A DNA stretch of 64,000 nucleotides, taken from assembly GCF_023161965.1 (NCBI RefSeq), contig NZ_JALNTY010000003.1, positions 229,271 through 293,270 on the forward strand, read 5' to 3'. A program made the position numbers and the translations under genes. The notes beneath the pieces are model-generated. The model made no database searches, was not told the DNA's origin, and saw only the letters and a program-made list of their open reading frames with translations. Positions 1-64,000 of the stretch are shown one piece after another. Positions within the stretch are counted from its first letter, which is position 1. Every line of letters begins with the position of its first letter. This DNA comes from Anaerosoma tenue (GTDB taxonomy: Bacteria > Actinomycetota > Coriobacteriia > Anaerosomatales > Anaerosomataceae).

Positions 1-332
1 AACCGGTCGCCCCATTCGATGAAGGACACGCCGTCGGCCTCGATCGTCTCGAAGAACCCGATATCCTCCAGTTCACGCGCTCCCTCCAGCCGATACAGGT
101 CGAAGTGATACAACGGCAGGGCGCCCGGATGCACGAGCAACAGGTTGAACGTGGGGCTGGTGACAGGATCGGTCACGCCAAGCCCGCGAGCGACGCCCTG
201 CACGAGATGCGTCTTACCGGCGCCAAGATCCCCCGCGAGCGCCACCACGTCGCCCGCACGCAAGAGTGGCGCTAGCAGCGCTCCCGCTCGCTCCGTCTCC
301 ACAACGCTATGGGTGATGAACGCCGAGATCAT
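1..332 (-). CDS. tsaE: TsaE, tRNA threonylcarbamoyladenosine synthesis ATPase (3' end missing)
   Basis: TsaE is the small cytoplasmic ATPase that works with TsaB and TsaD to place threonylcarbamoyl on A37 of ANN-decoding tRNAs. The readable 110 residues start at an ATG preceded by GAGGA, 10 bases after the uracil-DNA glycosylase stop. They show the Walker A motif GDLGAGKT (residues 34-41), the family segment TSPTF (58-62) and the conserved HFDLYRL (76-82), ending in FIEWGDR, the usual Walker-B-like region. The window edge removes the last part (the family is about 150 residues). The gene is last of the visible nitroreductase-UDG-tsaE run, and its neighbours suggest no special function. Confidence 0.93.
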
Positions 333-342
333 ACGCGCTTCC

Positions 343-987
343 TCAGAACAGCGGCGGCTGGTCCGGATGCGGCGCACCGTCGTCCGCTGCGCCACGCTCA
401 AGAACGACCTTCAGCCGACGGAAGTCCTCGAACAAGACCTGCGCCTTCGACCTGTCGTACAACGCCGCAGCCGGATGGAAGATCGGCACGATCCCCCGCC
501 CGTCCTTCTCGAACAGACGCCCCCTCAGTGCGCTGATGGGGCGAGCCGTGTCCAGCACGAACCTCGTGGCGTGGTTGCCGAGCGTCGCCACCACAAGGGG
601 GTCGATCAACCTCACCTGTTCGGTGAGGAACGGCGTGCACGTGACCACCTCCTCCGGGAGGGGGTCACGGTTCCCCGGCGGACGGCACTTGAGGATGTTC
701 GCGATATACACGTCCTGCCGCTGCAGCCCGATGCTGCCAAGCAGTTCGTCGAGCAGACGCCCCGCAGCGCCCACGAACGGCTCGCCCTTGAGGTCCTCGT
801 TGCGCCCCGGGGCTTCTCCGATGAACATCAGCCGTGCATGCGGATCGCCCGTGCCGAAGACGAGAGTGGTGCGCGTGTCCCCCAGCGGGCACCGGTGACA
901 ATCCCCGATCCTCGCGCGCAAAGCAACGAGGCCGGACAGGTCGGCGACATCACCCTCGTGCACATCAGGGTCGTACATCACCTGCAC
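343..987 (-). CDS. Uracil-DNA glycosylase, iron-sulfur family 4/5
   Basis: This enzyme removes uracil from DNA at the start of base-excision repair. The 214 residues contain four cysteines placed as in the [4Fe-4S] glycosylases (C30, C33, C101, C117), the uracil-pocket motif GEAPGRNED (57-65) and the second active-site motif HPAA (171-174). Length fits family 4 (about 200). The reading frame opens with GTG at 987, but an in-frame GTG at 981 and ATG at 978 are also possible and none has an ideal ribosome-binding site. The gene lies 4 bases after the nitroreductase and 10 before tsaE, so the three are probably co-transcribed. Assignment to family 4 rather than 5 is by overall appearance only. 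Confidence 0.9.
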
Positions 988-991
988 ATCC

Positions 992-1507
992 TCAGAGCCA
1001 GGTGGTTATCTCATCGATGGGACGCCTGGTCGGTCTCCCGCCCGATTCTGCGGGATGGCCGATCGGCAGCACGGCGATGGGGGTGACGGGCGGGACAGCA
1101 CCTATCGCTTCCGCTACCGCGCGATCGTCGAACGCGCCGATCCAGCACGACGCCAGACCCCTGTCCACGGCGGTCAACAGGATCATCTCCACCGCTGCCG
1201 CGGTGTCCTGCAGGCAATACAGATACTCCCCGCGGTCGCCGTAGCGGGCCGCGCTCGGGCGGGGGTCCACCGCCACCACGAGAACCAGCGGCGCGGCTGC
1301 CGCCCAGCGCTGGGAGAGCGCACCCGCCAGGCGCTCCCGCGCCTCCGCGGACCGCACTACGAAGAAGCGCCACGGCTGGATGTTGCCGGCAGACGGAGCG
1401 GTCACAGCAGCCTCAAGCAGGGCCGTGACGTCGGCGTCGCTCACGGCAAGCTTCGTGTTGAAGCGCCGAACGCTCCTCCTCCTGGCAACGACATCGCTGA
1501 ACTCCAT
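992..1507 (-). CDS. Nitroreductase-family flavoprotein
   Basis: A 171-residue FMN-dependent oxidoreductase of the nitroreductase fold. Family features are the N-terminal RRSVRRF (phosphate-binding arginines), [12 protein letters not shown] (flavin-contacting segment) and the C-terminal [10 protein letters not shown] with the VLPIGHPAE stretch. The frame runs 18 bases further upstream, but the internal ATG at 1507 is chosen because AAGGAAG lies just before it. The physiological substrate cannot be read from sequence. Related proteins reduce nitro compounds, quinones or flavins. It is the first gene of the run that continues into UDG and tsaE. Confidence 0.85.
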
Positions 1508-1641
1508 GCGCTTCCTTCTCATCACGATCTGCCATCATCCGAACCCGACCATTGTATCCGAGCATGGTCATCGACGATATGCGGACTCCAGCAGGAGGAG
1601 CGACCTGTGGCGGCGAACATACCTATCAGGAGGTGGCGCCG

Positions 1642-1986
1642 ATGAACAGCAACAGACCCGATCTCACCGATGAAGACATCGGCATGAGGGCGTTCCAGCT
1701 GCGCAAGGCGAAGGCCGTCGAGCGCGCGATGGAGCGGATACGGCAGGGCCTCAAGGCCGACTGGGCCATGTTCACGCAACGTGACCTCAACGACCTCAAC
1801 TGGATCCTCGGCGAGTTGTGGGCATACGAGAAGCGGGCCGACTGGGAGGACCTGCACTTCAGCAAACTCACAGCCGAGGATGTGCAGAGCCTGATCGCCG
1901 ACGGACGCACGCTGCACAACGAGTCACACAACACCGTGGAGGCACTTGAGCGGATCGGGGAACTGGTCCGTTCACGCAGCGTCTGA
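1642..1986 (+). CDS. Conserved-looking small protein of unknown function (114 aa)
   Basis: I do not recognise this protein. The start ATG follows a strong AGGAGGTG ribosome-binding site, and the frame is well used for 114 residues. The product is soluble, highly charged and probably all helical: a basic helix around residues 15-35 (QLRKAKAVERAMERIRQG), then DLNDLNWILGELWAYEKRADW and a C-terminal helix rich in E, R and V. There is no signal peptide, membrane segment or cysteine. It is transcribed alone, divergently from the nitroreductase and convergently with the V-ATPase operon. The coding call rests mainly on the ribosome-binding site and reading-frame composition. Confidence 0.7.
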   Translation: MNSNRPDLTDEDIGMRAFQLRKAKAVERAMERIRQGLKADWAMFTQRDLNDLNWILGELWAYEKRADWEDLHFSKLTAEDVQSLIADGRTLHNESHNTVEALERIGELVRSRSV

Positions 1987-2160
1987 CGCGTGTCATACCC
2001 TCACAGCCTACCCGCGTTCGGAGGAGATCCTCCGGGCGCGGGTTCGCGTTCCAGACGGGTTCGCGCTCCTGAGCTCGACCGCGGCACGGACCCGGCACCC
2101 TATGCACGGGCCGACCGTGAACGTCGTTGAGTGGAGGCCGTGGCGATCCCGGGGAATGCG

Positions 2161-2203
2161 GTGAGGCGACACGTCGAACCCCCCGGTGGACGAGTCGCCT
2201 CAC
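2161..2203. terminator. Long hairpin between convergent genes, possible bidirectional terminator
   Basis: GTGAGGCGAC (2161-2170) and GTCGCCTCAC (2194-2203) form a perfect 10-bp inverted repeat around a 23-nt loop. It sits between the stop of the plus-strand small gene and the end of the V-ATPase operon, where a shared terminator would be expected. Neither side has a T-run, so Rho-independent function is uncertain. Confidence 0.5.
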
Positions 2204-2230
2204 AGTATGGATCAGGCAGATGCAGCGACC

Positions 2231-2878
2231 CTACGACGCGTGGGCGGCTTTCTTCTGCTCGATCTTCTTCTTGACCTTCTTGAGCCGGAACAGCTCCTCG
2301 CGAGACCGCTCGTCGAGCGCCTGACGGATGTACGCGACCTGCTCCTTGAGCTGCGGCACCGTGATCTGCTCCAGCGCGTTCACGCGCCGGTTGGTCTTCT
2401 GGATCTCCTCGCCCAGCCGCTTGAGCCGTGTCTCGATATCCGCGTACTCGATGATCACGTCGAGGATCCGTTCGAACTTGTCCGCGGTCTCATCGATTCG
2501 GGATGACACGCCCGTGATCGCGTACCCACGTGTGAACGACGTACGCAACGGACTCTCGCCCTTCGTCACCACCGGCACCGCGATACCCATGATCTTCGTA
2601 CCGGTCATGTCGATGGTCACCTCGCCGCGGGTGGCGAACGCCGCGGAACGAACAGCCACGGTCCCGTCCACGGCCTTTGCGATCGCGAGGCTGTACTGCG
2701 CCTCGTTGGTCGTGCGCTGCAGATCGTTCGACAACCGCAACGTCTCATCCATCACGGACATGAACTCGATGAGCAGGGCGTCACGCTTCTGCTTGAGCAG
2801 GTCCATGCCCTGCTGGGCCAGCGTGATCTGCTGCTTGCGTTCCAGCAACTCGGATCTGGTAGGTCGTACTTCTTCCAC
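2231..2878 (-). CDS. atpD: V/A-type ATP synthase subunit D (central stalk)
   Basis: Subunit D is the coiled-coil shaft of the V/A-type ATPase, linking the A3B3 head to the rotor. The 215-residue protein begins with the typical PTRSELLERKQQ helix, has a long N-terminal helix to about residue 75, a central globular part, and a second long helix from about 125 ending in a lysine-rich tail (KKVKKKIEQKK). The length is normal for bacterial and archaeal D subunits. It is the last gene of the operon, 32 bases after subunit B. Confidence 0.95.
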   Translation of the reverse strand: MEEVRPTRSELLERKQQITLAQQGMDLLKQKRDALLIEFMSVMDETLRLSNDLQRTTNEAQYSLAIAKAVDGTVAVRSAAFATRGEVTIDMTGTKIMGIAVPVVTKGESPLRTSFTRGYAITGVSSRIDETADKFERILDVIIEYADIETRLKRLGEEIQKTNRRVNALEQITVPQLKEQVAYIRQALDERSREELFRLKKVKKKIEQKKAAHAS

Positions 2879-2910
2879 GTGTCACCTCCCCGCCTCGCTC
2901 GACGGACGGC

Positions 2911-4341
2911 CTACAGGTCGCCCATCTCGGCCGCCTTGTTGGCGGCAGCGGTGGGATGGTACTTGTCGATGAAGTCTCGTACACGCTTGAGCTCGGCGAT
3001 CGGCAGTTCGCTCATGAGTTCCCAGCCCAGGGAGAGCGTCTCTTCGATCGTACGTCCCTCATCACCCTGGCCGATGACCTGCGCCTCGAAGGCGTCCGCG
3101 AAGTGCAGATACCGGCGATCGGTGTCGGAAAGCGCCTCCTCGCCGACGATCGCGACGAGTCTGCGGAGGTCACGACCCTGCGCATATGCCGCATAGAGTT
3201 GGTTCGCCACCGCACGGTGATCGTCCCTTGTCTTGCCTTCGCCGATACCAAGGTTCATCAGGCGGGACAGACACGGCAGCACGTCGATCGGCGGGAACAC
3301 GCCACGACGGTGCAGGTGCCTGGAAAGCACGATCTGCCCCTCGGTGATGTAGCCCGTTAGATCGGGGATCGGGTGCGTGATGTCATCGTCAGGCATCGAG
3401 AGGATCGGCAACTGGGTCACGGAGCCCTTCTGGCCCTTGATGCGACCCGCGCGCTCGTAAATCGTCGAGAGGTCCGTGTACATGTAGCCAGGGTAGCCAC
3501 GGCGACCCGGCACCTCCTCGCGAGCAGTCGAGACCTCGCGCAACGCCTCACAGTAGTTCGTCATGTCCGTAAGGATCACGAGCACCTGGAGGTCCTTCTC
3601 GAACGCGAGGTACTCGGCGACGGTGAGCGCGCACTTCGGCGTAAGTAGACGTTCGACCGTTGGATCGTCGGCCAGGTTCAGGAAGAAGACCACGCGCTCC
3701 AGAGCGCCGGTCGACTCGAACTGGTTCATGAAGTAGGCCGCCTCGCGATGGGTGATACCCATCGCGCCGAAGACGATGGCGAACTCCTCGCCCGACTTCA
3801 CTCGTGCCTGCCTGATGATCTGTGCCGCAAGCTCGTTCGCCGGAAGACCAGAGCCCGAGAAAATCGGCAGCTTCTGACCGCGCACGAGGGTGGTCAGCCC
3901 GTCGATAGCGGAGATGCCGGTCTCGATGAAGTCCGCCGGCTGAGCGCGGCGGAACGGGTTGATCGGCGAACCGTTGATGTCGAGGCGCTGCTCCGGGATG
4001 ATCGGGGCGCCACCATCGATGGGCTTGCCGGTACCGTTGAGGATACGCCCCATCAGTTCGGGCGCCACATCGATCATGGCGACCTCTTCGAGGAAGCGGA
4101 CACGCGTGCGATCGATGTCGATACCCTGCGTACCCTCGAACACCTGGATGACGGCGGTACTGCCCGAGACCTCGAGAACCTGTCCGCTGCGCTCGCTACC
4201 ATCGGACATCAGAACCGCGACCATCTCGTTGTACGCGACGCCGTGGACGTTCTCCACGAAGATCAGAGGACCGGTGACATAGGTCAGCGTCCGGTACTCG
4301 GTGGAGAGCAGTGAGCGGTCGGTTGTTGCCTCCACGGTCAT
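2911..4341 (-). CDS. atpB: V/A-type ATP synthase subunit B (non-catalytic head subunit)
   Basis: Subunit B alternates with catalytic A subunits in the hexameric head. The 476 residues show the beta-barrel N-terminus ([18 protein letters not shown]), the nucleotide-domain segment [13 protein letters not shown] in place of a true Walker A lysine motif, and the conserved [19 protein letters not shown]. Lack of a GKT motif is normal for B and marks it as non-catalytic. It starts directly after the stop of subunit A with no spacer, which implies translational coupling. Confidence 0.97.
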
Positions 4342-6096
4342 CTACAGCACCTCGATTCCGGCGATCTGTTCATTGATCTCCTGCACCAGCACCGGCATGC
4401 GCTCGAGCGCATCCTCGTGCGGTGTCGTCTTCATACGCGAGACCTCATCACGCAGCGGTAGCTGCATGACCTGACGGAGCGACACGCCGCGCGACATCGC
4501 CTGCGTGGCCGCGTCGTTGAAGGCGAGGATCGTCTTGAGGATCCAGTACGCCTTCTTGGGCGGGCAGTAGGCGTCGATCTCGTCGAAAGCGAACTGCTGC
4601 AGGAAGTCCTCACGCAGCATGCGTGCCACCTCGAGGATGATCTTCTCGGTCTCGGGGAGCGCATCAGGGCCCACCAGCTGGACGATCTCCTGCAGTTCCG
4701 TCTCCTTCTGGAGGATCGACATGGCACGCTCTCGCACGACGCGCCAGTCGTCCGCGACCTCGTCCTCGAACCAGTCACGAACCTGGCCGAGATAGAGGGT
4801 GTACGACTTCGTCCACGAGATCGCCGGGAAGTGACGGCGGTGTGCGAGCGATGTATCGAGGGCCCAGAAGGCACCGGTGACACGAAGCGAGTTCTGCGTC
4901 ATCGGCTCCGACATGTCACCACCTGCAGGCGAGACGGCGCCCACCATGGTGACCGATCCGACCCGTTCGCCGTCTCCAAGCGCCTCCACGCGTCCGGAGC
5001 GCTCGTAGAAACTCGCGAGTCGAGTAGCGAGGTAGGCTGGGTAGCCCTCCTCGCCGGGCATCTCTTCCAGACGGCCGGAGACCTCGCGGAGCGCTTCGCC
5101 CCATCGGGAGGTGGAGTCGGCCATCATCGCGACGCTGTACCCCATGTCGCGGTAGTACTCCGCCAGCGTGACGCCCGTGTAGATCGATGCCTCACGAGCG
5201 GCCACCGGCATGTTCGATGTGTTTGCCACGAGAACGGTACGGTCCATCAGTTTGTGCCCCGTACGCGGGTCGTCAAGTTCCGGGAACTCAGCGAGGACCT
5301 CGGTCATCTCGTTGCCGCGCTCACCGCAACCGACGTAGATGATGATGTCCACGTCCGCCCACTTGGCGAGCGACTGCTGCGTGACCGTCTTGCCCGTCCC
5401 GAAGCCACCCGGGATGATCGCGTTGCCCCCGAGCGCCACCGGGAAGAACGTGTCGAGGATGCGCATCCCCGTCATGAACGGGGTGGTCGGGTCGAGCTTG
5501 CGCTTGTACGGACGTCCGTACCTGACCGGCCACCACTGGCTCATCGTGATCTCGGCGCCGTCCTCGAGCCGTGCCACGACCTCGTCGATCGTATACGAAC
5601 CGGGCTCGACGATCGTGGCGATCGTCCCCTTCACGTCCGGCGGGACCATGACCCGGTGGATCACGGTACCACCCTCGGGCGTGGTGCCGATGACGTCGCC
5701 GCCAGTCACAGCCTGGCCGACCTTCGCCACAGGGGTGAAGTCCCACTTCTTCGACCGGTCGAGAGCGCTTGCGACGGTACCGCGAGCGATGAAGTCGCTC
5801 CCGGTCTCCTCAGCGATGACCGGCAACGGCCGCTGGATGCCGTCGTAGATCGACGACAGGAGCCCCGGACCGAGCTCCAGCTTGAGCGGCGCGCCTGTTG
5901 ACTCGACCGGCTCACCGATCAGCAGGCCTGAAGTATCCTCGTAGACCTGGATCGTAGCGAGCTCGCCCTCGAGCCTGATGACCTCGCCCATGAGGCCGGC
6001 ATCGCCGACCCGGACGACGTCGTACATCTTGGTACCCGTCATGCCGTCTGCGACGACGACAGGACCGGTGATCTTTGAAAGTGTTCCGACAATCAT
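4342..6096 (-). CDS. atpA: V/A-type ATP synthase subunit A (catalytic)
   Basis: Catalytic subunit of the V/A-type ATPase, 584 residues. The Walker A motif GGFGTGKT is at 230-237, followed by [15 protein letters not shown], which carries the catalytic glutamate region. The roughly 90-residue non-homologous insertion typical of A subunits, absent from F-type beta, lies at about 110-200 (ending [16 protein letters not shown]). The start ATG overlaps the stop of subunit F by one base (TGATG). The full-length protein with intact motifs indicates an active enzyme. Confidence 0.98.
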
Positions 6097-6428
6097 CAGC
6101 CTCGCCTCAGAGTGATATCGAATCCGACGGCCCGTCTGATCAGGCGAGAGAGATACGCCCGATGGTCCTCTTCCGTGGTCAACTTCTCGCGTATCGGCAA
6201 TGAGATCACGATCGGCCGATACGACTGGTTGATCTTCTGTTGCGTGCGTTCGTCGATCTCGGTCATGAAGGACTCGTTCACCGCGACGATACCGCTCTCG
6301 TCATCGTCGATGAGCGCGGACAGCTTGCGGCGTGCGTCCTCTTCAGACTCGGCGACGTGCACTGTCACACCTGCCAGGCCGAACCCGTCAGCAGTGTCGG
6401 GATCGGTGAGAACGATGAGCTTATACAA
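6096..6428 (-). CDS. atpF: V/A-type ATP synthase subunit F (central stalk)
   Basis: Small Rossmann-like stalk subunit (110 residues) that binds subunit D and modulates ATPase activity. The N-terminus [20 protein letters not shown] and the later IVAVNESFM and IVISLPI are typical of the family. The gene overlaps subunit C upstream by 8 bases and subunit A downstream by one, so the three are clearly one translational unit. Confidence 0.93.
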
Positions 6429-7527
6429 TGATGAGCTCCTCCCTCATCCGCTCCTCCGGCATACCGACAGACACGCCCTTGACCACGATGCGCAGGTTCG
6501 TCACCTCGTTCGCCTTGGTCCACAGATAGCTGATCGTGAGTCCGATGCCGAGGGTGTCGGTCTTGCTGGTCTCGAACGCGAGGCGGAAGAGGTAGTCTTC
6601 CAGCGCACGCTCGAACACCGACACCGAACCCTTCTCCATGTAGGCCAGAGCAGCCTGGTCCAGCGGCTTGCCATACGGCGTCTTCCTGATCCGATCGAAC
6701 ACCTCATCGACGTCAGACATCGCCGAGAGCTCGGTGAACAGCGGCTCGGTCACTACCTTGCCGCCCGGAACGAAGAAGCGAGAGGCCTCCTCTTCCGGCA
6801 GATCCGCGTTCAACAGCCTGATGCTCGTGAGCAGGTTCATCGTGTCGACCTGCGCCGCGAGGAATCCGCGGGCGATCTTCTTGTTCTCCCTGCATCCCTT
6901 CAGCCGCTTGGATGCCCATCCGTAGTAGTAGCGGTCGAGAGCGAGCTCCAACAGCGAGAGATCCTCGCTCTCCGTGTAATCCGGGAGCACCTCGCGAAGC
7001 GGGACTGCGAACGGCAGACCCCATGTGCCGAGGGTATCCACCACGCTGCGGATGCCCGACTGCCGCGCCAGCTCATCGGTGTCGATCTTCGAGAGCTGGC
7101 CCACCGTGATCAGACTGTCCGTGATCTCCTCCTCGGACAACCCCATGTGCTTTCCGCGAAGGATGGTCTTGATGTTGAACAGATCCCATCGGCCAAGCAG
7201 TGTGGTGATGAGCTGCGTGCCCTCCTTGTTGGAATAGCCGAGCACCTTGTTGAAGGTCCTCACCATGTTGTCCTTCAGCGCCTCGTCCACGTTCGCCGCA
7301 GTGTGCCCGTGCAGGATCCGGGTCTCGAGATCCGGCCCATACTCGGTCTGCATCAACGCGGAGATGACGTCTCCGATGTCCTTGGAGGCCATCAACTCGT
7401 CGAAGAACGCGCGCTTCAGCAGTCGCGAACGCATCCCGCGGATGCGGGCGTTCGTATACCCGTAGTCTCTTCCGGACGGACGGTAGCCCCTTTGTACCGG
7501 GGGCGCTGCTGGTTTGCGGGTCTTCAT
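6421..7527 (-). CDS. atpC: V/A-type ATP synthase subunit C (rotor socket, AC39-like)
   Basis: Subunit C is the funnel-shaped adaptor between the central stalk and the membrane ring. The 368-residue all-helical protein contains the family pattern YGYTNARIRGMRSRLL near residues 22-37 and WDLFNIKTILRGKHMGLSEEEI in the middle, and ends in the conserved LRIVVKGVSVGMPEERMREELI. The N-terminus is basic and slightly extended. It overlaps subunit E by 4 bases and subunit F by 8. Confidence 0.95.
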   Translation of the reverse strand: MKTRKPAAPPVQRGYRPSGRDYGYTNARIRGMRSRLLKRAFFDELMASKDIGDVISALMQTEYGPDLETRILHGHTAANVDEALKDNMVRTFNKVLGYSNKEGTQLITTLLGRWDLFNIKTILRGKHMGLSEEEITDSLITVGQLSKIDTDELARQSGIRSVVDTLGTWGLPFAVPLREVLPDYTESEDLSLLELALDRYYYGWASKRLKGCRENKKIARGFLAAQVDTMNLLTSIRLLNADLPEEEASRFFVPGGKVVTEPLFTELSAMSDVDEVFDRIRKTPYGKPLDQAALAYMEKGSVSVFERALEDYLFRLAFETSKTDTLGIGLTISYLWTKANEVTNLRIVVKGVSVGMPEERMREELIIV

Positions 7528-8102
7528 GAAGTCAGGACCTCGGCGATATGGGTGCCGGCGACGTTACGCGCCTTGTGCAGGCGGCTTTCGAACGTGTTGT
7601 CGTGGACGACACGCCCTCCGTGGGTCGAGACGATCACACCACCGATAGTCTCAAGGGTCGGAGCGACGGTGAACGTGATCCCCAGATCGCTTGCGATCTT
7701 CTTGGCGAGATCCGCGTCCTCCGGTCCGACCTGCACTTCGCACTCGCCGTCGACTCTCGTCGACGCCTCCTTCAGGAGTTCGGCGAAGATGCGTTCGTAC
7801 TCCGGCGTTCCACGCATGGCGGCGAGCCGGTCCGCTGCCTCGTCGAAAACGGCGTCCACTGCGTTGTCACGCACTTCGGCCATATCACGTCTGACCTGCA
7901 AGCGGGCAGCGTTCACTGCCTTGGTCGCCTTGTTCTGTACTGCGACCTCTGCGGCCTCGATCTTGGCGCTCGTGATCCGCTCTGCCTCGTCCTTGGCCTC
8001 ATGCTCGATAGCGTCAGCCTGGACGGTGGCAGCATGCAGGATGCGATTCACCTCACCGTCGGCCTGCTCCTCAAGTGCTCTGAAGATGTCTTCGATCGCC
8101 AT
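7524..8102 (-). CDS. atpE: V/A-type ATP synthase subunit E (peripheral stalk)
   Basis: Peripheral-stalk subunit of 192 residues that pairs with the H/G-type subunit to form the stator. The first 100 residues are a long helix rich in A, E and R; the C-terminal part is globular, with GGVIVSTHGGRVVHDNTFESRL, the conserved tip that contacts subunit B. It lies 43 bases after subunit K and overlaps subunit C by 4 bases (ATGA). Confidence 0.94.
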   Translation of the reverse strand: MAIEDIFRALEEQADGEVNRILHAATVQADAIEHEAKDEAERITSAKIEAAEVAVQNKATKAVNAARLQVRRDMAEVRDNAVDAVFDEAADRLAAMRGTPEYERIFAELLKEASTRVDGECEVQVGPEDADLAKKIASDLGITFTVAPTLETIGGVIVSTHGGRVVHDNTFESRLHKARNVAGTHIAEVLTS

Positions 8103-8145
8103 GCGTCAGTCCCTCCGTGGATATCGCCTTCAGCGCACCGCAGTG

Positions 8146-8469
8146 CTACATCGTGCCGATCATGAACGCGATGACGAAGCCGAGGAGCACGATGACCTCA
8201 GGAAGGGCCATCATGATGATCATGTTCATACCGACCTCGGGACGCTCGGCGAGCGTACCTGCAGCGGCGGAACCGATCTTGGACTGAGCGTAAGCGGCGC
8301 TCATCGCGGCGATGCTCATCGACGCGCCGGCCGCAGCGTACTTGGCGACCTGCCCTGCGTCGCCGAGCTCAGCGCCGCCGCTTTCCTGGGCCAGCGCCAT
8401 GGCCGGGACGATCATGGCAGTCAGGAATGTACTCCCGAATACCACCTTTGCGAGCCTGTTCTTGATCAT
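8146..8469 (-). CDS. atpK: V/A-type ATP synthase subunit K (membrane rotor proteolipid)
   Basis: Rotor-ring proteolipid, 107 residues. A signal-like hydrophobic N-terminus (about 1-27, ending AMALAQ) precedes two membrane helices: 43-72, with Q62, and 81-105, with the ion-carrying carboxylate E91 in ALPEVIV. The inter-helix loop reads AERPE, comparable to the usual RQPE. It is a single-hairpin form, not the duplicated 16-kDa form. The residue after E91 is valine where many sodium-type rings have Ser or Thr, but Q62 is retained, so ion specificity is open. Overlaps subunit I by 4 bases. Confidence 0.95.
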   Translation of the reverse strand: MIKNRLAKVVFGSTFLTAMIVPAMALAQESGGAELGDAGQVAKYAAAGASMSIAAMSAAYAQSKIGSAAAGTLAERPEVGMNMIIMMALPEVIVLLGFVIAFMIGTM

Positions 8470-10445
8470 GCGCTCTTTTCACCTCCGGTTTTGTGGAACG
8501 GCTGATACTCTGCATTGCTCTTCTCGTAGTACTTCTGGCCGAACTCGTAGAAATTGAGACGCATCGCGTGAATCGTTGGCGTGAACAACGCCAGGATCAG
8601 GTGCAGCGCGTGGAAGAACAGCGCCACCACTATGCCAACGCCAGGAGGCATCGCGTCAGCCATCGAATTGATGGCCGTTGCGAAGATGGCGTCTGACAGG
8701 CCGACCGCCATGATACGCAGGTAACTGGCGGTGTGGCTCATCAGTTCGAGCGTCTCGACGAACCCCATCATCCCTCCATAGCGCATCGCGACCAGGAATC
8801 CGCCACCCATCAGGATGCCGGCGATCGCCATACCCACGCCCTTCAAGCCAGCCAGCGCGGGTATCATCGCCACGACCAGGATGACGACACCGACCATCAG
8901 CCCAGTAAGTCCTCCCTTCATCCATGCATGCTTCATGTGCTTCGAGCGGGAAGCGTTGATCGTTCCCATGACCAGACCGATGATCATCTGGATGACGCCG
9001 AGTCCGAGCGCGAGGACCATCAACGTCATCACGTCGTGCTCGCGGTTGTATGGCACTCCGAACCCTACAAGCTTGAACCACGGGTCCGGCAGTCCCAGCC
9101 ATCCCTGCTGCCACGGGATCGCTCCGAAGAACTCCCCGTAGAAGATGCCGAACAGGATGGTGGATGTGGCGGCGGGACCGAGAAGACCCGTGCCGATCTG
9201 GATCATCTCCTTGTCCTTGTACTTGAAGCGGAGCCACAGCACGATCGCAAGCATGACCGCGCCGTACCCGACGTCACCGACGATCATCCCGAAGATGAGC
9301 GGGTAGCTGATCGCCCAGACGAGCGAAGCGTCGATGGTGCCGTACTGGGGCGATCCGCCCATCAGGTACTTCATGGCCCACTCGGAAGGCTGGATCCACT
9401 TGGGATTCTTCATCGCGACCGGGACGTCGCAGTACTCGCACTCGTCGATCTCGAGCTGGTTCACGATGACGTCAGGGCCGAACTTGTCGTAGATGTACTT
9501 GCTGAACTCCTTGATCTGCTCGACCGGCAGCCACCCGGTGATCACGAAGGCATATTCCGTGGCGCCGAACTTGGGGATGGCCGCCCCTTCGTCGATCTTG
9601 TCGACAAGCACGTCACGGACTGTCGTCAGCTTCGTATACCACTGGCTCGACATGGATCCGAGCTCCGCCCGCACCTTCTCCATCTGTGCAGGCAACTCTT
9701 TCCTGCGCTCGCGGAGCTGGTCGTAAGCGACGTCGAACGGCATGTCCTGGAACTCCGACGGCAGCCGCACCTGGTTCACGTTCTCCATGGCCAGGAACTT
9801 GTGTACCGCCTCCGAGTACTTCCTCCCGAAGACGATGATGACCGCTGTGGTGTCCTCATCCACATCGGTGGAAACGATCTCGCACTGGTTGTTCGTGATC
9901 GCATCGAGCTCCTTCTTGAGCCCGTCCAGGGCGCCCTTGTAGCGGCGCTCCACCAGCAGCGCCACGGAATCGTAGGCGCCCGTGGTGACGATCTGCTTGG
10001 CGAGTGGCTGGATCTTCTCAAGGATCGGCTCGTACCTGGCCAGGAGGCCCATCTCCGCCTCCATGGCGAACTGCGCCTGAGCGAGGCTCGAGGTACGGTC
10101 CTCGACCTGGTCTATCACGCTGGTGACCTCAGCCGCCAGCTCCTTGGAATCCATCTGCCACAACTCAAGGTAGTGCTTCTGCCTGCCGACCTCATCCACT
10201 TCACCGGGGGGCAGGTGAAGCGCCTTGATGATCGAGCGCAGACGAATCAGCAACTCCTCCATGCGCTCCTGCTCGACGACCTGGTTCTCCACGACCTCCA
10301 TGTGCTCCAGTGGGAGCTCGCCGGCATCAATCTTCTTCGTCAGGTCCTCGATATGCAGCGTGCCGGCCTCATGGAGCGCCGTCAGAACATCCAGGAAGAT
10401 GTTCTTAGGGCCGATCAGCTCCATTCGTGCCATTGGGACCAACAT
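8466..10445 (-). CDS. atpI: V/A-type ATP synthase subunit I (membrane stator)
   Basis: Subunit I (eukaryotic subunit a) forms the ion half-channels against the K ring and anchors the peripheral stalks. It is 659 residues long: a cytoplasmic part of about 340 residues with long coiled coils (MARMELIGPKN start region; QEFSKYIYDKFGPDVIVN-like end), then a membrane domain with seven to eight hydrophobic helices beginning near YGTIDASLVWAISYPLIFG. The conserved ETLELMSHTASYLRIMAVGL segment holds the essential arginine. The ATG at 10445 follows a GGGAGG site; a second ATG four codons in is possible. Confidence 0.96.
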   Translation of the reverse strand: MLVPMARMELIGPKNIFLDVLTALHEAGTLHIEDLTKKIDAGELPLEHMEVVENQVVEQERMEELLIRLRSIIKALHLPPGEVDEVGRQKHYLELWQMDSKELAAEVTSVIDQVEDRTSSLAQAQFAMEAEMGLLARYEPILEKIQPLAKQIVTTGAYDSVALLVERRYKGALDGLKKELDAITNNQCEIVSTDVDEDTTAVIIVFGRKYSEAVHKFLAMENVNQVRLPSEFQDMPFDVAYDQLRERRKELPAQMEKVRAELGSMSSQWYTKLTTVRDVLVDKIDEGAAIPKFGATEYAFVITGWLPVEQIKEFSKYIYDKFGPDVIVNQLEIDECEYCDVPVAMKNPKWIQPSEWAMKYLMGGSPQYGTIDASLVWAISYPLIFGMIVGDVGYGAVMLAIVLWLRFKYKDKEMIQIGTGLLGPAATSTILFGIFYGEFFGAIPWQQGWLGLPDPWFKLVGFGVPYNREHDVMTLMVLALGLGVIQMIIGLVMGTINASRSKHMKHAWMKGGLTGLMVGVVILVVAMIPALAGLKGVGMAIAGILMGGGFLVAMRYGGMMGFVETLELMSHTASYLRIMAVGLSDAIFATAINSMADAMPPGVGIVVALFFHALHLILALFTPTIHAMRLNFYEFGQKYYEKSNAEYQPFHKTGGEKSA

Positions 10446-10494
10446 ACGCGCCCTCCCCCCCGATTCATCGGGATTCTCGAGCTGCCCGCGAGCG

Positions 10495-10863
10495 TCAGAA
10501 CGATGTGACCAACTTCACAAGATAGTCGGCTGCATCGCCCTGGCGTGTCGCCAATTCCTTCTTGAGACCCTCTACTTCTGCAGTACCGTCCGCCTCCACC
10601 TTCTTGATGGAGCCCTCGACGCCTGCAAGCACCTTGTCCGCGTGCTCCTTGGCGAGACGGTCCGCGTCCTCCTGGGCGGTACGCACGATCTCCAACGCCC
10701 GCTGTCGCGCGTCACTGACCATCTTGTCCGCCTGGTTGCGGGCAGCGAACACGCGCCCGGAGATCTCCATCTCCTTCTCGCGGATCTGGAAGAGCGGGGA
10801 TGAGGCGTCCTTGCTTGTGACGTCCTGATTGAACCTGATCTCCTCAAGAACCTTCTCGTCCAT
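10495..10863 (-). CDS. V/A-type ATP synthase subunit H/G-like (peripheral stalk coiled coil)
   Basis: A 122-residue, almost wholly helical protein with heptad-like spacing and many charged residues (for example ARQRALEIVRTAQEDADRLAK), as in the AhaH/subunit G stator partners of subunit E. The frame is open further upstream, but the ATG at 10863 is chosen because AAGGAGAGG precedes it and the family begins there. It is first in the ATPase operon, 49 bases before subunit I. Sequence similarity in this family is weak, so the call leans on position and coiled-coil character. Confidence 0.82.
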   Translation of the reverse strand: MDEKVLEEIRFNQDVTSKDASSPLFQIREKEMEISGRVFAARNQADKMVSDARQRALEIVRTAQEDADRLAKEHADKVLAGVEGSIKKVEADGTAEVEGLKKELATRQGDAADYLVKLVTSF

Positions 10864-11088
10864 CGACCTCTCCTTGCGATGCAGCGATCGGGGCACACCT
10901 TCGCGATGGGCTGCGCCAGCCACACGCGCGCCCACGCGGCTCCATGACGGCACGCCGGTGGGATGGTGCATCCGCATCTGTCTGTGAGCGTGATTCGCCA
11001 ACGCGGCGAAGAACTCCTGCAAGCAAGAATGAAGAATCTCGGAGAAGGATCGCGCCGTGGCGCCGCGCGGGCATCGGCGGGGTCGACC

Positions 11089-12213
11089 TCAGGCGCGGAG
11101 GGACCGTCGCTCCATCCGAAGCGAGAAAGCGCATGCCATCTCGTAGTTGATCGTGCCGGCACGCTGAGCCAACTCGTCCATCGCGATGTGCTCGGACCCC
11201 TGACGACCGACGACCACCGCCTCGTCCCCCGCCCTCACATCCATGCCACCGGGTATCTCCACCATCATCTGGTCCATGCACACCCGCCCCACCTGCCGGC
11301 AACGGACGCCACGTATCAGGACGTCCATCTGGTTGGAGAGCACGCGGTGGATGCCGTCGGCATACCCGACCGGAAGCGTCGCGATGGTGGTCGGTCCGCT
11401 CGCATGCCAGGTCAGCCCGTAGCTCACACCGTCACCCAGTCCTATCCGCTTCACGTAGGAGACTCTCGTCTTCACGCTCATCGCGGGCCTGAGGTCGACA
11501 CGGCCCACGGTGGCCGCGGACGCGTCGAGTCCGTAGATAGCGATGCCGCACCGCACCATGTCGTGATGGGAGTCGGCATGCAGGATGGTGGCCGCGCTGT
11601 TGGCGGCATGTACGATCGAAGGCCTGACACCGGTGGCCCGGATGTCCTCGAGCGCGTCGCGGAAGCGGTCCACCTGACGCGCGAAATCCCAGTCCCCGGG
11701 CACATCAGCAGTAGCGAAATGCGTGAAGACGCCCTCGAGCCTGATTCCCGGGAGGCCCTTCAACCAGGCCGCGAACTCCCCCACGTCCTCGGGCTTCACG
11801 CCGATGCGGTTCATCCCGGTGTCGACCTTCAGGTGGCAGATGGCCGGTGTGCCGATTGATGCAGCCTGCCGCGAGAGCGCGAGCGCCATCTCGCGGGTGG
11901 TGAGCGTGACCGTCACACCATCGCGCACGAGCATTCCGGCCGCCTCGACGGGCGGCTCGGCGAGGACCTGGAGCGGCACGCTGATGCCCGATGCGCGCAA
12001 CTCGAGAGCCTCATCGACTGTAGCGACACCGAGATGGTCAGCACCCGCGCGGAGCGCCGCGCGTGAGACCGTGAGTGCACCGTGCCCGTACCCGTCCGCC
12101 TTGACCACAGCCATGAAGCGAGTGTGGGGGGGCGTGAGGGCCTTGAGCGCCCTCACGTTGTGCGCGATGGCGTTCTCGTCGACCTCCACCCATGCGGGAC
12201 GCTCGTAGGGCAT
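11089..12213 (-). CDS. alr: Alanine racemase
   Basis: PLP-dependent racemase giving D-alanine for peptidoglycan. In 374 residues the PLP lysine is K38 in FMAVVKADGYGHG, and the catalytic tyrosine lies in GDGVSYGLTW near residue 265. Both catalytic residues and the family length are intact. It starts 4 bases after the CBS-domain gene. The 225 bases between its end and the V-ATPase operon hold no clear promoter or gene. Confidence 0.97.
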   Translation of the reverse strand: MPYERPAWVEVDENAIAHNVRALKALTPPHTRFMAVVKADGYGHGALTVSRAALRAGADHLGVATVDEALELRASGISVPLQVLAEPPVEAAGMLVRDGVTVTLTTREMALALSRQAASIGTPAICHLKVDTGMNRIGVKPEDVGEFAAWLKGLPGIRLEGVFTHFATADVPGDWDFARQVDRFRDALEDIRATGVRPSIVHAANSAATILHADSHHDMVRCGIAIYGLDASAATVGRVDLRPAMSVKTRVSYVKRIGLGDGVSYGLTWHASGPTTIATLPVGYADGIHRVLSNQMDVLIRGVRCRQVGRVCMDQMMVEIPGGMDVRAGDEAVVVGRQGSEHIAMDELAQRAGTINYEMACAFSLRMERRSLRA

Positions 12214-12216
12214 CCG

Positions 12217-12678
12217 CTAGCCCTCGACGATGAGCGAACGCACGATGTCCGACTTGCTGATGATGCCTACAAGCCGGTCACCGTCGAGGACCGGGACGCG
12301 GCTGACGTCGCGATCCACCATCAGGGTGGCGACATCGCTCACCAGGGCATCGGCCTGGACCGTCACCGGGTCAGCGCTCATCACGTCCTCCACCGTGGCT
12401 CCGACCGCCTTCTTGAGCTCCGACTCGAAGCGCGCCGTCGCGGGCGGGTACATGATGAAACCGTCGAGCAGGTGCAGGTACGTAGGGAACTCGACCTTGA
12501 CGTCACGCATGATCAGATCACCCTCTGTGACGAGGCCGATCAACGCGTCTCCATCGAGAACGGGCAGCGCCCCGACCCGGCTCTCCACCATCATGCGAGC
12601 CGCATCGGTCACGGAGAGATCACGCTCGACCGTGATGGGGTCCTTCGTCATGATGTCGCGTGCGGTAAGAGCAGCCAT
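12217..12678 (-). CDS. Tandem CBS-domain protein
   Basis: A stand-alone Bateman module of 153 residues with two CBS domains (about 5-60 and 95-150). Each has the pattern of an initial VxDVM or ARDIM strand, DALV or DLSV helix start, and the VLDGDxLIGLVT / VLDGDRLVGIIS strand pair followed by SD or GD. Such proteins usually bind adenosine nucleotides and regulate a partner. A 25-residue linker (KVEFPTYLHLLDGFIMYP) separates the domains. It lies between the NAD(P)HX repair gene and alr, which does not reveal the partner. Confidence 0.9.
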   Translation of the reverse strand: MAALTARDIMTKDPITVERDLSVTDAARMMVESRVGALPVLDGDALIGLVTEGDLIMRDVKVEFPTYLHLLDGFIMYPPATARFESELKKAVGATVEDVMSADPVTVQADALVSDVATLMVDRDVSRVPVLDGDRLVGIISKSDIVRSLIVEG

Positions 12679-12728
12679 GGTACCTCCGGTCGTCGACGTC
12701 TGGGAGAGCCTGCGCCCTCAGGATGATT

Positions 12729-14228
12729 CTACCCGCCGGACAGCTCACGGACAGCCAGGTGTATGTAGCCGGGAAGGTCGACTGCGGTAAGACACGTGTC
12801 CGTGAGATCCTCCGCACCACGCTCACCGGCCCGCCCGTGGAGATACGCGCCGAGCACGGCGGCATCGAACGTATCGACCCCCTGCGCCAATGCGGTGCCG
12901 ATCATGCCCGCGAGCACGTCGCCCGTGCCGGCCCTGGCCAGCCCCGGCCCGCCGGAACCCACGATCGCCGAACGTCCGCCTCCGACGACCAGCGTGCCGG
13001 GCCCCTTCAGCAGACAGACCAACCTGTCTCCCGAGAGAGCGGAGGCGGCCTTCAGCCGATCATGGCTCACAGCTGACACGTCACTCCCGAGAAGCCGTCC
13101 CGCCTCCCCCGGATGCGGCGTGATCACGGTCGGCGCGTTCCTGCGACGCAAGGCGTCGACTTCCCCCGTCAGGACGTTCAGAGCGTCGGCATCCAGGAGC
13201 AAGGGCGTGGCAGCCTCGGCTATCAGCGCGCGCACCGCCGCCGCAGGCCCCGTGCCCGTCGTCAGCCCCGGTCCTACGACCACGGCGTCGGCGCCGGAGA
13301 CGGCCTCGAGCACCTCGACCGCGCTCGCGATCGCGCCGTCGTCGTCGGCAGCGACCAGTCGGACGATCGCGTTCGGCCACGCCTGACGTACCACCCCGGC
13401 AGCGGGTGCAGGGGTGACGACATGCACGTAGCCGGCCCCCATCCTGAGCGCTCCCGCCGCGGCGAGCGCCGCGGCTCCGGGGTATGCGGCCGAGCCGGCC
13501 ACGACCGCGACGGTGCCCCGCGAACCCTTGTGGTCCTCGGGCGCCGGCCAGCGCATCAGGCCGCGCAGATCGCACCTGCCGGGGACCTCGAGAGCGCCGA
13601 CTCCATCTACGGGAACACCGATGTCCACCACCACGACCCGCCCGGACAGAGACCGGCCCGGCTCCATGAGCAGCCCCGGCTTCAGTGCCGAGAAGGTCAC
13701 GGTCATCGCGGCCCTTACGACAGGACCCGCAGCCATACCGGTGTCGGCGTCAAGTCCCGACGGTATGTCGGCCGAGACCACCGGAACGCCGCATGTGGCG
13801 ATGGCGCCGATGAGGGAGCGGTACGGCTCGCGCACGGCGCCGTGGAGGCCGATTCCGAAGATCGCGTCGATCACGACCGATGAGCCCTCGACAGCTCGCT
13901 CGAGCGTGCGCGCATCGGAGACATGCTGCCATGCGACGCTTCCCGATGCCGCCGCTGCCGCCTCACGGGCCTCGCCGGCGAGCCCATCAGGCTCCCGGAG
14001 CGCGAGCACCTGCACGGCGCGACCCGCCTCGGCGAGCGCACGGGCCGCGACCCACCCGTCACCACCGTTGTTGCCTGCGCCGCACACGATGGTCACGCTG
14101 CCCGATGGATGGGCGCGCTGGACCTCGGCGGCGAGAGCGGCGCCCGCACGTTCCATCAGACCGCTGAGCGTCGTGTCCGCCGCAGCCTCCGCTGCGCGCA
14201 TCCGCTCCGATGTGAGCGCGTACCGCAT
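12729..14228 (-). CDS. nnr: Bifunctional NAD(P)HX epimerase / ADP-dependent dehydratase
   Basis: Repairs damaged hydrated NAD(P)H. The N-terminal half (about 1-210) is the YjeF_N epimerase with CGAGNNGGDGWVAARAL and DAIFGIGLHG; the C-terminal half is the kinase-fold dehydratase with GSRGTVAVVAGS, VVGPGLTTG, LLLDADALN, TPHPGEAGRLLG and GLARAGTGDVLAGMIG. The 499-residue length matches fused bacterial Nnr. The open frame extends 216 bases upstream, but the ATG at 14228 follows GGGAGGGG and opens the family sequence (MRYALTSERMRAAE). It lies 67 bases after acpS, the order seen in many bacteria. Confidence 0.96.
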   Translation of the reverse strand: MRYALTSERMRAAEAAADTTLSGLMERAGAALAAEVQRAHPSGSVTIVCGAGNNGGDGWVAARALAEAGRAVQVLALREPDGLAGEAREAAAAASGSVAWQHVSDARTLERAVEGSSVVIDAIFGIGLHGAVREPYRSLIGAIATCGVPVVSADIPSGLDADTGMAAGPVVRAAMTVTFSALKPGLLMEPGRSLSGRVVVVDIGVPVDGVGALEVPGRCDLRGLMRWPAPEDHKGSRGTVAVVAGSAAYPGAAALAAAGALRMGAGYVHVVTPAPAAGVVRQAWPNAIVRLVAADDDGAIASAVEVLEAVSGADAVVVGPGLTTGTGPAAAVRALIAEAATPLLLDADALNVLTGEVDALRRRNAPTVITPHPGEAGRLLGSDVSAVSHDRLKAASALSGDRLVCLLKGPGTLVVGGGRSAIVGSGGPGLARAGTGDVLAGMIGTALAQGVDTFDAAVLGAYLHGRAGERGAEDLTDTCLTAVDLPGYIHLAVRELSGG

Positions 14229-14295
14229 GTGCCCCCCTCCCTGCCAGAAGGCGCATGGCCTCACGGGAGATCCGATGGACCTGCTCGCCGTGCCC

Positions 14296-14796
14296 TCAGG
14301 GCTGTTCGTTCCCCACCTCATCGAGGAAAGACCGCGCGTCCTTGAACGACGCCGCGAGCCGCTCCTGCGGGGTCTCCAACTCCGCCTCGACCTTCGGCCG
14401 CATGTCCTCGGTGATCGCCACGGCCGACGCCACCGCGTTCTCATGGGTGAACGACAGCGAGAGGTGCACCTCCACGACTCCCGCGGCCTCCGCCACCTCG
14501 GCGGCGCGCCCGCTCAGATGCGGAGACGGTCGTCCCCGCTCATCGCGCACGACCTCGACGTCCCGGAAGCGCATGCCCGAGAAACCCGTACCCAGCGCCT
14601 TGAGAACCGCCTCTTTCGCGGCGAACCGCATGGCGTAGTGGATCTCCGGCTTGTTGCGACCCTCGCAGTAGGCACGCTCCTCATCCGAGAAGAGCCGCTC
14701 CTTCATGCGGGGGCGCCTTTCGAGCGCATCGCGCATACGCGCGATCTCGACTATGTCCACGCCGAGCCCTGTGATCGCCCGGTGTTCTGCACTCAT
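14296..14796 (-). CDS. acpS: Holo-[acyl-carrier-protein] synthase with C-terminal extension
   Basis: Transfers 4'-phosphopantetheine from CoA to acyl carrier protein. Magnesium ligands are D14 in GLGVDIVEIARM and E62 in RFAAKEAVLKALG; the family end LSLSFTHENAVASAVAI is at 112-128. The ATG at 14796 was chosen over upstream frame because the family starts there. The protein has 166 residues against about 120-130 normally. The excess is a charged, helical tail (131-166) of unknown role, translated through to the stop 67 bases before nnr. Confidence 0.93.
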   Translation of the reverse strand: MSAEHRAITGLGVDIVEIARMRDALERRPRMKERLFSDEERAYCEGRNKPEIHYAMRFAAKEAVLKALGTGFSGMRFRDVEVVRDERGRPSPHLSGRAAEVAEAAGVVEVHLSLSFTHENAVASAVAITEDMRPKVEAELETPQERLAASFKDARSFLDEVGNEQP

Positions 14797-15004
14797 GCGT
14801 CTTCTGCTTCCTGTGTCACGGGTGGACCGCACAACCTTACACGTCGCGACCTGCTCACGGAAGAGGCTCCGCCCCGTGGCAGCGCTGGAGCGCGGGTCGT
14901 CCTTGACAGTGGGGTTGTGCTGCGGGAGTCTTGCCCGGACCCCCGGGAACACGGCTAAGATGGACTCGCGCACATCGAACACGCGGCCCGCCAAGGAGGC
15001 CCCA

Positions 15005-16207
15005 ATGGATCCGCAGCCACGCGCTCACGAGAACGTCGTCCGGCTGATCGAGAAAGGGGTCGACGTCCGCGCCCCCCTGAGCGTCGATGTGGGTGACGAG
15101 GTCGATGTCACCCGGATCTCGGGCGACGGCGTCACCATCTACCCCGGATGCCGCATCTACGGCGAACGCACGGTGATATCGGAGGGCTGCACGCTCGGGG
15201 CCGAGGGGCCGGTCACACTCGACGACTGCAGGCTCGGCCCGCGTGTCGCCCTCAAGGGCGGCTACTTCAAGCGGTCGGTGTTCCTCGAGAAGGCCAACAT
15301 GGGTCTTGGCGCCCAGGTCCGCGAGGGCTGTCTTCTCGAGGAGGAGGCGAACGGCGCGCACTGTGTAGGCCTGAAGCAGACCATCCTCTTCCCGTTCGTC
15401 ACGCTCGGCAGCCTTATCAACTTCTGCGACTGCTTCATGGCCGGCGGCACGAGCAGGAAGGACCACAGCGAGGTCGGGAGCTCATACGTCCACTTCAACT
15501 ACACGCCTGACGGCGACAAGACGACCGCATCTCTCTTCGGCGACGTCCCACGCGGCGTCATGCTCGACCGGCCACCCATCTTCCTCGGGGGACAGGGCGG
15601 CGCAGTAGGACCCGTCAGGGTGGGCTACGGAACGGTGGTCGCGGCCGGGTCCGTCCTCCGGGCGGACGTCGGCGACGACCGCCTCGTGTTCGCATCGCCA
15701 CCCGAGAGCCACGAGCGGCAGCATCAACCCCTTTCGTACCGCAACCTGTCGCGAGTGGTGGCGAACAACCTGGCGTACCTGGCCAACCTCGTTGCGCTCG
15801 AGCACTGGTACCGCGAAGTGCGTGCGCCGTTCTTCGAGCGGCAGGCCCTGGGCGACCTCGTGTATGAAGGCGCGCTCGACATGCTCGCGCTCGCGAAGAC
15901 CGAGCGCACCAAGCGTCTGTCGGCCATGGCGGCCAAGGTACCCCGCTCCACCGAGGCTGCCGAGCAGTTCGCGGCTGGAGTGGACCGCATCGCGACGGAC
16001 TTTATGGAAGCGCGCGGTATCGCCGACGCATCGGCATTCCTGCGGCACATCGAGGGATCCTGGAAGGCGGGTAACTACCTGGAAACGATGCAGGGCCTCA
16101 GCCCGGAAGCGAAAGCGGCAGGAGTACAGTGGCTCGAGGAGATCGTCGCACGCCTCACACAAGAGGCTGCTGACATCCTGCCGGCGATGGATCTTCCGTC
16201 CGCATGA
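15005..16207 (+). CDS. Left-handed beta-helix protein of the glm cluster (GlmU-C-terminus-like)
   Basis: A 400-residue protein starting at an ATG behind AAGGAGG. Residues about 25-240 are hexapeptide-type repeats (GDGVTIYPGCRIYG, GPVTLDDCRLGPRVALKGG, GAQVREGCLL, VGYGTVVAAGSV) as in acyltransferase and GlmU beta-helices. The part GGTSRKDHSEVGSSYVHFNYT resembles the lysine/tyrosine acetyltransferase pocket of GlmU only loosely. Residues 245-400 are helical. No nucleotidyltransferase domain is present. Position immediately before glmM suggests a role in UDP-GlcNAc synthesis, for example acetylation or uridylylation support, but the biochemical function is unknown to me. It is first of four co-directional amino-sugar genes. 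Confidence 0.75.
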   Translation: MDPQPRAHENVVRLIEKGVDVRAPLSVDVGDEVDVTRISGDGVTIYPGCRIYGERTVISEGCTLGAEGPVTLDDCRLGPRVALKGGYFKRSVFLEKANMGLGAQVREGCLLEEEANGAHCVGLKQTILFPFVTLGSLINFCDCFMAGGTSRKDHSEVGSSYVHFNYTPDGDKTTASLFGDVPRGVMLDRPPIFLGGQGGAVGPVRVGYGTVVAAGSVLRADVGDDRLVFASPPESHERQHQPLSYRNLSRVVANNLAYLANLVALEHWYREVRAPFFERQALGDLVYEGALDMLALAKTERTKRLSAMAAKVPRSTEAAEQFAAGVDRIATDFMEARGIADASAFLRHIEGSWKAGNYLETMQGLSPEAKAAGVQWLEEIVARLTQEAADILPAMDLPSA

Positions 16208-16236
16208 GACGAGACACCTGAGAAGAGGAGCCTGTG

Positions 16237-17586
16237 ATGGGTAAGCTGTTCGGGACCGACGGCATCCGCGGGGAAGCCAACAAGTACCCCCTCGACGCCA
16301 TGACCGCCTTCTCGCTCGGCCAGGCGGTCACGAAGGTGTTGAGCGAGGAGCACCACACCACGCGGGTGGTCATCGGCAAGGACACCCGCCTGTCCGGCTA
16401 CATGCTGGAGAGCGCGCTCGAGGCCGGCGTGACATCGATGGGAGGCGTCCCCTACCTCGTGGGCGTTCTGCCCACCCCCGGCATCGCCTTCATCACCGAG
16501 AGCATGCGCGCCGATGCGGGCATCGTCATCTCCGCGTCGCACAACCCGTACCAGGACAACGGGCTGAAGGTCTTCTCGGGTCGCGGCTTCAAGCTGTCCG
16601 ACGCCCAGGAAGACGCCATCGAAGAGCTCATGCTCGGGGGCGACCTTCCCTCCATGGTGCCGGCGCCGCACGACATGGGGCGCGCATACCGCCTCGATGA
16701 CGCGACCGGCCGCTACATCGTCTTCCTGAAGAACACCTTCCCGCGCGAGCTGTCTATGGAGGGCATGAAGATCGTGCTCGATACGGCGAACGGGGCCGCG
16801 TATCGCGTGGCGCCGGACGCGTTCACCGAGCTCGGCGCGGACGTGACCGTGATCCACGATGAGCCCAACGGCCTGAACATCAACGATCGATGCGGCTCGC
16901 AGCACACAGAGGACCTTCGTGAAGCCGTGGTGGAGGCTGGTGCGGCGGTGGGACTCGCGTTCGACGGCGACGCCGACAGGCTGATCGCGGTCGACGAGCT
17001 CGGAAACGAGATCACCGGTGACCAGATCCTCATGATCTGCGCCAAGGCGCTCAAGGACGAAGGCCGCCTCAAGAACGATCTCGTCGTCTCAACCATCATG
17101 AGCAACCTCGGGCTTCGGATCGCCTGCAAGCGCTACGGCTTCAAACACCACGCGGCGAAAGTCGGCGACCGGTATGTGCTCGAGGACATGCAGCGACTCG
17201 GCGCCATCATCGGAGGCGAAGAGTCCGGGCACATGATCTTCCTCGAACACCACACCACAGGAGACGGCATCCTCACCGCCATGCAGCTGCTCGCCGCGAT
17301 GGTCAAGACCGGACGACCTCTGTCCGAGCTCGCCAAGCTGATGGACGTGTTCCCGCAGAAGCTCATCAACGTCGACGTTAAGAGCAAGCCTCCGATCGAG
17401 ACCGTTCCCGCGATCGTGGAGGCAATCAAGACCGCCGAGGCCGAACTCGGCGAAGAGGGCCGCGTCCTGGTGAGGTACTCGGGAACCCAGAACATGTGCC
17501 GTGTCATGGTAGAAGGACCCACGGACGACGTGACCGAGAGGCTGGCCGCTCAGGTGGCCGACGTCGTCAGAGATTCCATCGGATAG
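16237..17586 (+). CDS. glmM: Phosphoglucosamine mutase
   Basis: Interconverts glucosamine 6-phosphate and 1-phosphate on the way to UDP-GlcNAc. The 449-residue protein carries the phosphoserine loop ISASHNPYQDNG (S101), the magnesium loop AFDGDADR, the sugar-binding GGEESGH and the phosphate-binding RYSGTQNMCRVM. A GTG lies just before the ATG at 16237; the ATG is preferred because GAGGAG is 7 bases upstream. It begins 29 bases after the beta-helix gene and ends 9 before the nagB-like gene. Confidence 0.97.
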   Translation: MGKLFGTDGIRGEANKYPLDAMTAFSLGQAVTKVLSEEHHTTRVVIGKDTRLSGYMLESALEAGVTSMGGVPYLVGVLPTPGIAFITESMRADAGIVISASHNPYQDNGLKVFSGRGFKLSDAQEDAIEELMLGGDLPSMVPAPHDMGRAYRLDDATGRYIVFLKNTFPRELSMEGMKIVLDTANGAAYRVAPDAFTELGADVTVIHDEPNGLNINDRCGSQHTEDLREAVVEAGAAVGLAFDGDADRLIAVDELGNEITGDQILMICAKALKDEGRLKNDLVVSTIMSNLGLRIACKRYGFKHHAAKVGDRYVLEDMQRLGAIIGGEESGHMIFLEHHTTGDGILTAMQLLAAMVKTGRPLSELAKLMDVFPQKLINVDVKSKPPIETVPAIVEAIKTAEAELGEEGRVLVRYSGTQNMCRVMVEGPTDDVTERLAAQVADVVRDSIG

Positions 17587-17595
17587 GGAGCCGCC

Positions 17596-18552
17596 ATGCC
17601 CTTCAAGATCTTCGTCACGCGCGATTTCGACCACATGAGCAGGGTGGCGGCCGATGTCGTCATAGCCGATATCAAGGAGAAGCAGGCTGCCAAGGACGAG
17701 TATGTGCTCGGCCTGGCCACCGGCAACTCGCCCACCGGACTGTACAAGGAGCTCGCGCGCGCGTTCAACGAGGGGACGATAGATGCCCCCAGGGTCAGGA
17801 GCTTCAATCTCGACGAGTACGTCGGACTCCCCGGCGAGAACGCCCAGCAGCGGGCGCTCCATCCCGAGTCGTACAGCTACTTCATGATCCGGGAGCTCTT
17901 CGGTCTGCTCGACCCCACATTCACCGAGACGAACGTCCCATGGGGCACGCTCATCGACCAGGATGAGCTGGTGACCGCGCTCGAAGCCAAGCCGTCGCAG
18001 TACGAGCTCCAGGGCACCGACAAGGGCAAGGCGATCGTCATCAAGCCCGACGCCGACGGCTTCCTCGGGTGGATCCGACGGGAAGTGCTCGATGCGTATG
18101 AGGCGAAGATCGAGCGCTTCGGCGGGATCGACCTTCACGTGGTAGGCGTTGGAGGCCGGGGGCACGTGGCGTTCCACGAGAGCGGCATCCCCTTCGACGG
18201 CAACAGCATGCTGCTGGTCCGACTGGATGACAACACTGTTGAGAACGCGGTGACGGACGGTCACTTCGCGTCCGTCGATGAGAGTCCACGCTACGCGATA
18301 TCCATGGGAGCCGAACTCGTGTACAAGGCCAGAACGGTCGTTCTTGTCGCGAACGGGAGCCGCAAGACCGCCCCGGTGGCCGAATCGATCCTCGGCGATG
18401 TCACCTGCGATGTCCCGATCAGCCGGAGTCAGAGCTGCGTTGCCGACGGCGGCACGCTCGTGTACGTTCTCGACGAGACGGCAGCCATGGAGCTGCTCGA
18501 CCGCCGCGACGAGGTCGAGTCCAGGGGGTACGAGATCATCGACCTCCGCTGA
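17596..18552 (+). CDS. nagB: Glucosamine-6-phosphate deaminase/isomerase-like protein (NagB family, atypical)
   Basis: NagB-family protein of 318 residues; the family is usually 240-270. Shared features are LGLATGNSPTGLYKEL (38-53), FNLDEYVGLP with D73 (E. coli D72), HPESYSYFM, and GVGGRGHVAFHES. In the last loop H190 and E195 match E. coli H143 and E148, but the position of D141 (Asp or Asn in known deaminases) is R188. About 60 extra residues (near 115-175) precede it. The gene lies between glmM and glmS, so it may catalyse the reverse step, act on another amino sugar phosphate, or regulate. The family call is secure; the exact reaction is not. Confidence 0.8.
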   Translation: MPFKIFVTRDFDHMSRVAADVVIADIKEKQAAKDEYVLGLATGNSPTGLYKELARAFNEGTIDAPRVRSFNLDEYVGLPGENAQQRALHPESYSYFMIRELFGLLDPTFTETNVPWGTLIDQDELVTALEAKPSQYELQGTDKGKAIVIKPDADGFLGWIRREVLDAYEAKIERFGGIDLHVVGVGGRGHVAFHESGIPFDGNSMLLVRLDDNTVENAVTDGHFASVDESPRYAISMGAELVYKARTVVLVANGSRKTAPVAESILGDVTCDVPISRSQSCVADGGTLVYVLDETAAMELLDRRDEVESRGYEIIDLR

Positions 18553-18633
18553 AGCACCGGTCCGCGCCGTCGCCACCCACGAGGCGGCGACCGCCCGCGA
18601 CCAGACTGATCGTACAACGGAAAAGGTAATCGA

Positions 18634-20490
18634 ATGTGCGGAATCATCGGCTACGTAGGACCGAAGCCAGCATCACCGGTACTGCTCGAAGGTTTGAGGC
18701 GGCTGGAGTACCGGGGGTATGACAGCGCGGGTGTCGCCGTCCTTCAGGACGACGCCATCACGGTACGCAAGAAGAAGGGCAAGATCGACGAGGGCATCGC
18801 GCGCACCCTCGCCGACCAGCCCGCGCCCGGCACCATGGGTATCGCCCACACCAGATGGGCGACCCACGGTGAGCCCTCGGATGAGAACTCACATCCCCAT
18901 CTCGACGCATCGGGCCGTATCGCCGTGGTGCATAACGGCGTCATCGAGAACTACGAGCACCTGAAGGAGCGACTCCTCGATGCGGGCCACGAGTTCCAGT
19001 CGGGAACCGACACAGAGGTTCTCGCGCACCTGATCGGCGTGCACTACGAGCGTCTCCGTGACGGCGACGCCACGCCGGACCTGCTCAACGAAGCGGTCTC
19101 GGCCGCGCTGCGCGAAGTGATCGGCACGTACGGCATCGCGGTGATATCGAGCGAGATACCCGGTGTGATCGTGGGAGCCCGTCGTGGCTCCCCGCTGATA
19201 ATCGGTATCGGCGAAGACGAGAACTTCCTCACGAGCGACTCCAACGCCGTGGTGGCCCACACCAAGCAGGTGGTGTTCCTCAACGACTACGACGTGGCCA
19301 CCGTCACGGCTGGATCGTTCGAGGTGCACAACCTCGGAACCGACACCGCCGACGTTCAGATCAGCAAACTCGAGTTCGATGCCGAGGACTCACAGCGTGG
19401 CGACTTCGAGCACTTCATGCTCAAGGAGATCCACGAGCAGCCCCGCACCGTGGAAAACGCGATCAGGGGCCGGATCGACAGCGAGGGCGCCACAGCCCGG
19501 TTCGGCGGCCTGAACATGACGCCCGCCGAGCTGCGCTCGGTGCAGCGGATCATCATCGCCGCGAGCGGCACCAGTTGGCACGCCGCACTCATCGGCGAGT
19601 ACATCATCGAGGCCCTGGCGCACATCCCCGTGGAGGTGGAGTTCGCGCACGAGTTCTGCTATCGCATGGCGCCTGTACGGCGTGACACGCTCGTGCTCGT
19701 CATCTCGCAGTCGGGCGAGACCGCCGACACGCTGATGGCGTTGCGCGAGGCGAAACGCCGTGGACACAGGGCGCTCGCGATCGTGAACGTCGTGGGCAGC
19801 ACGATCGCACGTGAGGCCGACGGCGGAATCTACATGCATGCGGGACCTGAGATCGGTGTCGCCTCCACCAAGGCCTTCATCGCCACGCTCGTGTGTCTCG
19901 AGCTTCTCGCCATCCACCTCGGGCGCATGCGCATGCTCTCCGCCGGCCAGGCCACGAAGACGTTCAAGGGGCTCGAGGCGCTGCCTGCACAGATCGAGCA
20001 GGTGCTCGCCCAGAGCGACGCGATCAGGGAGATCGCGCTCAAGTATGCCGAGGCGGACGATTTCTTCTTCCTCGGCCGGGGCTACAGCTACCCCACCGCT
20101 CTTGAAGGCGCTCTCAAGCTGAAGGAGATCTCGTACATCCACGCCGAAGGCTACTCGGCTGCTGAGATGAAGCACGGTCCGATCGCCCTGATCGATGAGA
20201 AGACCCCCACGGTCTTCCTGGTCCCGCAGGACTTCATGTACGACAAGACGATGGCCAACCTCGAGATGATCCGGGCGCGCAAGGGCCCGGTGATCGCCGT
20301 TGCGAGCGAGGGCGACGAACAGATCGCCAGGATCGCCGACGATGTGATCTTCATCCCGAAGGTGCGCGACGAACTGAACCCGCTGATCGCCAGCGTCCCG
20401 CTGCAGCTCTTCGCGTACCACCTTGCGGTGGCACGCGGGTGTGACGTCGACAAGCCCCGGAACCTCGCCAAGAGCGTCACGGTGCTCTAG
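18634..20490 (+). CDS. glmS: Glutamine-fructose-6-phosphate aminotransferase
   Basis: Makes glucosamine 6-phosphate from fructose 6-phosphate and glutamine. The 618 residues begin with the nucleophile Cys2 (MCGIIGYVG) of the glutaminase domain, which includes RRLEYRGYDSAG and HTRWATHGEPS. Two SIS sugar-isomerase domains follow (from about 290), with SGTSWHAA, SQSGETADTL and the C-terminal KPRNLAKSVTVL. It starts 81 bases after the nagB-like gene behind GGAAAAGG. It ends the plus-strand amino-sugar block at a strong terminator. Confidence 0.98.
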   Translation: MCGIIGYVGPKPASPVLLEGLRRLEYRGYDSAGVAVLQDDAITVRKKKGKIDEGIARTLADQPAPGTMGIAHTRWATHGEPSDENSHPHLDASGRIAVVHNGVIENYEHLKERLLDAGHEFQSGTDTEVLAHLIGVHYERLRDGDATPDLLNEAVSAALREVIGTYGIAVISSEIPGVIVGARRGSPLIIGIGEDENFLTSDSNAVVAHTKQVVFLNDYDVATVTAGSFEVHNLGTDTADVQISKLEFDAEDSQRGDFEHFMLKEIHEQPRTVENAIRGRIDSEGATARFGGLNMTPAELRSVQRIIIAASGTSWHAALIGEYIIEALAHIPVEVEFAHEFCYRMAPVRRDTLVLVISQSGETADTLMALREAKRRGHRALAIVNVVGSTIAREADGGIYMHAGPEIGVASTKAFIATLVCLELLAIHLGRMRMLSAGQATKTFKGLEALPAQIEQVLAQSDAIREIALKYAEADDFFFLGRGYSYPTALEGALKLKEISYIHAEGYSAAEMKHGPIALIDEKTPTVFLVPQDFMYDKTMANLEMIRARKGPVIAVASEGDEQIARIADDVIFIPKVRDELNPLIASVPLQLFAYHLAVARGCDVDKPRNLAKSVTVL

Positions 20491-20515
20491 ACGTCATCGA
20501 TCCGCCGCGCAAAGG

Positions 20516-20547
20516 AAAGCCCCCCGACCATCCGGTCGGGGGGCTTT
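20516..20547. terminator. Bidirectional Rho-independent terminator between glmS and rpsI
   Basis: A perfect 14-bp stem (AAAGCCCCCCGACC / GGTCGGGGGGCTTT) with an ATCC loop. The stem ends in AAA/TTT on both sides, so it can stop glmS transcription on the plus strand and rplM-rpsI transcription on the minus strand. Confidence 0.88.
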
Positions 20548-20571
20548 CGCATCGTTCCTGATATCGCAGCT

Positions 20572-20970
<399 letters not shown>

Positions 20971-20973
20971 ACG

Positions 20974-21408
20974 TTAGACCTCCAGGGTGATCTGACGGGG
21001 GTTCTGGGCCTGGTGCGGATGGTCCGGGCCGCCGTAGACCTTGAGCTTCTTGCCCATGGCCCTCCCCAGCGTGTTCTTGGGAAGCATGCCCTTGACCGCG
21101 CCCTCGATGACGCGCTCGGGCCTCTTCGCGAGCATCTCGGAGATTGGGGTCTCCTTGAGGCCACCCGGGTAACCGGAGTGGCGGTACTTCTTCTTGTCAG
21201 CGAGCTTGTTGCCGGTGAGCTTCACCTTCGATGCGTTGACCACGACGACGAAGTCGCCGGTATCGACGTTCGGGGTGTACTGCGGCTTGCGCTTCCCCTT
21301 GAGAATGGAAGCGACCTCGCTCGCCAGACGGCCGAGGGGGATATCAGTGGCATCGACGAGCAGCCACTCGCGCTCCACCTCGCCGGGCTTTGCGTAGTAG
21401 GTCTTCAA
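20974..21408 (-). CDS. rplM: 50S ribosomal protein L13
   Basis: L13 is an early-assembly protein of the large subunit. Its 144 residues carry the typical [16 protein letters not shown] start, GDFVVVVNA and the KHSGYPGG-like segment (here [11 protein letters not shown]). It is the first gene of the L13-S9 operon, with its own promoter about 70 bases upstream rather than read-through from truA. Confidence 0.98.
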
Positions 21409-21478
21409 CTGGTTCCTCCAAGACGTGCTGGACGTAGTCGTTTGTCGAGTTCACGGGGCTCTCGAAACGAACCCTTGC

Positions 21479-21507
21479 AGTTTATCCGCGCAGGTGTGGG
21501 GTGTCAA
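21479..21507 (-). promoter_or_regulatory. Promoter of rplM-rpsI
   Basis: On the minus strand TTGACA (21502-21507) is followed after 17 bp by TAAACT (21479-21484). It lies in the 232-bp gap between truA and rplM, pointing at rplM, and gives a leader of about 65 nt. The minus-35 box is perfect and the minus-10 box matches 4 of 6. Confidence 0.75.
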
Positions 21508-21640
21508 CCAACGCGTCCGGGCGTATCTATGGCGGATCACAGCGCACGATACGTGCATCACCCCAGGTCAGAAGGGTATAGCGACCCGATGCATGCAGCC
21601 GGGCGCCCGTGCGCCGGCAAGCCCGGGCGGACCCTCGCGC

Positions 21641-22414
21641 CTAAAGCCAGCACTCGTCGGGATAGGTGACGTGCCAGAGGGTCAGTCCCTGCGGCGGAGC
21701 GGTAGGGCCTGCGACCCTGCGATCCCGCGCCTCGAGCGTCTCGGCCATCCACGCCACCGGCCGTCGACCCGTGCCCACCTCCACCAGGCTTCCCACTATC
21801 ACCCGGACCATCGAGTGCAGGAACGCGTTGCCGGTGACCCGGATCATAACGACGTGCTCACCGAGCATGACCGCCGGCTCGACCTGCACGAGATCGAGAT
21901 ACCGGCACGTGCGACGGCCCCTCCCCGACTCGGTCACGCAGAACGACCGGAAGTCGTGCTCACCCACGAGACAGGCGGCGGCATCACGCATCGCGCCCAG
22001 GTCCAGTGTGTGCCTCACCCACCATGCATACCGGTCCAGGAACAGCGGCGGCACAGGCCCGGGCACAAGCAAGTACCGGTACTCGCGGGCCACCGCCGAG
22101 TGCCGGGCGCTGAACCCCCCCGCCGCACGGCGCACACCGGTGACCACGATCCCGGGCGGCGTGAGCGCGTTCAGTGAGCGAAGCAGCGACGAACCGTCCG
22201 GCTCCGCTCCATCGGCCTCGAAGCTGATGACCTGCCCGAGCGCATGCACGCCCGCATCGGTCCTGCCGGCCCCCACGGTCTCGACCTCGCGTCGCAACAC
22301 CGTCGCGAGCGCGCGCTCGATCTCACCCTGCACCGTAGACAGCCCCGGCTGGCGGGCGAACCCCGCAAAGCCGCTGCCGTCGTAAGAGACTGTGATCGCC
22401 ACTACCCCCGACAT
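21641..22414 (-). CDS. truA: tRNA pseudouridine(38-40) synthase
   Basis: Isomerises uridines 38-40 in the anticodon arm of many tRNAs. From the ATG at 22414 the protein has 257 residues with the catalytic aspartate D53 in GAGRTDAGVHALGQ, and YDGSGFAGFARQP near the start. A longer frame exists upstream, but ATG 22414 opens the family sequence and sits 8 bases after the ecfT stop. The ecfA1-ecfA2-ecfT-truA order matches Bacillus. Confidence 0.95.
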   Translation of the reverse strand: MSGVVAITVSYDGSGFAGFARQPGLSTVQGEIERALATVLRREVETVGAGRTDAGVHALGQVISFEADGAEPDGSSLLRSLNALTPPGIVVTGVRRAAGGFSARHSAVAREYRYLLVPGPVPPLFLDRYAWWVRHTLDLGAMRDAAACLVGEHDFRSFCVTESGRGRRTCRYLDLVQVEPAVMLGEHVVMIRVTGNAFLHSMVRVIVGSLVEVGTGRRPVAWMAETLEARDRRVAGPTAPPQGLTLWHVTYPDECWL

Positions 22415-22422
22415 AGCGCCCC

Positions 22423-23220
22423 CTACACCAGGATGCCGACCGTCACGAAGCCGGCCCACGACAACAGTAGCACCGCCCAGTCGCGTGCCCGCATGACCGA
22501 GACGTGCAGCCGGGTCCGGCCGCGTCCGCCCCGATAGCAGCGAGCGTCCATGGCCACCGCGAGATCCTCCGCCCGGCGGAACAGATTGACGAACAGCGGC
22601 ACGAGCACCGGCACGTAGGCGCGGACCCGCGCCACGAGTCCACCTTCATCGAATCGTGCTCCTCGCGCTGTCTGAGCGACGATGATCTTCTCGGCCTCTT
22701 GCGCGGTGGTGGGGATGAAGCGGAGCGCGATGGTCAGCATCATCGCCACCTCGCCGGCGGGGAAACCCACCCGTCCCAACGGACGCATCAACGTCTCCAG
22801 TGCGTCGGTCAGCTGAACGGGGGTCGTGGTGAGGGTCAGCAGCGACGTGCCGACCACGAGCAGGACGATACGCACCGCGAAGAAGACGCCCCTTAGCAGC
22901 CCGTCGGCATCCACACCCACCGGCCCGATGCGCACGAGGCTCACGGTGGCCGGCTCCCACCGCAAGGCGTGGGCCAGCAACGTGAACACCAGGATCAGGC
23001 CGAGCGCGCGGAGGCCCCTGAATGCGATTCGAGGAGGGACACGCGAGACGAGCAAGACGGCTCCCACTGCCGCCGCGAACACGCTCATCCCCGCAAGACC
23101 GTCCACCAGGAACAGACCCAGCGTGAAGGCGACGATGACGCCCATCTTGGCGCGTGGATCCAGGGAGTGGACCGGGGAGTCGACGGGGACGTACTGCCCG
23201 AAGGTCGTCGGCACCCTCAT
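22423..23220 (-). CDS. ecfT: Energy-coupling factor transporter membrane protein EcfT
   Basis: EcfT is the membrane scaffold that couples the ATPases EcfA1 and EcfA2 to interchangeable vitamin or metal-binding S components. The 265 residues contain five to six hydrophobic segments and the two coupling-helix signatures, ARGARFDEGG (an Ala-Arg-Gly motif) and DARCYRGG. ATG 23220 overlaps the end of ecfA2 by 4 bases. No S component is encoded nearby, as expected for a shared (group II) module. Confidence 0.94.
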   Translation of the reverse strand: MRVPTTFGQYVPVDSPVHSLDPRAKMGVIVAFTLGLFLVDGLAGMSVFAAAVGAVLLVSRVPPRIAFRGLRALGLILVFTLLAHALRWEPATVSLVRIGPVGVDADGLLRGVFFAVRIVLLVVGTSLLTLTTTPVQLTDALETLMRPLGRVGFPAGEVAMMLTIALRFIPTTAQEAEKIIVAQTARGARFDEGGLVARVRAYVPVLVPLFVNLFRRAEDLAVAMDARCYRGGRGRTRLHVSVMRARDWAVLLLSWAGFVTVGILV

Positions 23221-24047
23221 GACGACACACCCCGCGCCGTGAGCAGCGACTCGGCCGCCCGGGCCGGGTCGCACACCACGTGCTCAAGACGCATGCCGGC
23301 ATCACGGACAAGCAACTGCGTACGGACGACCGGCGGAAGCTCCAGCCCGGCACCGGTGTACGGCTCCGGGTCAGCGTAGAGTTCCTGCGGGGTGCCCGAG
23401 AATGCGACGGCTCCCGAGTCGAGCGCCACGACGGCCGTGGCCTCGTCCAGGAACTCCATCGGATCGTGCGTCACCACCAGCACGCCGCTTCTCCTGCGTT
23501 CCGCGGCAAGAGCTTCGCGGATGGAGCGCCTGCCGTCGGCGTCCAGGCCCGATGTCGGCTCATCGAGCAGCAGGTACGGCGCAGCCATGGCCAGAGCACC
23601 GGCGATCGCGCCGCGCCGGGCCTCCCCTCCCGACAACGTGAAGGGCGACCTGCCACCGTAGACATCGGGATCGAGTCCGACCGTCCGCAGTGCGCGGTCC
23701 GCTTCTTCCGAGGCGGAATCCAGGCCGAGGTTCCGTGGGCCGAACATGACGTCGGCGTGCAGCGTCTCGGCGAAGAACTGGGTCTCGGGATCCTGGAAGA
23801 CGATGGCCACCGATCCTCGCGCTTCGCGCGCCGACGGATCCACGCCGTCGACAGCCACGGTGCCCTGTGACGGCGCGAGCAGCCCTGCGAGTAACCGGAG
23901 CAGCGTGGACTTACCCGATCCCGTGGTGCCTGTCACCACCACCAGATTCCCGCGCTCGAGCGACAGGTCGACCGAACGCAGGGCCTCCACGCCGAAAGAC
24001 CGTCCTCCGGCATACGTGTATGACACATCGCGGGCTACGAGCGCCAT
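23217..24047 (-). CDS. ecfA2: Energy-coupling factor transporter ATPase EcfA2
   Basis: ABC ATPase of 276 residues. Walker A GTTGSGKST is at 40-48, the Q-loop FQDPETQ near 84-90, the signature LSGGE at 138-142 and Walker B LLLDEP just after. The signature ends in E rather than the commoner Q. It pairs with EcfA1 to power EcfT. The start overlaps ecfA1 by 13 bases. Confidence 0.93.
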   Translation of the reverse strand: MALVARDVSYTYAGGRSFGVEALRSVDLSLERGNLVVVTGTTGSGKSTLLRLLAGLLAPSQGTVAVDGVDPSAREARGSVAIVFQDPETQFFAETLHADVMFGPRNLGLDSASEEADRALRTVGLDPDVYGGRSPFTLSGGEARRGAIAGALAMAAPYLLLDEPTSGLDADGRRSIREALAAERRRSGVLVVTHDPMEFLDEATAVVALDSGAVAFSGTPQELYADPEPYTGAGLELPPVVRTQLLVRDAGMRLEHVVCDPARAAESLLTARGVSS

Positions 24048-24850
24048 ACGCTCTCCGCTATCGCCTCGGGCGTCGATGCCCCGTCGGGAACCGGAACGCC
24101 GCCCCTGCGCAGAGCATCCGCAAGCTCCGCCTCGGGCGGGACCTCGACCGCCAGCGTCCGCGCATGTCCCGGATCGGCCATCAGGGCCTTCGGCGTTCCC
24201 TGGTACGCGATGCGCCCATTCCTGAGGACCACGACCTCATCCGCATCCACGACGTCGGCGAGGTGATGCGTCACGTGCAGGATGCCCACTCCGCGTCGCC
24301 TGAGATCCCCGAGCGCGGCGAGCACGTCGCGACGCCCCACCGGATCGAGCATCGCGGTGGGCTCGTCGGCGATCAGGTACGACGGACGCATGGCAAGTGC
24401 GCCCGCGATAGCAAGCCGCTGCTTCTGGCCCTCGGACAGGAGATGCGGCTCACGACGCTGGAACCCCGAAAGGCCCACTGCGGCAAGCGCGTCATCGACA
24501 CGCACCCGCAGCTCATCTGGATGCACGCCGAGGTTCTCCGGTCCGAACGCGACATCCTCCTCGGCGAGCGTCCCTACGATCTGGTTCTCGGGGTTCTGTT
24601 GGATGAACCCTACCCGGGAGCGGACGTCCCAGACGGTCTCCTCATCGGCGGTGTCTGTCCCATCGACTCGCACGACACCCGCCGAAGGGACCAGGAGGCC
24701 GTTGCCGAGCCGCGCCAGTGTGGACTTGCCCGAGCCGTTCGGCCCCAGCAGCGCCACGACCTGACCCGGTGATACGGAGACAGAGACGTCGTCGAGCGCC
24801 GGCGCGACAGCGCCGGGGTAGGTGAACCCCACATGCTCGAATACGATCAC
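24035..24850 (-). CDS. ecfA1: Energy-coupling factor transporter ATPase EcfA1
   Basis: ABC ATPase of 271 residues with Walker A GPNGSGKST (36-44), Q-loop QQNPENQ (84-90) and Walker B YLIADEP (158-164). The signature is LSEGQ (138-142) where LSGGQ is usual. It heads the ecfA1-ecfA2-ecfT-truA group that follows rplQ, the same arrangement as in Bacillus and its relatives. Confidence 0.94.
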   Translation of the reverse strand: MIVFEHVGFTYPGAVAPALDDVSVSVSPGQVVALLGPNGSGKSTLARLGNGLLVPSAGVVRVDGTDTADEETVWDVRSRVGFIQQNPENQIVGTLAEEDVAFGPENLGVHPDELRVRVDDALAAVGLSGFQRREPHLLSEGQKQRLAIAGALAMRPSYLIADEPTAMLDPVGRRDVLAALGDLRRRGVGILHVTHHLADVVDADEVVVLRNGRIAYQGTPKALMADPGHARTLAVEVPPEAELADALRRGGVPVPDGASTPEAIAESVWRS

Positions 24851-24871
24851 CGGCTTCCTCTCCGAACCGCG

Positions 24872-24896
24872 AAGGGCCCCGCGATGCGGGGCCCTT
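24872..24896. terminator. Hairpin between rplQ and ecfA1, terminator-like
   Basis: A perfect 11-bp stem (AAGGGCCCCGC / GCGGGGCCCTT) with a 3-nt loop, in the short gap after the alpha operon. No T-run follows on the minus strand, so it may only partly stop transcription before the ecf genes. Confidence 0.6.
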
Positions 24897-24925
24897 GTCG
24901 CTCGTCATGACCTCGCGGCCCGATA

Positions 24926-25279
24926 CTAGTCCACGAGCTCCAGGATGACCATCGGGGCAGCATCGCCCTTGCGCGGACCAAGCTTGAGGATGCGCGTGTA
25001 GCCACCCTCCCGCTCCTCGTACCGCGGCGCGATATCCTCGAAGACCTTCTTCACGAGCGCCTGGTCGCCGAGCTCGGCGAGCGCCAGACGTCGCGCATGT
25101 ACATCCCCGCGCTTGCCCCAGGTGATGATGCGGTCCACGAGCGTCCGCACCTCCTTGGCGCGCGCTTCGGTCGTCTTGATGCGCTCGTTCACGAGCAGGG
25201 CGGCGGCGAGGCTCCGAAGCATGGCCTTGGTGTGGCTTGCGTCGGTACCGAGCGTGCGCCCCTTCTTCGCATGTCTCAT
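24926..25279 (-). CDS. rplQ: 50S ribosomal protein L17
   Basis: L17 lies near the peptide-exit region of the large subunit. The 117-residue protein starts [20 protein letters not shown] and includes [21 protein letters not shown], as in other bacteria. It is the last gene of the alpha operon, 13 bases after rpoA. Confidence 0.98.
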
Positions 25280-25292
25280 CTCGTACGCTCTC

Positions 25293-26231
25293 CTACCCTG
25301 CGAGACCCAGACCCATGGTCTGGAGCTTGTCCTTGACTTCCTCGATCGACTTGGCGCCGAAGTTCCGGATGTTGAGCAGGTCGGCCTCGCTGCACTCCGT
25401 GAGCTGGCCGATGGTGTTCACACCCTGACGCTTCAGGCAGTTGTAGGAGCGGACGGTGAGGTCCAACTCCTCGATCGGCGTATCGAGCACTCTGTCCTTC
25501 TCGTCGGGGATCGACTCGAAGATGCCGTCCTGCGGCAGCTCACCCTCGGCCTGCTCGAGGAACAGCATCATGTGCTCATCGATGACGCGCGCGGCACGGG
25601 CCACCGCATCGGCGGGAGTCATGGCGCCGTTCGTCTCAAGCTCGAGCACGAGCTTGTCGTAGTCGGTGCGCTGACCCACGCGGGTGTTCTCCACGACGTA
25701 AGTGCACCGGATGACCGGGCTGAACACCGAGTCCACGGTGATCACGCCGATGGGGTCATCGATCCGCTTGTTACGGTCCGCGGAGACGTAGCCACGCCCC
25801 ACGCCGATACGGATGCTCATCTCGAGCTTGGCGCCCTTCTCGAGGGTCGCGATCACATGCTGGGGGTTGACGAGCGAGAACTCGGCGGGGACCTTGAGGT
25901 CGGCGCCGGTCACAGTGGCGGGGCCGGCAGCGACGAGGGTCGCCACCGCTTCACCTTCGCCGATCCCCGTATCGCTGAAAACGAGACCCTTCACGTTCAG
26001 AACGATGTCGGTGACATCCTCGCGGACACCCTCCACCGTCGCGAACTCGTGCTGCACTCCTTCGATCCTGATCGAGGTCGCGGCCGCGCCCTGGAGCGAC
26101 GACAGCAACACTCTACGCATCGAGTTGCCGAGGGTGTATCCGTAGCCACGCTCGAGCGGCTCCACCACATAGCGAGCGGTGCGCGCATCGATCTCGTCAA
26201 CGGTCACTTTCGGCCTCATGAACTCGGTCAT
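25293..26231 (-). CDS. rpoA: RNA polymerase alpha subunit
   Basis: The alpha dimer nucleates polymerase assembly and its C-terminal domain contacts upstream DNA and activators. In 312 residues the N-terminal domain has [17 protein letters not shown], and the C-terminal domain begins at about 245 with [18 protein letters not shown] and ends with [16 protein letters not shown]. Both domains are complete. It sits between rpsD and rplQ in the standard alpha operon. Confidence 0.99.
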
Positions 26232-26262
26232 GCTCTAAGCCTCCTTGGCTGGCAAGGCGTGG

Positions 26263-26889
26263 TTACTTCGAGTACAGCTCGACGATGAGCTGCTCGCGGA
26301 TCGGTGCTTCGATCTGCTCGCGGGCCGGAAGCGAGAGCACGCGGCCCTGCAGCTTCTCGACATCCACCTCGAGCCATCCCGGCACCTCTATCTTCGAGGA
26401 CGAGATGAGCGCGGCCTTGATCGCCGTCATGTCCTTCGACTTCTCGCCGACGGCGATCACAGCTCCGGGGCGCACGCGGAACGATGGGATGTCCACCCGG
26501 TGGCCGTCCACGGTGAAGTGACCGTGACGCACCATCTGACGGGCCTCGTCGCGTGACGCGGCGAAACCGAGACGGTAGACAGCGTTGTCGAGACGGCTTT
26601 CCAGCAGCCGGAGCAGGTTCTCACCGGTGATGCCGGGCTGGCGCGTCGCGATCTGATAGTAGGTCCGGAACTGCTTCTCCAGGACCCCGTAGATACGCTT
26701 CGCCTTCTGCTTCTCACGAAGCTGAACGCGATACTCCGAGTCGCGCGGGCGCTTCTTCCCCGCCTGACCCGGAGGGTACGGGCGCTTCTCCATGCCACAC
26801 TTGTCCGTGTAGCACCGGTCGCCCTTCAGAAAGAGCTTCTCACCTTCACGGCGGCACTGCCTGCAGTCCGCCCCTGTGTAACGTGCCAT
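26263..26889 (-). CDS. rpsD: 30S ribosomal protein S4 (zinc-binding form)
   Basis: S4 is a primary 16S-binding protein and in many bacteria a translational regulator of the alpha operon. The 208 residues carry an N-terminal four-cysteine zinc site (C9, C12, C26, C31), followed by the S4 RNA-binding domain ([22 protein letters not shown]). The zinc site marks the C+ form. It lies 21 bases after rpsK. Confidence 0.98.
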
Positions 26890-26910
26890 AGAGGTCGATC
26901 CTCCCAGAAA

Positions 26911-27312
26911 CTACACGCGGCGGCGCTTGCGCGGCCGGCAGCCGTTGTGCGGGACAGGGGTACGATCCTGGATGCTCGCGACTTCCAGGCCTGCGGCCTG
27001 CAGCGAGCGGATCGCGGTCTCACGGCCGGAGCCGGGACCCTTCACGAACACAGACACCTTGCGCACGCCATGCTCCTGCGCCAGCTTCGCACACTGCTCG
27101 GCAGCGAGCTGGGCGGCGAACGGCGTGGACTTACGCGAACCCTTGAACCCGACCTGACCGGCCGACTTCCAGGCGATCACGTTGCCCTGCGGGTCGGTGA
27201 TGCTGATGATCGTGTTGTTGAACGTGCTCTTGATGTAGGCCTGCCCGACGGCGATGTTCTTTCGCTCGCTGCGGCGGACCCTGGTTTTGGCGTTCTTCTT
27301 CTTAGCAGCCAT
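26911..27312 (-). CDS. rpsK: 30S ribosomal protein S11
   Basis: S11 shapes the platform near the E site. The 133-residue protein contains [19 protein letters not shown] and the C-terminal [20 protein letters not shown], both diagnostic. The N-terminus is lysine-rich. It starts 3 bases after rpsM ends. Confidence 0.98.
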
Positions 27313-27315
27313 ATG

Positions 27316-27690
27316 CTACTTGCCCTTCTTCTTCGCGCCGATCTGGCGACGGGGACCCTTGCGGGTGCGCGCGTTGGTGTGCGTCCGCTGTCCCCGCACC
27401 GGCAGGCCACGGCGGTGACGAAGGCCCCGGTAGCAACCGATCTCCATCAGCCGCTTGATATTCTGACTCGTCTCACGTCGCAGATCGCCTTCGACCTTCA
27501 GGTTCCGGTCGATGAACTCGCGCAAACGAACGACCTCTTCTTCTGTGAGGTTGCGTACGCGCGTGTCCGGGTTGATGCCGGTCTCACGCAGGATCTGCTG
27601 CGCTGTGGTGAGCCCGATGCCATAGATGTAGGTCAGGCCGATCTCCACGCGCTTCTCGCGCGGTAGGTCGACGCCCGAAATGCGTGCCAA
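27316..27690 (-). CDS. rpsM: 30S ribosomal protein S13
   Basis: S13 sits in the 30S head and bridges to the large subunit. Its 124 residues include [40 protein letters not shown], and the basic C-terminal tail that approaches tRNA ([18 protein letters not shown]). It lies 13 bases after rpmJ. Confidence 0.98.
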
Positions 27691-27703
27691 AGCCCGCTCC
27701 CTC

Positions 27704-27817
27704 CTAGCCCTGCCGCTGCTTGTGGCGCGGGTTCTCGCATATCACGAGTACCCGTCCATGGCGACGGATGACCTTGCATTTCTCGCACATCTTCTTAACG
27801 GAAGGTCTGACTTTCAT
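27704..27817 (-). CDS. rpmJ: 50S ribosomal protein L36 (zinc-binding form)
   Basis: A 37-residue protein starting [19 protein letters not shown] and ending [11 protein letters not shown]. The three cysteines and one histidine (C11, C14, C27, H32) make the zinc knuckle of the C+ form. It is between infA and rpsM, its standard position. Confidence 0.97.
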
Positions 27818-27941
27818 GCTCTGGTTCCCTTTTCCGTTGTTGTCGTACTTCGATCTATCTCATCGCCCAGCCGCAGGCGTGTTCTTTCTTGAAACGCTAA
27901 CACGGTGCCGGGTGTCTCCATGACCCCCGATGACGAACGTC

Positions 27942-28169
27942 CTACTTGAAGCGATACGTGATCCGACCACGGGTGAGGTCGTACGGAGACAACTCGACGA
28001 CGACCTTGTCACCCGGGAGGATACGGATGTAGTGCATCCGCATCTTGCCGGAGATGTGGGCCAGCATCTTGTGACCGTTGTCGAGCTCTACCCTGAACAT
28101 CGCGTTGGGCAGGGCCTCAAGAACGGTACCCTCCATCTCTATAGCGTCATCGCGCTTTGCCAAGTGCAT
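27942..28169 (-). CDS. infA: Translation initiation factor IF-1
   Basis: IF-1 is an OB-fold protein that occupies the A site during initiation. From the ATG at 28169 it has 75 residues, with [20 protein letters not shown] and [19 protein letters not shown]. An ATG four codons earlier is in frame, but AAGGGA lies just before 28169. A 124-base gap to rpmJ follows it with no obvious promoter. Confidence 0.97.
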
Positions 28170-28204
28170 GGTTCCCTTCAAGAGGCGTGAAGTCGCAAAA
28201 CCGC

Positions 28205-28233
28205 AGTATATCCAAGACGGATGCTCACGTCCA
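28205..28233 (-). promoter_or_regulatory. Candidate promoter of infA
   Basis: On the minus strand TGGACG (28228-28233), 17 bp, then TATACT (28205-28210), in the 78-bp gap between map and infA. The minus-10 box matches 5 of 6 and the minus-35 box 4 of 6. It would separate infA-rpmJ-rpsM-rpsK-rpsD-rpoA-rplQ from the upstream spc genes. Confidence 0.6.
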
Positions 28234-28247
28234 GCGCCGGGTCGTTC

Positions 28248-28997
28248 TCACTCCGACACCGTGAGGATGAGCGGACCGTCATCGGTGATCGCCACGGTGT
28301 GCTCGAAGTGGGCCGACACCGCGCCGTCGGCGGTCACCACTGTCCACCCGTCATCGAGGGATCGCACATCCGCGGCACCGGCGTTGATCATCGGCTCTAT
28401 CGCAATAACCATGCCTGCCTTCAGCGTAGGACCCGTCCCCGCCTTGCCGTAGTTCGGCACCTGGGGGTCCTCATGCATGGCGCGACCGATACCGTGGCCC
28501 ACGTACTCACGGACCACCGAGAAGCCTGCCGCCTCCGCCACGGATTGAACCGCCGCGGACACATCATACAGGCGCATCCCGGGCACGCATCTCGCTATGC
28601 CCGCCTCGAGCGATGCCCGTGTGACATCCATCAGGCGGACTACCTCCGAGGACACCGCCCCGACCGGGAAGGTGCGGGCCGAATCGCCGTAGTATCCGTC
28701 GACGATCGCCCCGCAGTCGACGGAGACGATCTCGCCCTCGCGGAGTACGCGCTTGCCGGGAATACCGTGCACCACCTGCTCGTCCACCGAGGTGCACAAC
28801 GTAGCGGGAAAGCCATGGTACCCCTTGAAGGCCGGCAGCGCTCCCGCAGCCAGGATCGTCTCCTCGGCAACAGCGTCCAGCTCGGCGGTCGTCACGCCAG
28901 GGCGTACGGCGGCTGCCACCGCATCGAGCGCCCGAGACGTGATCCGGCCCGCTTCACGCATGACGGCGATCTCCGAGGGGGATTTCGTGATGATCAC
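28248..28997 (-). CDS. map: Methionine aminopeptidase, type I
   Basis: Removes the initiator methionine from new proteins. The 249 residues contain all five metal ligands of the family: two aspartates in VDCGAIVDGYYGDSART, a histidine in GHGIGRAMHE, and glutamates in AIEPMI and FEHTVAI. No N-terminal zinc extension is present. It lies 3 bases after adk in the usual secY-adk-map-infA order. Confidence 0.97.
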   Translation of the reverse strand: MIITKSPSEIAVMREAGRITSRALDAVAAAVRPGVTTAELDAVAEETILAAGALPAFKGYHGFPATLCTSVDEQVVHGIPGKRVLREGEIVSVDCGAIVDGYYGDSARTFPVGAVSSEVVRLMDVTRASLEAGIARCVPGMRLYDVSAAVQSVAEAAGFSVVREYVGHGIGRAMHEDPQVPNYGKAGTGPTLKAGMVIAIEPMINAGAADVRSLDDGWTVVTADGAVSAHFEHTVAITDDGPLILTVSE

Positions 28998-29000
28998 AGC

Positions 29001-29648
29001 TCAGCCGACACCGTTCAGGATGTCGCGGATACCGGCGTAGACCGCATCCGGTGACTGGTTCCCATCGACCGTGTGCAGGGTGCCGTGCTCGCTGTAGTAG
29101 GGGATCAGCTTGCTTGTCTGCTCCTCGTACGCCTCGAGCCGCGCCCTCACGGTCTGCTCCGTGTCGTCGTCACGCTGATAGACCTCACCGCCGCATTCCG
29201 TGCAGGCTTCGAGTTCGCCGTCGGTGGCGACGTTGAAGATCTTGCCGCATCCACGGCACTGCCGCCGCGACGTGATGCGGGTGACGATCGCCTCGGGGTC
29301 CACCTCTATGCTCACTACGACGTCGAGCGCCACGCCGATATCGGCGAGTGCCGTCCCCAGGGCTTCGGCCTGAGGAATGGTACGCGGGAAGCCGTCGAAC
29401 AGCACGCCCTTCTCGCGGGCGTCAGGCTGACTGATGCGCTCCTTGACCAGGCCGATCACGACCTCGTCGGGTACGAGGGCGCCGGAATCCATGTACCGCT
29501 TAGCCTCCATGCCGAGAGGGGTGCCGTCGGCAACGGCTTTCCGCAGGATGTCGCCGGTGGACAGATGCACCAGGCCGTAATCGTCCACGATCCTCGTGGC
29601 CTGTGTCCCCTTCCCCGCGCCGGCGGCACCGAGCAGCATGACGTTCAT
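29001..29648 (-). CDS. adk: Adenylate kinase (zinc-lid form)
   Basis: Interconverts ATP, ADP and AMP. From the ATG at 29648 (behind GGGAGGGG) the protein has 215 residues with the P-loop GAAGAGKGTQ, the AMP-binding DGFPRTIPQAE, and a long LID with four cysteines (CRGC ... CTEC) that bind structural zinc, as in Gram-positive enzymes. It lies about 100 bases after secY; that gap holds imperfect GC-rich inverted repeats but no gene. Confidence 0.97.
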   Translation of the reverse strand: MNVMLLGAAGAGKGTQATRIVDDYGLVHLSTGDILRKAVADGTPLGMEAKRYMDSGALVPDEVVIGLVKERISQPDAREKGVLFDGFPRTIPQAEALGTALADIGVALDVVVSIEVDPEAIVTRITSRRQCRGCGKIFNVATDGELEACTECGGEVYQRDDDTEQTVRARLEAYEEQTSKLIPYYSEHGTLHTVDGNQSPDAVYAGIRDILNGVG

Positions 29649-29748
29649 GATTCCCCTCCCATCCATCGCCAGTGCCCCGATGCCGCCCGAACCGGGCGTG
29701 CACCGGGGCGCTCGCGATCAACCGACATCGAGCGCTAGCGCCCGGACC

Positions 29749-31011
29749 TCACTTGAAGAAGCCGTCGTAGTGACGCATCTGCAACTGACTCTCCAGCTGC
29801 CGCATCGTCTCGAGCGCGACGCCGACCATGATCAGGATCGATGTGCCGCCGAATGCCTGGACCAGCTGGTCGCCTGTCTGCTGGAAGATGATCTGCGGCA
29901 CGACAGCTATGGCCGCCAGGAACACCGCGCCCGGCAGCGTGATTCGGTTCAGCACGTTGGTGATGTACTGCGCGGTGGGGTTACCCGGACGGACACCCGG
30001 GATGAACCCGCCGTTCTTGCGTAGATTGTCCGCCGTCTCGATCGGGTTGAACACGAGGGCCGTGTAGAAGTACGAGAAGAAGACGATCATCACGGCGAAC
30101 AACAGGATGTACGCCCAACCACCCGAAAGCCAGGCGGCTACCTGCTGCAGCCACTCGACGCTGGTGAAGAACCGGGCGATCGTCGAGGGGAACAGCAGCA
30201 CCGACGATGCGAAGATGATCGGGATGACGTTGGCCCCGTTGACCTTCAGCGGGATGTACGTCCCCATGCCGCCATACACACGGCGACCCACGACACGCTT
30301 GGCGTACTGGACCGGGATACGGCGCTGACCGCCCTCCATGAACACCACTGCCGCGACCACGAGCAAGGAGATGGCGAGCACGAGCAACATGAACCAGGGG
30401 TTCACCCGGAACGAAGAGACGATCGTCTGCGGGAAGCGCGACACGATGCTCGCGAATATCAACAGCGACATGCCGTTGCCGATCCCTCGCTGGGTGATCA
30501 GCTCGCCCATCCACATGATGGCGGCGGTCCCGGAGATGAGGCTGATGACGATCACGATCTCGGTGAGCAGATTGAACTGCACTCCAAGGCCGCCGCTCGT
30601 GGCAGGCGCCTGGAAGACCGTCAGGAGGCCCAGGGACTCCATGAGCGCGATACCCAGGGTCATGTAGCGCGCGGTCTGCGTTATCTTGCGCTGACCGGCC
30701 TCCCCTTCCTTGGACCACCGTTCGAACGTCGGGATGACCGCCTGCAGCAACTGCATGATGATCGTTGCCGTGATGTACGGCATGATCCCGAGTGCGAAGA
30801 TCGCGAAGTTCTCCAGCGCGCCGCCAGCGAAGAGGTTCAGCAGGCCGAGCGCACTACCCGCGCCGCTGACCAGGTCCTTCATCGATGCCGGATCGACACC
30901 GGGGACGGGAATGTGCGCACCCACCCGGTACAACGCGATGATGCTCAGCGTGAAGATGATCTTCCTGCGAAGATCCGGGATGCGAAGAGCGTTGCGAATG
31001 GCATCGATCAC
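29749..31011 (-). CDS. secY: Preprotein translocase subunit SecY
   Basis: SecY is the protein-conducting channel of the inner membrane, working with SecE (encoded at 56505-56738) and SecA. The 420 residues show ten hydrophobic segments. Family landmarks are [14 protein letters not shown] near the start, [19 protein letters not shown], and [13 protein letters not shown] in the cytoplasmic loop. It overlaps rplO by 4 bases. Confidence 0.98.
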
Positions 31012-31454
31012 GAGAGATCGACCGTCCCTCCAGCCGCCTCGATCTTGGTGCGGGCCGGGGCGGAGACCCTGTCGGTCTTCACGGTAAGAGCCTTCGTGAG
31101 CTCGCCGTCGCCGAGCACCTTGACCGGAGTGGTCTTGCTCTTGATGACGCCCTTCTCGAACAGGCTGTCCACGCTCACGGTGTCACCCGCGGCATAGAGG
31201 TCCTCGAGCCGTCCGACATTCACGACCGCGTATTCCACGCGGCTGCGGTTCTTGAACCCACCGAGCTTCGGCATCCGCATGTGAAGCGGGTTCTGTCCAC
31301 CCTCGAAGCCGGGGCCCTTGCCGCCACCGGCCCGCGAGTTCTGACCTTTGTCGCCGCGGCCAGCGGTGGTGCCATGCCCGCTGGCGTTCCCGCGACCTAC
31401 GCGCTTGCGGTCCTTACGCGAGCCCGGCGCCGGACTCAGATCGTGCAACTGCAT
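31008..31454 (-). CDS. rplO: 50S ribosomal protein L15
   Basis: L15 is a late-assembly large-subunit protein with a glycine/arginine-rich extension. The 148 residues start [20 protein letters not shown] and contain the loop [23 protein letters not shown]. Downstream it overlaps secY; upstream a 90-base gap with several GC-rich inverted repeats separates it from rpmD. Confidence 0.98.
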
Positions 31455-31544
31455 GGTGTCTCCTTATCGCTCCGCCCCGGGCGCACCGCCGCGGGGATGC
31501 CGGCCGCTCGCCGCCGGCTGACTGTGCGGTGGACGTGTGCCCGT

Positions 31545-31733
31545 CTAGGCCTCTTCGACCTCGACGAGGTGCTTGACCTTGAAGATCATGCCGCGGATGA
31601 CAGGCGTGTCGGCCTGCTCCACGGTATCGTGCATGCGCTTGAGACCGAGCGCCCGGACCGTGGCCTTCTGGTCCTTGGGCAGCCCGATCGCGCTTCTCAC
31701 CTGAGTGATCCTGAGTGTCTTCTCGGATGCCAT
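31545..31733 (-). CDS. rpmD: 50S ribosomal protein L30
   Basis: A 62-residue protein with [25 protein letters not shown]-like L30 fold sequence and the conserved [16 protein letters not shown]. It begins 6 bases after rpsE in the canonical rpsE-rpmD-rplO order. Confidence 0.97.
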
Positions 31734-31739
31734 ATCTGA

Positions 31740-32252
31740 CTACCCCTCTTTGCCGTAGATCTCCGCGACCGTCTTGCCGCGGCTGCGCGCGACCTCGGCC
31801 GGGCTCTTCAGTTCCTGCAGACCCGCCGCCGCCGCCTTCACGATGTTCAGGGCGTTGCTGGTGCCGAGGGACTTGGAAAGCACGTCCTGGACCCCGCCCA
31901 GCTCCAGCAGGGCACGCACCGGACCGCCGGCGATGACGCCGGTACCCGGTGCAGCGGGCTTCAGGAGCACCTTGCCGGCACCATACTCGCCGGTGACGGT
32001 GTGCGGGATGGTCGTGCCCGACATCGGGAACGTGAACATGTTCTTCTTGGCGTCCTCGATGCCCTTCTTGATGGCGACGGGGACCTCGGCGGCCTTGCCC
32101 ATGCCCACGCCGACACGGCCGTTACCGTCTCCCACGACCACGAGAGCGGTCAGCGAGAAACGACGACCGCCCTTGACGACCTTCGCCACTCGATTGATGT
32201 AGACGACGCGCTCCTGGATCTCGGAGACCGGAGCGTTGGTGTCATACGCCAT
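31740..32252 (-). CDS. rpsE: 30S ribosomal protein S5
   Basis: S5 affects decoding accuracy and lines the mRNA entry channel. The 170-residue protein has [23 protein letters not shown] and the C-terminal [15 protein letters not shown]. The lysine/glycine loop involved in spectinomycin sensitivity (VVKGGRR) is of ordinary type. It lies 16 bases after rplR. Confidence 0.98.
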
Positions 32253-32268
32253 TACAGATCCTCCTGTC

Positions 32269-32637
32269 TTAGAACTTCAGGCCGGCGTCGCGGGCACCCT
32301 CTGCGAGAGCGGCCACCCGCCCGTGATAGAGACGTCCGCCGCGGTCGAACACGACCTCGGTGATGCCGGCCTCGAGAGCCCGGCGCCCAAGTGCGCCGCC
32401 TACCGCCTTCGCGGCGTCGGCGTTTGCGCCCGATGAGAGCGCCGTTCTCAGCTCGGGGTCGATCGAAGACGCTGAGACCAGCGTGGCCCCGGCGACATCA
32501 TCGATGAGCTGCGCATAGATGTGCTGGTTGCTGCGGCTGACACGCAGGCGGGGTCGTTCGGCCGTACCGGCGACCTTCCCGCGTACCCGGCGCTGACGGC
32601 GGGTGAGTGCCGCTGTCTTCGCTTTCGACTTATCCAT
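32269..32637 (-). CDS. rplR: 50S ribosomal protein L18
   Basis: L18 binds 5S rRNA. Its 122 residues include [20 protein letters not shown]-type N-terminus, [12 protein letters not shown], and the C-terminal [24 protein letters not shown], all diagnostic. It follows rplF after about 50 bases. Confidence 0.98.
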
Positions 32638-32688
32638 GACCCGTCTTGACTCCTTCTCCTCGCGCCCGGCGACAGACGCGGTCGGTTA

Positions 32689-33225
32689 CTACTTGGCGGC
32701 CTTGCCGACCTTACGGCGGACGTATTCGCCCGCGTAACGGATACCCTTGCCCTTGTAGGGCTCCGGCGGGCGGATCGCACGGATCTCGGCCGCCACCTGA
32801 CCGACACGCTGCTTATCGATGCCGATGACCGAGATCTTGGTGGGCGCAGGCACCTCGAACGTGATGCCCTCCGGCGCCGGTACGACCATGGGATGGCTCA
32901 GGCCGAGTGACAGATCGAGGTCCGATCCCTTCAGCACGGCGCGGTAACCGACGCCCACGATCTCCATGTCCTTCCGGAAACCCTCCGAGACGCCGACGAC
33001 CATGTTGGAGATCAGCGTACGGGTCAGTCCATGAAGACTGCGGTGCCGACGCCCGTCGGTGGGACGGCGAACGAGGACAGCACCGTCCTCAAGCGTGATC
33101 TGCATATCCGGGTCGAACGACTGCGACAGGACGCCCTTCGGCCCCTTGACGGTGACATCCGTTCCCTCGATGGTGACTTCCACCCCGGCCGGGACCGGGA
33201 TAGGCTGCTTGCCGATACGTGACAC
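32689..33225 (-). CDS. rplF: 50S ribosomal protein L6
   Basis: L6 binds near the sarcin-ricin loop. The 178-residue protein starts [17 protein letters not shown] and ends with the conserved [20 protein letters not shown]. Two L6 repeats are visible. It lies 27 bases after rpsH. Confidence 0.98.
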
Positions 33226-33252
33226 GGCTCGGCTCCTTTCGCTCCGGTCCGA

Positions 33253-33651
33253 CTACCAGATGTAGGCAAGCACCTCGCCGCCGACACCGGCGGCACGGGC
33301 CTGCTTCTCGGTCATGACACCCTGCGAAGTGGAGATCACGGCTATGCCGAGACCACCGAGCACGCGGGGAAGCTCGTCCTTCTTGGCGTACACACGAAGA
33401 CCGGGCTTGCTGATGCGACGCAGGCCGGTGATGGTCCGCTGCTTCTTCGGCCCGTACTTGAGCGTGATACTCAGCGTGGCCTGCGGCTCACCGGGGACTA
33501 CCTCGTAGTCCTCGATGTAGCCCTCACTCTTCATGATCTTGGCGATCGCGACGAGCTTGTTCGACGACGGCATCGTCGTAGAAGCCTGGAACGCATTGTT
33601 CGCGTTCCTGACACGCGTCAGCATGTCAGCGATGGGATCGGTCATGCTCAT
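33253..33651 (-). CDS. rpsH: 30S ribosomal protein S8
   Basis: S8 is a primary binder of the 16S central domain and a translational repressor of the spc operon in some bacteria. The 132 residues have [14 protein letters not shown] near the start and [26 protein letters not shown] at the end. ATG 33651 follows AGGAGG by 11 bases; a second ATG two codons in is possible. Confidence 0.98.
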
Positions 33652-33755
33652 GTTCTCGACTACCTCCTATGATTCGGGACTGCCCGTGTCCACCGGTTCG
33701 CATCGGCCCTTGACCGGTGCGCCTTGTGGACCCGTTGCCCGGGTCTGGATACGGC

Positions 33756-33941
33756 CTACCAGCTGGCCTTACGGACACCGGGCAGCTCACCGCGGCTCGC
33801 CAGCTCGCGCAGACACACGCGGCAGAGGCCGAACTGCCTGTAGTACGCGCGCGGCCTGCCGCAACGGTTGCAGCGGTTCACGGTACGCACGGCGAACTTC
33901 GGCGCACGCTTTGCCTTGGCGATCATCGACTTCTTTGCCAC
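33756..33941 (-). CDS. rpsZ: 30S ribosomal protein S14, zinc-binding type Z
   Basis: A 61-residue S14 with two CxxC pairs (CNRC and CRVC) that bind zinc, and the end [18 protein letters not shown]. It starts at a GTG (33941) behind GAGGAGG; the open frame further upstream is not coding. This short C+ type is common in Firmicutes and Actinobacteria. It lies between rplE and rpsH. Confidence 0.97.
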
Positions 33942-33996
33942 TTGACGAACCTCCTCGAAGTGGGTGACCCGGACCCCCGGGCGACCCGCGTCTTCT

Positions 33997-34539
33997 CTAC
34001 CGCTTGAACGGGAATCCGAACTGATCGAACAGCGCTCGACACTCTTCATCTGTATCCGCACTCGTGACAAAGGTGATGTCCATGCCACGGATCTTGTCCA
34101 CTTTGTCGTAGTCGATCTCCGGGAAGATCAACTGCTCGTTGACACCGAGCGAGTAGTTGCCGCGACCGTCGAACGCCTTTCCGCTCACACCGCGGAAGTC
34201 GCGGATGCGCGGCAGCGCCGTCGAAAGCAGGCGGTCGAAGAACTCCCACATGCGATCACCGCGAAGCGTGACCTTGCAGCCGATGGGCATGCCCTGGCGG
34301 AGCTTGAAGCTCGCTATGGACTTCTTGGCACGCGTGATGGCTGGCTTCTGGCCAGTGATGATCGTCAGGTCGTTGATCGCATTCTCGAGAAGCTTCGCGT
34401 CCTGGGTCGCCGCACCGACGCCCATGTTGACGACGATCTTCTCCAGACGCGGGACCTGATGCACGTTGCCGTACTCGAACTGCTCCATGAGCGCCGGCAC
34501 GACCTCCGTGCGGTACTTCTCCTTCAGTCTGGGTGCCAC
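33997..34539 (-). CDS. rplE: 50S ribosomal protein L5
   Basis: L5 binds 5S rRNA and contacts the P-site tRNA. The 180 residues include [42 protein letters not shown] and the C-terminal [18 protein letters not shown]. It precedes rpsZ by 55 bases and follows rplX by about 85. Confidence 0.98.
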
Positions 34540-34624
34540 TCGTCATACCTCCGATGTGTTCTCTCGCCCGACGGATTTCCGACCCGGCGGGACTTCTGGC
34601 CCGCGTCGCATCGCGACGTTGGCT

Positions 34625-34948
34625 CTACTTGTCGATGTCCTTACCGCACGACTTGCACACGCGGGTGCGGACGCCATCCTCGCGGCGCCGGCTTACCCGG
34701 GTGGGCTGACTGCAGTTGGGGCACACGAGCATCACGTTGGAGACGTGGATCGTCCCCTCCATCTCGATGATGCCGCCCTGTTGGTTCTTCTGGCTCGGGC
34801 GGGTGTGCTTCTTGATCATGTGGACGTTCTCCACGACGACGCGCTGCTTCTCCGGCACCGAGCGGAGGACCTTGCCCTCTTTGCCCTTGTCCTTGCCGGC
34901 GATGACGCGCACGCGATCGCCCTTGCGGATCGTCATTGAATTCGCCAT
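34625..34948 (-). CDS. rplX: 50S ribosomal protein L24 with zinc-ribbon C-terminus
   Basis: L24 initiates large-subunit assembly. The 107 residues have the KOW segment (KGDRVRVIAGKDKGKEGKVL) and, at the C-terminus, two cysteine pairs (CPNC and CKSC) forming a zinc ribbon found in only part of the L24 family. ATG 34948 is used; an ATG four codons later is in frame. It follows rplN by 17 bases. Confidence 0.97.
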   Translation of the reverse strand: MANSMTIRKGDRVRVIAGKDKGKEGKVLRSVPEKQRVVVENVHMIKKHTRPSQKNQQGGIIEMEGTIHVSNVMLVCPNCSQPTRVSRRREDGVRTRVCKSCGKDIDK

Positions 34949-34965
34949 ATCTCTTCAGGCCCTCC

Positions 34966-35334
34966 CTACAGGACTTCCGGGGCGAGCGACACGATCTTCA
35001 TGTACTTGCGGTCGCGCAACTCACGCGCCACAGGACCGAAGATGCGCGTGCCTCGCGGGTTGCCCTGGGCGTCGATGATCACGGCAGCATTCTCATCGAA
35101 CTTGATGTAGCTGCCGTCAGGCCGGCGCATCTCCTTCTTCGTACGGACGACGACCGCCTTCACGACATCGCCCTTCTTGACCGCCCCGTTCGGGGTGGCC
35201 TCCTTCACGGCGCACACGATGGTGTCGCCGACATGGGCATAGCGCCTCTTGGAGCCGCCGAGGACCTTGATGCAGGCCACCCGTCGCGCTCCGGAGTTGT
35301 CGGCTACCTTCAGCCGGGTCTCCGCCTGGATCAT
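34966..35334 (-). CDS. rplN: 50S ribosomal protein L14
   Basis: L14 lies at the subunit interface and is the target of the silencing factor RsfS in other bacteria. The 122-residue protein starts [19 protein letters not shown] and has the [24 protein letters not shown] end. Standard position between rpsQ and rplX, with an 82-base gap after rpsQ. Confidence 0.98.
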
Positions 35335-35416
35335 GCTCTTCCTCCGTCACTCGCCGGTCGTCGGGCGTTCATCCGTACCCGAGAGGACCGTCGTTCCACG
35401 TGTTGCCGGTCAGGCT

Positions 35417-35677
35417 CTACTTGGCCTTCTCTACGATCTCCACCAGACGCCATCTCTTCATCTTCGAGATGGGCCTGGTCTCCATGATGCGCACGACGTC
35501 GCCAACACCGCACTCGTTGTTCTCATCGTGGGCGTGGAACTTGGCCGAACGCGTGATCATCTTGCCGTACAGCGGATGACGCTTGCGGTCCTGGACCTGG
35601 ACTACGCAGGTCTTCTCTCCTGCGGTCGAGACCACGACACCCTGGCGCTCCTTGCGGCTGTTACGCTCAGTACTCAT
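35417..35677 (-). CDS. rpsQ: 30S ribosomal protein S17
   Basis: S17 is an OB-fold primary 16S-binding protein. Its 86 residues contain [38 protein letters not shown] and [19 protein letters not shown], all typical. It lies 11 bases after rpmC. Confidence 0.98.
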
Positions 35678-35688
35678 CTACCGTCCTC

Positions 35689-35901
35689 CTACTGCGCCTG
35701 GGACTTGGACGCCGCGATCTCACGGCTGCGCAACTCTGTGTGCAGGCGCGCGATGTCCCTCTTCACCATCGTGATGCGGTGCGGATTGTCGAGCTGACCG
35801 GTAGCGAGCTGGAACCGGAGGTTGAACAACTCCGTCCTGCTCTCCTTCAGCTTCTCTGCGATCTCGCTCTCGGCAAGACCCTTGATGTCTGTCTTCTTCA
35901 C
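35689..35901 (-). CDS. rpmC: 50S ribosomal protein L29
   Basis: L29 is a two-helix protein at the exit tunnel. The 70 residues include [22 protein letters not shown] and [16 protein letters not shown]. It starts right after the stop of rplP, in the standard rplP-rpmC-rpsQ order. Confidence 0.97.
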
Positions 35902-36327
<426 letters not shown>

Positions 36328-37053
36328 CTAGCCCCTCCTTCCGTTACCGGCGCCGCGACGACCGCGCGAACGGTCGGGGCGCGGACGCTCCACGAGAGCG
36401 GCCTCTTCGGCAGCGGTCATCGTCTGGCCGGGCAGCTTGTCGCCGCGGTAGATCCAGACCTTCACGCCGATGACGCCGAACGTGGTGACAGCGTCGGTGG
36501 TGCCATAGTCGATCTTGGCACGGAGCGTATGGAGCGGTACCCGACCTTCGCGATACCACTCACGGCGACCCATCTCTGCGCCGCCCAGACGGCCGGAGCA
36601 CTGGATACGGACGCCCAGCGCACCGCCCTTCATCGCGCTCGTCACTGCCTTCTTCATCGCGCGCCGGAACGAGACGCGAGCCACGAGCTGCTCGGCAACG
36701 CTCTGCGCAACGAGGGTCGCGTCCAGCTCGGGACGCTTCACCTCCACGATGTTCACGGCCACGGGGTGCCCAGCCAACTGCTCCAGTTCCTTGCGGAGCG
36801 CGTCGACCTCGGCGCCCTTCTTGCCGATGACGATGCCCGGGCGCGCGGTCCAGATCTCGAGGAACACCTTGTCGCCCTTGCGCTCGATATCGATCCGCGA
36901 GACGGCAGCGCGGCGGAGCTTCGCCTTCAGATACTTCCTGAGCGCGAGGTCCTCGGCCAGGGTCTGGCTGTAGCCCTTGTCCTGATACCAGCGGCTCCTC
37001 CACTCCTCGGTGATGCCGAGACGGAACCCGATGGGATAGACTTTCTGGCCCAT
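36328..37053 (-). CDS. rpsC: 30S ribosomal protein S3
   Basis: S3 lines the mRNA entry channel. The 241-residue protein begins [20 protein letters not shown], has the KH domain with [19 protein letters not shown], and ends in a basic glycine/arginine tail ([14 protein letters not shown]). It lies 4 bases after rplV. Confidence 0.98.
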
Positions 37054-37057
37054 GCCT

Positions 37058-37399
37058 TTACGCCTCCTCTCGCTGCTTCACGACCACGGTGATGTGGCTC
37101 GTGCGCTTGTTGATACGGAACGCACGGCCCATGGCGCGCGGGCGGATGCGCTTGATCGTCGGCCCTTCGTTGACGAAGGCCTCGGAGACGAACAACGTCT
37201 CCGGCTTGATCCTGTGCTGCTTCTCAGCGTTGGCGGCGGCGCTGTGTACCACCTTGCCTACCACCTCTGCGGCAGCGCGCGGGGTGAACTTCAGGATCGC
37301 CTCGGCGTCGGGCACCGACTTGCCGCGGACGAGATCCACGACCTCGCGCGCCTTGCGCGGGCTCACCCTCACGTACTTCGCCGTAGCTCTTGCTTCCAT
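37058..37399 (-). CDS. rplV: 50S ribosomal protein L22
   Basis: L22 reaches into the exit tunnel. From ATG 37399 the protein has 113 residues with [20 protein letters not shown] and the tunnel-loop region [22 protein letters not shown]. An ATG eight codons upstream is in frame; the chosen start is closer to the family pattern and follows GGAGG at a workable distance. No macrolide-resistance deletion is apparent in the loop. Confidence 0.97.
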
Positions 37400-37471
37400 T
37401 TCGAGAAAACCTCCGACCGTCATCCGGAGCGCCCCTGCGGCGTCCCGGCGTCAGTGATACGCGACTGCGTC

Positions 37472-37750
37472 CTAGCGCTTGCCCTTCTTGCGATCGTCCG
37501 CATGTCCGCGGAACGTCCGCGTCGGGGAGAACTCCCCGAACTTGTGGCCGACCATGGACTCGGTCACGTACACGGGAACGTGCTTGCGTCCGTCGTGCAC
37601 CGCAACCGTGTGACCCACCATCTCCGGGAAGATGGTCGACGCACGTGACCAGGTCTTGATGACCTTCTTCTCGCCGGCCTCGTTCATGTCCTGGATACGC
37701 TTCAGGAGACGCGGCTCGACGTAGGGTCCCTTCTTAAGGCTTCTGCTCAT
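37472..37750 (-). CDS. rpsS: 30S ribosomal protein S19
   Basis: S19 pairs with S13 in the 30S head. The 92 residues start [20 protein letters not shown] and include [21 protein letters not shown]-type conserved sequence and [16 protein letters not shown]. It follows rplB by 18 bases. Confidence 0.98.
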
Positions 37751-37768
37751 CGATAACTTCCTCTCCCG

Positions 37769-38599
37769 CTACTTCTTGCGGCGGCGGATGATCATGCGGT
37801 CGGACGCCTTGTGCTTCGCACGTGTGCGGTGGCCCTTGGTAGGAACACCCCACGGCGTGACCGGGTGACGACCCGCGGTCTTGTTCTTGCCTTCGCCACC
37901 GCCATGCGGGTGGTCGACCGGGTTCATCGCGGTACCACGAACGGTCGGCCGCTTGCCAAGGTGACGATTGCGGCCGGCCTTTCCGATGGAGATGTTGGCA
38001 TGCTCGCTGTTGCCGACCTCGCCAACGGTCGCACGGCAGGTGAGCGGCACCATGCGCATCTCGGAGGACGGCATGCGCAGGATGGCGTTGGGGCCCTCCT
38101 TGCCGATCAGCTGCGCGGAAGCGCCTGCCGAACGCGCTATAGCCGCGCCCTTGCCCGGCTGCAGCTCGATCGCGTGCACCACGGTACCGGTGGGGATGTT
38201 CTCCAGCGGCAGCGCGTTACCAGGCTTGATGTCGGCGCCGGGGCCGGACATGATCGCGTCACCGACCCGCAGCTTCTCGGGGGCGATGATGTAACGCTTC
38301 TCGCCGTCCGCATAGTGCAGGAGCGCGATGCGAGCGGACCGGTTGGGGTCGTACTCGATCGTCGCGACCTTCGCCGGGATCCCGTCTTTGTTTCGCTTGA
38401 AGTCGATCTTCCGGTACTGGCGCTTGTGGCCACCACCCTGATGCCGGGTGGTGATCCGCCCGTTGTTGTTGCGGCCGCCCTTCTGGGGCAGCGGCTCGAG
38501 CAGCGACTTCTCCGGCGTCGTCGATGTGATCTCCGAGAAATCGGCGACCGTCTGGAATCGACGACCCGGTGAGGTCGGCTTGTACTTCTTAAGTCCCAT
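37769..38599 (-). CDS. rplB: 50S ribosomal protein L2
   Basis: L2 is needed for subunit joining and peptidyl transfer. The 276-residue protein has [14 protein letters not shown] at the start, [20 protein letters not shown], and the invariant [14 protein letters not shown] near the peptidyl-transferase centre. Two ATGs are adjacent (38602 and 38599); the second is better spaced from AGGAG. A 147-base gap with a hairpin precedes it. Confidence 0.98.
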
Positions 38600-38623
38600 C
38601 ATCTCTCCTTCACTCCGATTGCC

Positions 38624-38665
38624 GGGCCGCTTGGGACTCGGAGCTACTCACGCTCCGAGCGGCCC
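38624..38665. other. Bulged hairpin in the rplW-rplB gap
   Basis: CTCGGAGC (38637-38644) pairs with GCTCCGAG (38652-38659) around a 7-nt loop, and GGGCCG (38624-38629) pairs with CGGCCC (38660-38665) across a 7-nt one-sided bulge. It lies in a 147-base gap inside the otherwise tightly packed S10 operon. No T-run follows, so it looks more like an RNA structural or processing element than a terminator. Confidence 0.45.
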
Positions 38666-38746
38666 GACGCCGGACGTTCCTTCTACCACGGTGCCGGGTG
38701 GCTCCATTCCCCGTCGCACTCCCGCGTCAACGGGAGCACGTTGGGA

Positions 38747-39031
38747 TCACCTACCGGCGAACATATCGATCGTATCGCCCTCTTTGAGGGTGACTATCGC
38801 TTTCTTCCACGAGCGCGACAGCCCCTTATTGTACCGGAGTCTGCGCGGTTTACCAGCAACGTTCATGGTATTCACTTTGGTGACCGTCACGCCGAAGATC
38901 TCGGAGATCGCGGCCGCGATCTGCTCCTTCTTCGCGGTCTTGTGGACCTCGAACGTGTAGCGGTTCTGCTCCATCAGGTCGTAGCTCTTCTCCGACACGA
39001 TCGGCCGGATGATGATGTCATGCGCCTGCAT
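38747..39031 (-). CDS. rplW: 50S ribosomal protein L23
   Basis: L23 is the exit-tunnel docking site for trigger factor and SRP. From ATG 39031 it has 94 residues including IIRPIVSEKSYDLMEQNRYTF-type start and NVAGKPRRLRYNKGLSRSWKKAI. The start codon overlaps the rplD stop by one base (TGATG). The longer open frame upstream is rejected. Confidence 0.97.
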   Translation of the reverse strand: MQAHDIIIRPIVSEKSYDLMEQNRYTFEVHKTAKKEQIAAAISEIFGVTVTKVNTMNVAGKPRRLRYNKGLSRSWKKAIVTLKEGDTIDMFAGR

Positions 39032-39654
39032 CAGCTCAGCACCCCCTCGAGCCACTCGAGCGCCGGCTTGGTGAACAGCAGGCATGTGTTGTCCACAAGA
39101 TCGTACGTGTTCGCCTCGGCGGCGGTGATCACGCGCGCCCGCTCGATGTTTCGCAGCGAGAGCAGCGCGTTGATGTCGTCGTTGTCCACCACGACGGTGA
39201 CCTTCCGGTCGATGCCGAGCGCCGAAAGCACGGCGGCGGCCTGCCTGGTAGACGGCTCCTCGAGACCGAAGGAGTCGATGACGAACAGATCGCCATCAGC
39301 ACGCTTCGCAGAGAGCACGCTGCGCATGGCGAGCTTGACGACCTTGTTCGGCACCTTGAACGCGTAGCTTCTGGGGGTGGGGCCGAAGATGACACCGCCG
39401 CCCTTCCACTGTCCGGCCCGGATGGAGCCCTGGCGGGCGCGTCCGGTACCCTTCTGGCGCCACGGCTTCGCGCCACCGCCGGAGACGTCGCTCCGGCCCT
39501 TCACGCTGTGCGTGCCCTGACGCCGCGCAGCCATCTGGCTACGGACGACCTGATGCACGGCGAAGGGGTTGGGCTCGATCGCGAACACGGCATCCGCCAC
39601 GTCGGCCTGCCCCACCTTCTTGCCCGTGCTGTCTTTCACTTCCACAGTTGCCAT
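39031..39654 (-). CDS. rplD: 50S ribosomal protein L4
   Basis: L4 is an exit-tunnel protein and in some bacteria represses its own S10 operon. The 207 residues include VVRSQMAARRQGTHSVKGRS and GGAKPWRQKGTGRARQGSIR, the tunnel-lining loop. It follows rplC by 34 bases. Confidence 0.98.
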   Translation of the reverse strand: MATVEVKDSTGKKVGQADVADAVFAIEPNPFAVHQVVRSQMAARRQGTHSVKGRSDVSGGGAKPWRQKGTGRARQGSIRAGQWKGGGVIFGPTPRSYAFKVPNKVVKLAMRSVLSAKRADGDLFVIDSFGLEEPSTRQAAAVLSALGIDRKVTVVVDNDDINALLSLRNIERARVITAAEANTYDLVDNTCLLFTKPALEWLEGVLS

Positions 39655-39688
39655 CTCATCTGCTCCTTAGTGCGAACCGACGCGCCGC

Positions 39689-40309
39689 TTATGCGAGGCG
39701 GATCGTCAGCAGGCTGTCCTTGCCACCGGGCACCGCGCCCTTGACGAGCATGAGGTTCTGCTCGGCGTCGACGCGCACGACCTCGACGTTGCGGACCGTG
39801 ACGGTGTCGCCACCCATCTGGCCCGGAAGCCGAACACCCTTGAACACGCGGGACGGCGTGGAGGCCTGTCCCACGGAACCGGGTTCGCGGTGCGCGTGCG
39901 AGCCGTGGCCGCCAGGGCCGCCACGGAAGTTGTGCCGCTTCATGACACCCTGGAAACCTTTGCCCTTGCTGGTCCCGGTGATATGGACCTGCTGGCCCGC
40001 CTCGAAGCCCTCGACCGTCACGACCTGGCCGAGTTTCACGTCATCGCCATCCCCAACGGGAACCTCTGCGACGAACCGCTTGGGGGTGGTTCCCGCCTTC
40101 GCGAAGTGGCCGGTCATCGGCTTGTTGGAGCGCGACTCCTTGACGTCACCGAACGCGAGCTGGACAGCGCGGTAGCCGTCCCTGTCTTCCGTCCGGACCT
40201 GGGACACGACACAGGGGCCGGCTTCGATGACCGTGACCGGGATCAACCGGTCGTCATCGGACCAGACCTGGGTCATCCCCAGCTTCCTTCCGAGTATCGC
40301 TGTTGCCAT
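39689..40309 (-). CDS. rplC: 50S ribosomal protein L3
   Basis: L3 is an early-assembly protein near the peptidyl-transferase centre. The 206 residues have AILGRKLGMTQVWSDDDRLI and the conserved loop KGKGFQGVMKRHNFRGGPGG; the methylatable glutamine of this loop is present. It follows rpsJ by about 110 bases. Confidence 0.98.
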   Translation of the reverse strand: MATAILGRKLGMTQVWSDDDRLIPVTVIEAGPCVVSQVRTEDRDGYRAVQLAFGDVKESRSNKPMTGHFAKAGTTPKRFVAEVPVGDGDDVKLGQVVTVEGFEAGQQVHITGTSKGKGFQGVMKRHNFRGGPGGHGSHAHREPGSVGQASTPSRVFKGVRLPGQMGGDTVTVRNVEVVRVDAEQNLMLVKGAVPGGKDSLLTIRLA

Positions 40310-40417
40310 CTCAGTGCCTTTCTTCCGTGCGGTCTATGGGACCCTGTGCGCCACACCACGTGACGCCTCCCAGAGGACCGCGCATCGTGACCGGCGCCCA
40401 CGAGCGCCGGGAATACC

Positions 40418-40726
40418 CTAGAGCTTGATCTCGATGTCCACGCCAGCCGGCAGATCGAGACGCATCAGTGAATCGACCGTCTTGGCGGTGGGCTCGAGTA
40501 TGTCGATGAGGCGCTTGTGCGTCCGCATCTCGAAGTGCTCGCGGCTGTCCTTGTTCACGTGCGGCGAGCGGATGACGCAGTACAGGTTGCGCTCAGTGGG
40601 AAGCGGGATCGGTCCCGCCACCTTGGCGCCGGTCTTCTGCGCCGTCTCGACGATCAGCTTCGTGGACTTGTCCACGATCTCATGATCGTACGCCTTGAGC
40701 CGGATGCGGATCTTCTGGTTCGCCAA
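40418..40726 (-). CDS. rpsJ: 30S ribosomal protein S10 / NusE
   Basis: S10 is a 30S head protein and, as NusE, part of antitermination complexes with NusG. The 102 residues include [20 protein letters not shown] and [22 protein letters not shown]. It begins 36 bases after tuf1, with no promoter between, so the str and S10 operons appear joined. Confidence 0.98.
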
Positions 40727-40762
40727 CTCACTTACCTCCGTCTTGTACGGCCTTCAAGAAGC

Positions 40763-41950
40763 CTACTTGATGATCTTCGTCACACGGCCCGAGCCGACGG
40801 TCCGGCCGCCCTCGCGGATAGCGAAGCGCAGGCCTTCCTCCATCGCGATGGGGCCGATGAGCTCGCCTTTGATCTCGACGTTGTCGCCGGGCATGACCAT
40901 CTCGGTGCCCTCGGGCAGGTGCGCCACGCCGGTCACATCGGTGGTCCGGAAGTAGAACTGCGGACGGTAGCCGTCGAAGAACGGGGTGTGACGGCCGCCT
41001 TCCTCCTTGGTCAGGATGTAGACCTGGCCGAGGAACTCGGTGTGCGGGGTGATCGAACCGGGCTTGCAGAGCACCTGGCCGCGCTCGATCTCGTCGCGGG
41101 CGACGCCGCGCAGCAGCACGCCGATGTTGTCGCCGGCCTCGGCCTGGTCGAGCAGCTTGCGGAACATCTCCACGCCGGTGACGACGGTCTTGCGGGTCTC
41201 CTCGTGGATGCCCACGATCTCGACCTCGTCGCCGACCTTGACCACACCGCGCTCGACACGGCCGGTGGCAACGGTGCCGCGACCGGTGATGGTGAAGACG
41301 TCCTCGATGGCCATCAGGAACGGCTTGTCGGTCTCACGCTCGGGATCCGGGAAGTACGTGTCGACCGCGTCGAGCAGCTCCTGGATCGACGGCAGCCACT
41401 GATCATCGCCCTCCAGCGCCTTCAGAGCCGAGCCACGGATGACCGGGATGTTGTCACCGTCGAACTCGTACTCGGACAGCAGCTCGCGGACCTCCATCTC
41501 GACGAGCTCGAGGAGCTCCTCGTCGTCGACCATGTCGCACTTGTTGAGGTACACGACGATGTTCGGCACGCCGACCTGACGGGCGAGCAGGATGTGCTCG
41601 CGGGTCTGGGCCATCGGGCCGTCGGTGGCGGCGATCACGAGGATCGCGCCATCCATCTGCGCGGCACCGGTGATCATGTTCTTCACGTAGTCGGCGTGAC
41701 CCGGGCAGTCGACGTGCGCGTAGTGGCGCTTGTCCGACTCGTACTCCACGTGCGCGATGGCGATGGTGATACCGCGCTCGCGCTCCTCGGGCGCCTTGTC
41801 GATGTTCTCGAACGGCGTGAAGTCGGCCATGCCCTTGGAGGCGCGGCACTTCGTGATCGCAGCCGTGAGCGTGGTCTTGCCGTGGTCGACGTGACCGATG
41901 GTGCCCACGTTCATGTGCGGTTTGGTGCGCTCGAACTTCTTCTTGGCCAT
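40763..41950 (-). CDS. tuf: Elongation factor Tu, copy 1
   Basis: EF-Tu delivers aminoacyl-tRNA to the ribosome. From ATG 41950 it has 395 residues with the P-loop GHVDHGKT (19-26), switch [22 protein letters not shown] and NKCDMVDD. It lies 10 bases after fusA in the str operon. It is nearly identical to the second copy at 57241-58428: the proteins differ only at residues 15, 35, 36, 38, 41 and 49 (here V, C, R, S, M, N), and I saw only a few base differences after codon 52. Confidence 0.98.
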
Positions 41951-41960
41951 GGCCGTCTCC

Positions 41961-44057
<2,097 letters not shown>

Positions 44058-44091
44058 GTAGTCTACTCGTCCTCTTCCTCTGTCCGTCAGG

Positions 44092-44562
44092 CTACCAGCG
44101 GTAGTGGCTGAACGCGCGGTTCGACTCCGCCATCTTGTACAGGTCCTCGCGCTTCTTCACCGAGGCGCCCAGGCCGTTCGCCGCGTCCATGATCTCGCCG
44201 GCCAGCCGCTCGGCCATGGTCTTCTCGCGACGCTTGCGGGCATAACCCACGATCCAGCGGATAGCCAGCGTCGTCGAACGACGGGAGTTGACCTCGATCG
44301 GCACCTGATAGGTGGCGCCACCCACGCGCTTGGGCTTCACCTCGAGGGTCGGACGGACGTTGTCCATCGCCTTCTTGAACACGGAGAGCGGGTCCTGACC
44401 CATCTTCTGCTCGATGATGTCGAACGCGCCGTAGACGATGCGCTCGGCAAGCGACTTCTTGCCGTCGAGCAGCACCTTGTTGATGAGTTGGGTGACCAAC
44501 CGGTTGTTGTAGACCGGATCGGCTACCACCTCACGACGCTGTGCGGATGCACGCCTTGGCAT
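44092..44562 (-). CDS. rpsG: 30S ribosomal protein S7
   Basis: S7 nucleates 30S head assembly and represses the str operon in E. coli. The 156 residues start [20 protein letters not shown] and include [20 protein letters not shown] and NRAFSHYRW at the end. It follows rpsL by 66 bases. Confidence 0.98.
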
Positions 44563-44628
44563 TCTTCACTCCTCTGCTCACACGAAGAGTCCGCCCGCAG
44601 TGGCAGGCGGACCGACGTAGATACGGTC

Positions 44629-45000
44629 TTACTTGGGCTTCTTGACCCCGTAACGCGAACGGGCCTGCTCACGCTTGCTGACGCCGGCCGCGTCGAGGGC
44701 GCCCCGGATGATCTTGTAGCGGACACCCGGAAGATCCTTCACTCGACCGCCACGCACGAGCACGATCGAATGCTCCTGGAGGTTGTGGCCGATTCCAGGG
44801 ATGTACGCCGTGACCTCCATCTGGTTGGTCAGACGGACACGGGCGACCTTGCGAAGCGCTGAGTTCGGCTTCTTGGGCGTGGTGGTGTACACGCGCGTGC
44901 ACACGCCGCGCTTCTGGGGGTTCCCCTTCAGCGCCGGCGTCTTGCTCTTGTCAACGGCCTGGGAACGGCCCTTGCGCACCAGCTGATTGATGGTGGGCAC
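44629..45000 (-). CDS. rpsL: 30S ribosomal protein S12
   Basis: S12 lies at the decoding centre. The 123 residues include [20 protein letters not shown], and the conserved [19 protein letters not shown] whose lysine is the common streptomycin-resistance site, here wild type. It heads the joined str-S10-spc transcription unit, with a promoter about 80 bases upstream. Confidence 0.98.
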
Positions 45001-45081
45001 TACTCATCTCCTTCGTCCGAACGTGTCGCGCTGTATCTCACGGCGCCCGTTCCTTGGCGCCGACCGTAGTCGCAACGCGCA

Positions 45082-45110
45082 ACTCTAACAAAGCACCAGG
45101 AGCATGTCAA
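45082..45110 (-). promoter_or_regulatory. Promoter of the str operon (rpsL)
   Basis: On the minus strand TTGACA (45105-45110), 17 bp, then TAGAGT (45082-45087). It lies in the 210-base gap between rpoC and rpsL and points at rpsL, giving a leader of about 75 nt. No other promoter of this quality is seen before the S10 and spc genes. Confidence 0.78.
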
Positions 45111-45163
45111 ACCACGCACCCGGGCGTATCCCATACTCCACCGCCACTTCGGGCGGACACACA

Positions 45164-45198
45164 CCGGCCCCGGGGTCCCTCTCGGCTCCCGGGGCCGG
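45164..45198 (-). terminator. Terminator hairpin of the rpoBC operon
   Basis: A perfect 11-bp GC stem (CCGGCCCCGGG / CCCGGGGCCGG) with a 13-nt loop, starting 13 bases beyond the rpoC stop. There is no clear T-run. Position right after rpoC and before the rpsL promoter supports a terminator role. Confidence 0.65.
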
Positions 45199-45210
45199 CG
45201 AACGGTATCG

Positions 45211-49455
<4,245 letters not shown>

Positions 49456-49520
49456 CGTTCATTCCTCCATCCGGTGAGCGCCCCGAGTCGGGCGCCTACC
49501 CGTTCGTCCCGACCGGGCCC

Positions 49521-52500
49521 CTACTCGTCGCCACCAAGGGCGTTGTCATCGTCCCCGCTGAACTCCAGCGAGAGGTCGATCTCCGACGTGTCCAGGTCGT
49601 CGAGAGACTCGTCCGACCCGTCGTCCGCGCCACCGCGCCCGCCACCGGGACGCGCGCTTTCCATCCCGGTGAGGTCGAGTCCGAGCTCCTCAGCGGTGCG
49701 GAACACGTCGTCCTCGTCCTCCTTGAGCTCTATCTCCTCGCCAGTCTCCGAGACGATCTCCACGTCGAGACACAGCGACTGCATCTCCTTGACGAGGACC
49801 TTGAAGCTCTCGGGGATACCAGGCTCAGGGATGTTCTCACCCTTGACGATGGCCTCGTACGCTTTCACACGTCCGAGGACGTCGTCGGACTTGATGGTGA
49901 GGATCTCCTGGAGCACGTACGCGGCGCCATAGGCATACAGCGCCCAGACTTCCATCTCACCGAAACGCTGGCCACCGAACTGCGCCTTGCCTCCCAGCGG
50001 CTGCTGGGTGATCAGCGAGTACGGGCCCGTGGAACGCGCGTGGATCTTGTCGTCCACCAGGTGCAGCAGCTTCAGGATGTAGATCATGCCGATGGTGACC
50101 GGCTGGCGGAACGGCTCGCCGGTACGTCCGTCGAACAGCTGGGTCTTGCCCTCGTCGGAGATCGTGGGCACGACCGGGTCGTACACACGCTTGCCGTACC
50201 GGTCCTTCGCCTGGAGCTTGACGTTGCGGTCGGCCTTGGCGAGCGTCTCGGATATCTCATGCTCCTTGGCGCCGTCGAACACCGGCGTGGCGATGTGGAT
50301 CGGCCCCGCTACCGGCGCGGTCTGCTTGGCTTCGTCGCTCCAGCCTACGCGTGCGGCCCAGCCGAGGTGCGTCTCGAGCAGCTGCCCGATGTTCATTCGG
50401 CTCGGCACGCCGAGCGGGTTGAGGATGATGTCGACCGGCGTGCCGTCGGCCAGGAACGGCATGTCCTCGATCGGGAGGATCTTGGAGATGACACCCTTGT
50501 TGCCGTGACGTCCGGCGAGCTTGTCGCCCTCCTGGATCTTGCGCTTCTGGGCGACGTACACCCGGACGAGCTCGTTCACACCCGGGTTGAGGTCGTCACC
50601 GTTGTCGCGGCTCATCTTGTGGACGGCGATCACACGGCCGGTCTCGCCGTGCGGCACCTTCAGCGAGGTGTCACGCACCTCGCGCGCCTTCTCACCGAAG
50701 ATCGCGCGAAGCAGCCGCTCCTCGGCGGTGAGCTCGGTCTCACCCTTTGGTGTGACCTTGCCCACGAGCACGTCACCGGGGAAGACCTCGGCGCCGATGC
50801 GGATGATGCCGTCCTCGTCGAGGTTGGCCAGGACGTCCTCGCCGACGTTCGGGATCTCGCGCGTGATCTCCTCCGGGCCGAGCTTGGTGTCGCGCGCCTC
50901 CACCTCGTACTCCTCGATGTGTATCGAGGTGAGGAGGTCGTCGCGGACCACCCGCTCCGAAAGGATGATCGCGTCCTCGTAGTTGTAGCCCTCCCACGGC
51001 ATGAACGCCACGAGCAGGTTCTGGCCGAGGGCCATCTCGCCAGCCTCGGTAGACGGTCCGTCAGCGAGCACCTGACCCTCGATGACCTTGTCACCAGTGG
51101 CGACAAGCGGACGATGGTTGATGCAGGTCCCCTGGTTCGACCTCGTGAACTTGGGGAGCACGTAACGATCGACACCGTCTTTGGTGGTGACCTCGATCGC
51201 CATGCTGTCGACATACGACACGGTGCCGGCACGCCGGGCGATCAGGATCTCGCCCGTGTCGACCGCCGCGCGATACTCCATACCGGTGCCGATCAACGGC
51301 GCTGACGGAGTGAGGAGCGGGACCGCCTGGCGCTGCATGTTCGAGCCCATCAGGGCGCGGTTGGCGTCGTCATGCTCAAGGAACGGGATGAGCGCGGTGG
51401 CGACCGAGACGATCTGGCGGGCGCTCACGTCCATCAGGTCGACGCGCTCGGGCTCCACGTCCTCCGGGTTCCCGCCCTTGGTGAGGCACAGCACGCGCTC
51501 GTTCAGGAACTTGCCGGTCTTGGGGTCGATCGGCTCCGCCGCCTGGGCGATGATGTAGGCTTCCTCGGCATCCGCCGTGAGGTAGACGATCTCGTCGGTC
51601 ACCTTGCCCTTGACCACCGTGCGGTACGGCGTCTCGATGAAGCCGTACGGGTTGATGCGGGCGAACGTGGCCAGAGAGCCGATGAGGCCGATGTTCGGGC
51701 CTTCAGGCGTCTCGATGGGGCACATGCGACCGTAGTGCGACGGATGCACGTCACGGACTTCGAAGCCGGCACGCTCGCGCGACAGACCGCCGGGGCCGAG
51801 GGCCGAGACGCGACGCTTGTGCGTGAGGCCGGAGAGCGGGTTGGTCTGGTCCATGAACTGCGAGAGCTGCGAGGAGCCGAAGAACTCCTTGATCGAGGCC
51901 ACGATCGGCCTGATGTTGATGAGCGACTGCGGCGTGATCTGCTCCACATCCTGCGTCGTCATGCGCTCACGGACCACGCGCTCCATGCGCGCCAGACCGA
52001 TGCGGAACTGGTTCTGGATCAACTCTCCCACGCTTCGCACCCGACGGTTGCCGAAGTGGTCGATGTCGTCGATCTCGTAGCCGCGATCGGCGTCACCGAG
52101 CCGGACGGTCTCGAACTTGGCGCGGATCGTGGAAGCGACATCGTCCGTGATGTGCTCGCGGTAGTCCTGCTCCCACAGGCCGACGAGGAACTTCAGCATG
52201 CCCACGACGTCCTCGTTCGTGAGCGTGTGGACCTCCTCGGGGATCGACACTTCGAGCTTGCGGTTCAACATGAACCGGCCGACCTTGCCGAGATCGTAGC
52301 GCTGCGGGTTGAAAAAGAGGCCGTCGAGGAGCGACCGTGCGGACTCCACGTTCGCGGGCTCGCCGGGACGGAGTCGCTTGTACAGCTCGATCAGAGCCTC
52401 TTCGCGGGTGGTCGTGTGGTCGCGTGCGAGCGTCTGGCGCACCACGAAGGTGTCCCCGAGGATGTCGACCATCTCCTCCTCGGTCTCCGCGATGCCCAAC

Positions 52501-53147
52501 GCGCGGATGAGCACCGTTGCCGGCACCTTGCGCTTGCGGTCGACGCGCACGTACGCCTCGCCGAACTGCTTGTCGATCTCCATCGGACGACCGGCTGCCA
52601 CCCATGAGAACCACGGGCGGCCGATCTCGAACTCCAGCCACGCGCCGCGGCTCGGGATGACCGATCCGACCGCGTAGCTCTTGTTGTTACGCACATCCCA
52701 CTTGAAGTACGCGCCGGGTGACCGCACCAACTGCGATACGACCACGCGCTCGGTGCCGTTGATGACGAAGGTGCCGCGATCGGTCATGAGCGGGAAATCG
52801 CCCATGAAGACCTGCTGCTCCTTCATCTCGCCGGTCTCTTTGTTGATGAAGCGCACCTCCACGAACAAGGGCGCCTGGTAGGACATGTCCTTCTCCTTGC
52901 ACTCCTCCACGGAGTACTTCGCGTCACCGAACTCGTGCGCGCCGAACTCCACCGCAAGCGTGTCGGTGAAGTCGCTGATCGGAGATATGTCCTGGAACGT
53001 GTCCTGGAGTCCCTCTTCGAGGAACCATTTGAAACTGTCTGTCTGTATCGCGATGAGATTGGGGACCTCTAGGATCTCCGGGATCTTCGCGAACGAACGG
53101 CGCAGGCGAGCACCTGCGGGAACGGGGGAACCTGCTTCGCGCGGCAC
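49521..53147 (-). CDS. rpoB: RNA polymerase beta subunit
   Basis: Beta subunit, 1208 residues from a GTG at 53147 that follows TAAGGAGG; an upstream in-frame ATG at 53192 lacks such a site. The rifampicin pocket ([21 protein letters not shown], with D433) keeps the Asp, His and Ser residues commonly mutated in resistance. The end is a glycine-rich, strongly acidic tail of about 45 residues carrying [16 protein letters not shown] (about 1183-1198), similar to a motif in the RpoC tail. It has its own promoter and precedes rpoC. Confidence 0.98.
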
Positions 53148-53198
53148 CAGGTTATTCCTCCTTATACCCGAGCGGCGTACTGAGAGTCGCAAACGTTC

Positions 53199-53227
53199 AG
53201 TCTACCGAAGGTGATTCCCCCGGTCAA
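53199..53227 (-). promoter_or_regulatory. Promoter of rpoBC
   Basis: On the minus strand TTGACC (53222-53227), 17 bp, then TAGACT (53199-53204), about 50 bases before the GTG of rpoB. It lies between a long hairpin behind rplL and the rpoB start, so beta and beta-prime can be expressed separately from rplJL. Confidence 0.75.
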
Positions 53228-53251
53228 CTAGCGCTTGACGTATCGTGTGCG

Positions 53252-53287
53252 TCGTGGCCGGCGGCGCTTGAGCGCCGCCGGCCACGA
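53252..53287. terminator. 17-bp perfect hairpin between rplL and rpoB
   Basis: TCGTGGCCGGCGGCGCT (53252-53268) pairs perfectly with AGCGCCGCCGGCCACGA (53271-53287) around a 2-nt spacer. No T-run follows on the minus strand. It could be a terminator or attenuator for rplJL, or an RNase III type processing site as in the E. coli rplL-rpoB gap. Confidence 0.68.
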
Positions 53288-53328
53288 ACCTGTCACGGGG
53301 CCGTATAGCTCCCCGCTTTGGCTCAGAG

Positions 53329-53709
53329 CTACTTGACCTCGACGGTGGCGCCGGCTTCCTCGAGCTTGGCCTTGGCCTCGTCGGCCTTCTCCTTGTTCAC
53401 GCCCGTGAGGACCGCCTTCGGGGCTGAGTCCACGAGGTCCTTGGCCTCCTTGAGACCGAGGCTCGAGTCGAGCTCACGCACGACCTTGATGACCTGGATC
53501 TTCGTGCCTCCAGCCGAGGCGATGACCACGTCGAAGCTGTCCTTCTCCTCCACGGCGGCGACTTCGCCGGCGGCAGGAGCGGCGGCGGCCACAGGCGCGG
53601 CAGCCGAGACACCGAAGACCTCTTCCATCTCCTTGACGAGCTCGGCGAGCTCGAGGGCCGGAGCGGCCTTGACCCACTCGAGGATGTCTTCACGCTTGAG
53701 ATCAGCCAT
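53329..53709 (-). CDS. rplL: 50S ribosomal protein L7/L12
   Basis: The multi-copy stalk protein that recruits translation GTPases. The 126 residues have the N-terminal dimer domain, an alanine-rich hinge (about 35-50), and the C-terminal domain with [21 protein letters not shown] and [20 protein letters not shown]. It follows rplJ by 72 bases. Confidence 0.98.
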
Positions 53710-53781
53710 TGCTTGATACTCCTTCTGTGTTCCGGGACCTGACGACGGCGCCGCAGGTCCGTATACGTCGATACTCTTTGC

Positions 53782-54303
53782 CTATGCGGCAGCCTTCTGA
53801 TCCGCCACGGCCTGGACGGCGCGAGCGAATGCGCCCGCGGGGGCGTTCGCCATGGCCATGAAGTTCCGAAGCGGGTTGAGCATGGTACCCATGAGCTTCG
53901 CGATGAGTTCCTCGCGGGACGGCAGCGATGCGATCGCCTTGACGGCTTCCGCATCGACCAACTGCCCGTCGATGTAGCCACCCTTGAAGGAGAAGACCTT
54001 GTGCTCCTTCGCGAAGGCCAGAAGGCCCTTCGCTGTCGCGACCGGATCCTCAGGAGTGAAGACGAACGCCGTCGGCCCCTCCAGGTACTCGTCCATGTTC
54101 GGCATATCCAGCTCGCGGATGGCGATCTGAGCGAGCGAGTTCTTGTACACCGTGATCACGGCGCCCATGTCGCGAACAGACGTGCGCAGCTGCCGCATCT
54201 CCTTCACCGTAAGACCACGGTAGTCGGCCATGATCAGGCCGCTGGAGCCGGTCAGCCGCTCCTTGATCTCGGCTACCTGCTGCTGCTTCTCGTTCGTTGG
54301 CAT
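53782..54303 (-). CDS. rplJ: 50S ribosomal protein L10
   Basis: L10 anchors the L7/L12 stalk. From ATG 54303, behind AAGGAGGTG, it has 173 residues with GLIMADYRGLTVKEMRQLR and VYKNSLAQIAIRELDM, then the C-terminal helix for L7/L12 dimers. The open frame upstream is leader, not protein. A 298-base leader region with a promoter and conserved RNA elements precedes it. Confidence 0.97.
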   Translation of the reverse strand: MPTNEKQQQVAEIKERLTGSSGLIMADYRGLTVKEMRQLRTSVRDMGAVITVYKNSLAQIAIRELDMPNMDEYLEGPTAFVFTPEDPVATAKGLLAFAKEHKVFSFKGGYIDGQLVDAEAVKAIASLPSREELIAKLMGTMLNPLRNFMAMANAPAGAFARAVQAVADQKAAA

Positions 54304-54377
54304 ACACTCACCTCCCTTCCGGCACGCGACCACGCCTGCGGGCTCTGGCCGCTCCATCGGAAATGCTCCCGAATGCG

Positions 54378-54411
54378 ACGTGGCCCCCGCCGGTGAGTGC
54401 GGAGGCCACGT
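54378..54411 (-). other. Hairpin in the rplJ leader
   Basis: ACGTGGCC (54378-54385) pairs with GGCCACGT (54404-54411), extended past one mismatch by four more pairs around an 8-nt loop. It lies about 75 bases before the rplJ start, downstream of the L10-leader elements. It may be an attenuator, but there is no T-run. Confidence 0.45.
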
Positions 54412-54434
54412 TACGATGACGCCTGCGCGTCTGA

Positions 54435-54530
54435 CGTTCGATGGTCGCTCCACCTCGGCTGGCGGGACCGGGCCCGGTCCCTTTCGACCCGGATGCCTCC
54501 GGGTACCTGCTGTCTACGGCAGCGTTCGTG
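54435..54530 (-). ncRNA. Ribosomal L10 leader (autoregulatory mRNA element), probable
   Basis: Between the rplJ promoter and gene the minus-strand RNA contains GTAGACAGCAGGT (about 54505-54517) and, after GC-rich helices, CCAGCCGAGGTGGA (about 54446-54459). Both resemble the conserved parts of the L10 leader bound by the L10-L7/L12 complex. The surrounding sequence can pair (CCGGAGGCATCCGG; GGGACCGGGCCCGGTCCC). Recognition is from memory of the family consensus. A covariance-model search would decide. Confidence 0.62.
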
Positions 54531-54558
54531 CGTGCGTTTTCAAATGCGAGCGGGTGCG

Positions 54559-54587
54559 ATTATCCACGCCCCGGCCCTATAGTGCAA
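54559..54587 (-). promoter_or_regulatory. Promoter of rplJ-rplL
   Basis: On the minus strand TTGCAC (54582-54587), 17 bp, then GATAAT (54559-54564). The minus-10 box matches 5 of 6; the minus-35 box is weaker. It starts a leader of about 250 nt before rplJ, as expected for an L10-regulated operon, and lies just beyond the rplA stop. Confidence 0.68.
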
Positions 54588-54601
54588 GCCCGGATCGGCC
54601 G

Positions 54602-55309
54602 TCAGGCCTCTTCGAGCAGGTTGCGCGTCTTCAACGGATCCACCTTGATCCCGGGGCCCATCGTCGTCGAGACGGTGATCGACTTGATGTAGCGACCCTT
54701 GGATGAGGCGGGCTTCACACGCAGGATCTCGTCGAGCAGCGCCCCGTAGTTCTCCACGAGCGCCTCGACACTGAAGGACTTCTTTCCGATACCCACGTGC
54801 GCGATACCGTACTTGTCGGCTCGATACTCCACGCGGCCCGCCTTCAGCTCCTTCACGACCCGGCCGACATCCATGGTGACCGTGCCAAGCTTGGGGTTCG
54901 GCATGAGGCCGCGGGTGCCGAGGATCTTGCCGAGACGACCGACCTTGGACATCATGTCCGGCGTCGCCACCGTGGCGTCGAAGTCGAGGAATCCGCCGGA
55001 GATGCGCTCCACGAGGTCATCGGCACCAACGACATCGGCGCCCGCCTCCTCGGCCTCCTTCGCCTTCTCGCCCTGGGCGAACACGGCGACACGGACGGTC
55101 TTGCCGGTGCCCTGCGGCAGCGAGATGCTCCCGCGAACCTGCTGGTCGGCCTGGCGGGTGTCGATGCCGAGACGGAAGTGGACCTCCACCGTTTCATCGA
55201 ACGCGGCTGAGGCGACCTCCTTGGCGAGCCTGATCGCCTCGAGCGGCGCGTAGAGCCGCTCCCGGTCCACCGCAGCCTGCGCGGCCGCGAACTTCTTACC
55301 TCGCTTCAT
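54602..55309 (-). CDS. rplA: 50S ribosomal protein L1
   Basis: L1 forms the mobile stalk at the E site and often represses rplKA. The 235 residues include [20 protein letters not shown] and the RNA-binding region [20 protein letters not shown], and end [18 protein letters not shown]. It follows rplK by 111 bases of untranslated sequence. Confidence 0.98.
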
Positions 55310-55420
55310 CGTTCCTCCTCGTGGTCAGCGGGCAGCGAGTGCCCTCCCACATCACGCGACCGGCCGGATGCCGGACGCGAAACCTTCACGCAGACGCCGC
55401 TACACCCGGCGGCGGCCCGC

Positions 55421-55846
55421 CTAACCCTCTACCGTGATACCCATCGAACGGGCGGTACCCGCGATGATCTTCATGGCACCCTCGACGTCGTTGGCGTTCA
55501 GGTCGGGCATCTTGGTCTCGGCGATCTCACGAAGCTGGGCCTGGGTGACTGTAGCCACCTTCGTGCGGTTGGGCGTTGCCGAGCCGGACTCGATCCCGGC
55601 GGCCTGCTTGAGCAGGACGGCCGCGGGAGGAGTCTTGAGGATGTAGGTGAACGAGCGGTCCTCGTACACGGTAATCTCGACCGGGATGATGGTGCCCATC
55701 TTGTCCTGCGTGTCGGCGTTGAACGCCTGGCAGAACTGCATGATGTTCACCTGGTGCTGGCCGAGGGCCGGGCCGACAGGCGGGGCCGGGTTGGCCTGTC
55801 CTGCCGGGATCTGCAGTTTGATGAATCCGACGACTTTCTTCGCCAT
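55421..55846 (-). CDS. rplK: 50S ribosomal protein L11
   Basis: L11 forms the GTPase-associated centre with 23S rRNA. From ATG 55846 it has 141 residues with [40 protein letters not shown], and a C-terminal RNA-binding domain. The proline-rich thiostrepton-binding region is of normal type. It follows nusG by 121 bases. Confidence 0.98.
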
Positions 55847-55967
55847 CTGTTCCGTCCTCACTCCTCGGCGTCTCGATCGACGCCGTTGACGTTCCTTCTC
55901 AACCGAGCGATCCCTCACGAGAAGCCCGGTGGCAGCATCCCCCACCGGCGCGAGCGGACTCGCTTCG

Positions 55968-56498
55968 TTACAACTTGGCCACCTGGTCGAAACTGAGCTC
56001 GACCGGCGTCTCGCGGCCGAAGATGGAGACCAACACCTTCAGCTTGCCCTGATCGGCGTTGACCTCGGCGATCACGCCATCGAAGTCCTCGAGAGGACCG
56101 GACGTGACCTTCACAGGCATGCCGTCGATGAAGTCGGTCATCGTGCGAGGCTTAGCCGACGCAGACACCCTGCCCTTGATCCGCTCGACCTCGGCGCGGG
56201 ACAGCGGCACCGGCTTGGCCTGGGCGCCCACGAACCCGGTGACACCCGGCGTGTTGCGGACGACGTACCAGGAGTCGTCGTCGAGCTCCATCTGCACCAG
56301 GATATAGCCCGGGAAGACCTTCTTCTCGCTCGTGACCTTGCGGCCGCCGGCCTTGAGGTCGGTCACGGTCTCCTTGGGGATGAGGACGTCGAAGATCTTG
56401 TCCTGTACGCCCATGGAGTCGATCCGGTGACGGAGGTTGGTGGCCACCTTGTTCTCGTAGCCCGAGTATGTGTGTATGACGTACCACTTCTTGGCCAT
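55968..56498 (-). CDS. nusG: Transcription termination/antitermination factor NusG
   Basis: NusG couples RNA polymerase to Rho or to the ribosome. The 176 residues start with [20 protein letters not shown], contain the NGN domain with [20 protein letters not shown], and end in a KOW domain ([20 protein letters not shown]). Full length, 6 bases after secE. Confidence 0.98.
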
Positions 56499-56504
56499 GA
56501 CGTC

Positions 56505-56738
56505 CTACCTGCCCATCCCGGCGAGCACGTCTATGAAGACGAACGACGAGATGTTGTCGATGACGAGCGTGAAGAGCACGAAGAATATGAGTGTCACGAC
56601 CACGATCACGCTGGAACTCAGCACTTCCTGACGCGACGGCCAGACCACGCGCTTGAGTTCACCCTTGACGTCCTTGAAGTACTGGCCGATGCGCTTGAAC
56701 ACACCCGGCTTCGCGGCGCTCTTCTTGCCCTGGCCCAT
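56505..56738 (-). CDS. secE: Preprotein translocase subunit SecE
   Basis: SecE clamps the SecY channel. From ATG 56738 it has 77 residues: a basic N-terminus, the amphipathic FKDVKGELKRVVWPSRQEV and one membrane helix (about 46-66). This single-helix form is usual outside enterobacteria. It lies between tRNA-Trp and nusG. The open frame upstream crosses the tRNA and is not coding. Confidence 0.96.
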   Translation of the reverse strand: MGQGKKSAAKPGVFKRIGQYFKDVKGELKRVVWPSRQEVLSSSVIVVVTLIFFVLFTLVIDNISSFVFIDVLAGMGR

Positions 56739-56812
56739 GCGTTTCACACCTCTTCCGCCCCGCCGTGAGCGGGACCGGTATCTCATGCCGCACACTGCGG
56801 CCGATCCGTATC

Positions 56813-56888
56813 TGGCAGGGCAGGAGGGATTCGAACCCCCAACATCCGGTTTTGGAGACCGGCGCTCTACCGTTGGAGCTACTGCCCT
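56813..56888 (-). tRNA. tRNA-Trp (CCA anticodon)
   Basis: The minus strand folds into a cloverleaf: acceptor AGGGCAG / CTGCCCT with encoded GCCA end, D arm GCTC/GAGC, anticodon stem CCGGT/ACCGG with loop CTCCAAA (anticodon CCA), and T arm with GTTCGAATC. It lies between rpmG and secE, a common place for tRNA-Trp, and is probably cut from their shared transcript. Confidence 0.95.
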
Positions 56889-56923
56889 GTAACGCGCCTT
56901 GCGACGCGGTGTAACCCGACCCG

Positions 56924-57073
56924 CTAGCGGGTCTCCTTGTGGAGCGTGTGGGTCTGGCACCACTTGCAGTACTTCTTGTACTCGATGCGCTCCGGGTTGT
57001 TCTGCTTGTTCTTGTTCGTCGTATAGTTTCGCCGCTTGCACTCTGTGCACGCCAGCGTGACGAGCGTTCTCAT
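56924..57073 (-). CDS. rpmG: 50S ribosomal protein L33 (zinc-binding form)
   Basis: A 49-residue protein starting [19 protein letters not shown] and ending [14 protein letters not shown]. Two CxxC pairs (C9/C12 and C36/C39) bind zinc, marking the C+ form. It begins at ATG 57073 behind GAGGAACG. It is first in the rpmG-tRNA-Trp-secE-nusG unit. Confidence 0.96.
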
Positions 57074-57129
57074 CGTTCCTCCTCACGACCGTGGACCGGA
57101 CCATCCGGCCACTGGCCGCACGATAGCGT

Positions 57130-57159
57130 AATCTAACACCCGCTCTAGAGCACTGTCAA
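57130..57159 (-). promoter_or_regulatory. Promoter of rpmG-tRNA-Trp-secE-nusG
   Basis: On the minus strand TTGACA (57154-57159) is followed after 17 bp by TTAGAT or after 18 bp by TAGATT (57130-57136). The minus-35 box is perfect. The transcript would start about 50 bases before rpmG, just downstream of the tuf2 terminator. Confidence 0.72.
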
Positions 57160-57188
57160 AAACACGACACCGCGCATGAGCGGCGAAA

Positions 57189-57217
57189 ACGGGGCCTGGC
57201 CATGTGCCAGGCCCCGT
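57189..57217 (-). terminator. Rho-independent terminator of tuf2
   Basis: A perfect 12-bp stem (ACGGGGCCTGGC / GCCAGGCCCCGT) with a 5-nt loop, followed on the minus strand by TTTTCGCC. It lies 24 bases beyond the tuf2 stop and separates the tRNA-tuf2 unit from rpmG. Confidence 0.85.
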
Positions 57218-57240
57218 CTCGGTTCTGATGGGGTGAAGAC

Positions 57241-58428
57241 CTACTTGATGATCTTCGTCACACGGCCCGAGCCGACGGTCCGGCCGCCCTCGCGGATAGC
57301 GAAGCGCAGGCCTTCCTCCATCGCGATGGGGCCGATGAGCTCGCCTTTGATCTCGACGTTATCGCCGGGCATGACCATCTCGGTGCCCTCGGGCAGGTGC
57401 GCCACGCCGGTCACGTCGGTGGTCCGGAAGTAGAACTGCGGACGGTAGCCGTCGAAGAACGGGGTGTGACGGCCGCCTTCCTCCTTGGTCAGGATGTAGA
57501 CCTGGCCGAGGAACTCGGTGTGCGGGGTGATCGAACCGGGCTTGCAGAGCACCTGGCCGCGCTCGATCTCGTCGCGGGCGACGCCGCGCAGCAGCACGCC
57601 GATGTTGTCGCCGGCCTCGGCCTGGTCGAGCAGCTTGCGGAACATCTCCACGCCGGTGACGACGGTCTTGCGGGTCTCCTCGTGGATGCCCACGATCTCG
57701 ACCTCGTCGCCGACCTTGACCACACCGCGCTCGACACGGCCGGTGGCAACGGTGCCGCGACCGGTGATGGTGAAGACGTCCTCGATGGCCATCAGGAACG
57801 GCTTGTCGGTCTCACGCTCGGGATCCGGGAAGTACGTGTCGACCGCGTCGAGCAGCTCCTGGATCGACGGCAGCCACTGATCATCGCCCTCCAGCGCCTT
57901 CAGAGCCGAGCCACGGATGACCGGGATGTTGTCACCGTCGAACTCGTACTCGGACAGCAGCTCGCGGACCTCCATCTCGACGAGCTCGAGGAGCTCCTCG
58001 TCGTCGACCATGTCGCACTTGTTGAGGTACACGACGATGTTCGGCACGCCGACCTGACGGGCGAGCAGGATGTGCTCGCGGGTCTGGGCCATCGGGCCGT
58101 CGGTGGCGGCGATCACGAGGATCGCGCCGTCCATCTGGGCGGCACCGGTGATCATGTTCTTCACGTAGTCGGCGTGACCCGGGCAGTCGACGTGCGCGTA
58201 GTGGCGCTTGTCCGACTCGTACTCCACGTGCGCGATGGCGATGGTGATACCGCGCTCGCGCTCCTCGGGAGCCTTGTCGATGTCCTCGAACGGCGTGAAG
58301 TCGGCCAGGCCCTTGTCCGCCTGGGTCTTCGTGATCGCAGCCGTGAGCGTGGTCTTGCCGTGGTCGACGTGACCGATGGTGCCGATGTTCATGTGCGGCT
58401 TGGTGCGCTCGAACTTCTTCTTGGCCAT
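57241..58428 (-). CDS. tuf: Elongation factor Tu, copy 2
   Basis: Second EF-Tu, 395 residues from ATG 58428, with the same motifs as copy 1. Residues 15, 35, 36, 38, 41 and 49 are I, T, Q, D, L and D; from 52 to the end the proteins are identical. Four base differences were noticed in that part, at about 57361, 57416, 58129 and 58138, plus one or two near the boundary. It lies behind three tRNA genes, as tufB does in E. coli, and ends at its own terminator. Confidence 0.98.
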
Positions 58429-58577
58429 GAGTCTCCTCCTTCTGGGACCTGCTGGCGACCGTGCCGGTCGCGGGCTGAAGATCCCGCCTCCGGCCTGCTT
58501 CCCCCGCGGCGCGGGGATCGCAGTATCGTATCTAGCTATCGTGTGCACGTGACGCTTCCGCGTCTCCGTTTGATGCC

Positions 58578-58654
58578 TGGTAGCGGCGACTGGACTCGAA
58601 CCAGTGACATCACGGGTATGAACCGTGTGCTCTAACCAACTGAGCTACGCCGCC
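58578..58654 (-). tRNA. tRNA-Met (CAT anticodon, elongator type)
   Basis: The minus strand gives acceptor GGCGGCG / CGCCGCT, D arm GCTC/GAGC, anticodon stem CACGG/CCGTG with loop TTCATAC, T arm with GTTCGAGTC, and an encoded ACCA end. The first base pair is G-U and the anticodon stem lacks three consecutive G-C pairs next to the loop, so it is the elongator, not the initiator. Confidence 0.93.
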
Positions 58655-58686
58655 TCGAACCGGCCAGGCGGCCGGCACGTGGACGG

Positions 58687-58762
<76 letters not shown>

Positions 58763-58796
58763 GGATACGCCTTGCGCTTGCAAGACGGGGTGATCG

Positions 58797-58881
58797 TGGT
58801 GGGAGCGCTTGGATTCGAACCAAGGTAGGCATAGCCAACGGGTTTACAGCCCGTCCCCTTTAGCCACTCGGGCACACTCCC
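58797..58881 (-). tRNA. tRNA-Tyr (GTA anticodon)
   Basis: An 85-nt minus-strand tRNA with a long variable arm. Acceptor GGGAGTG / CGCTCCC, anticodon stem ACGGG/CCCGT with loop CTGTAAA (anticodon GTA), T arm GTTCGAATC and encoded ACCA end. The long variable arm is normal for bacterial tRNA-Tyr. First of the tRNA-tuf2 unit. Confidence 0.95.
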
Positions 58882-58944
58882 GACAATAAAAAAGCCGTGC
58901 TCTATCACATTTTCAAGTTGCTTGCCTGGCGACAGGCGAAAGGA

Positions 58945-58974
58945 ATACTACTGCATCGCCAAGAACAGTGTCAA
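58945..58974 (-). promoter_or_regulatory. Promoter of tRNA-Tyr-Thr-Met-tuf2
   Basis: On the minus strand TTGACA (58969-58974), 18 bp, then TAGTAT (58945-58950). The predicted start leaves about 55 nt before tRNA-Tyr, which include a small GCCTG/CAGGC hairpin and a T-rich run. It lies between the unknown 206-residue gene and the tRNAs. Confidence 0.7.
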
Positions 58975-59052
58975 CGACTACAACGGTGCCGGGCGTATCC
59001 AATACAAGCGCCCAGGCGCACCGCGACCGAACCGCACAAGACGGCACCCGGC

Positions 59053-59673
59053 CTACCGGACGTCGAGGAAACGATAGACGGGACCCACCAGCCTCACCCC
59101 TGGCACAGCCGACTCCAGGTCGGCGAACGGCACGATGCGCTGCCATGAGGACCGTCCTCCGGTTATCACAGGCCGGGGCGCGAATCGGCCGCCCTCCCTG
59201 GAGAACCAATCACGCAGCGGCGCCATGGGAATGATACGCAGGTCGTCCCGCTCGATCCCGAGCTCGGAGAGGAACACTCCGTCAGGAGCGGACAGCAGGG
59301 CGGCGACCTCCGCCTCGGGCCGGGGGATCGCCATCCGATAGTACATGAGGTCGTCCGCTCGTGACGAATACACCCAGCCTGGGGTGCGGGTCGCCACGTC
59401 GGCGGTCTCCTCCAGTGCGTACGCACGCGCCTCGGCGCGATAGTACGGAAGCGCACGATCCGCGATGTGCGCGGGATCGGTACCGTAGTACGTGTCCACC
59501 CTGACCCGCGCGCTCCGCGGCACCCCCGCGAGGACGTACCGGATGTCCACACCAGCCGGATCCTCGCGCCGGGCAGGCGTCTGTTCCACCTGGGTCCCGC
59601 CCGTCCTCGCGATGTGTGCGGCCAGGACCCGCTTGGCGACCTCGCGTGCCAGACCTGCCCCTGTCGGCTGCAT
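59053..59673 (-). CDS. Protein of unknown function (206 aa)
   Basis: I do not recognise this protein. ATG 59673 follows GGGAGGAGGGG. The 206 residues start with an alanine/arginine-rich helix (REVAKRVLAAHIARTGG), then alternate strands and helices: DIRYVLAG, ARVRVDTYYGTD, YYRAEARAYALEETAD, GWVYSSRADDLMYYRMAIPRP, and the C-terminal SSWQRIVPFADLESAVPGV. No signal peptide, membrane segment or cysteine is present. The strand-rich core with spaced acidic residues is vaguely nuclease-like, but no active-site motif is convincing. It is monocistronic, between two tRNA units. Confidence 0.75.
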   Translation of the reverse strand: MQPTGAGLAREVAKRVLAAHIARTGGTQVEQTPARREDPAGVDIRYVLAGVPRSARVRVDTYYGTDPAHIADRALPYYRAEARAYALEETADVATRTPGWVYSSRADDLMYYRMAIPRPEAEVAALLSAPDGVFLSELGIERDDLRIIPMAPLRDWFSREGGRFAPRPVITGGRSSWQRIVPFADLESAVPGVRLVGPVYRFLDVR

Positions 59674-59822
59674 GCGCCCCTCCTCCCGCAGCGCACCTCC
59701 GGACGATACCGCACATGCCGGAGCGGATGCGCTCACCCGGGATGCGGTCACGATAGGCGTCTGCCGCTCTCCATGCTAGCCCAACCGGGAGAACGCGAGA
59801 AGGATGCCCGACGGAAACACCG

Positions 59823-59846
59823 CGGCCCGGACCAAGGTCCGGGCCG
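59823..59846. terminator. Hairpin behind tRNA-Thr(TGT)
   Basis: A perfect 11-bp stem (CGGCCCGGACC / GGTCCGGGCCG) separated by two bases, 11 bases beyond the tRNA 3' end. On the minus strand it is followed by CGGTGTTTCC, a weak T-run. Probable terminator for the sigH-tRNA-Thr transcript. Confidence 0.65.
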
Positions 59847-59856
59847 ATATTCCAGG

Positions 59857-59931
59857 TGGAGCCGGCGGAGGGAGTCGAACCCACAACCTATCGCTTACAA
59901 GGCGATTGCTCTGCCGTTGAGCTACGCCGGC
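59857..59931 (-). tRNA. tRNA-Thr (TGT anticodon)
   Basis: Minus-strand cloverleaf: acceptor GCCGGCG / CGCCGGC, D arm GCTC/GAGC, anticodon stem ATCGC/GCGAT with loop CTTGTAA (anticodon TGT), T arm GTTCGACTC and encoded TCCA end. It lies 42 bases beyond the sigH stop. Together with the GGT isoacceptor at 58687-58762 it gives two of the threonine tRNAs. Confidence 0.93.
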
Positions 59932-59973
59932 GGCCCGCCTATTGTAACGACGTCCGCCGGACGAGGCCACCTG

Positions 59974-60621
59974 TCAGCAGGCGCGACAAACCTCGATCTG
60001 GAACTCGATCTTGCGCTTGATGCGCTGAAGCGCGTTGTCGATCGACTTCACTCCCCGCTCAAGGGCGTCCGCCACCTCCTGGTAGGACTTCCCCTCCACG
60101 TAGAGGCGCAGCACCTCTTTCTCGAAGGGTGACAGCACCTGGAGGAATCCCTCCCGGATGCTCGCCGTCTCCCAGGCAGCGATGACGATCTCCGCGGGAT
60201 CGCAGACCTCACGAGCCGCGAGGATGTCGGCGAGCACACGGTCGCCCTCTTCCTCGGCGCTGGTGGATCGGCTGAGCGACACGTATGTGTTCAGCGGAGA
60301 ATGCTTCTGCCGGCTTGCCGACTTGATCGCGGTGATCAGCTGACGGGTGATGCACAGCTCAGCGAACGAACGGAAGCTGGCCTGGCGGGAGGGGTCGTAA
60401 TCGCGGATCGCCTTGTACAGGCCGATCATGCCCTCCTGGATGACATCGTCTCGATCCGCGCCTGCAAGGAAGTAAGAGCGCGCCTTGCAACGCACGAATC
60501 CTTTGTACCTCGAGACGAGCACGGCACTCGCCGCTTCGTTGCCCTGCTGCGCCGCACAGATGAGCGTCATCTCGTCGCAGCGATCGAGTCTACGTCGTGA
60601 GTCCCCAAGCGTCCTTTGCAA
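59974..60621 (-). CDS. sigH: RNA polymerase sigma factor, SigH-like
   Basis: A sigma-70-family factor of about 215 residues, closest in appearance to Bacillus sigma-H. Region 2 has SYFLAGADRDDVIQEGMIGL and YDPSRQASFRSFAELCITRQ; region 4 has LSPFEKEVLRLYVEGKSYQE and RGVKSIDNALQRIKRKIE. The TTG at 60621 behind GGGAGG gives the family length; the frame also has a GTG at 60675 and an ATG at 60570, so the start is uncertain. It follows yacP as in Bacillus, where sigH governs entry into stationary phase and sporulation. Its regulon here is unknown. Confidence 0.9.
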   Translation of the reverse strand: MQRTLGDSRRRLDRCDEMTLICAAQQGNEAASAVLVSRYKGFVRCKARSYFLAGADRDDVIQEGMIGLYKAIRDYDPSRQASFRSFAELCITRQLITAIKSASRQKHSPLNTYVSLSRSTSAEEEGDRVLADILAAREVCDPAEIVIAAWETASIREGFLQVLSPFEKEVLRLYVEGKSYQEVADALERGVKSIDNALQRIKRKIEFQIEVCRAC

Positions 60622-60717
60622 AGGCCTAGTCCCTCCCGCGAATCCCCCCGCAATCGGGGTGGAGGAGTGGAGCACGGTGCCGGCCGCGCCTTACAAGGTA
60701 CTCGTGAATCATTAACG

Positions 60718-60745
60718 ACCATAGCACCGGCAAGGGGGGTGTCAA
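60718..60745 (-). promoter_or_regulatory. Promoter of sigH
   Basis: On the minus strand TTGACA (60740-60745), 16 bp, then TATGGT (60718-60723), in the gap between yacP and sigH. It gives a leader of about 90 nt to the TTG start and implies housekeeping-sigma expression of sigH. Confidence 0.65.
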
Positions 60746-60849
60746 CGGATTCCAGGAAGCCTGAACAAGCCTGATTCTCCCTGTTGAGATTCGTTAATCC
60801 AATCCGACGGCTATGGCCATCGAGCGCCGCCACGAAGGCGACGGACGGG

Positions 60850-61362
60850 TCAGCGGCGCTCTCCCCGCGCCCACCGCGCGAGTGTCCTGCTCACCTCGGG
60901 ATCGATGCGTGTAGCCACCGTCCCCTTCCTGCTCGATCGGCCGCCCAGAGTGGTCTCTGACAGCGACCCCCGCACGTCGGCCGCGAACGACTCTGACGAG
61001 CGGACCGCGACGGTCCCGGACCGCACGGCATCGCGTGTGGCCCGATCGGAGGTGACCACCATCGCCGGTTCGCCACGCTCACGCGCGCGTTGTGCGAGCG
61101 CCTCGATGACGGTATCGGCGGTCACGCCGGCCGGAGAGAACACGATAGCGAGCCCGCCGATGTGATGTGGCGCCCCATCGGATGCGGGGTTCCCTCCCCC
61201 ATCGAACACGACCGTGACCCGGCCCTCGTCGTGCGCAAGACTCGTGAGATCGCCGATGAAGCGCGCCCTTGCCGCGTCGATGTCATGCTCCATCAGCATG
61301 CGGTACTCCGGGGCGGCGTGCATGACGTTGTAGCCGTCGATGATGAGCCGGTGCCGGCTCAT
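60850..61362 (-). CDS. yacP: NYN-domain protein YacP (Rae1-like ribonuclease)
   Basis: A PIN-like nuclease of 170 residues. In Bacillus the homologue Rae1 cuts mRNA in the ribosomal A site. The N-terminal RLIIDGYNVMHAAPEYR holds the first catalytic aspartate (D9); VTVVFDGGGNP and VVTSDRATRDAV supply further acidic residues. ATG 61362 overlaps the rlmB stop by 4 bases (ATGA), and the long frame upstream is rejected. The rlmB-yacP-sigH order matches Bacillus. Confidence 0.9.
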   Translation of the reverse strand: MSRHRLIIDGYNVMHAAPEYRMLMEHDIDAARARFIGDLTSLAHDEGRVTVVFDGGGNPASDGAPHHIGGLAIVFSPAGVTADTVIEALAQRARERGEPAMVVTSDRATRDAVRSGTVAVRSSESFAADVRGSLSETTLGGRSSRKGTVATRIDPEVSRTLARWARGERR

Positions 61363-62090
61363 CGGTGGCGCCGGACCCACTCGAACGCAAGGACGCTCGC
61401 TGCCTGTGCCACGTTGAGCGACGAGACACGTCCGGCCACCGGGATCGATACGAGGAAGTCGCACCGCTCCCGGACCAGCCGCGACAGCCCCGACCCCTCG
61501 GCGCCGAGAACGAGCGCACAACGTCCGTCAAGAGGCGCATCCCACAGATCGACCTCACCACGCTCATCGGCGCCGCCGACCCACACGTCCGCGTCCTTCA
61601 GAATGGCGATGGCCTGAGCGATGTTGGATACCCGCACGACCGGAAGGTGAGCGGTCGCACCCGCCGAGGCCTTGTGGACCACGGGGCCCACGGCGGCCGC
61701 GCGGTCTCGCGGTATCACCACGGCATCGCCGCCCGCGACCTCCACCGATCGGATGATGGCGCCGAGGTTCCCCGGGTCGGTGACGTGGTCGAGCACGACC
61801 ACCAGCGCCCGGGGGCGACCGGCGATCGCACTCAGCACGTCCGTGAGTTCCGCATACACGAAAGGGGCCGCAGCCGCGATGACGCCCTGGTGCGCGCCAC
61901 GTGCACTCAGCCCGTCGAGCTCATCGCGCCTGGCACGCTCGACGGGTATGTCCGCCTTCGCTGCAAGCCCGCGTATCTCATCGAGGACAGGATTCGGCTT
62001 GAGCCCGTCTGCGAGCAGGACACGCTCAAGCCTGACACCGGAACGCAAGGCCTCGAGGACGGCGTTACGCCCCTCGATCACATCCGGCAT
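61359..62090 (-). CDS. rlmB: 23S rRNA (guanosine-2'-O-)-methyltransferase, RlmB/TrmH family
   Basis: SpoU-type 2'-O-methyltransferase of 243 residues. The N-terminal substrate domain (about 1-75) opens with IEGRNAVLEALRSG. The knot domain has VLDHVTDPGNLGAIIRSVEV, LVLGAEGSGLSRLVRERCD and IPVAGRVSSLNVAQAASVL, the three SAM-site motifs. Position after cysS supports RlmB over other SpoU members. It lies 6 bases after cysS. Confidence 0.93.
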   Translation of the reverse strand: MPDVIEGRNAVLEALRSGVRLERVLLADGLKPNPVLDEIRGLAAKADIPVERARRDELDGLSARGAHQGVIAAAAPFVYAELTDVLSAIAGRPRALVVVLDHVTDPGNLGAIIRSVEVAGGDAVVIPRDRAAAVGPVVHKASAGATAHLPVVRVSNIAQAIAILKDADVWVGGADERGEVDLWDAPLDGRCALVLGAEGSGLSRLVRERCDFLVSIPVAGRVSSLNVAQAASVLAFEWVRRHR

Positions 62091-62096
62091 GGCGGG

Positions 62097-63602
62097 TCAC
62101 CCTCGATCGCGGTACGACACACGTGCGCCCGACGGGGTGTCCTCGATGGTGAAGCCGAGGTCGGCCAGACCGTCACGGATGCCATCGGCCGCCGCCCAGT
62201 TGCGCTCGGACCGTGCCGCAGACCGCGCGGCGAGCAACGACGTGACCGCCTGCTGCGTGTCGGTCCCATCGTAGCCGGCGAAGTCACGGGCGAGATCCAG
62301 GACGGCGGACGGATATGCGTCGGAGACATCCTCGCCGGTGACCTCCACGCCGAGCACACCCAGCAGCTCGCTGATCATCGCTGTCGCCGCCTCGAGCCGC
62401 CCCGCGTATCGTGCGTTCCCCCCGATGCCGTGACTCTCGAGGAACGCGTTGGTGGTGCGCACGAGGTCGAAGATCGCCGCCAGAGCACCCGCGGTGTTGA
62501 AGTCGTCGTCCATGGCCGCGATGAACGCATCGTGGGCCGCCCCCGGCGCCGCCTCGAGCGCCTCGAGAACGAGCGGAGTCGCTTCCGGTAGTTCGCTGGC
62601 CGTGCGATTGCGCTTCGCCCACACGAAGTTGCGCAGAGGTGTCGTCAGCCGCTCGTATGCGCGTCCCGCCTCATCGAGGCGGTCGGTCGAGAAGTCGAGC
62701 GGACTCCGGTAGTGCGTCTGGAGCATGAGCAGTCGGATCACGGGAGCAGGATACCGGGCAAGCACGTCTTTCAGCAGCAGGAAGTTGCCGAGCGACTTGC
62801 TCATCTTCTCCTGATCGACCTGGAGCAGCCCACCATGGAGCCAGTACCGCACGAACGGTTCCCCGGTGGCGGCCTCCGACTGTGCTATCTCGTTCTCGTG
62901 GTGCGGGAAGATGAGGTCGCTCGCGCCGCCGTGGATGTCGAACGTGAGGCCGAGTTCCCGCTCGGACATGACCGAGCACTCAAGATGCCATCCGGGCCGG
63001 CCGGCCCCCCACGGGCTCTGCCACTGCGGTTCACCCGGCTTCGCCGCCTTCCACAACGCGAAGTCGAGCGGATCGTCCTTGCGCTCATCCACGTCGACAC
63101 GAGCCCCGCTCTCCAGGTCGTCCACGTTCCGTCCTGAGAGCTTCCCGTACCCGGGGAAGCTGCGCACCGAGAAGTAGACGTCGCCGTCCACCGCGTAGGC
63201 GTGTCCACGCTCGATCAGGCGCTGGGTCATCTCGATCATCGCGTCGATCGTCTCGGTGGCTTTGGGCTGGACCGTCGGCCTCAGCACGCCGAGCGCGTCC
63301 ATGGCCTCCCGGAACGCCTGCGTATACTCGGCGGCGACCTCTCCCGGCGCACGACCCTCCTCGTTCGCGCGAGCGATGATCTTGTCGTCCACGTCTGTGA
63401 TGTTCTGCACGAACCGCACGTCGAATCCCCTGAACGTCAGATACCGCCTGATGACGTCGAACGTGAGGAAGGTCCGGGCGTTGCCGATGTGTATGTGGTT
63501 GTAGACGGTCGGTCCGCACACGTACATGGCAACGGTGCCGGGCTCGCGCGGAACGAACTCCTGCTTCGAGCGCGTCAGCGTGTTATAGACGCGGATCGTC
63601 AT
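62097..63602 (-). CDS. cysS: Cysteinyl-tRNA synthetase
   Basis: Charges tRNA-Cys. From ATG 63602 it has 501 residues with the zinc ligand C29 in YVCGPTVYN, the HIGH-class motif HIHIGN (36-41), the second zinc cysteine in GWHLECSVM, and the KMSKS loop (EKMSKSLGN). The C-terminal anticodon-binding part is complete. Its start lies inside the end of cysE (20-base overlap). The long frame upstream is a shadow of cysE. Confidence 0.97.
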   Translation of the reverse strand: MTIRVYNTLTRSKQEFVPREPGTVAMYVCGPTVYNHIHIGNARTFLTFDVIRRYLTFRGFDVRFVQNITDVDDKIIARANEEGRAPGEVAAEYTQAFREAMDALGVLRPTVQPKATETIDAMIEMTQRLIERGHAYAVDGDVYFSVRSFPGYGKLSGRNVDDLESGARVDVDERKDDPLDFALWKAAKPGEPQWQSPWGAGRPGWHLECSVMSERELGLTFDIHGGASDLIFPHHENEIAQSEAATGEPFVRYWLHGGLLQVDQEKMSKSLGNFLLLKDVLARYPAPVIRLLMLQTHYRSPLDFSTDRLDEAGRAYERLTTPLRNFVWAKRNRTASELPEATPLVLEALEAAPGAAHDAFIAAMDDDFNTAGALAAIFDLVRTTNAFLESHGIGGNARYAGRLEAATAMISELLGVLGVEVTGEDVSDAYPSAVLDLARDFAGYDGTDTQQAVTSLLAARSAARSERNWAAADGIRDGLADLGFTIEDTPSGARVSYRDRG

Positions 63603-64000
63603 CGCTGTCCTCTCCTCGTTCGTCTTCGACGGGGAACACGCGCTCACCAGCCTCGGCACCGATACCCTCGTCGCGTACGAGACGAGCCTCGATGCGGTCC
63701 ATCCGGCGCTGCAGCGCGCGGTACATCTCGATGATGGGATCGGGCAGATCCTCATGGTGGAGGTCGATGGTCTCGACGCGCTTTCCTTCGCGGACCACCA
63801 CGCGACCAGGTACACCGACCACGGTGCAGTGTGGCGGCACATCGGAGACCACGACCGCGCCCGCTCCGACGCGCGTGGCACGTCCGATCGTGATGTCCCC
63901 GAGCACCGTTGCCCCCACGCCCACCACCACGTAATCCTCCAGGGTGGGGTGGCGCTTCCCGTGCTCCTTGCCGGTCCCGCCGAGCGTCACTCCCTGATAG
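63583..64000 (-). CDS. cysE: Serine O-acetyltransferase (5' part outside the window)
   Basis: The visible C-terminal 138 residues are a left-handed beta-helix with YQGVTLGGTGKEHGKRHPTL, VGVGATVLGDITIGRATRVG and VSDVPPHCTVVGVPGRVV, the active-site and CoA-binding end of CysE. A rather long charged tail follows (to EDSDDDPRL). Translation continues beyond position 64000, so the N-terminus is missing. It feeds cysteine synthesis and overlaps cysS, which uses cysteine, as in Bacillus. Confidence 0.93.
   Translation of the reverse strand, partial: YQGVTLGGTGKEHGKRHPTLEDYVVVGVGATVLGDITIGRATRVGAGAVVVSDVPPHCTVVGVPGRVVVREGKRVETIDLHHEDLPDPIIEMYRALQRRMDRIEARLVRDEGIGAEAGERVFPVEDERGEDSDDDPRL

Follow-up and report, generated by a model that had tools for sequence, protein, structure and literature searches.

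P0001, a stand-alone relative of the GlmU acetyltransferase half, as a candidate for the acetylation step missing from halved GlmU proteins

The 64,000-nucleotide stretch of DNA analysed here (the window) encodes a 400-residue protein, P0001, that is most likely a previously unrecognised separate protein for the acetylation step of GlmU, judging from profile comparisons, predicted structure and genomic distribution. Peptidoglycan and lipopolysaccharide both require UDP-GlcNAc, for which GlmU is regarded as the bacterial enzyme. In both phyla that were surveyed, GlmU is found halved far more often alongside P0001 than in its absence. The features of the region are as follows.

11089..14796, - strand: flank with alr, nnrDE and acpS, also found in relatives without the block
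15005..16207, + strand: P0001, GlmU-C-like stand-alone protein, 400 residues
15005..15385, + strand: predicted linker helix and GlmU-like left-handed beta-helix, residues 1-127 (AlphaFold2, structure comparison)
15320..15601, + strand: almost invariant core, residues 106-199, likely the active site (conservation, profile alignment)
15746..16177, + strand: predicted helical C-terminal domain, residues 248-391 (AlphaFold2)
16237..17586, + strand: glmM', phosphoglucosamine mutase whose loops read RYSGTQ and GGEESGH (TIGR01455, loop reading)
17596..18552, + strand: nagB-like gene, glucosamine-6-phosphate deaminase-like (TIGR00502)
18634..20490, + strand: glmS' (TIGR01135)

An earlier, sequence-only reading of this DNA had placed a 400-residue gene ahead of glmM, a nagB-like gene and glmS, and this arrangement holds. 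All 400 codons are open in the + frame at 15005-16207, with AAGGAGG located 5 bases 5' of the ATG. The frame could be extended upstream to 14705; the alignment of relatives starts at the ATG of 15005. Of the neighbours, GlmM' (594.8 bits with TIGR01455) and GlmS' (784.3 bits with TIGR01135) score over the respective cut-offs, while the NagB-like protein reaches 147.1 bits with TIGR00502, under the cut-off of 236.9. A single copy of P0001 was found in the window genome (search at E 1). Relatives are 47-98% identical to it, and an artefact of frame or assembly is ruled out by the lack of internal stops in all 80 named loci, some of which are truncated by contig ends; these loci are the best 80 of 174 stretches that encode a P0001 relative. 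Two P0001-like genes occur together in one locus (L055:676-1902 and L055:6001-7239) and pairs are also present in genomes G114 and G437, where the two proteins possibly have different roles.

No Pfam family reached its cut-off with P0001. The top NCBIfam model is that of GlmU, TIGR01173 (4.9e-14, 52 bits against a curated cut-off of 366.85), and the match opens only at profile position 242 of 452, confining it to the acetyltransferase half. P0001 is thus not a bifunctional GlmU, as its score lies under the cut-off and the N-terminal uridylyltransferase domain, whose absence had been claimed from the sequence, is missing. TIGR01173 matched all 49 members of the P0001 family alignment at E 0.01 and GlmU models were the best matches. 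When the family was compared with full-length GlmU of relatives by hhalign, residues 11-235 aligned with template positions 245-444 (probability 98.5%, E 2.8e-15), a match colinear with the GlmU acetyltransferase half over the beta-helix. Weaker matches were obtained with the LpxD, NeuD and DapD models, and the archaeal GlmU model TIGR03992 matched 3 of the 49 members at E 0.01 (best 5.8e-4). No match to a GNAT family was found at E 0.01 in Pfam or NCBIfam, and the confident part of the P0001 model is a left-handed beta-helix with no GNAT fold, which sets it apart from the GNA1 type.

The AlphaFold2 model of P0001 (mean pLDDT 73.0) bears out the expected beta-helix followed by a helical C-terminus. 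Confidence in the left-handed beta-helix extends to approximately residue 125, and it is also good for the six helices predicted at residues 248-391. Across the two constructs modelled, residues 129-216 and most of 118-246 are of low confidence, the shorter construct being the worse. Residues 3-127 superpose on residues 246-366 of GlmU (PDB 2qkx) with a Z score of 18.0 and an rmsd of 1.6 over 118 residues, placing the beta-helix in the GlmU register; the rows of the VIA-align structure comparison span mainly residues 2-142. In a Foldseek search the model matched no viral structure at E 0.001, and no NCBIfam model matched residues 247-400 at E 0.01. On the basis of these profile and model comparisons, P0001 is remotely related to the acetyltransferase half of GlmU, from which it differs in standing alone and in having a predicted helical C-terminal domain.

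The core ranks among the most conserved parts of P0001. It contains R106, K124, S136, H154, H163, N165, K172 and the motif FLGGQG, and its invariant polar residues include both histidines. R106, K124, N165 and K172, which are invariant across 69 P0001 sequences, align with R333, K351, N386 and K392 of E. coli GlmU, the residues that hold the sugar phosphate there. The catalytic histidine of E. coli GlmU is H363, along with Y366 and N377, and in P0001 these places are occupied by S136, N139 and E156, a placement made by hand by counting 12 residues from K124 as in GlmU, since hhalign puts a gap there. An invariant serine therefore stands in place of the catalytic histidine throughout the P0001 family, while the histidine is present in 28 of 29 complete GlmU of the window's order and in five of five further complete GlmU examined from P0001 carriers. 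The GlmU pocket is accordingly retained at the four substrate-binding residues and changed at the positions of H363, Y366 and N377. The base for acetyl transfer could be supplied by H154 or H163 instead of the GlmU histidine.

The sequence-only reading had made its proposal of an alternative GlcN-1-P acetyltransferase depend on the state of glmU elsewhere in the genome. A genome-wide profile search ruled out a complete copy: all GlmU candidates were scored in the window genome (2.1 Mb, 99.06% complete), as in the window's order and the named-locus genomes, and no complete GlmU was found. The best match (345 bits, profile positions 3-328 of 452) corresponds to a 342-residue frame ahead of prs, and this sole glmU retains the uridylyltransferase motifs and ends before the acetyltransferase site. 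Of the ten other GlmU matches, P0001 itself ranks first over the acetyltransferase half with 52 bits, followed by one of 40.3 bits.

Six of 61 genomes in the window's order carry P0001 (E 1e-10). Four of them (G000, G001, G012, G020) have a halved GlmU, G010 has a complete one, and none was found in G003, a genome that is 70% complete. Among the 55 non-carriers, GlmU is complete in 50, and no case of halving within a contig was seen; in the remaining five it is cut by a contig end (G002, G036), present only as a fragment (G028) or not found (G017, G050). Fisher's test for the association of P0001 with halved GlmU gives p 1.5e-5, uncorrected for kinship. In genus g4, both occur only in G020 and neither is found in G006, G016, G023 or G025. 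The complete GlmU of G010 (L107) has intact active-site letters and this genome, which has both the P0001 block and a complete GlmU, may be an intermediate. G017, a member of the window's family listed as 100% complete, has no GlmU match above 61.2 bits, no P0001 and a native GlmM, reflecting either an assembly gap or another route.

Among the best 80 of 174 loci, ten are of Actinomycetota type and the others delta-proteobacterial, two being named only as Pseudomonadota and one only as a bacterium. Sixty genomes with such loci were tested, and identical coordinates show three of them to be the assemblies of G001, G010 and G012. Halving or decay of GlmU is seen in 43 of the 60, while six have a complete GlmU and 11 have none at 1e-30; one of the six complete proteins (L130) has altered active-site letters. 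The decay varies from clean loss, leaving about 250 residues, to proteins of about 320-410 residues in which the beta-helix survives as a remnant or has internal deletions, so that halving looks like several events. In two carriers (G100:C197 and G358:C58) the GlmU match extends beyond in-frame stops into the beta-helix, giving the impression of an acetyltransferase half in decay.

The trend extends to the class of genome G118, Desulfosarcina alkanivorans, in the phylum Desulfobacterota. The P0001 family is present in 136 of its 147 genomes. In 117 of the 147 the GlmU match is strong and ends by profile position 303, in 11 it is weak and in 19 there is none at 1e-25; no GlmU scored over the cut-off among the first 10 candidates per genome, and a GlmU ranking low in that first look may be missed, as it may among the first seven scored in the phylum. 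The phylum sample of 198 includes 34 carriers, of which 24 have a halved GlmU, four a complete one (G082, G319, G333, G382) and six none at 1e-40; complete GlmU thus occurs in 6 of the 60 named carriers and in 4 of these 34, G082 being common to both sets. The 164 non-carriers comprise 92 with complete GlmU, 25 with halved GlmU, 13 with a partial-size match of unlisted range, eight with C-terminal or edge pieces, among them G276 and G313 of the C-terminal kind, and 26 with none. Where a GlmU is listed, it is halved in 24 of 28 carriers against at most 38 of 130 non-carriers (Fisher's test with the 13 partial-size proteins counted as halved, p 3.7e-8, uncorrected for kinship). A kinship-corrected test on a uridylyltransferase tree (136 rows) has little power: its six independent pairs on average change the same way in 3.5, the opposite way in 0.1 and show no difference in 2.4, and the result is not significant. 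As to the direction of transfer between phyla, the Actinomycetota make up a single clade (SH-aLRT 99) inside the rest of the P0001 tree when GlmU serves as outgroup, with the long outgroup branches making the root unsure. The homology, taken with the halved-GlmU association in two phyla, supports the proposal of P0001 as an alternative acetyltransferase for GlcN-1-P.

P0001 as the answer for every halved GlmU is ruled out by the 25 to 38 of 164 non-carriers that have one, and such lineages need other answers. The loci L187-L202, L205 and L206, with other Desulfobacterota, are among these genomes, as are G448, G277 and G272. No P0001 relative was found at E 0.001 in the 38 phylum non-carriers with halved or partial GlmU or in G017, in a search that had no positive control of its own and used the query that matched 136 of 147 genomes in the class and 34 of 198 in the phylum.

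Whether the gene travels with glmM in other genomes can be answered from the same loci: glmM lies directly after P0001 in 59 of the best 80 of 174, with a nagB-like gene next in 36 of the 59; three loci are cut by contig ends and 18 do not have glmM directly after P0001. Relatives of the window genome without P0001 (G005, G006, G016) have the gene order glmM, glmS, acpS, nnrDE, alr, and their glmM and glmS are 45-46% and 49% identical, respectively, to those of the window. In G001, G010, G012, G020 and the window, the acpS-nnrDE-alr flank adjoins P0001, glmM', nagB' and glmS' on the opposite strand, and in the window a CBS-domain gene sits between alr and nnrDE. Each of the six carriers of the order has just one GlmM match, which belongs to the new kind (82-100% identity); those of the 49 other genomes with one are 44-50% identical. 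Judging from the shared flank and the single new-kind GlmM, glmM-glmS seems in the window's family to have given way to the four-gene block P0001-glmM'-nagB'-glmS'.

The replacement GlmM differs in two loops. RYSGTQ is found in 63 of 65 GlmM from P0001-bearing named loci (two unreadable), in place of the R[APST]SGTE of 20 of 23 native GlmM examined (three unreadable, including L181). The second loop is GGE[ED][SA]GH in 61 of the 65, GGEQSGH in two, GGESSGH in one and unreadable in one, compared with GGEQSGH in 21 of 23 native proteins (two unreadable). Based on these motifs, the changes are a predicted switch of the sugar-binding pocket; the native loops were read outside the Desulfobacterota, so the link of the loops to P0001 holds within the window's order only. 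Deaminases have an aspartate in the motif GxGxDGH. The NagB-like protein of the window (17596-18552) has GVGGRGH, and R, K or H is retained at the aspartate position in readable linked loci; a deaminase-type example, GIGGDGH, is present in L073. From its motif, the NagB-like protein may not be a deaminase.

The best explanation, to which we assign a probability of about 0.8, is that P0001 supplies the N-acetyl transfer lost from GlmU, as a diverged stand-alone descendant or cousin of its acetyltransferase half. GlmS and then GlmM' would make glucosamine phosphate, which P0001 would N-acetylate with acetyl-CoA as the putative donor, the acceptor in the simplest scheme being GlcN-1-P, and the short GlmU would join the resulting GlcNAc-1-P to UTP. 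GlmU is a trimer with active sites between subunits, and by likeness P0001 may be one too, with H154 or H163 as its presumed base. Alternatively, P0001 may acetylate GlcN-6-P, with GlmM' acting as a GlcNAc-6-P mutase, as in eukaryotes; it would still stand in for GlmU-C, one step earlier in the pathway. A change of mutase substrate would require GlmM to be replaced together with P0001, and the carriers of the order do have the new GlmM only, with RYSGTQ for R[APST]SGTE and mostly GGE[ED][SA]GH for GGEQSGH. This reordering is nevertheless unlikely: GlmM' scores far over the GlmM cut-off, the loop of eukaryotic mutases is different, the residues that P0001 retains are those that in GlmU hold GlcN-1-P, and linkage alone could account for the co-replacement. 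Similarly doubtful is the broader proposal of a mobile and re-engineered UDP-GlcNAc module made up of P0001, GlmM' and NagB', where acetylation before the mutase would give a eukaryote-like order from bacterial parts. The route would then run GlcN-6-P to GlcNAc-6-P to GlcNAc-1-P, the acetyltransferase having a new catalytic apparatus and the mutase a switched pocket, and the arrival of the module would displace glmM-glmS and make the GlmU acetyltransferase half dispensable.

It is more improbable still that P0001 is not an enzyme, serving as a structural or regulatory partner, for example by completing the short GlmU, while another enzyme acetylates. The serine at the catalytic histidine position and the additional helical domain would fit such a role, and some genomes with halved GlmU cope without P0001; the highly conserved core, with invariant polar residues including two histidines, argues against it, and in many carriers GlmU has no beta-helix left to complete. 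Least probable is a role outside UDP-GlcNAc supply, with P0001 acylating another sugar phosphate or a nucleotide sugar and the GlmU C-terminus lost by coincidence. The weaker LpxD, NeuD and DapD matches, the 18 of 80 loci (best 80 of 174) without an adjoining glmM and the few carriers with full GlmU are consistent with this, but GlmU models match every member and score best, glmM is linked in 59 of those 80 loci, and the association with halved GlmU recurs in two phyla.

If P0001 does supply the acetyl transfer, the family would close the UDP-GlcNAc gap in some actinobacterial lineages and in one class of sulfate reducers, and the short GlmU of both groups should then no longer be read as bifunctional. 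It would also show the replacement of an essential step when a glm operon was exchanged, and inhibitors of the GlmU acetyltransferase would miss organisms with P0001.

Halved GlmU proteins have been reported before. Rickettsia GlmU is described as having no acetyltransferase domain, explained by host-supplied GlcNAc-1-P (PMC5615194). UDP-GlcNAc synthesis was scored absent in approximately 10% of genomes, endosymbionts excluded, and the GlmU of Chlorobaculum limnaeum, which has no C-terminus, was discussed as pathway loss (PMC7725333). As far as the available portions of these papers extend, the window genome, Rickettsia and C. limnaeum are alike in having a halved GlmU, and neither text names a replacement enzyme for the latter two (PMC5615194, PMC7725333). 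A literature search over titles and abstract openings, with most subscription journals outside it, likewise returned no paper naming an enzyme that stands in for the GlmU acetyltransferase in these groups.

Among known systems, P0001 most resembles the acetyltransferase half of GlmU (approximately positions 240-445 of TIGR01173; PDB 2qkx, 3st8), with which it shares a colinear profile, linker helix, beta-helix and the four substrate-binding residues. Unlike GlmU, it is without the uridylyltransferase half, has serine for the catalytic histidine and carries two insertions in the core and an additional C-terminal part, a helical domain of about 150 residues. The archaeal GlmU (TIGR03992) is also a beta-helix acetyltransferase but bears a nucleotidyltransferase domain. 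P0001 is, like the GlmU-C of the split GlmU in G276 and G313, a separate gene of acetyltransferase type. Those stand-alone genes adjoin glmS (L203:7341-8159 and L204:7693-8412) and, unlike P0001, encode true GlmU-C, as checked in one case (L203, 299 bits with TIGR01173 compared with 52 for P0001).
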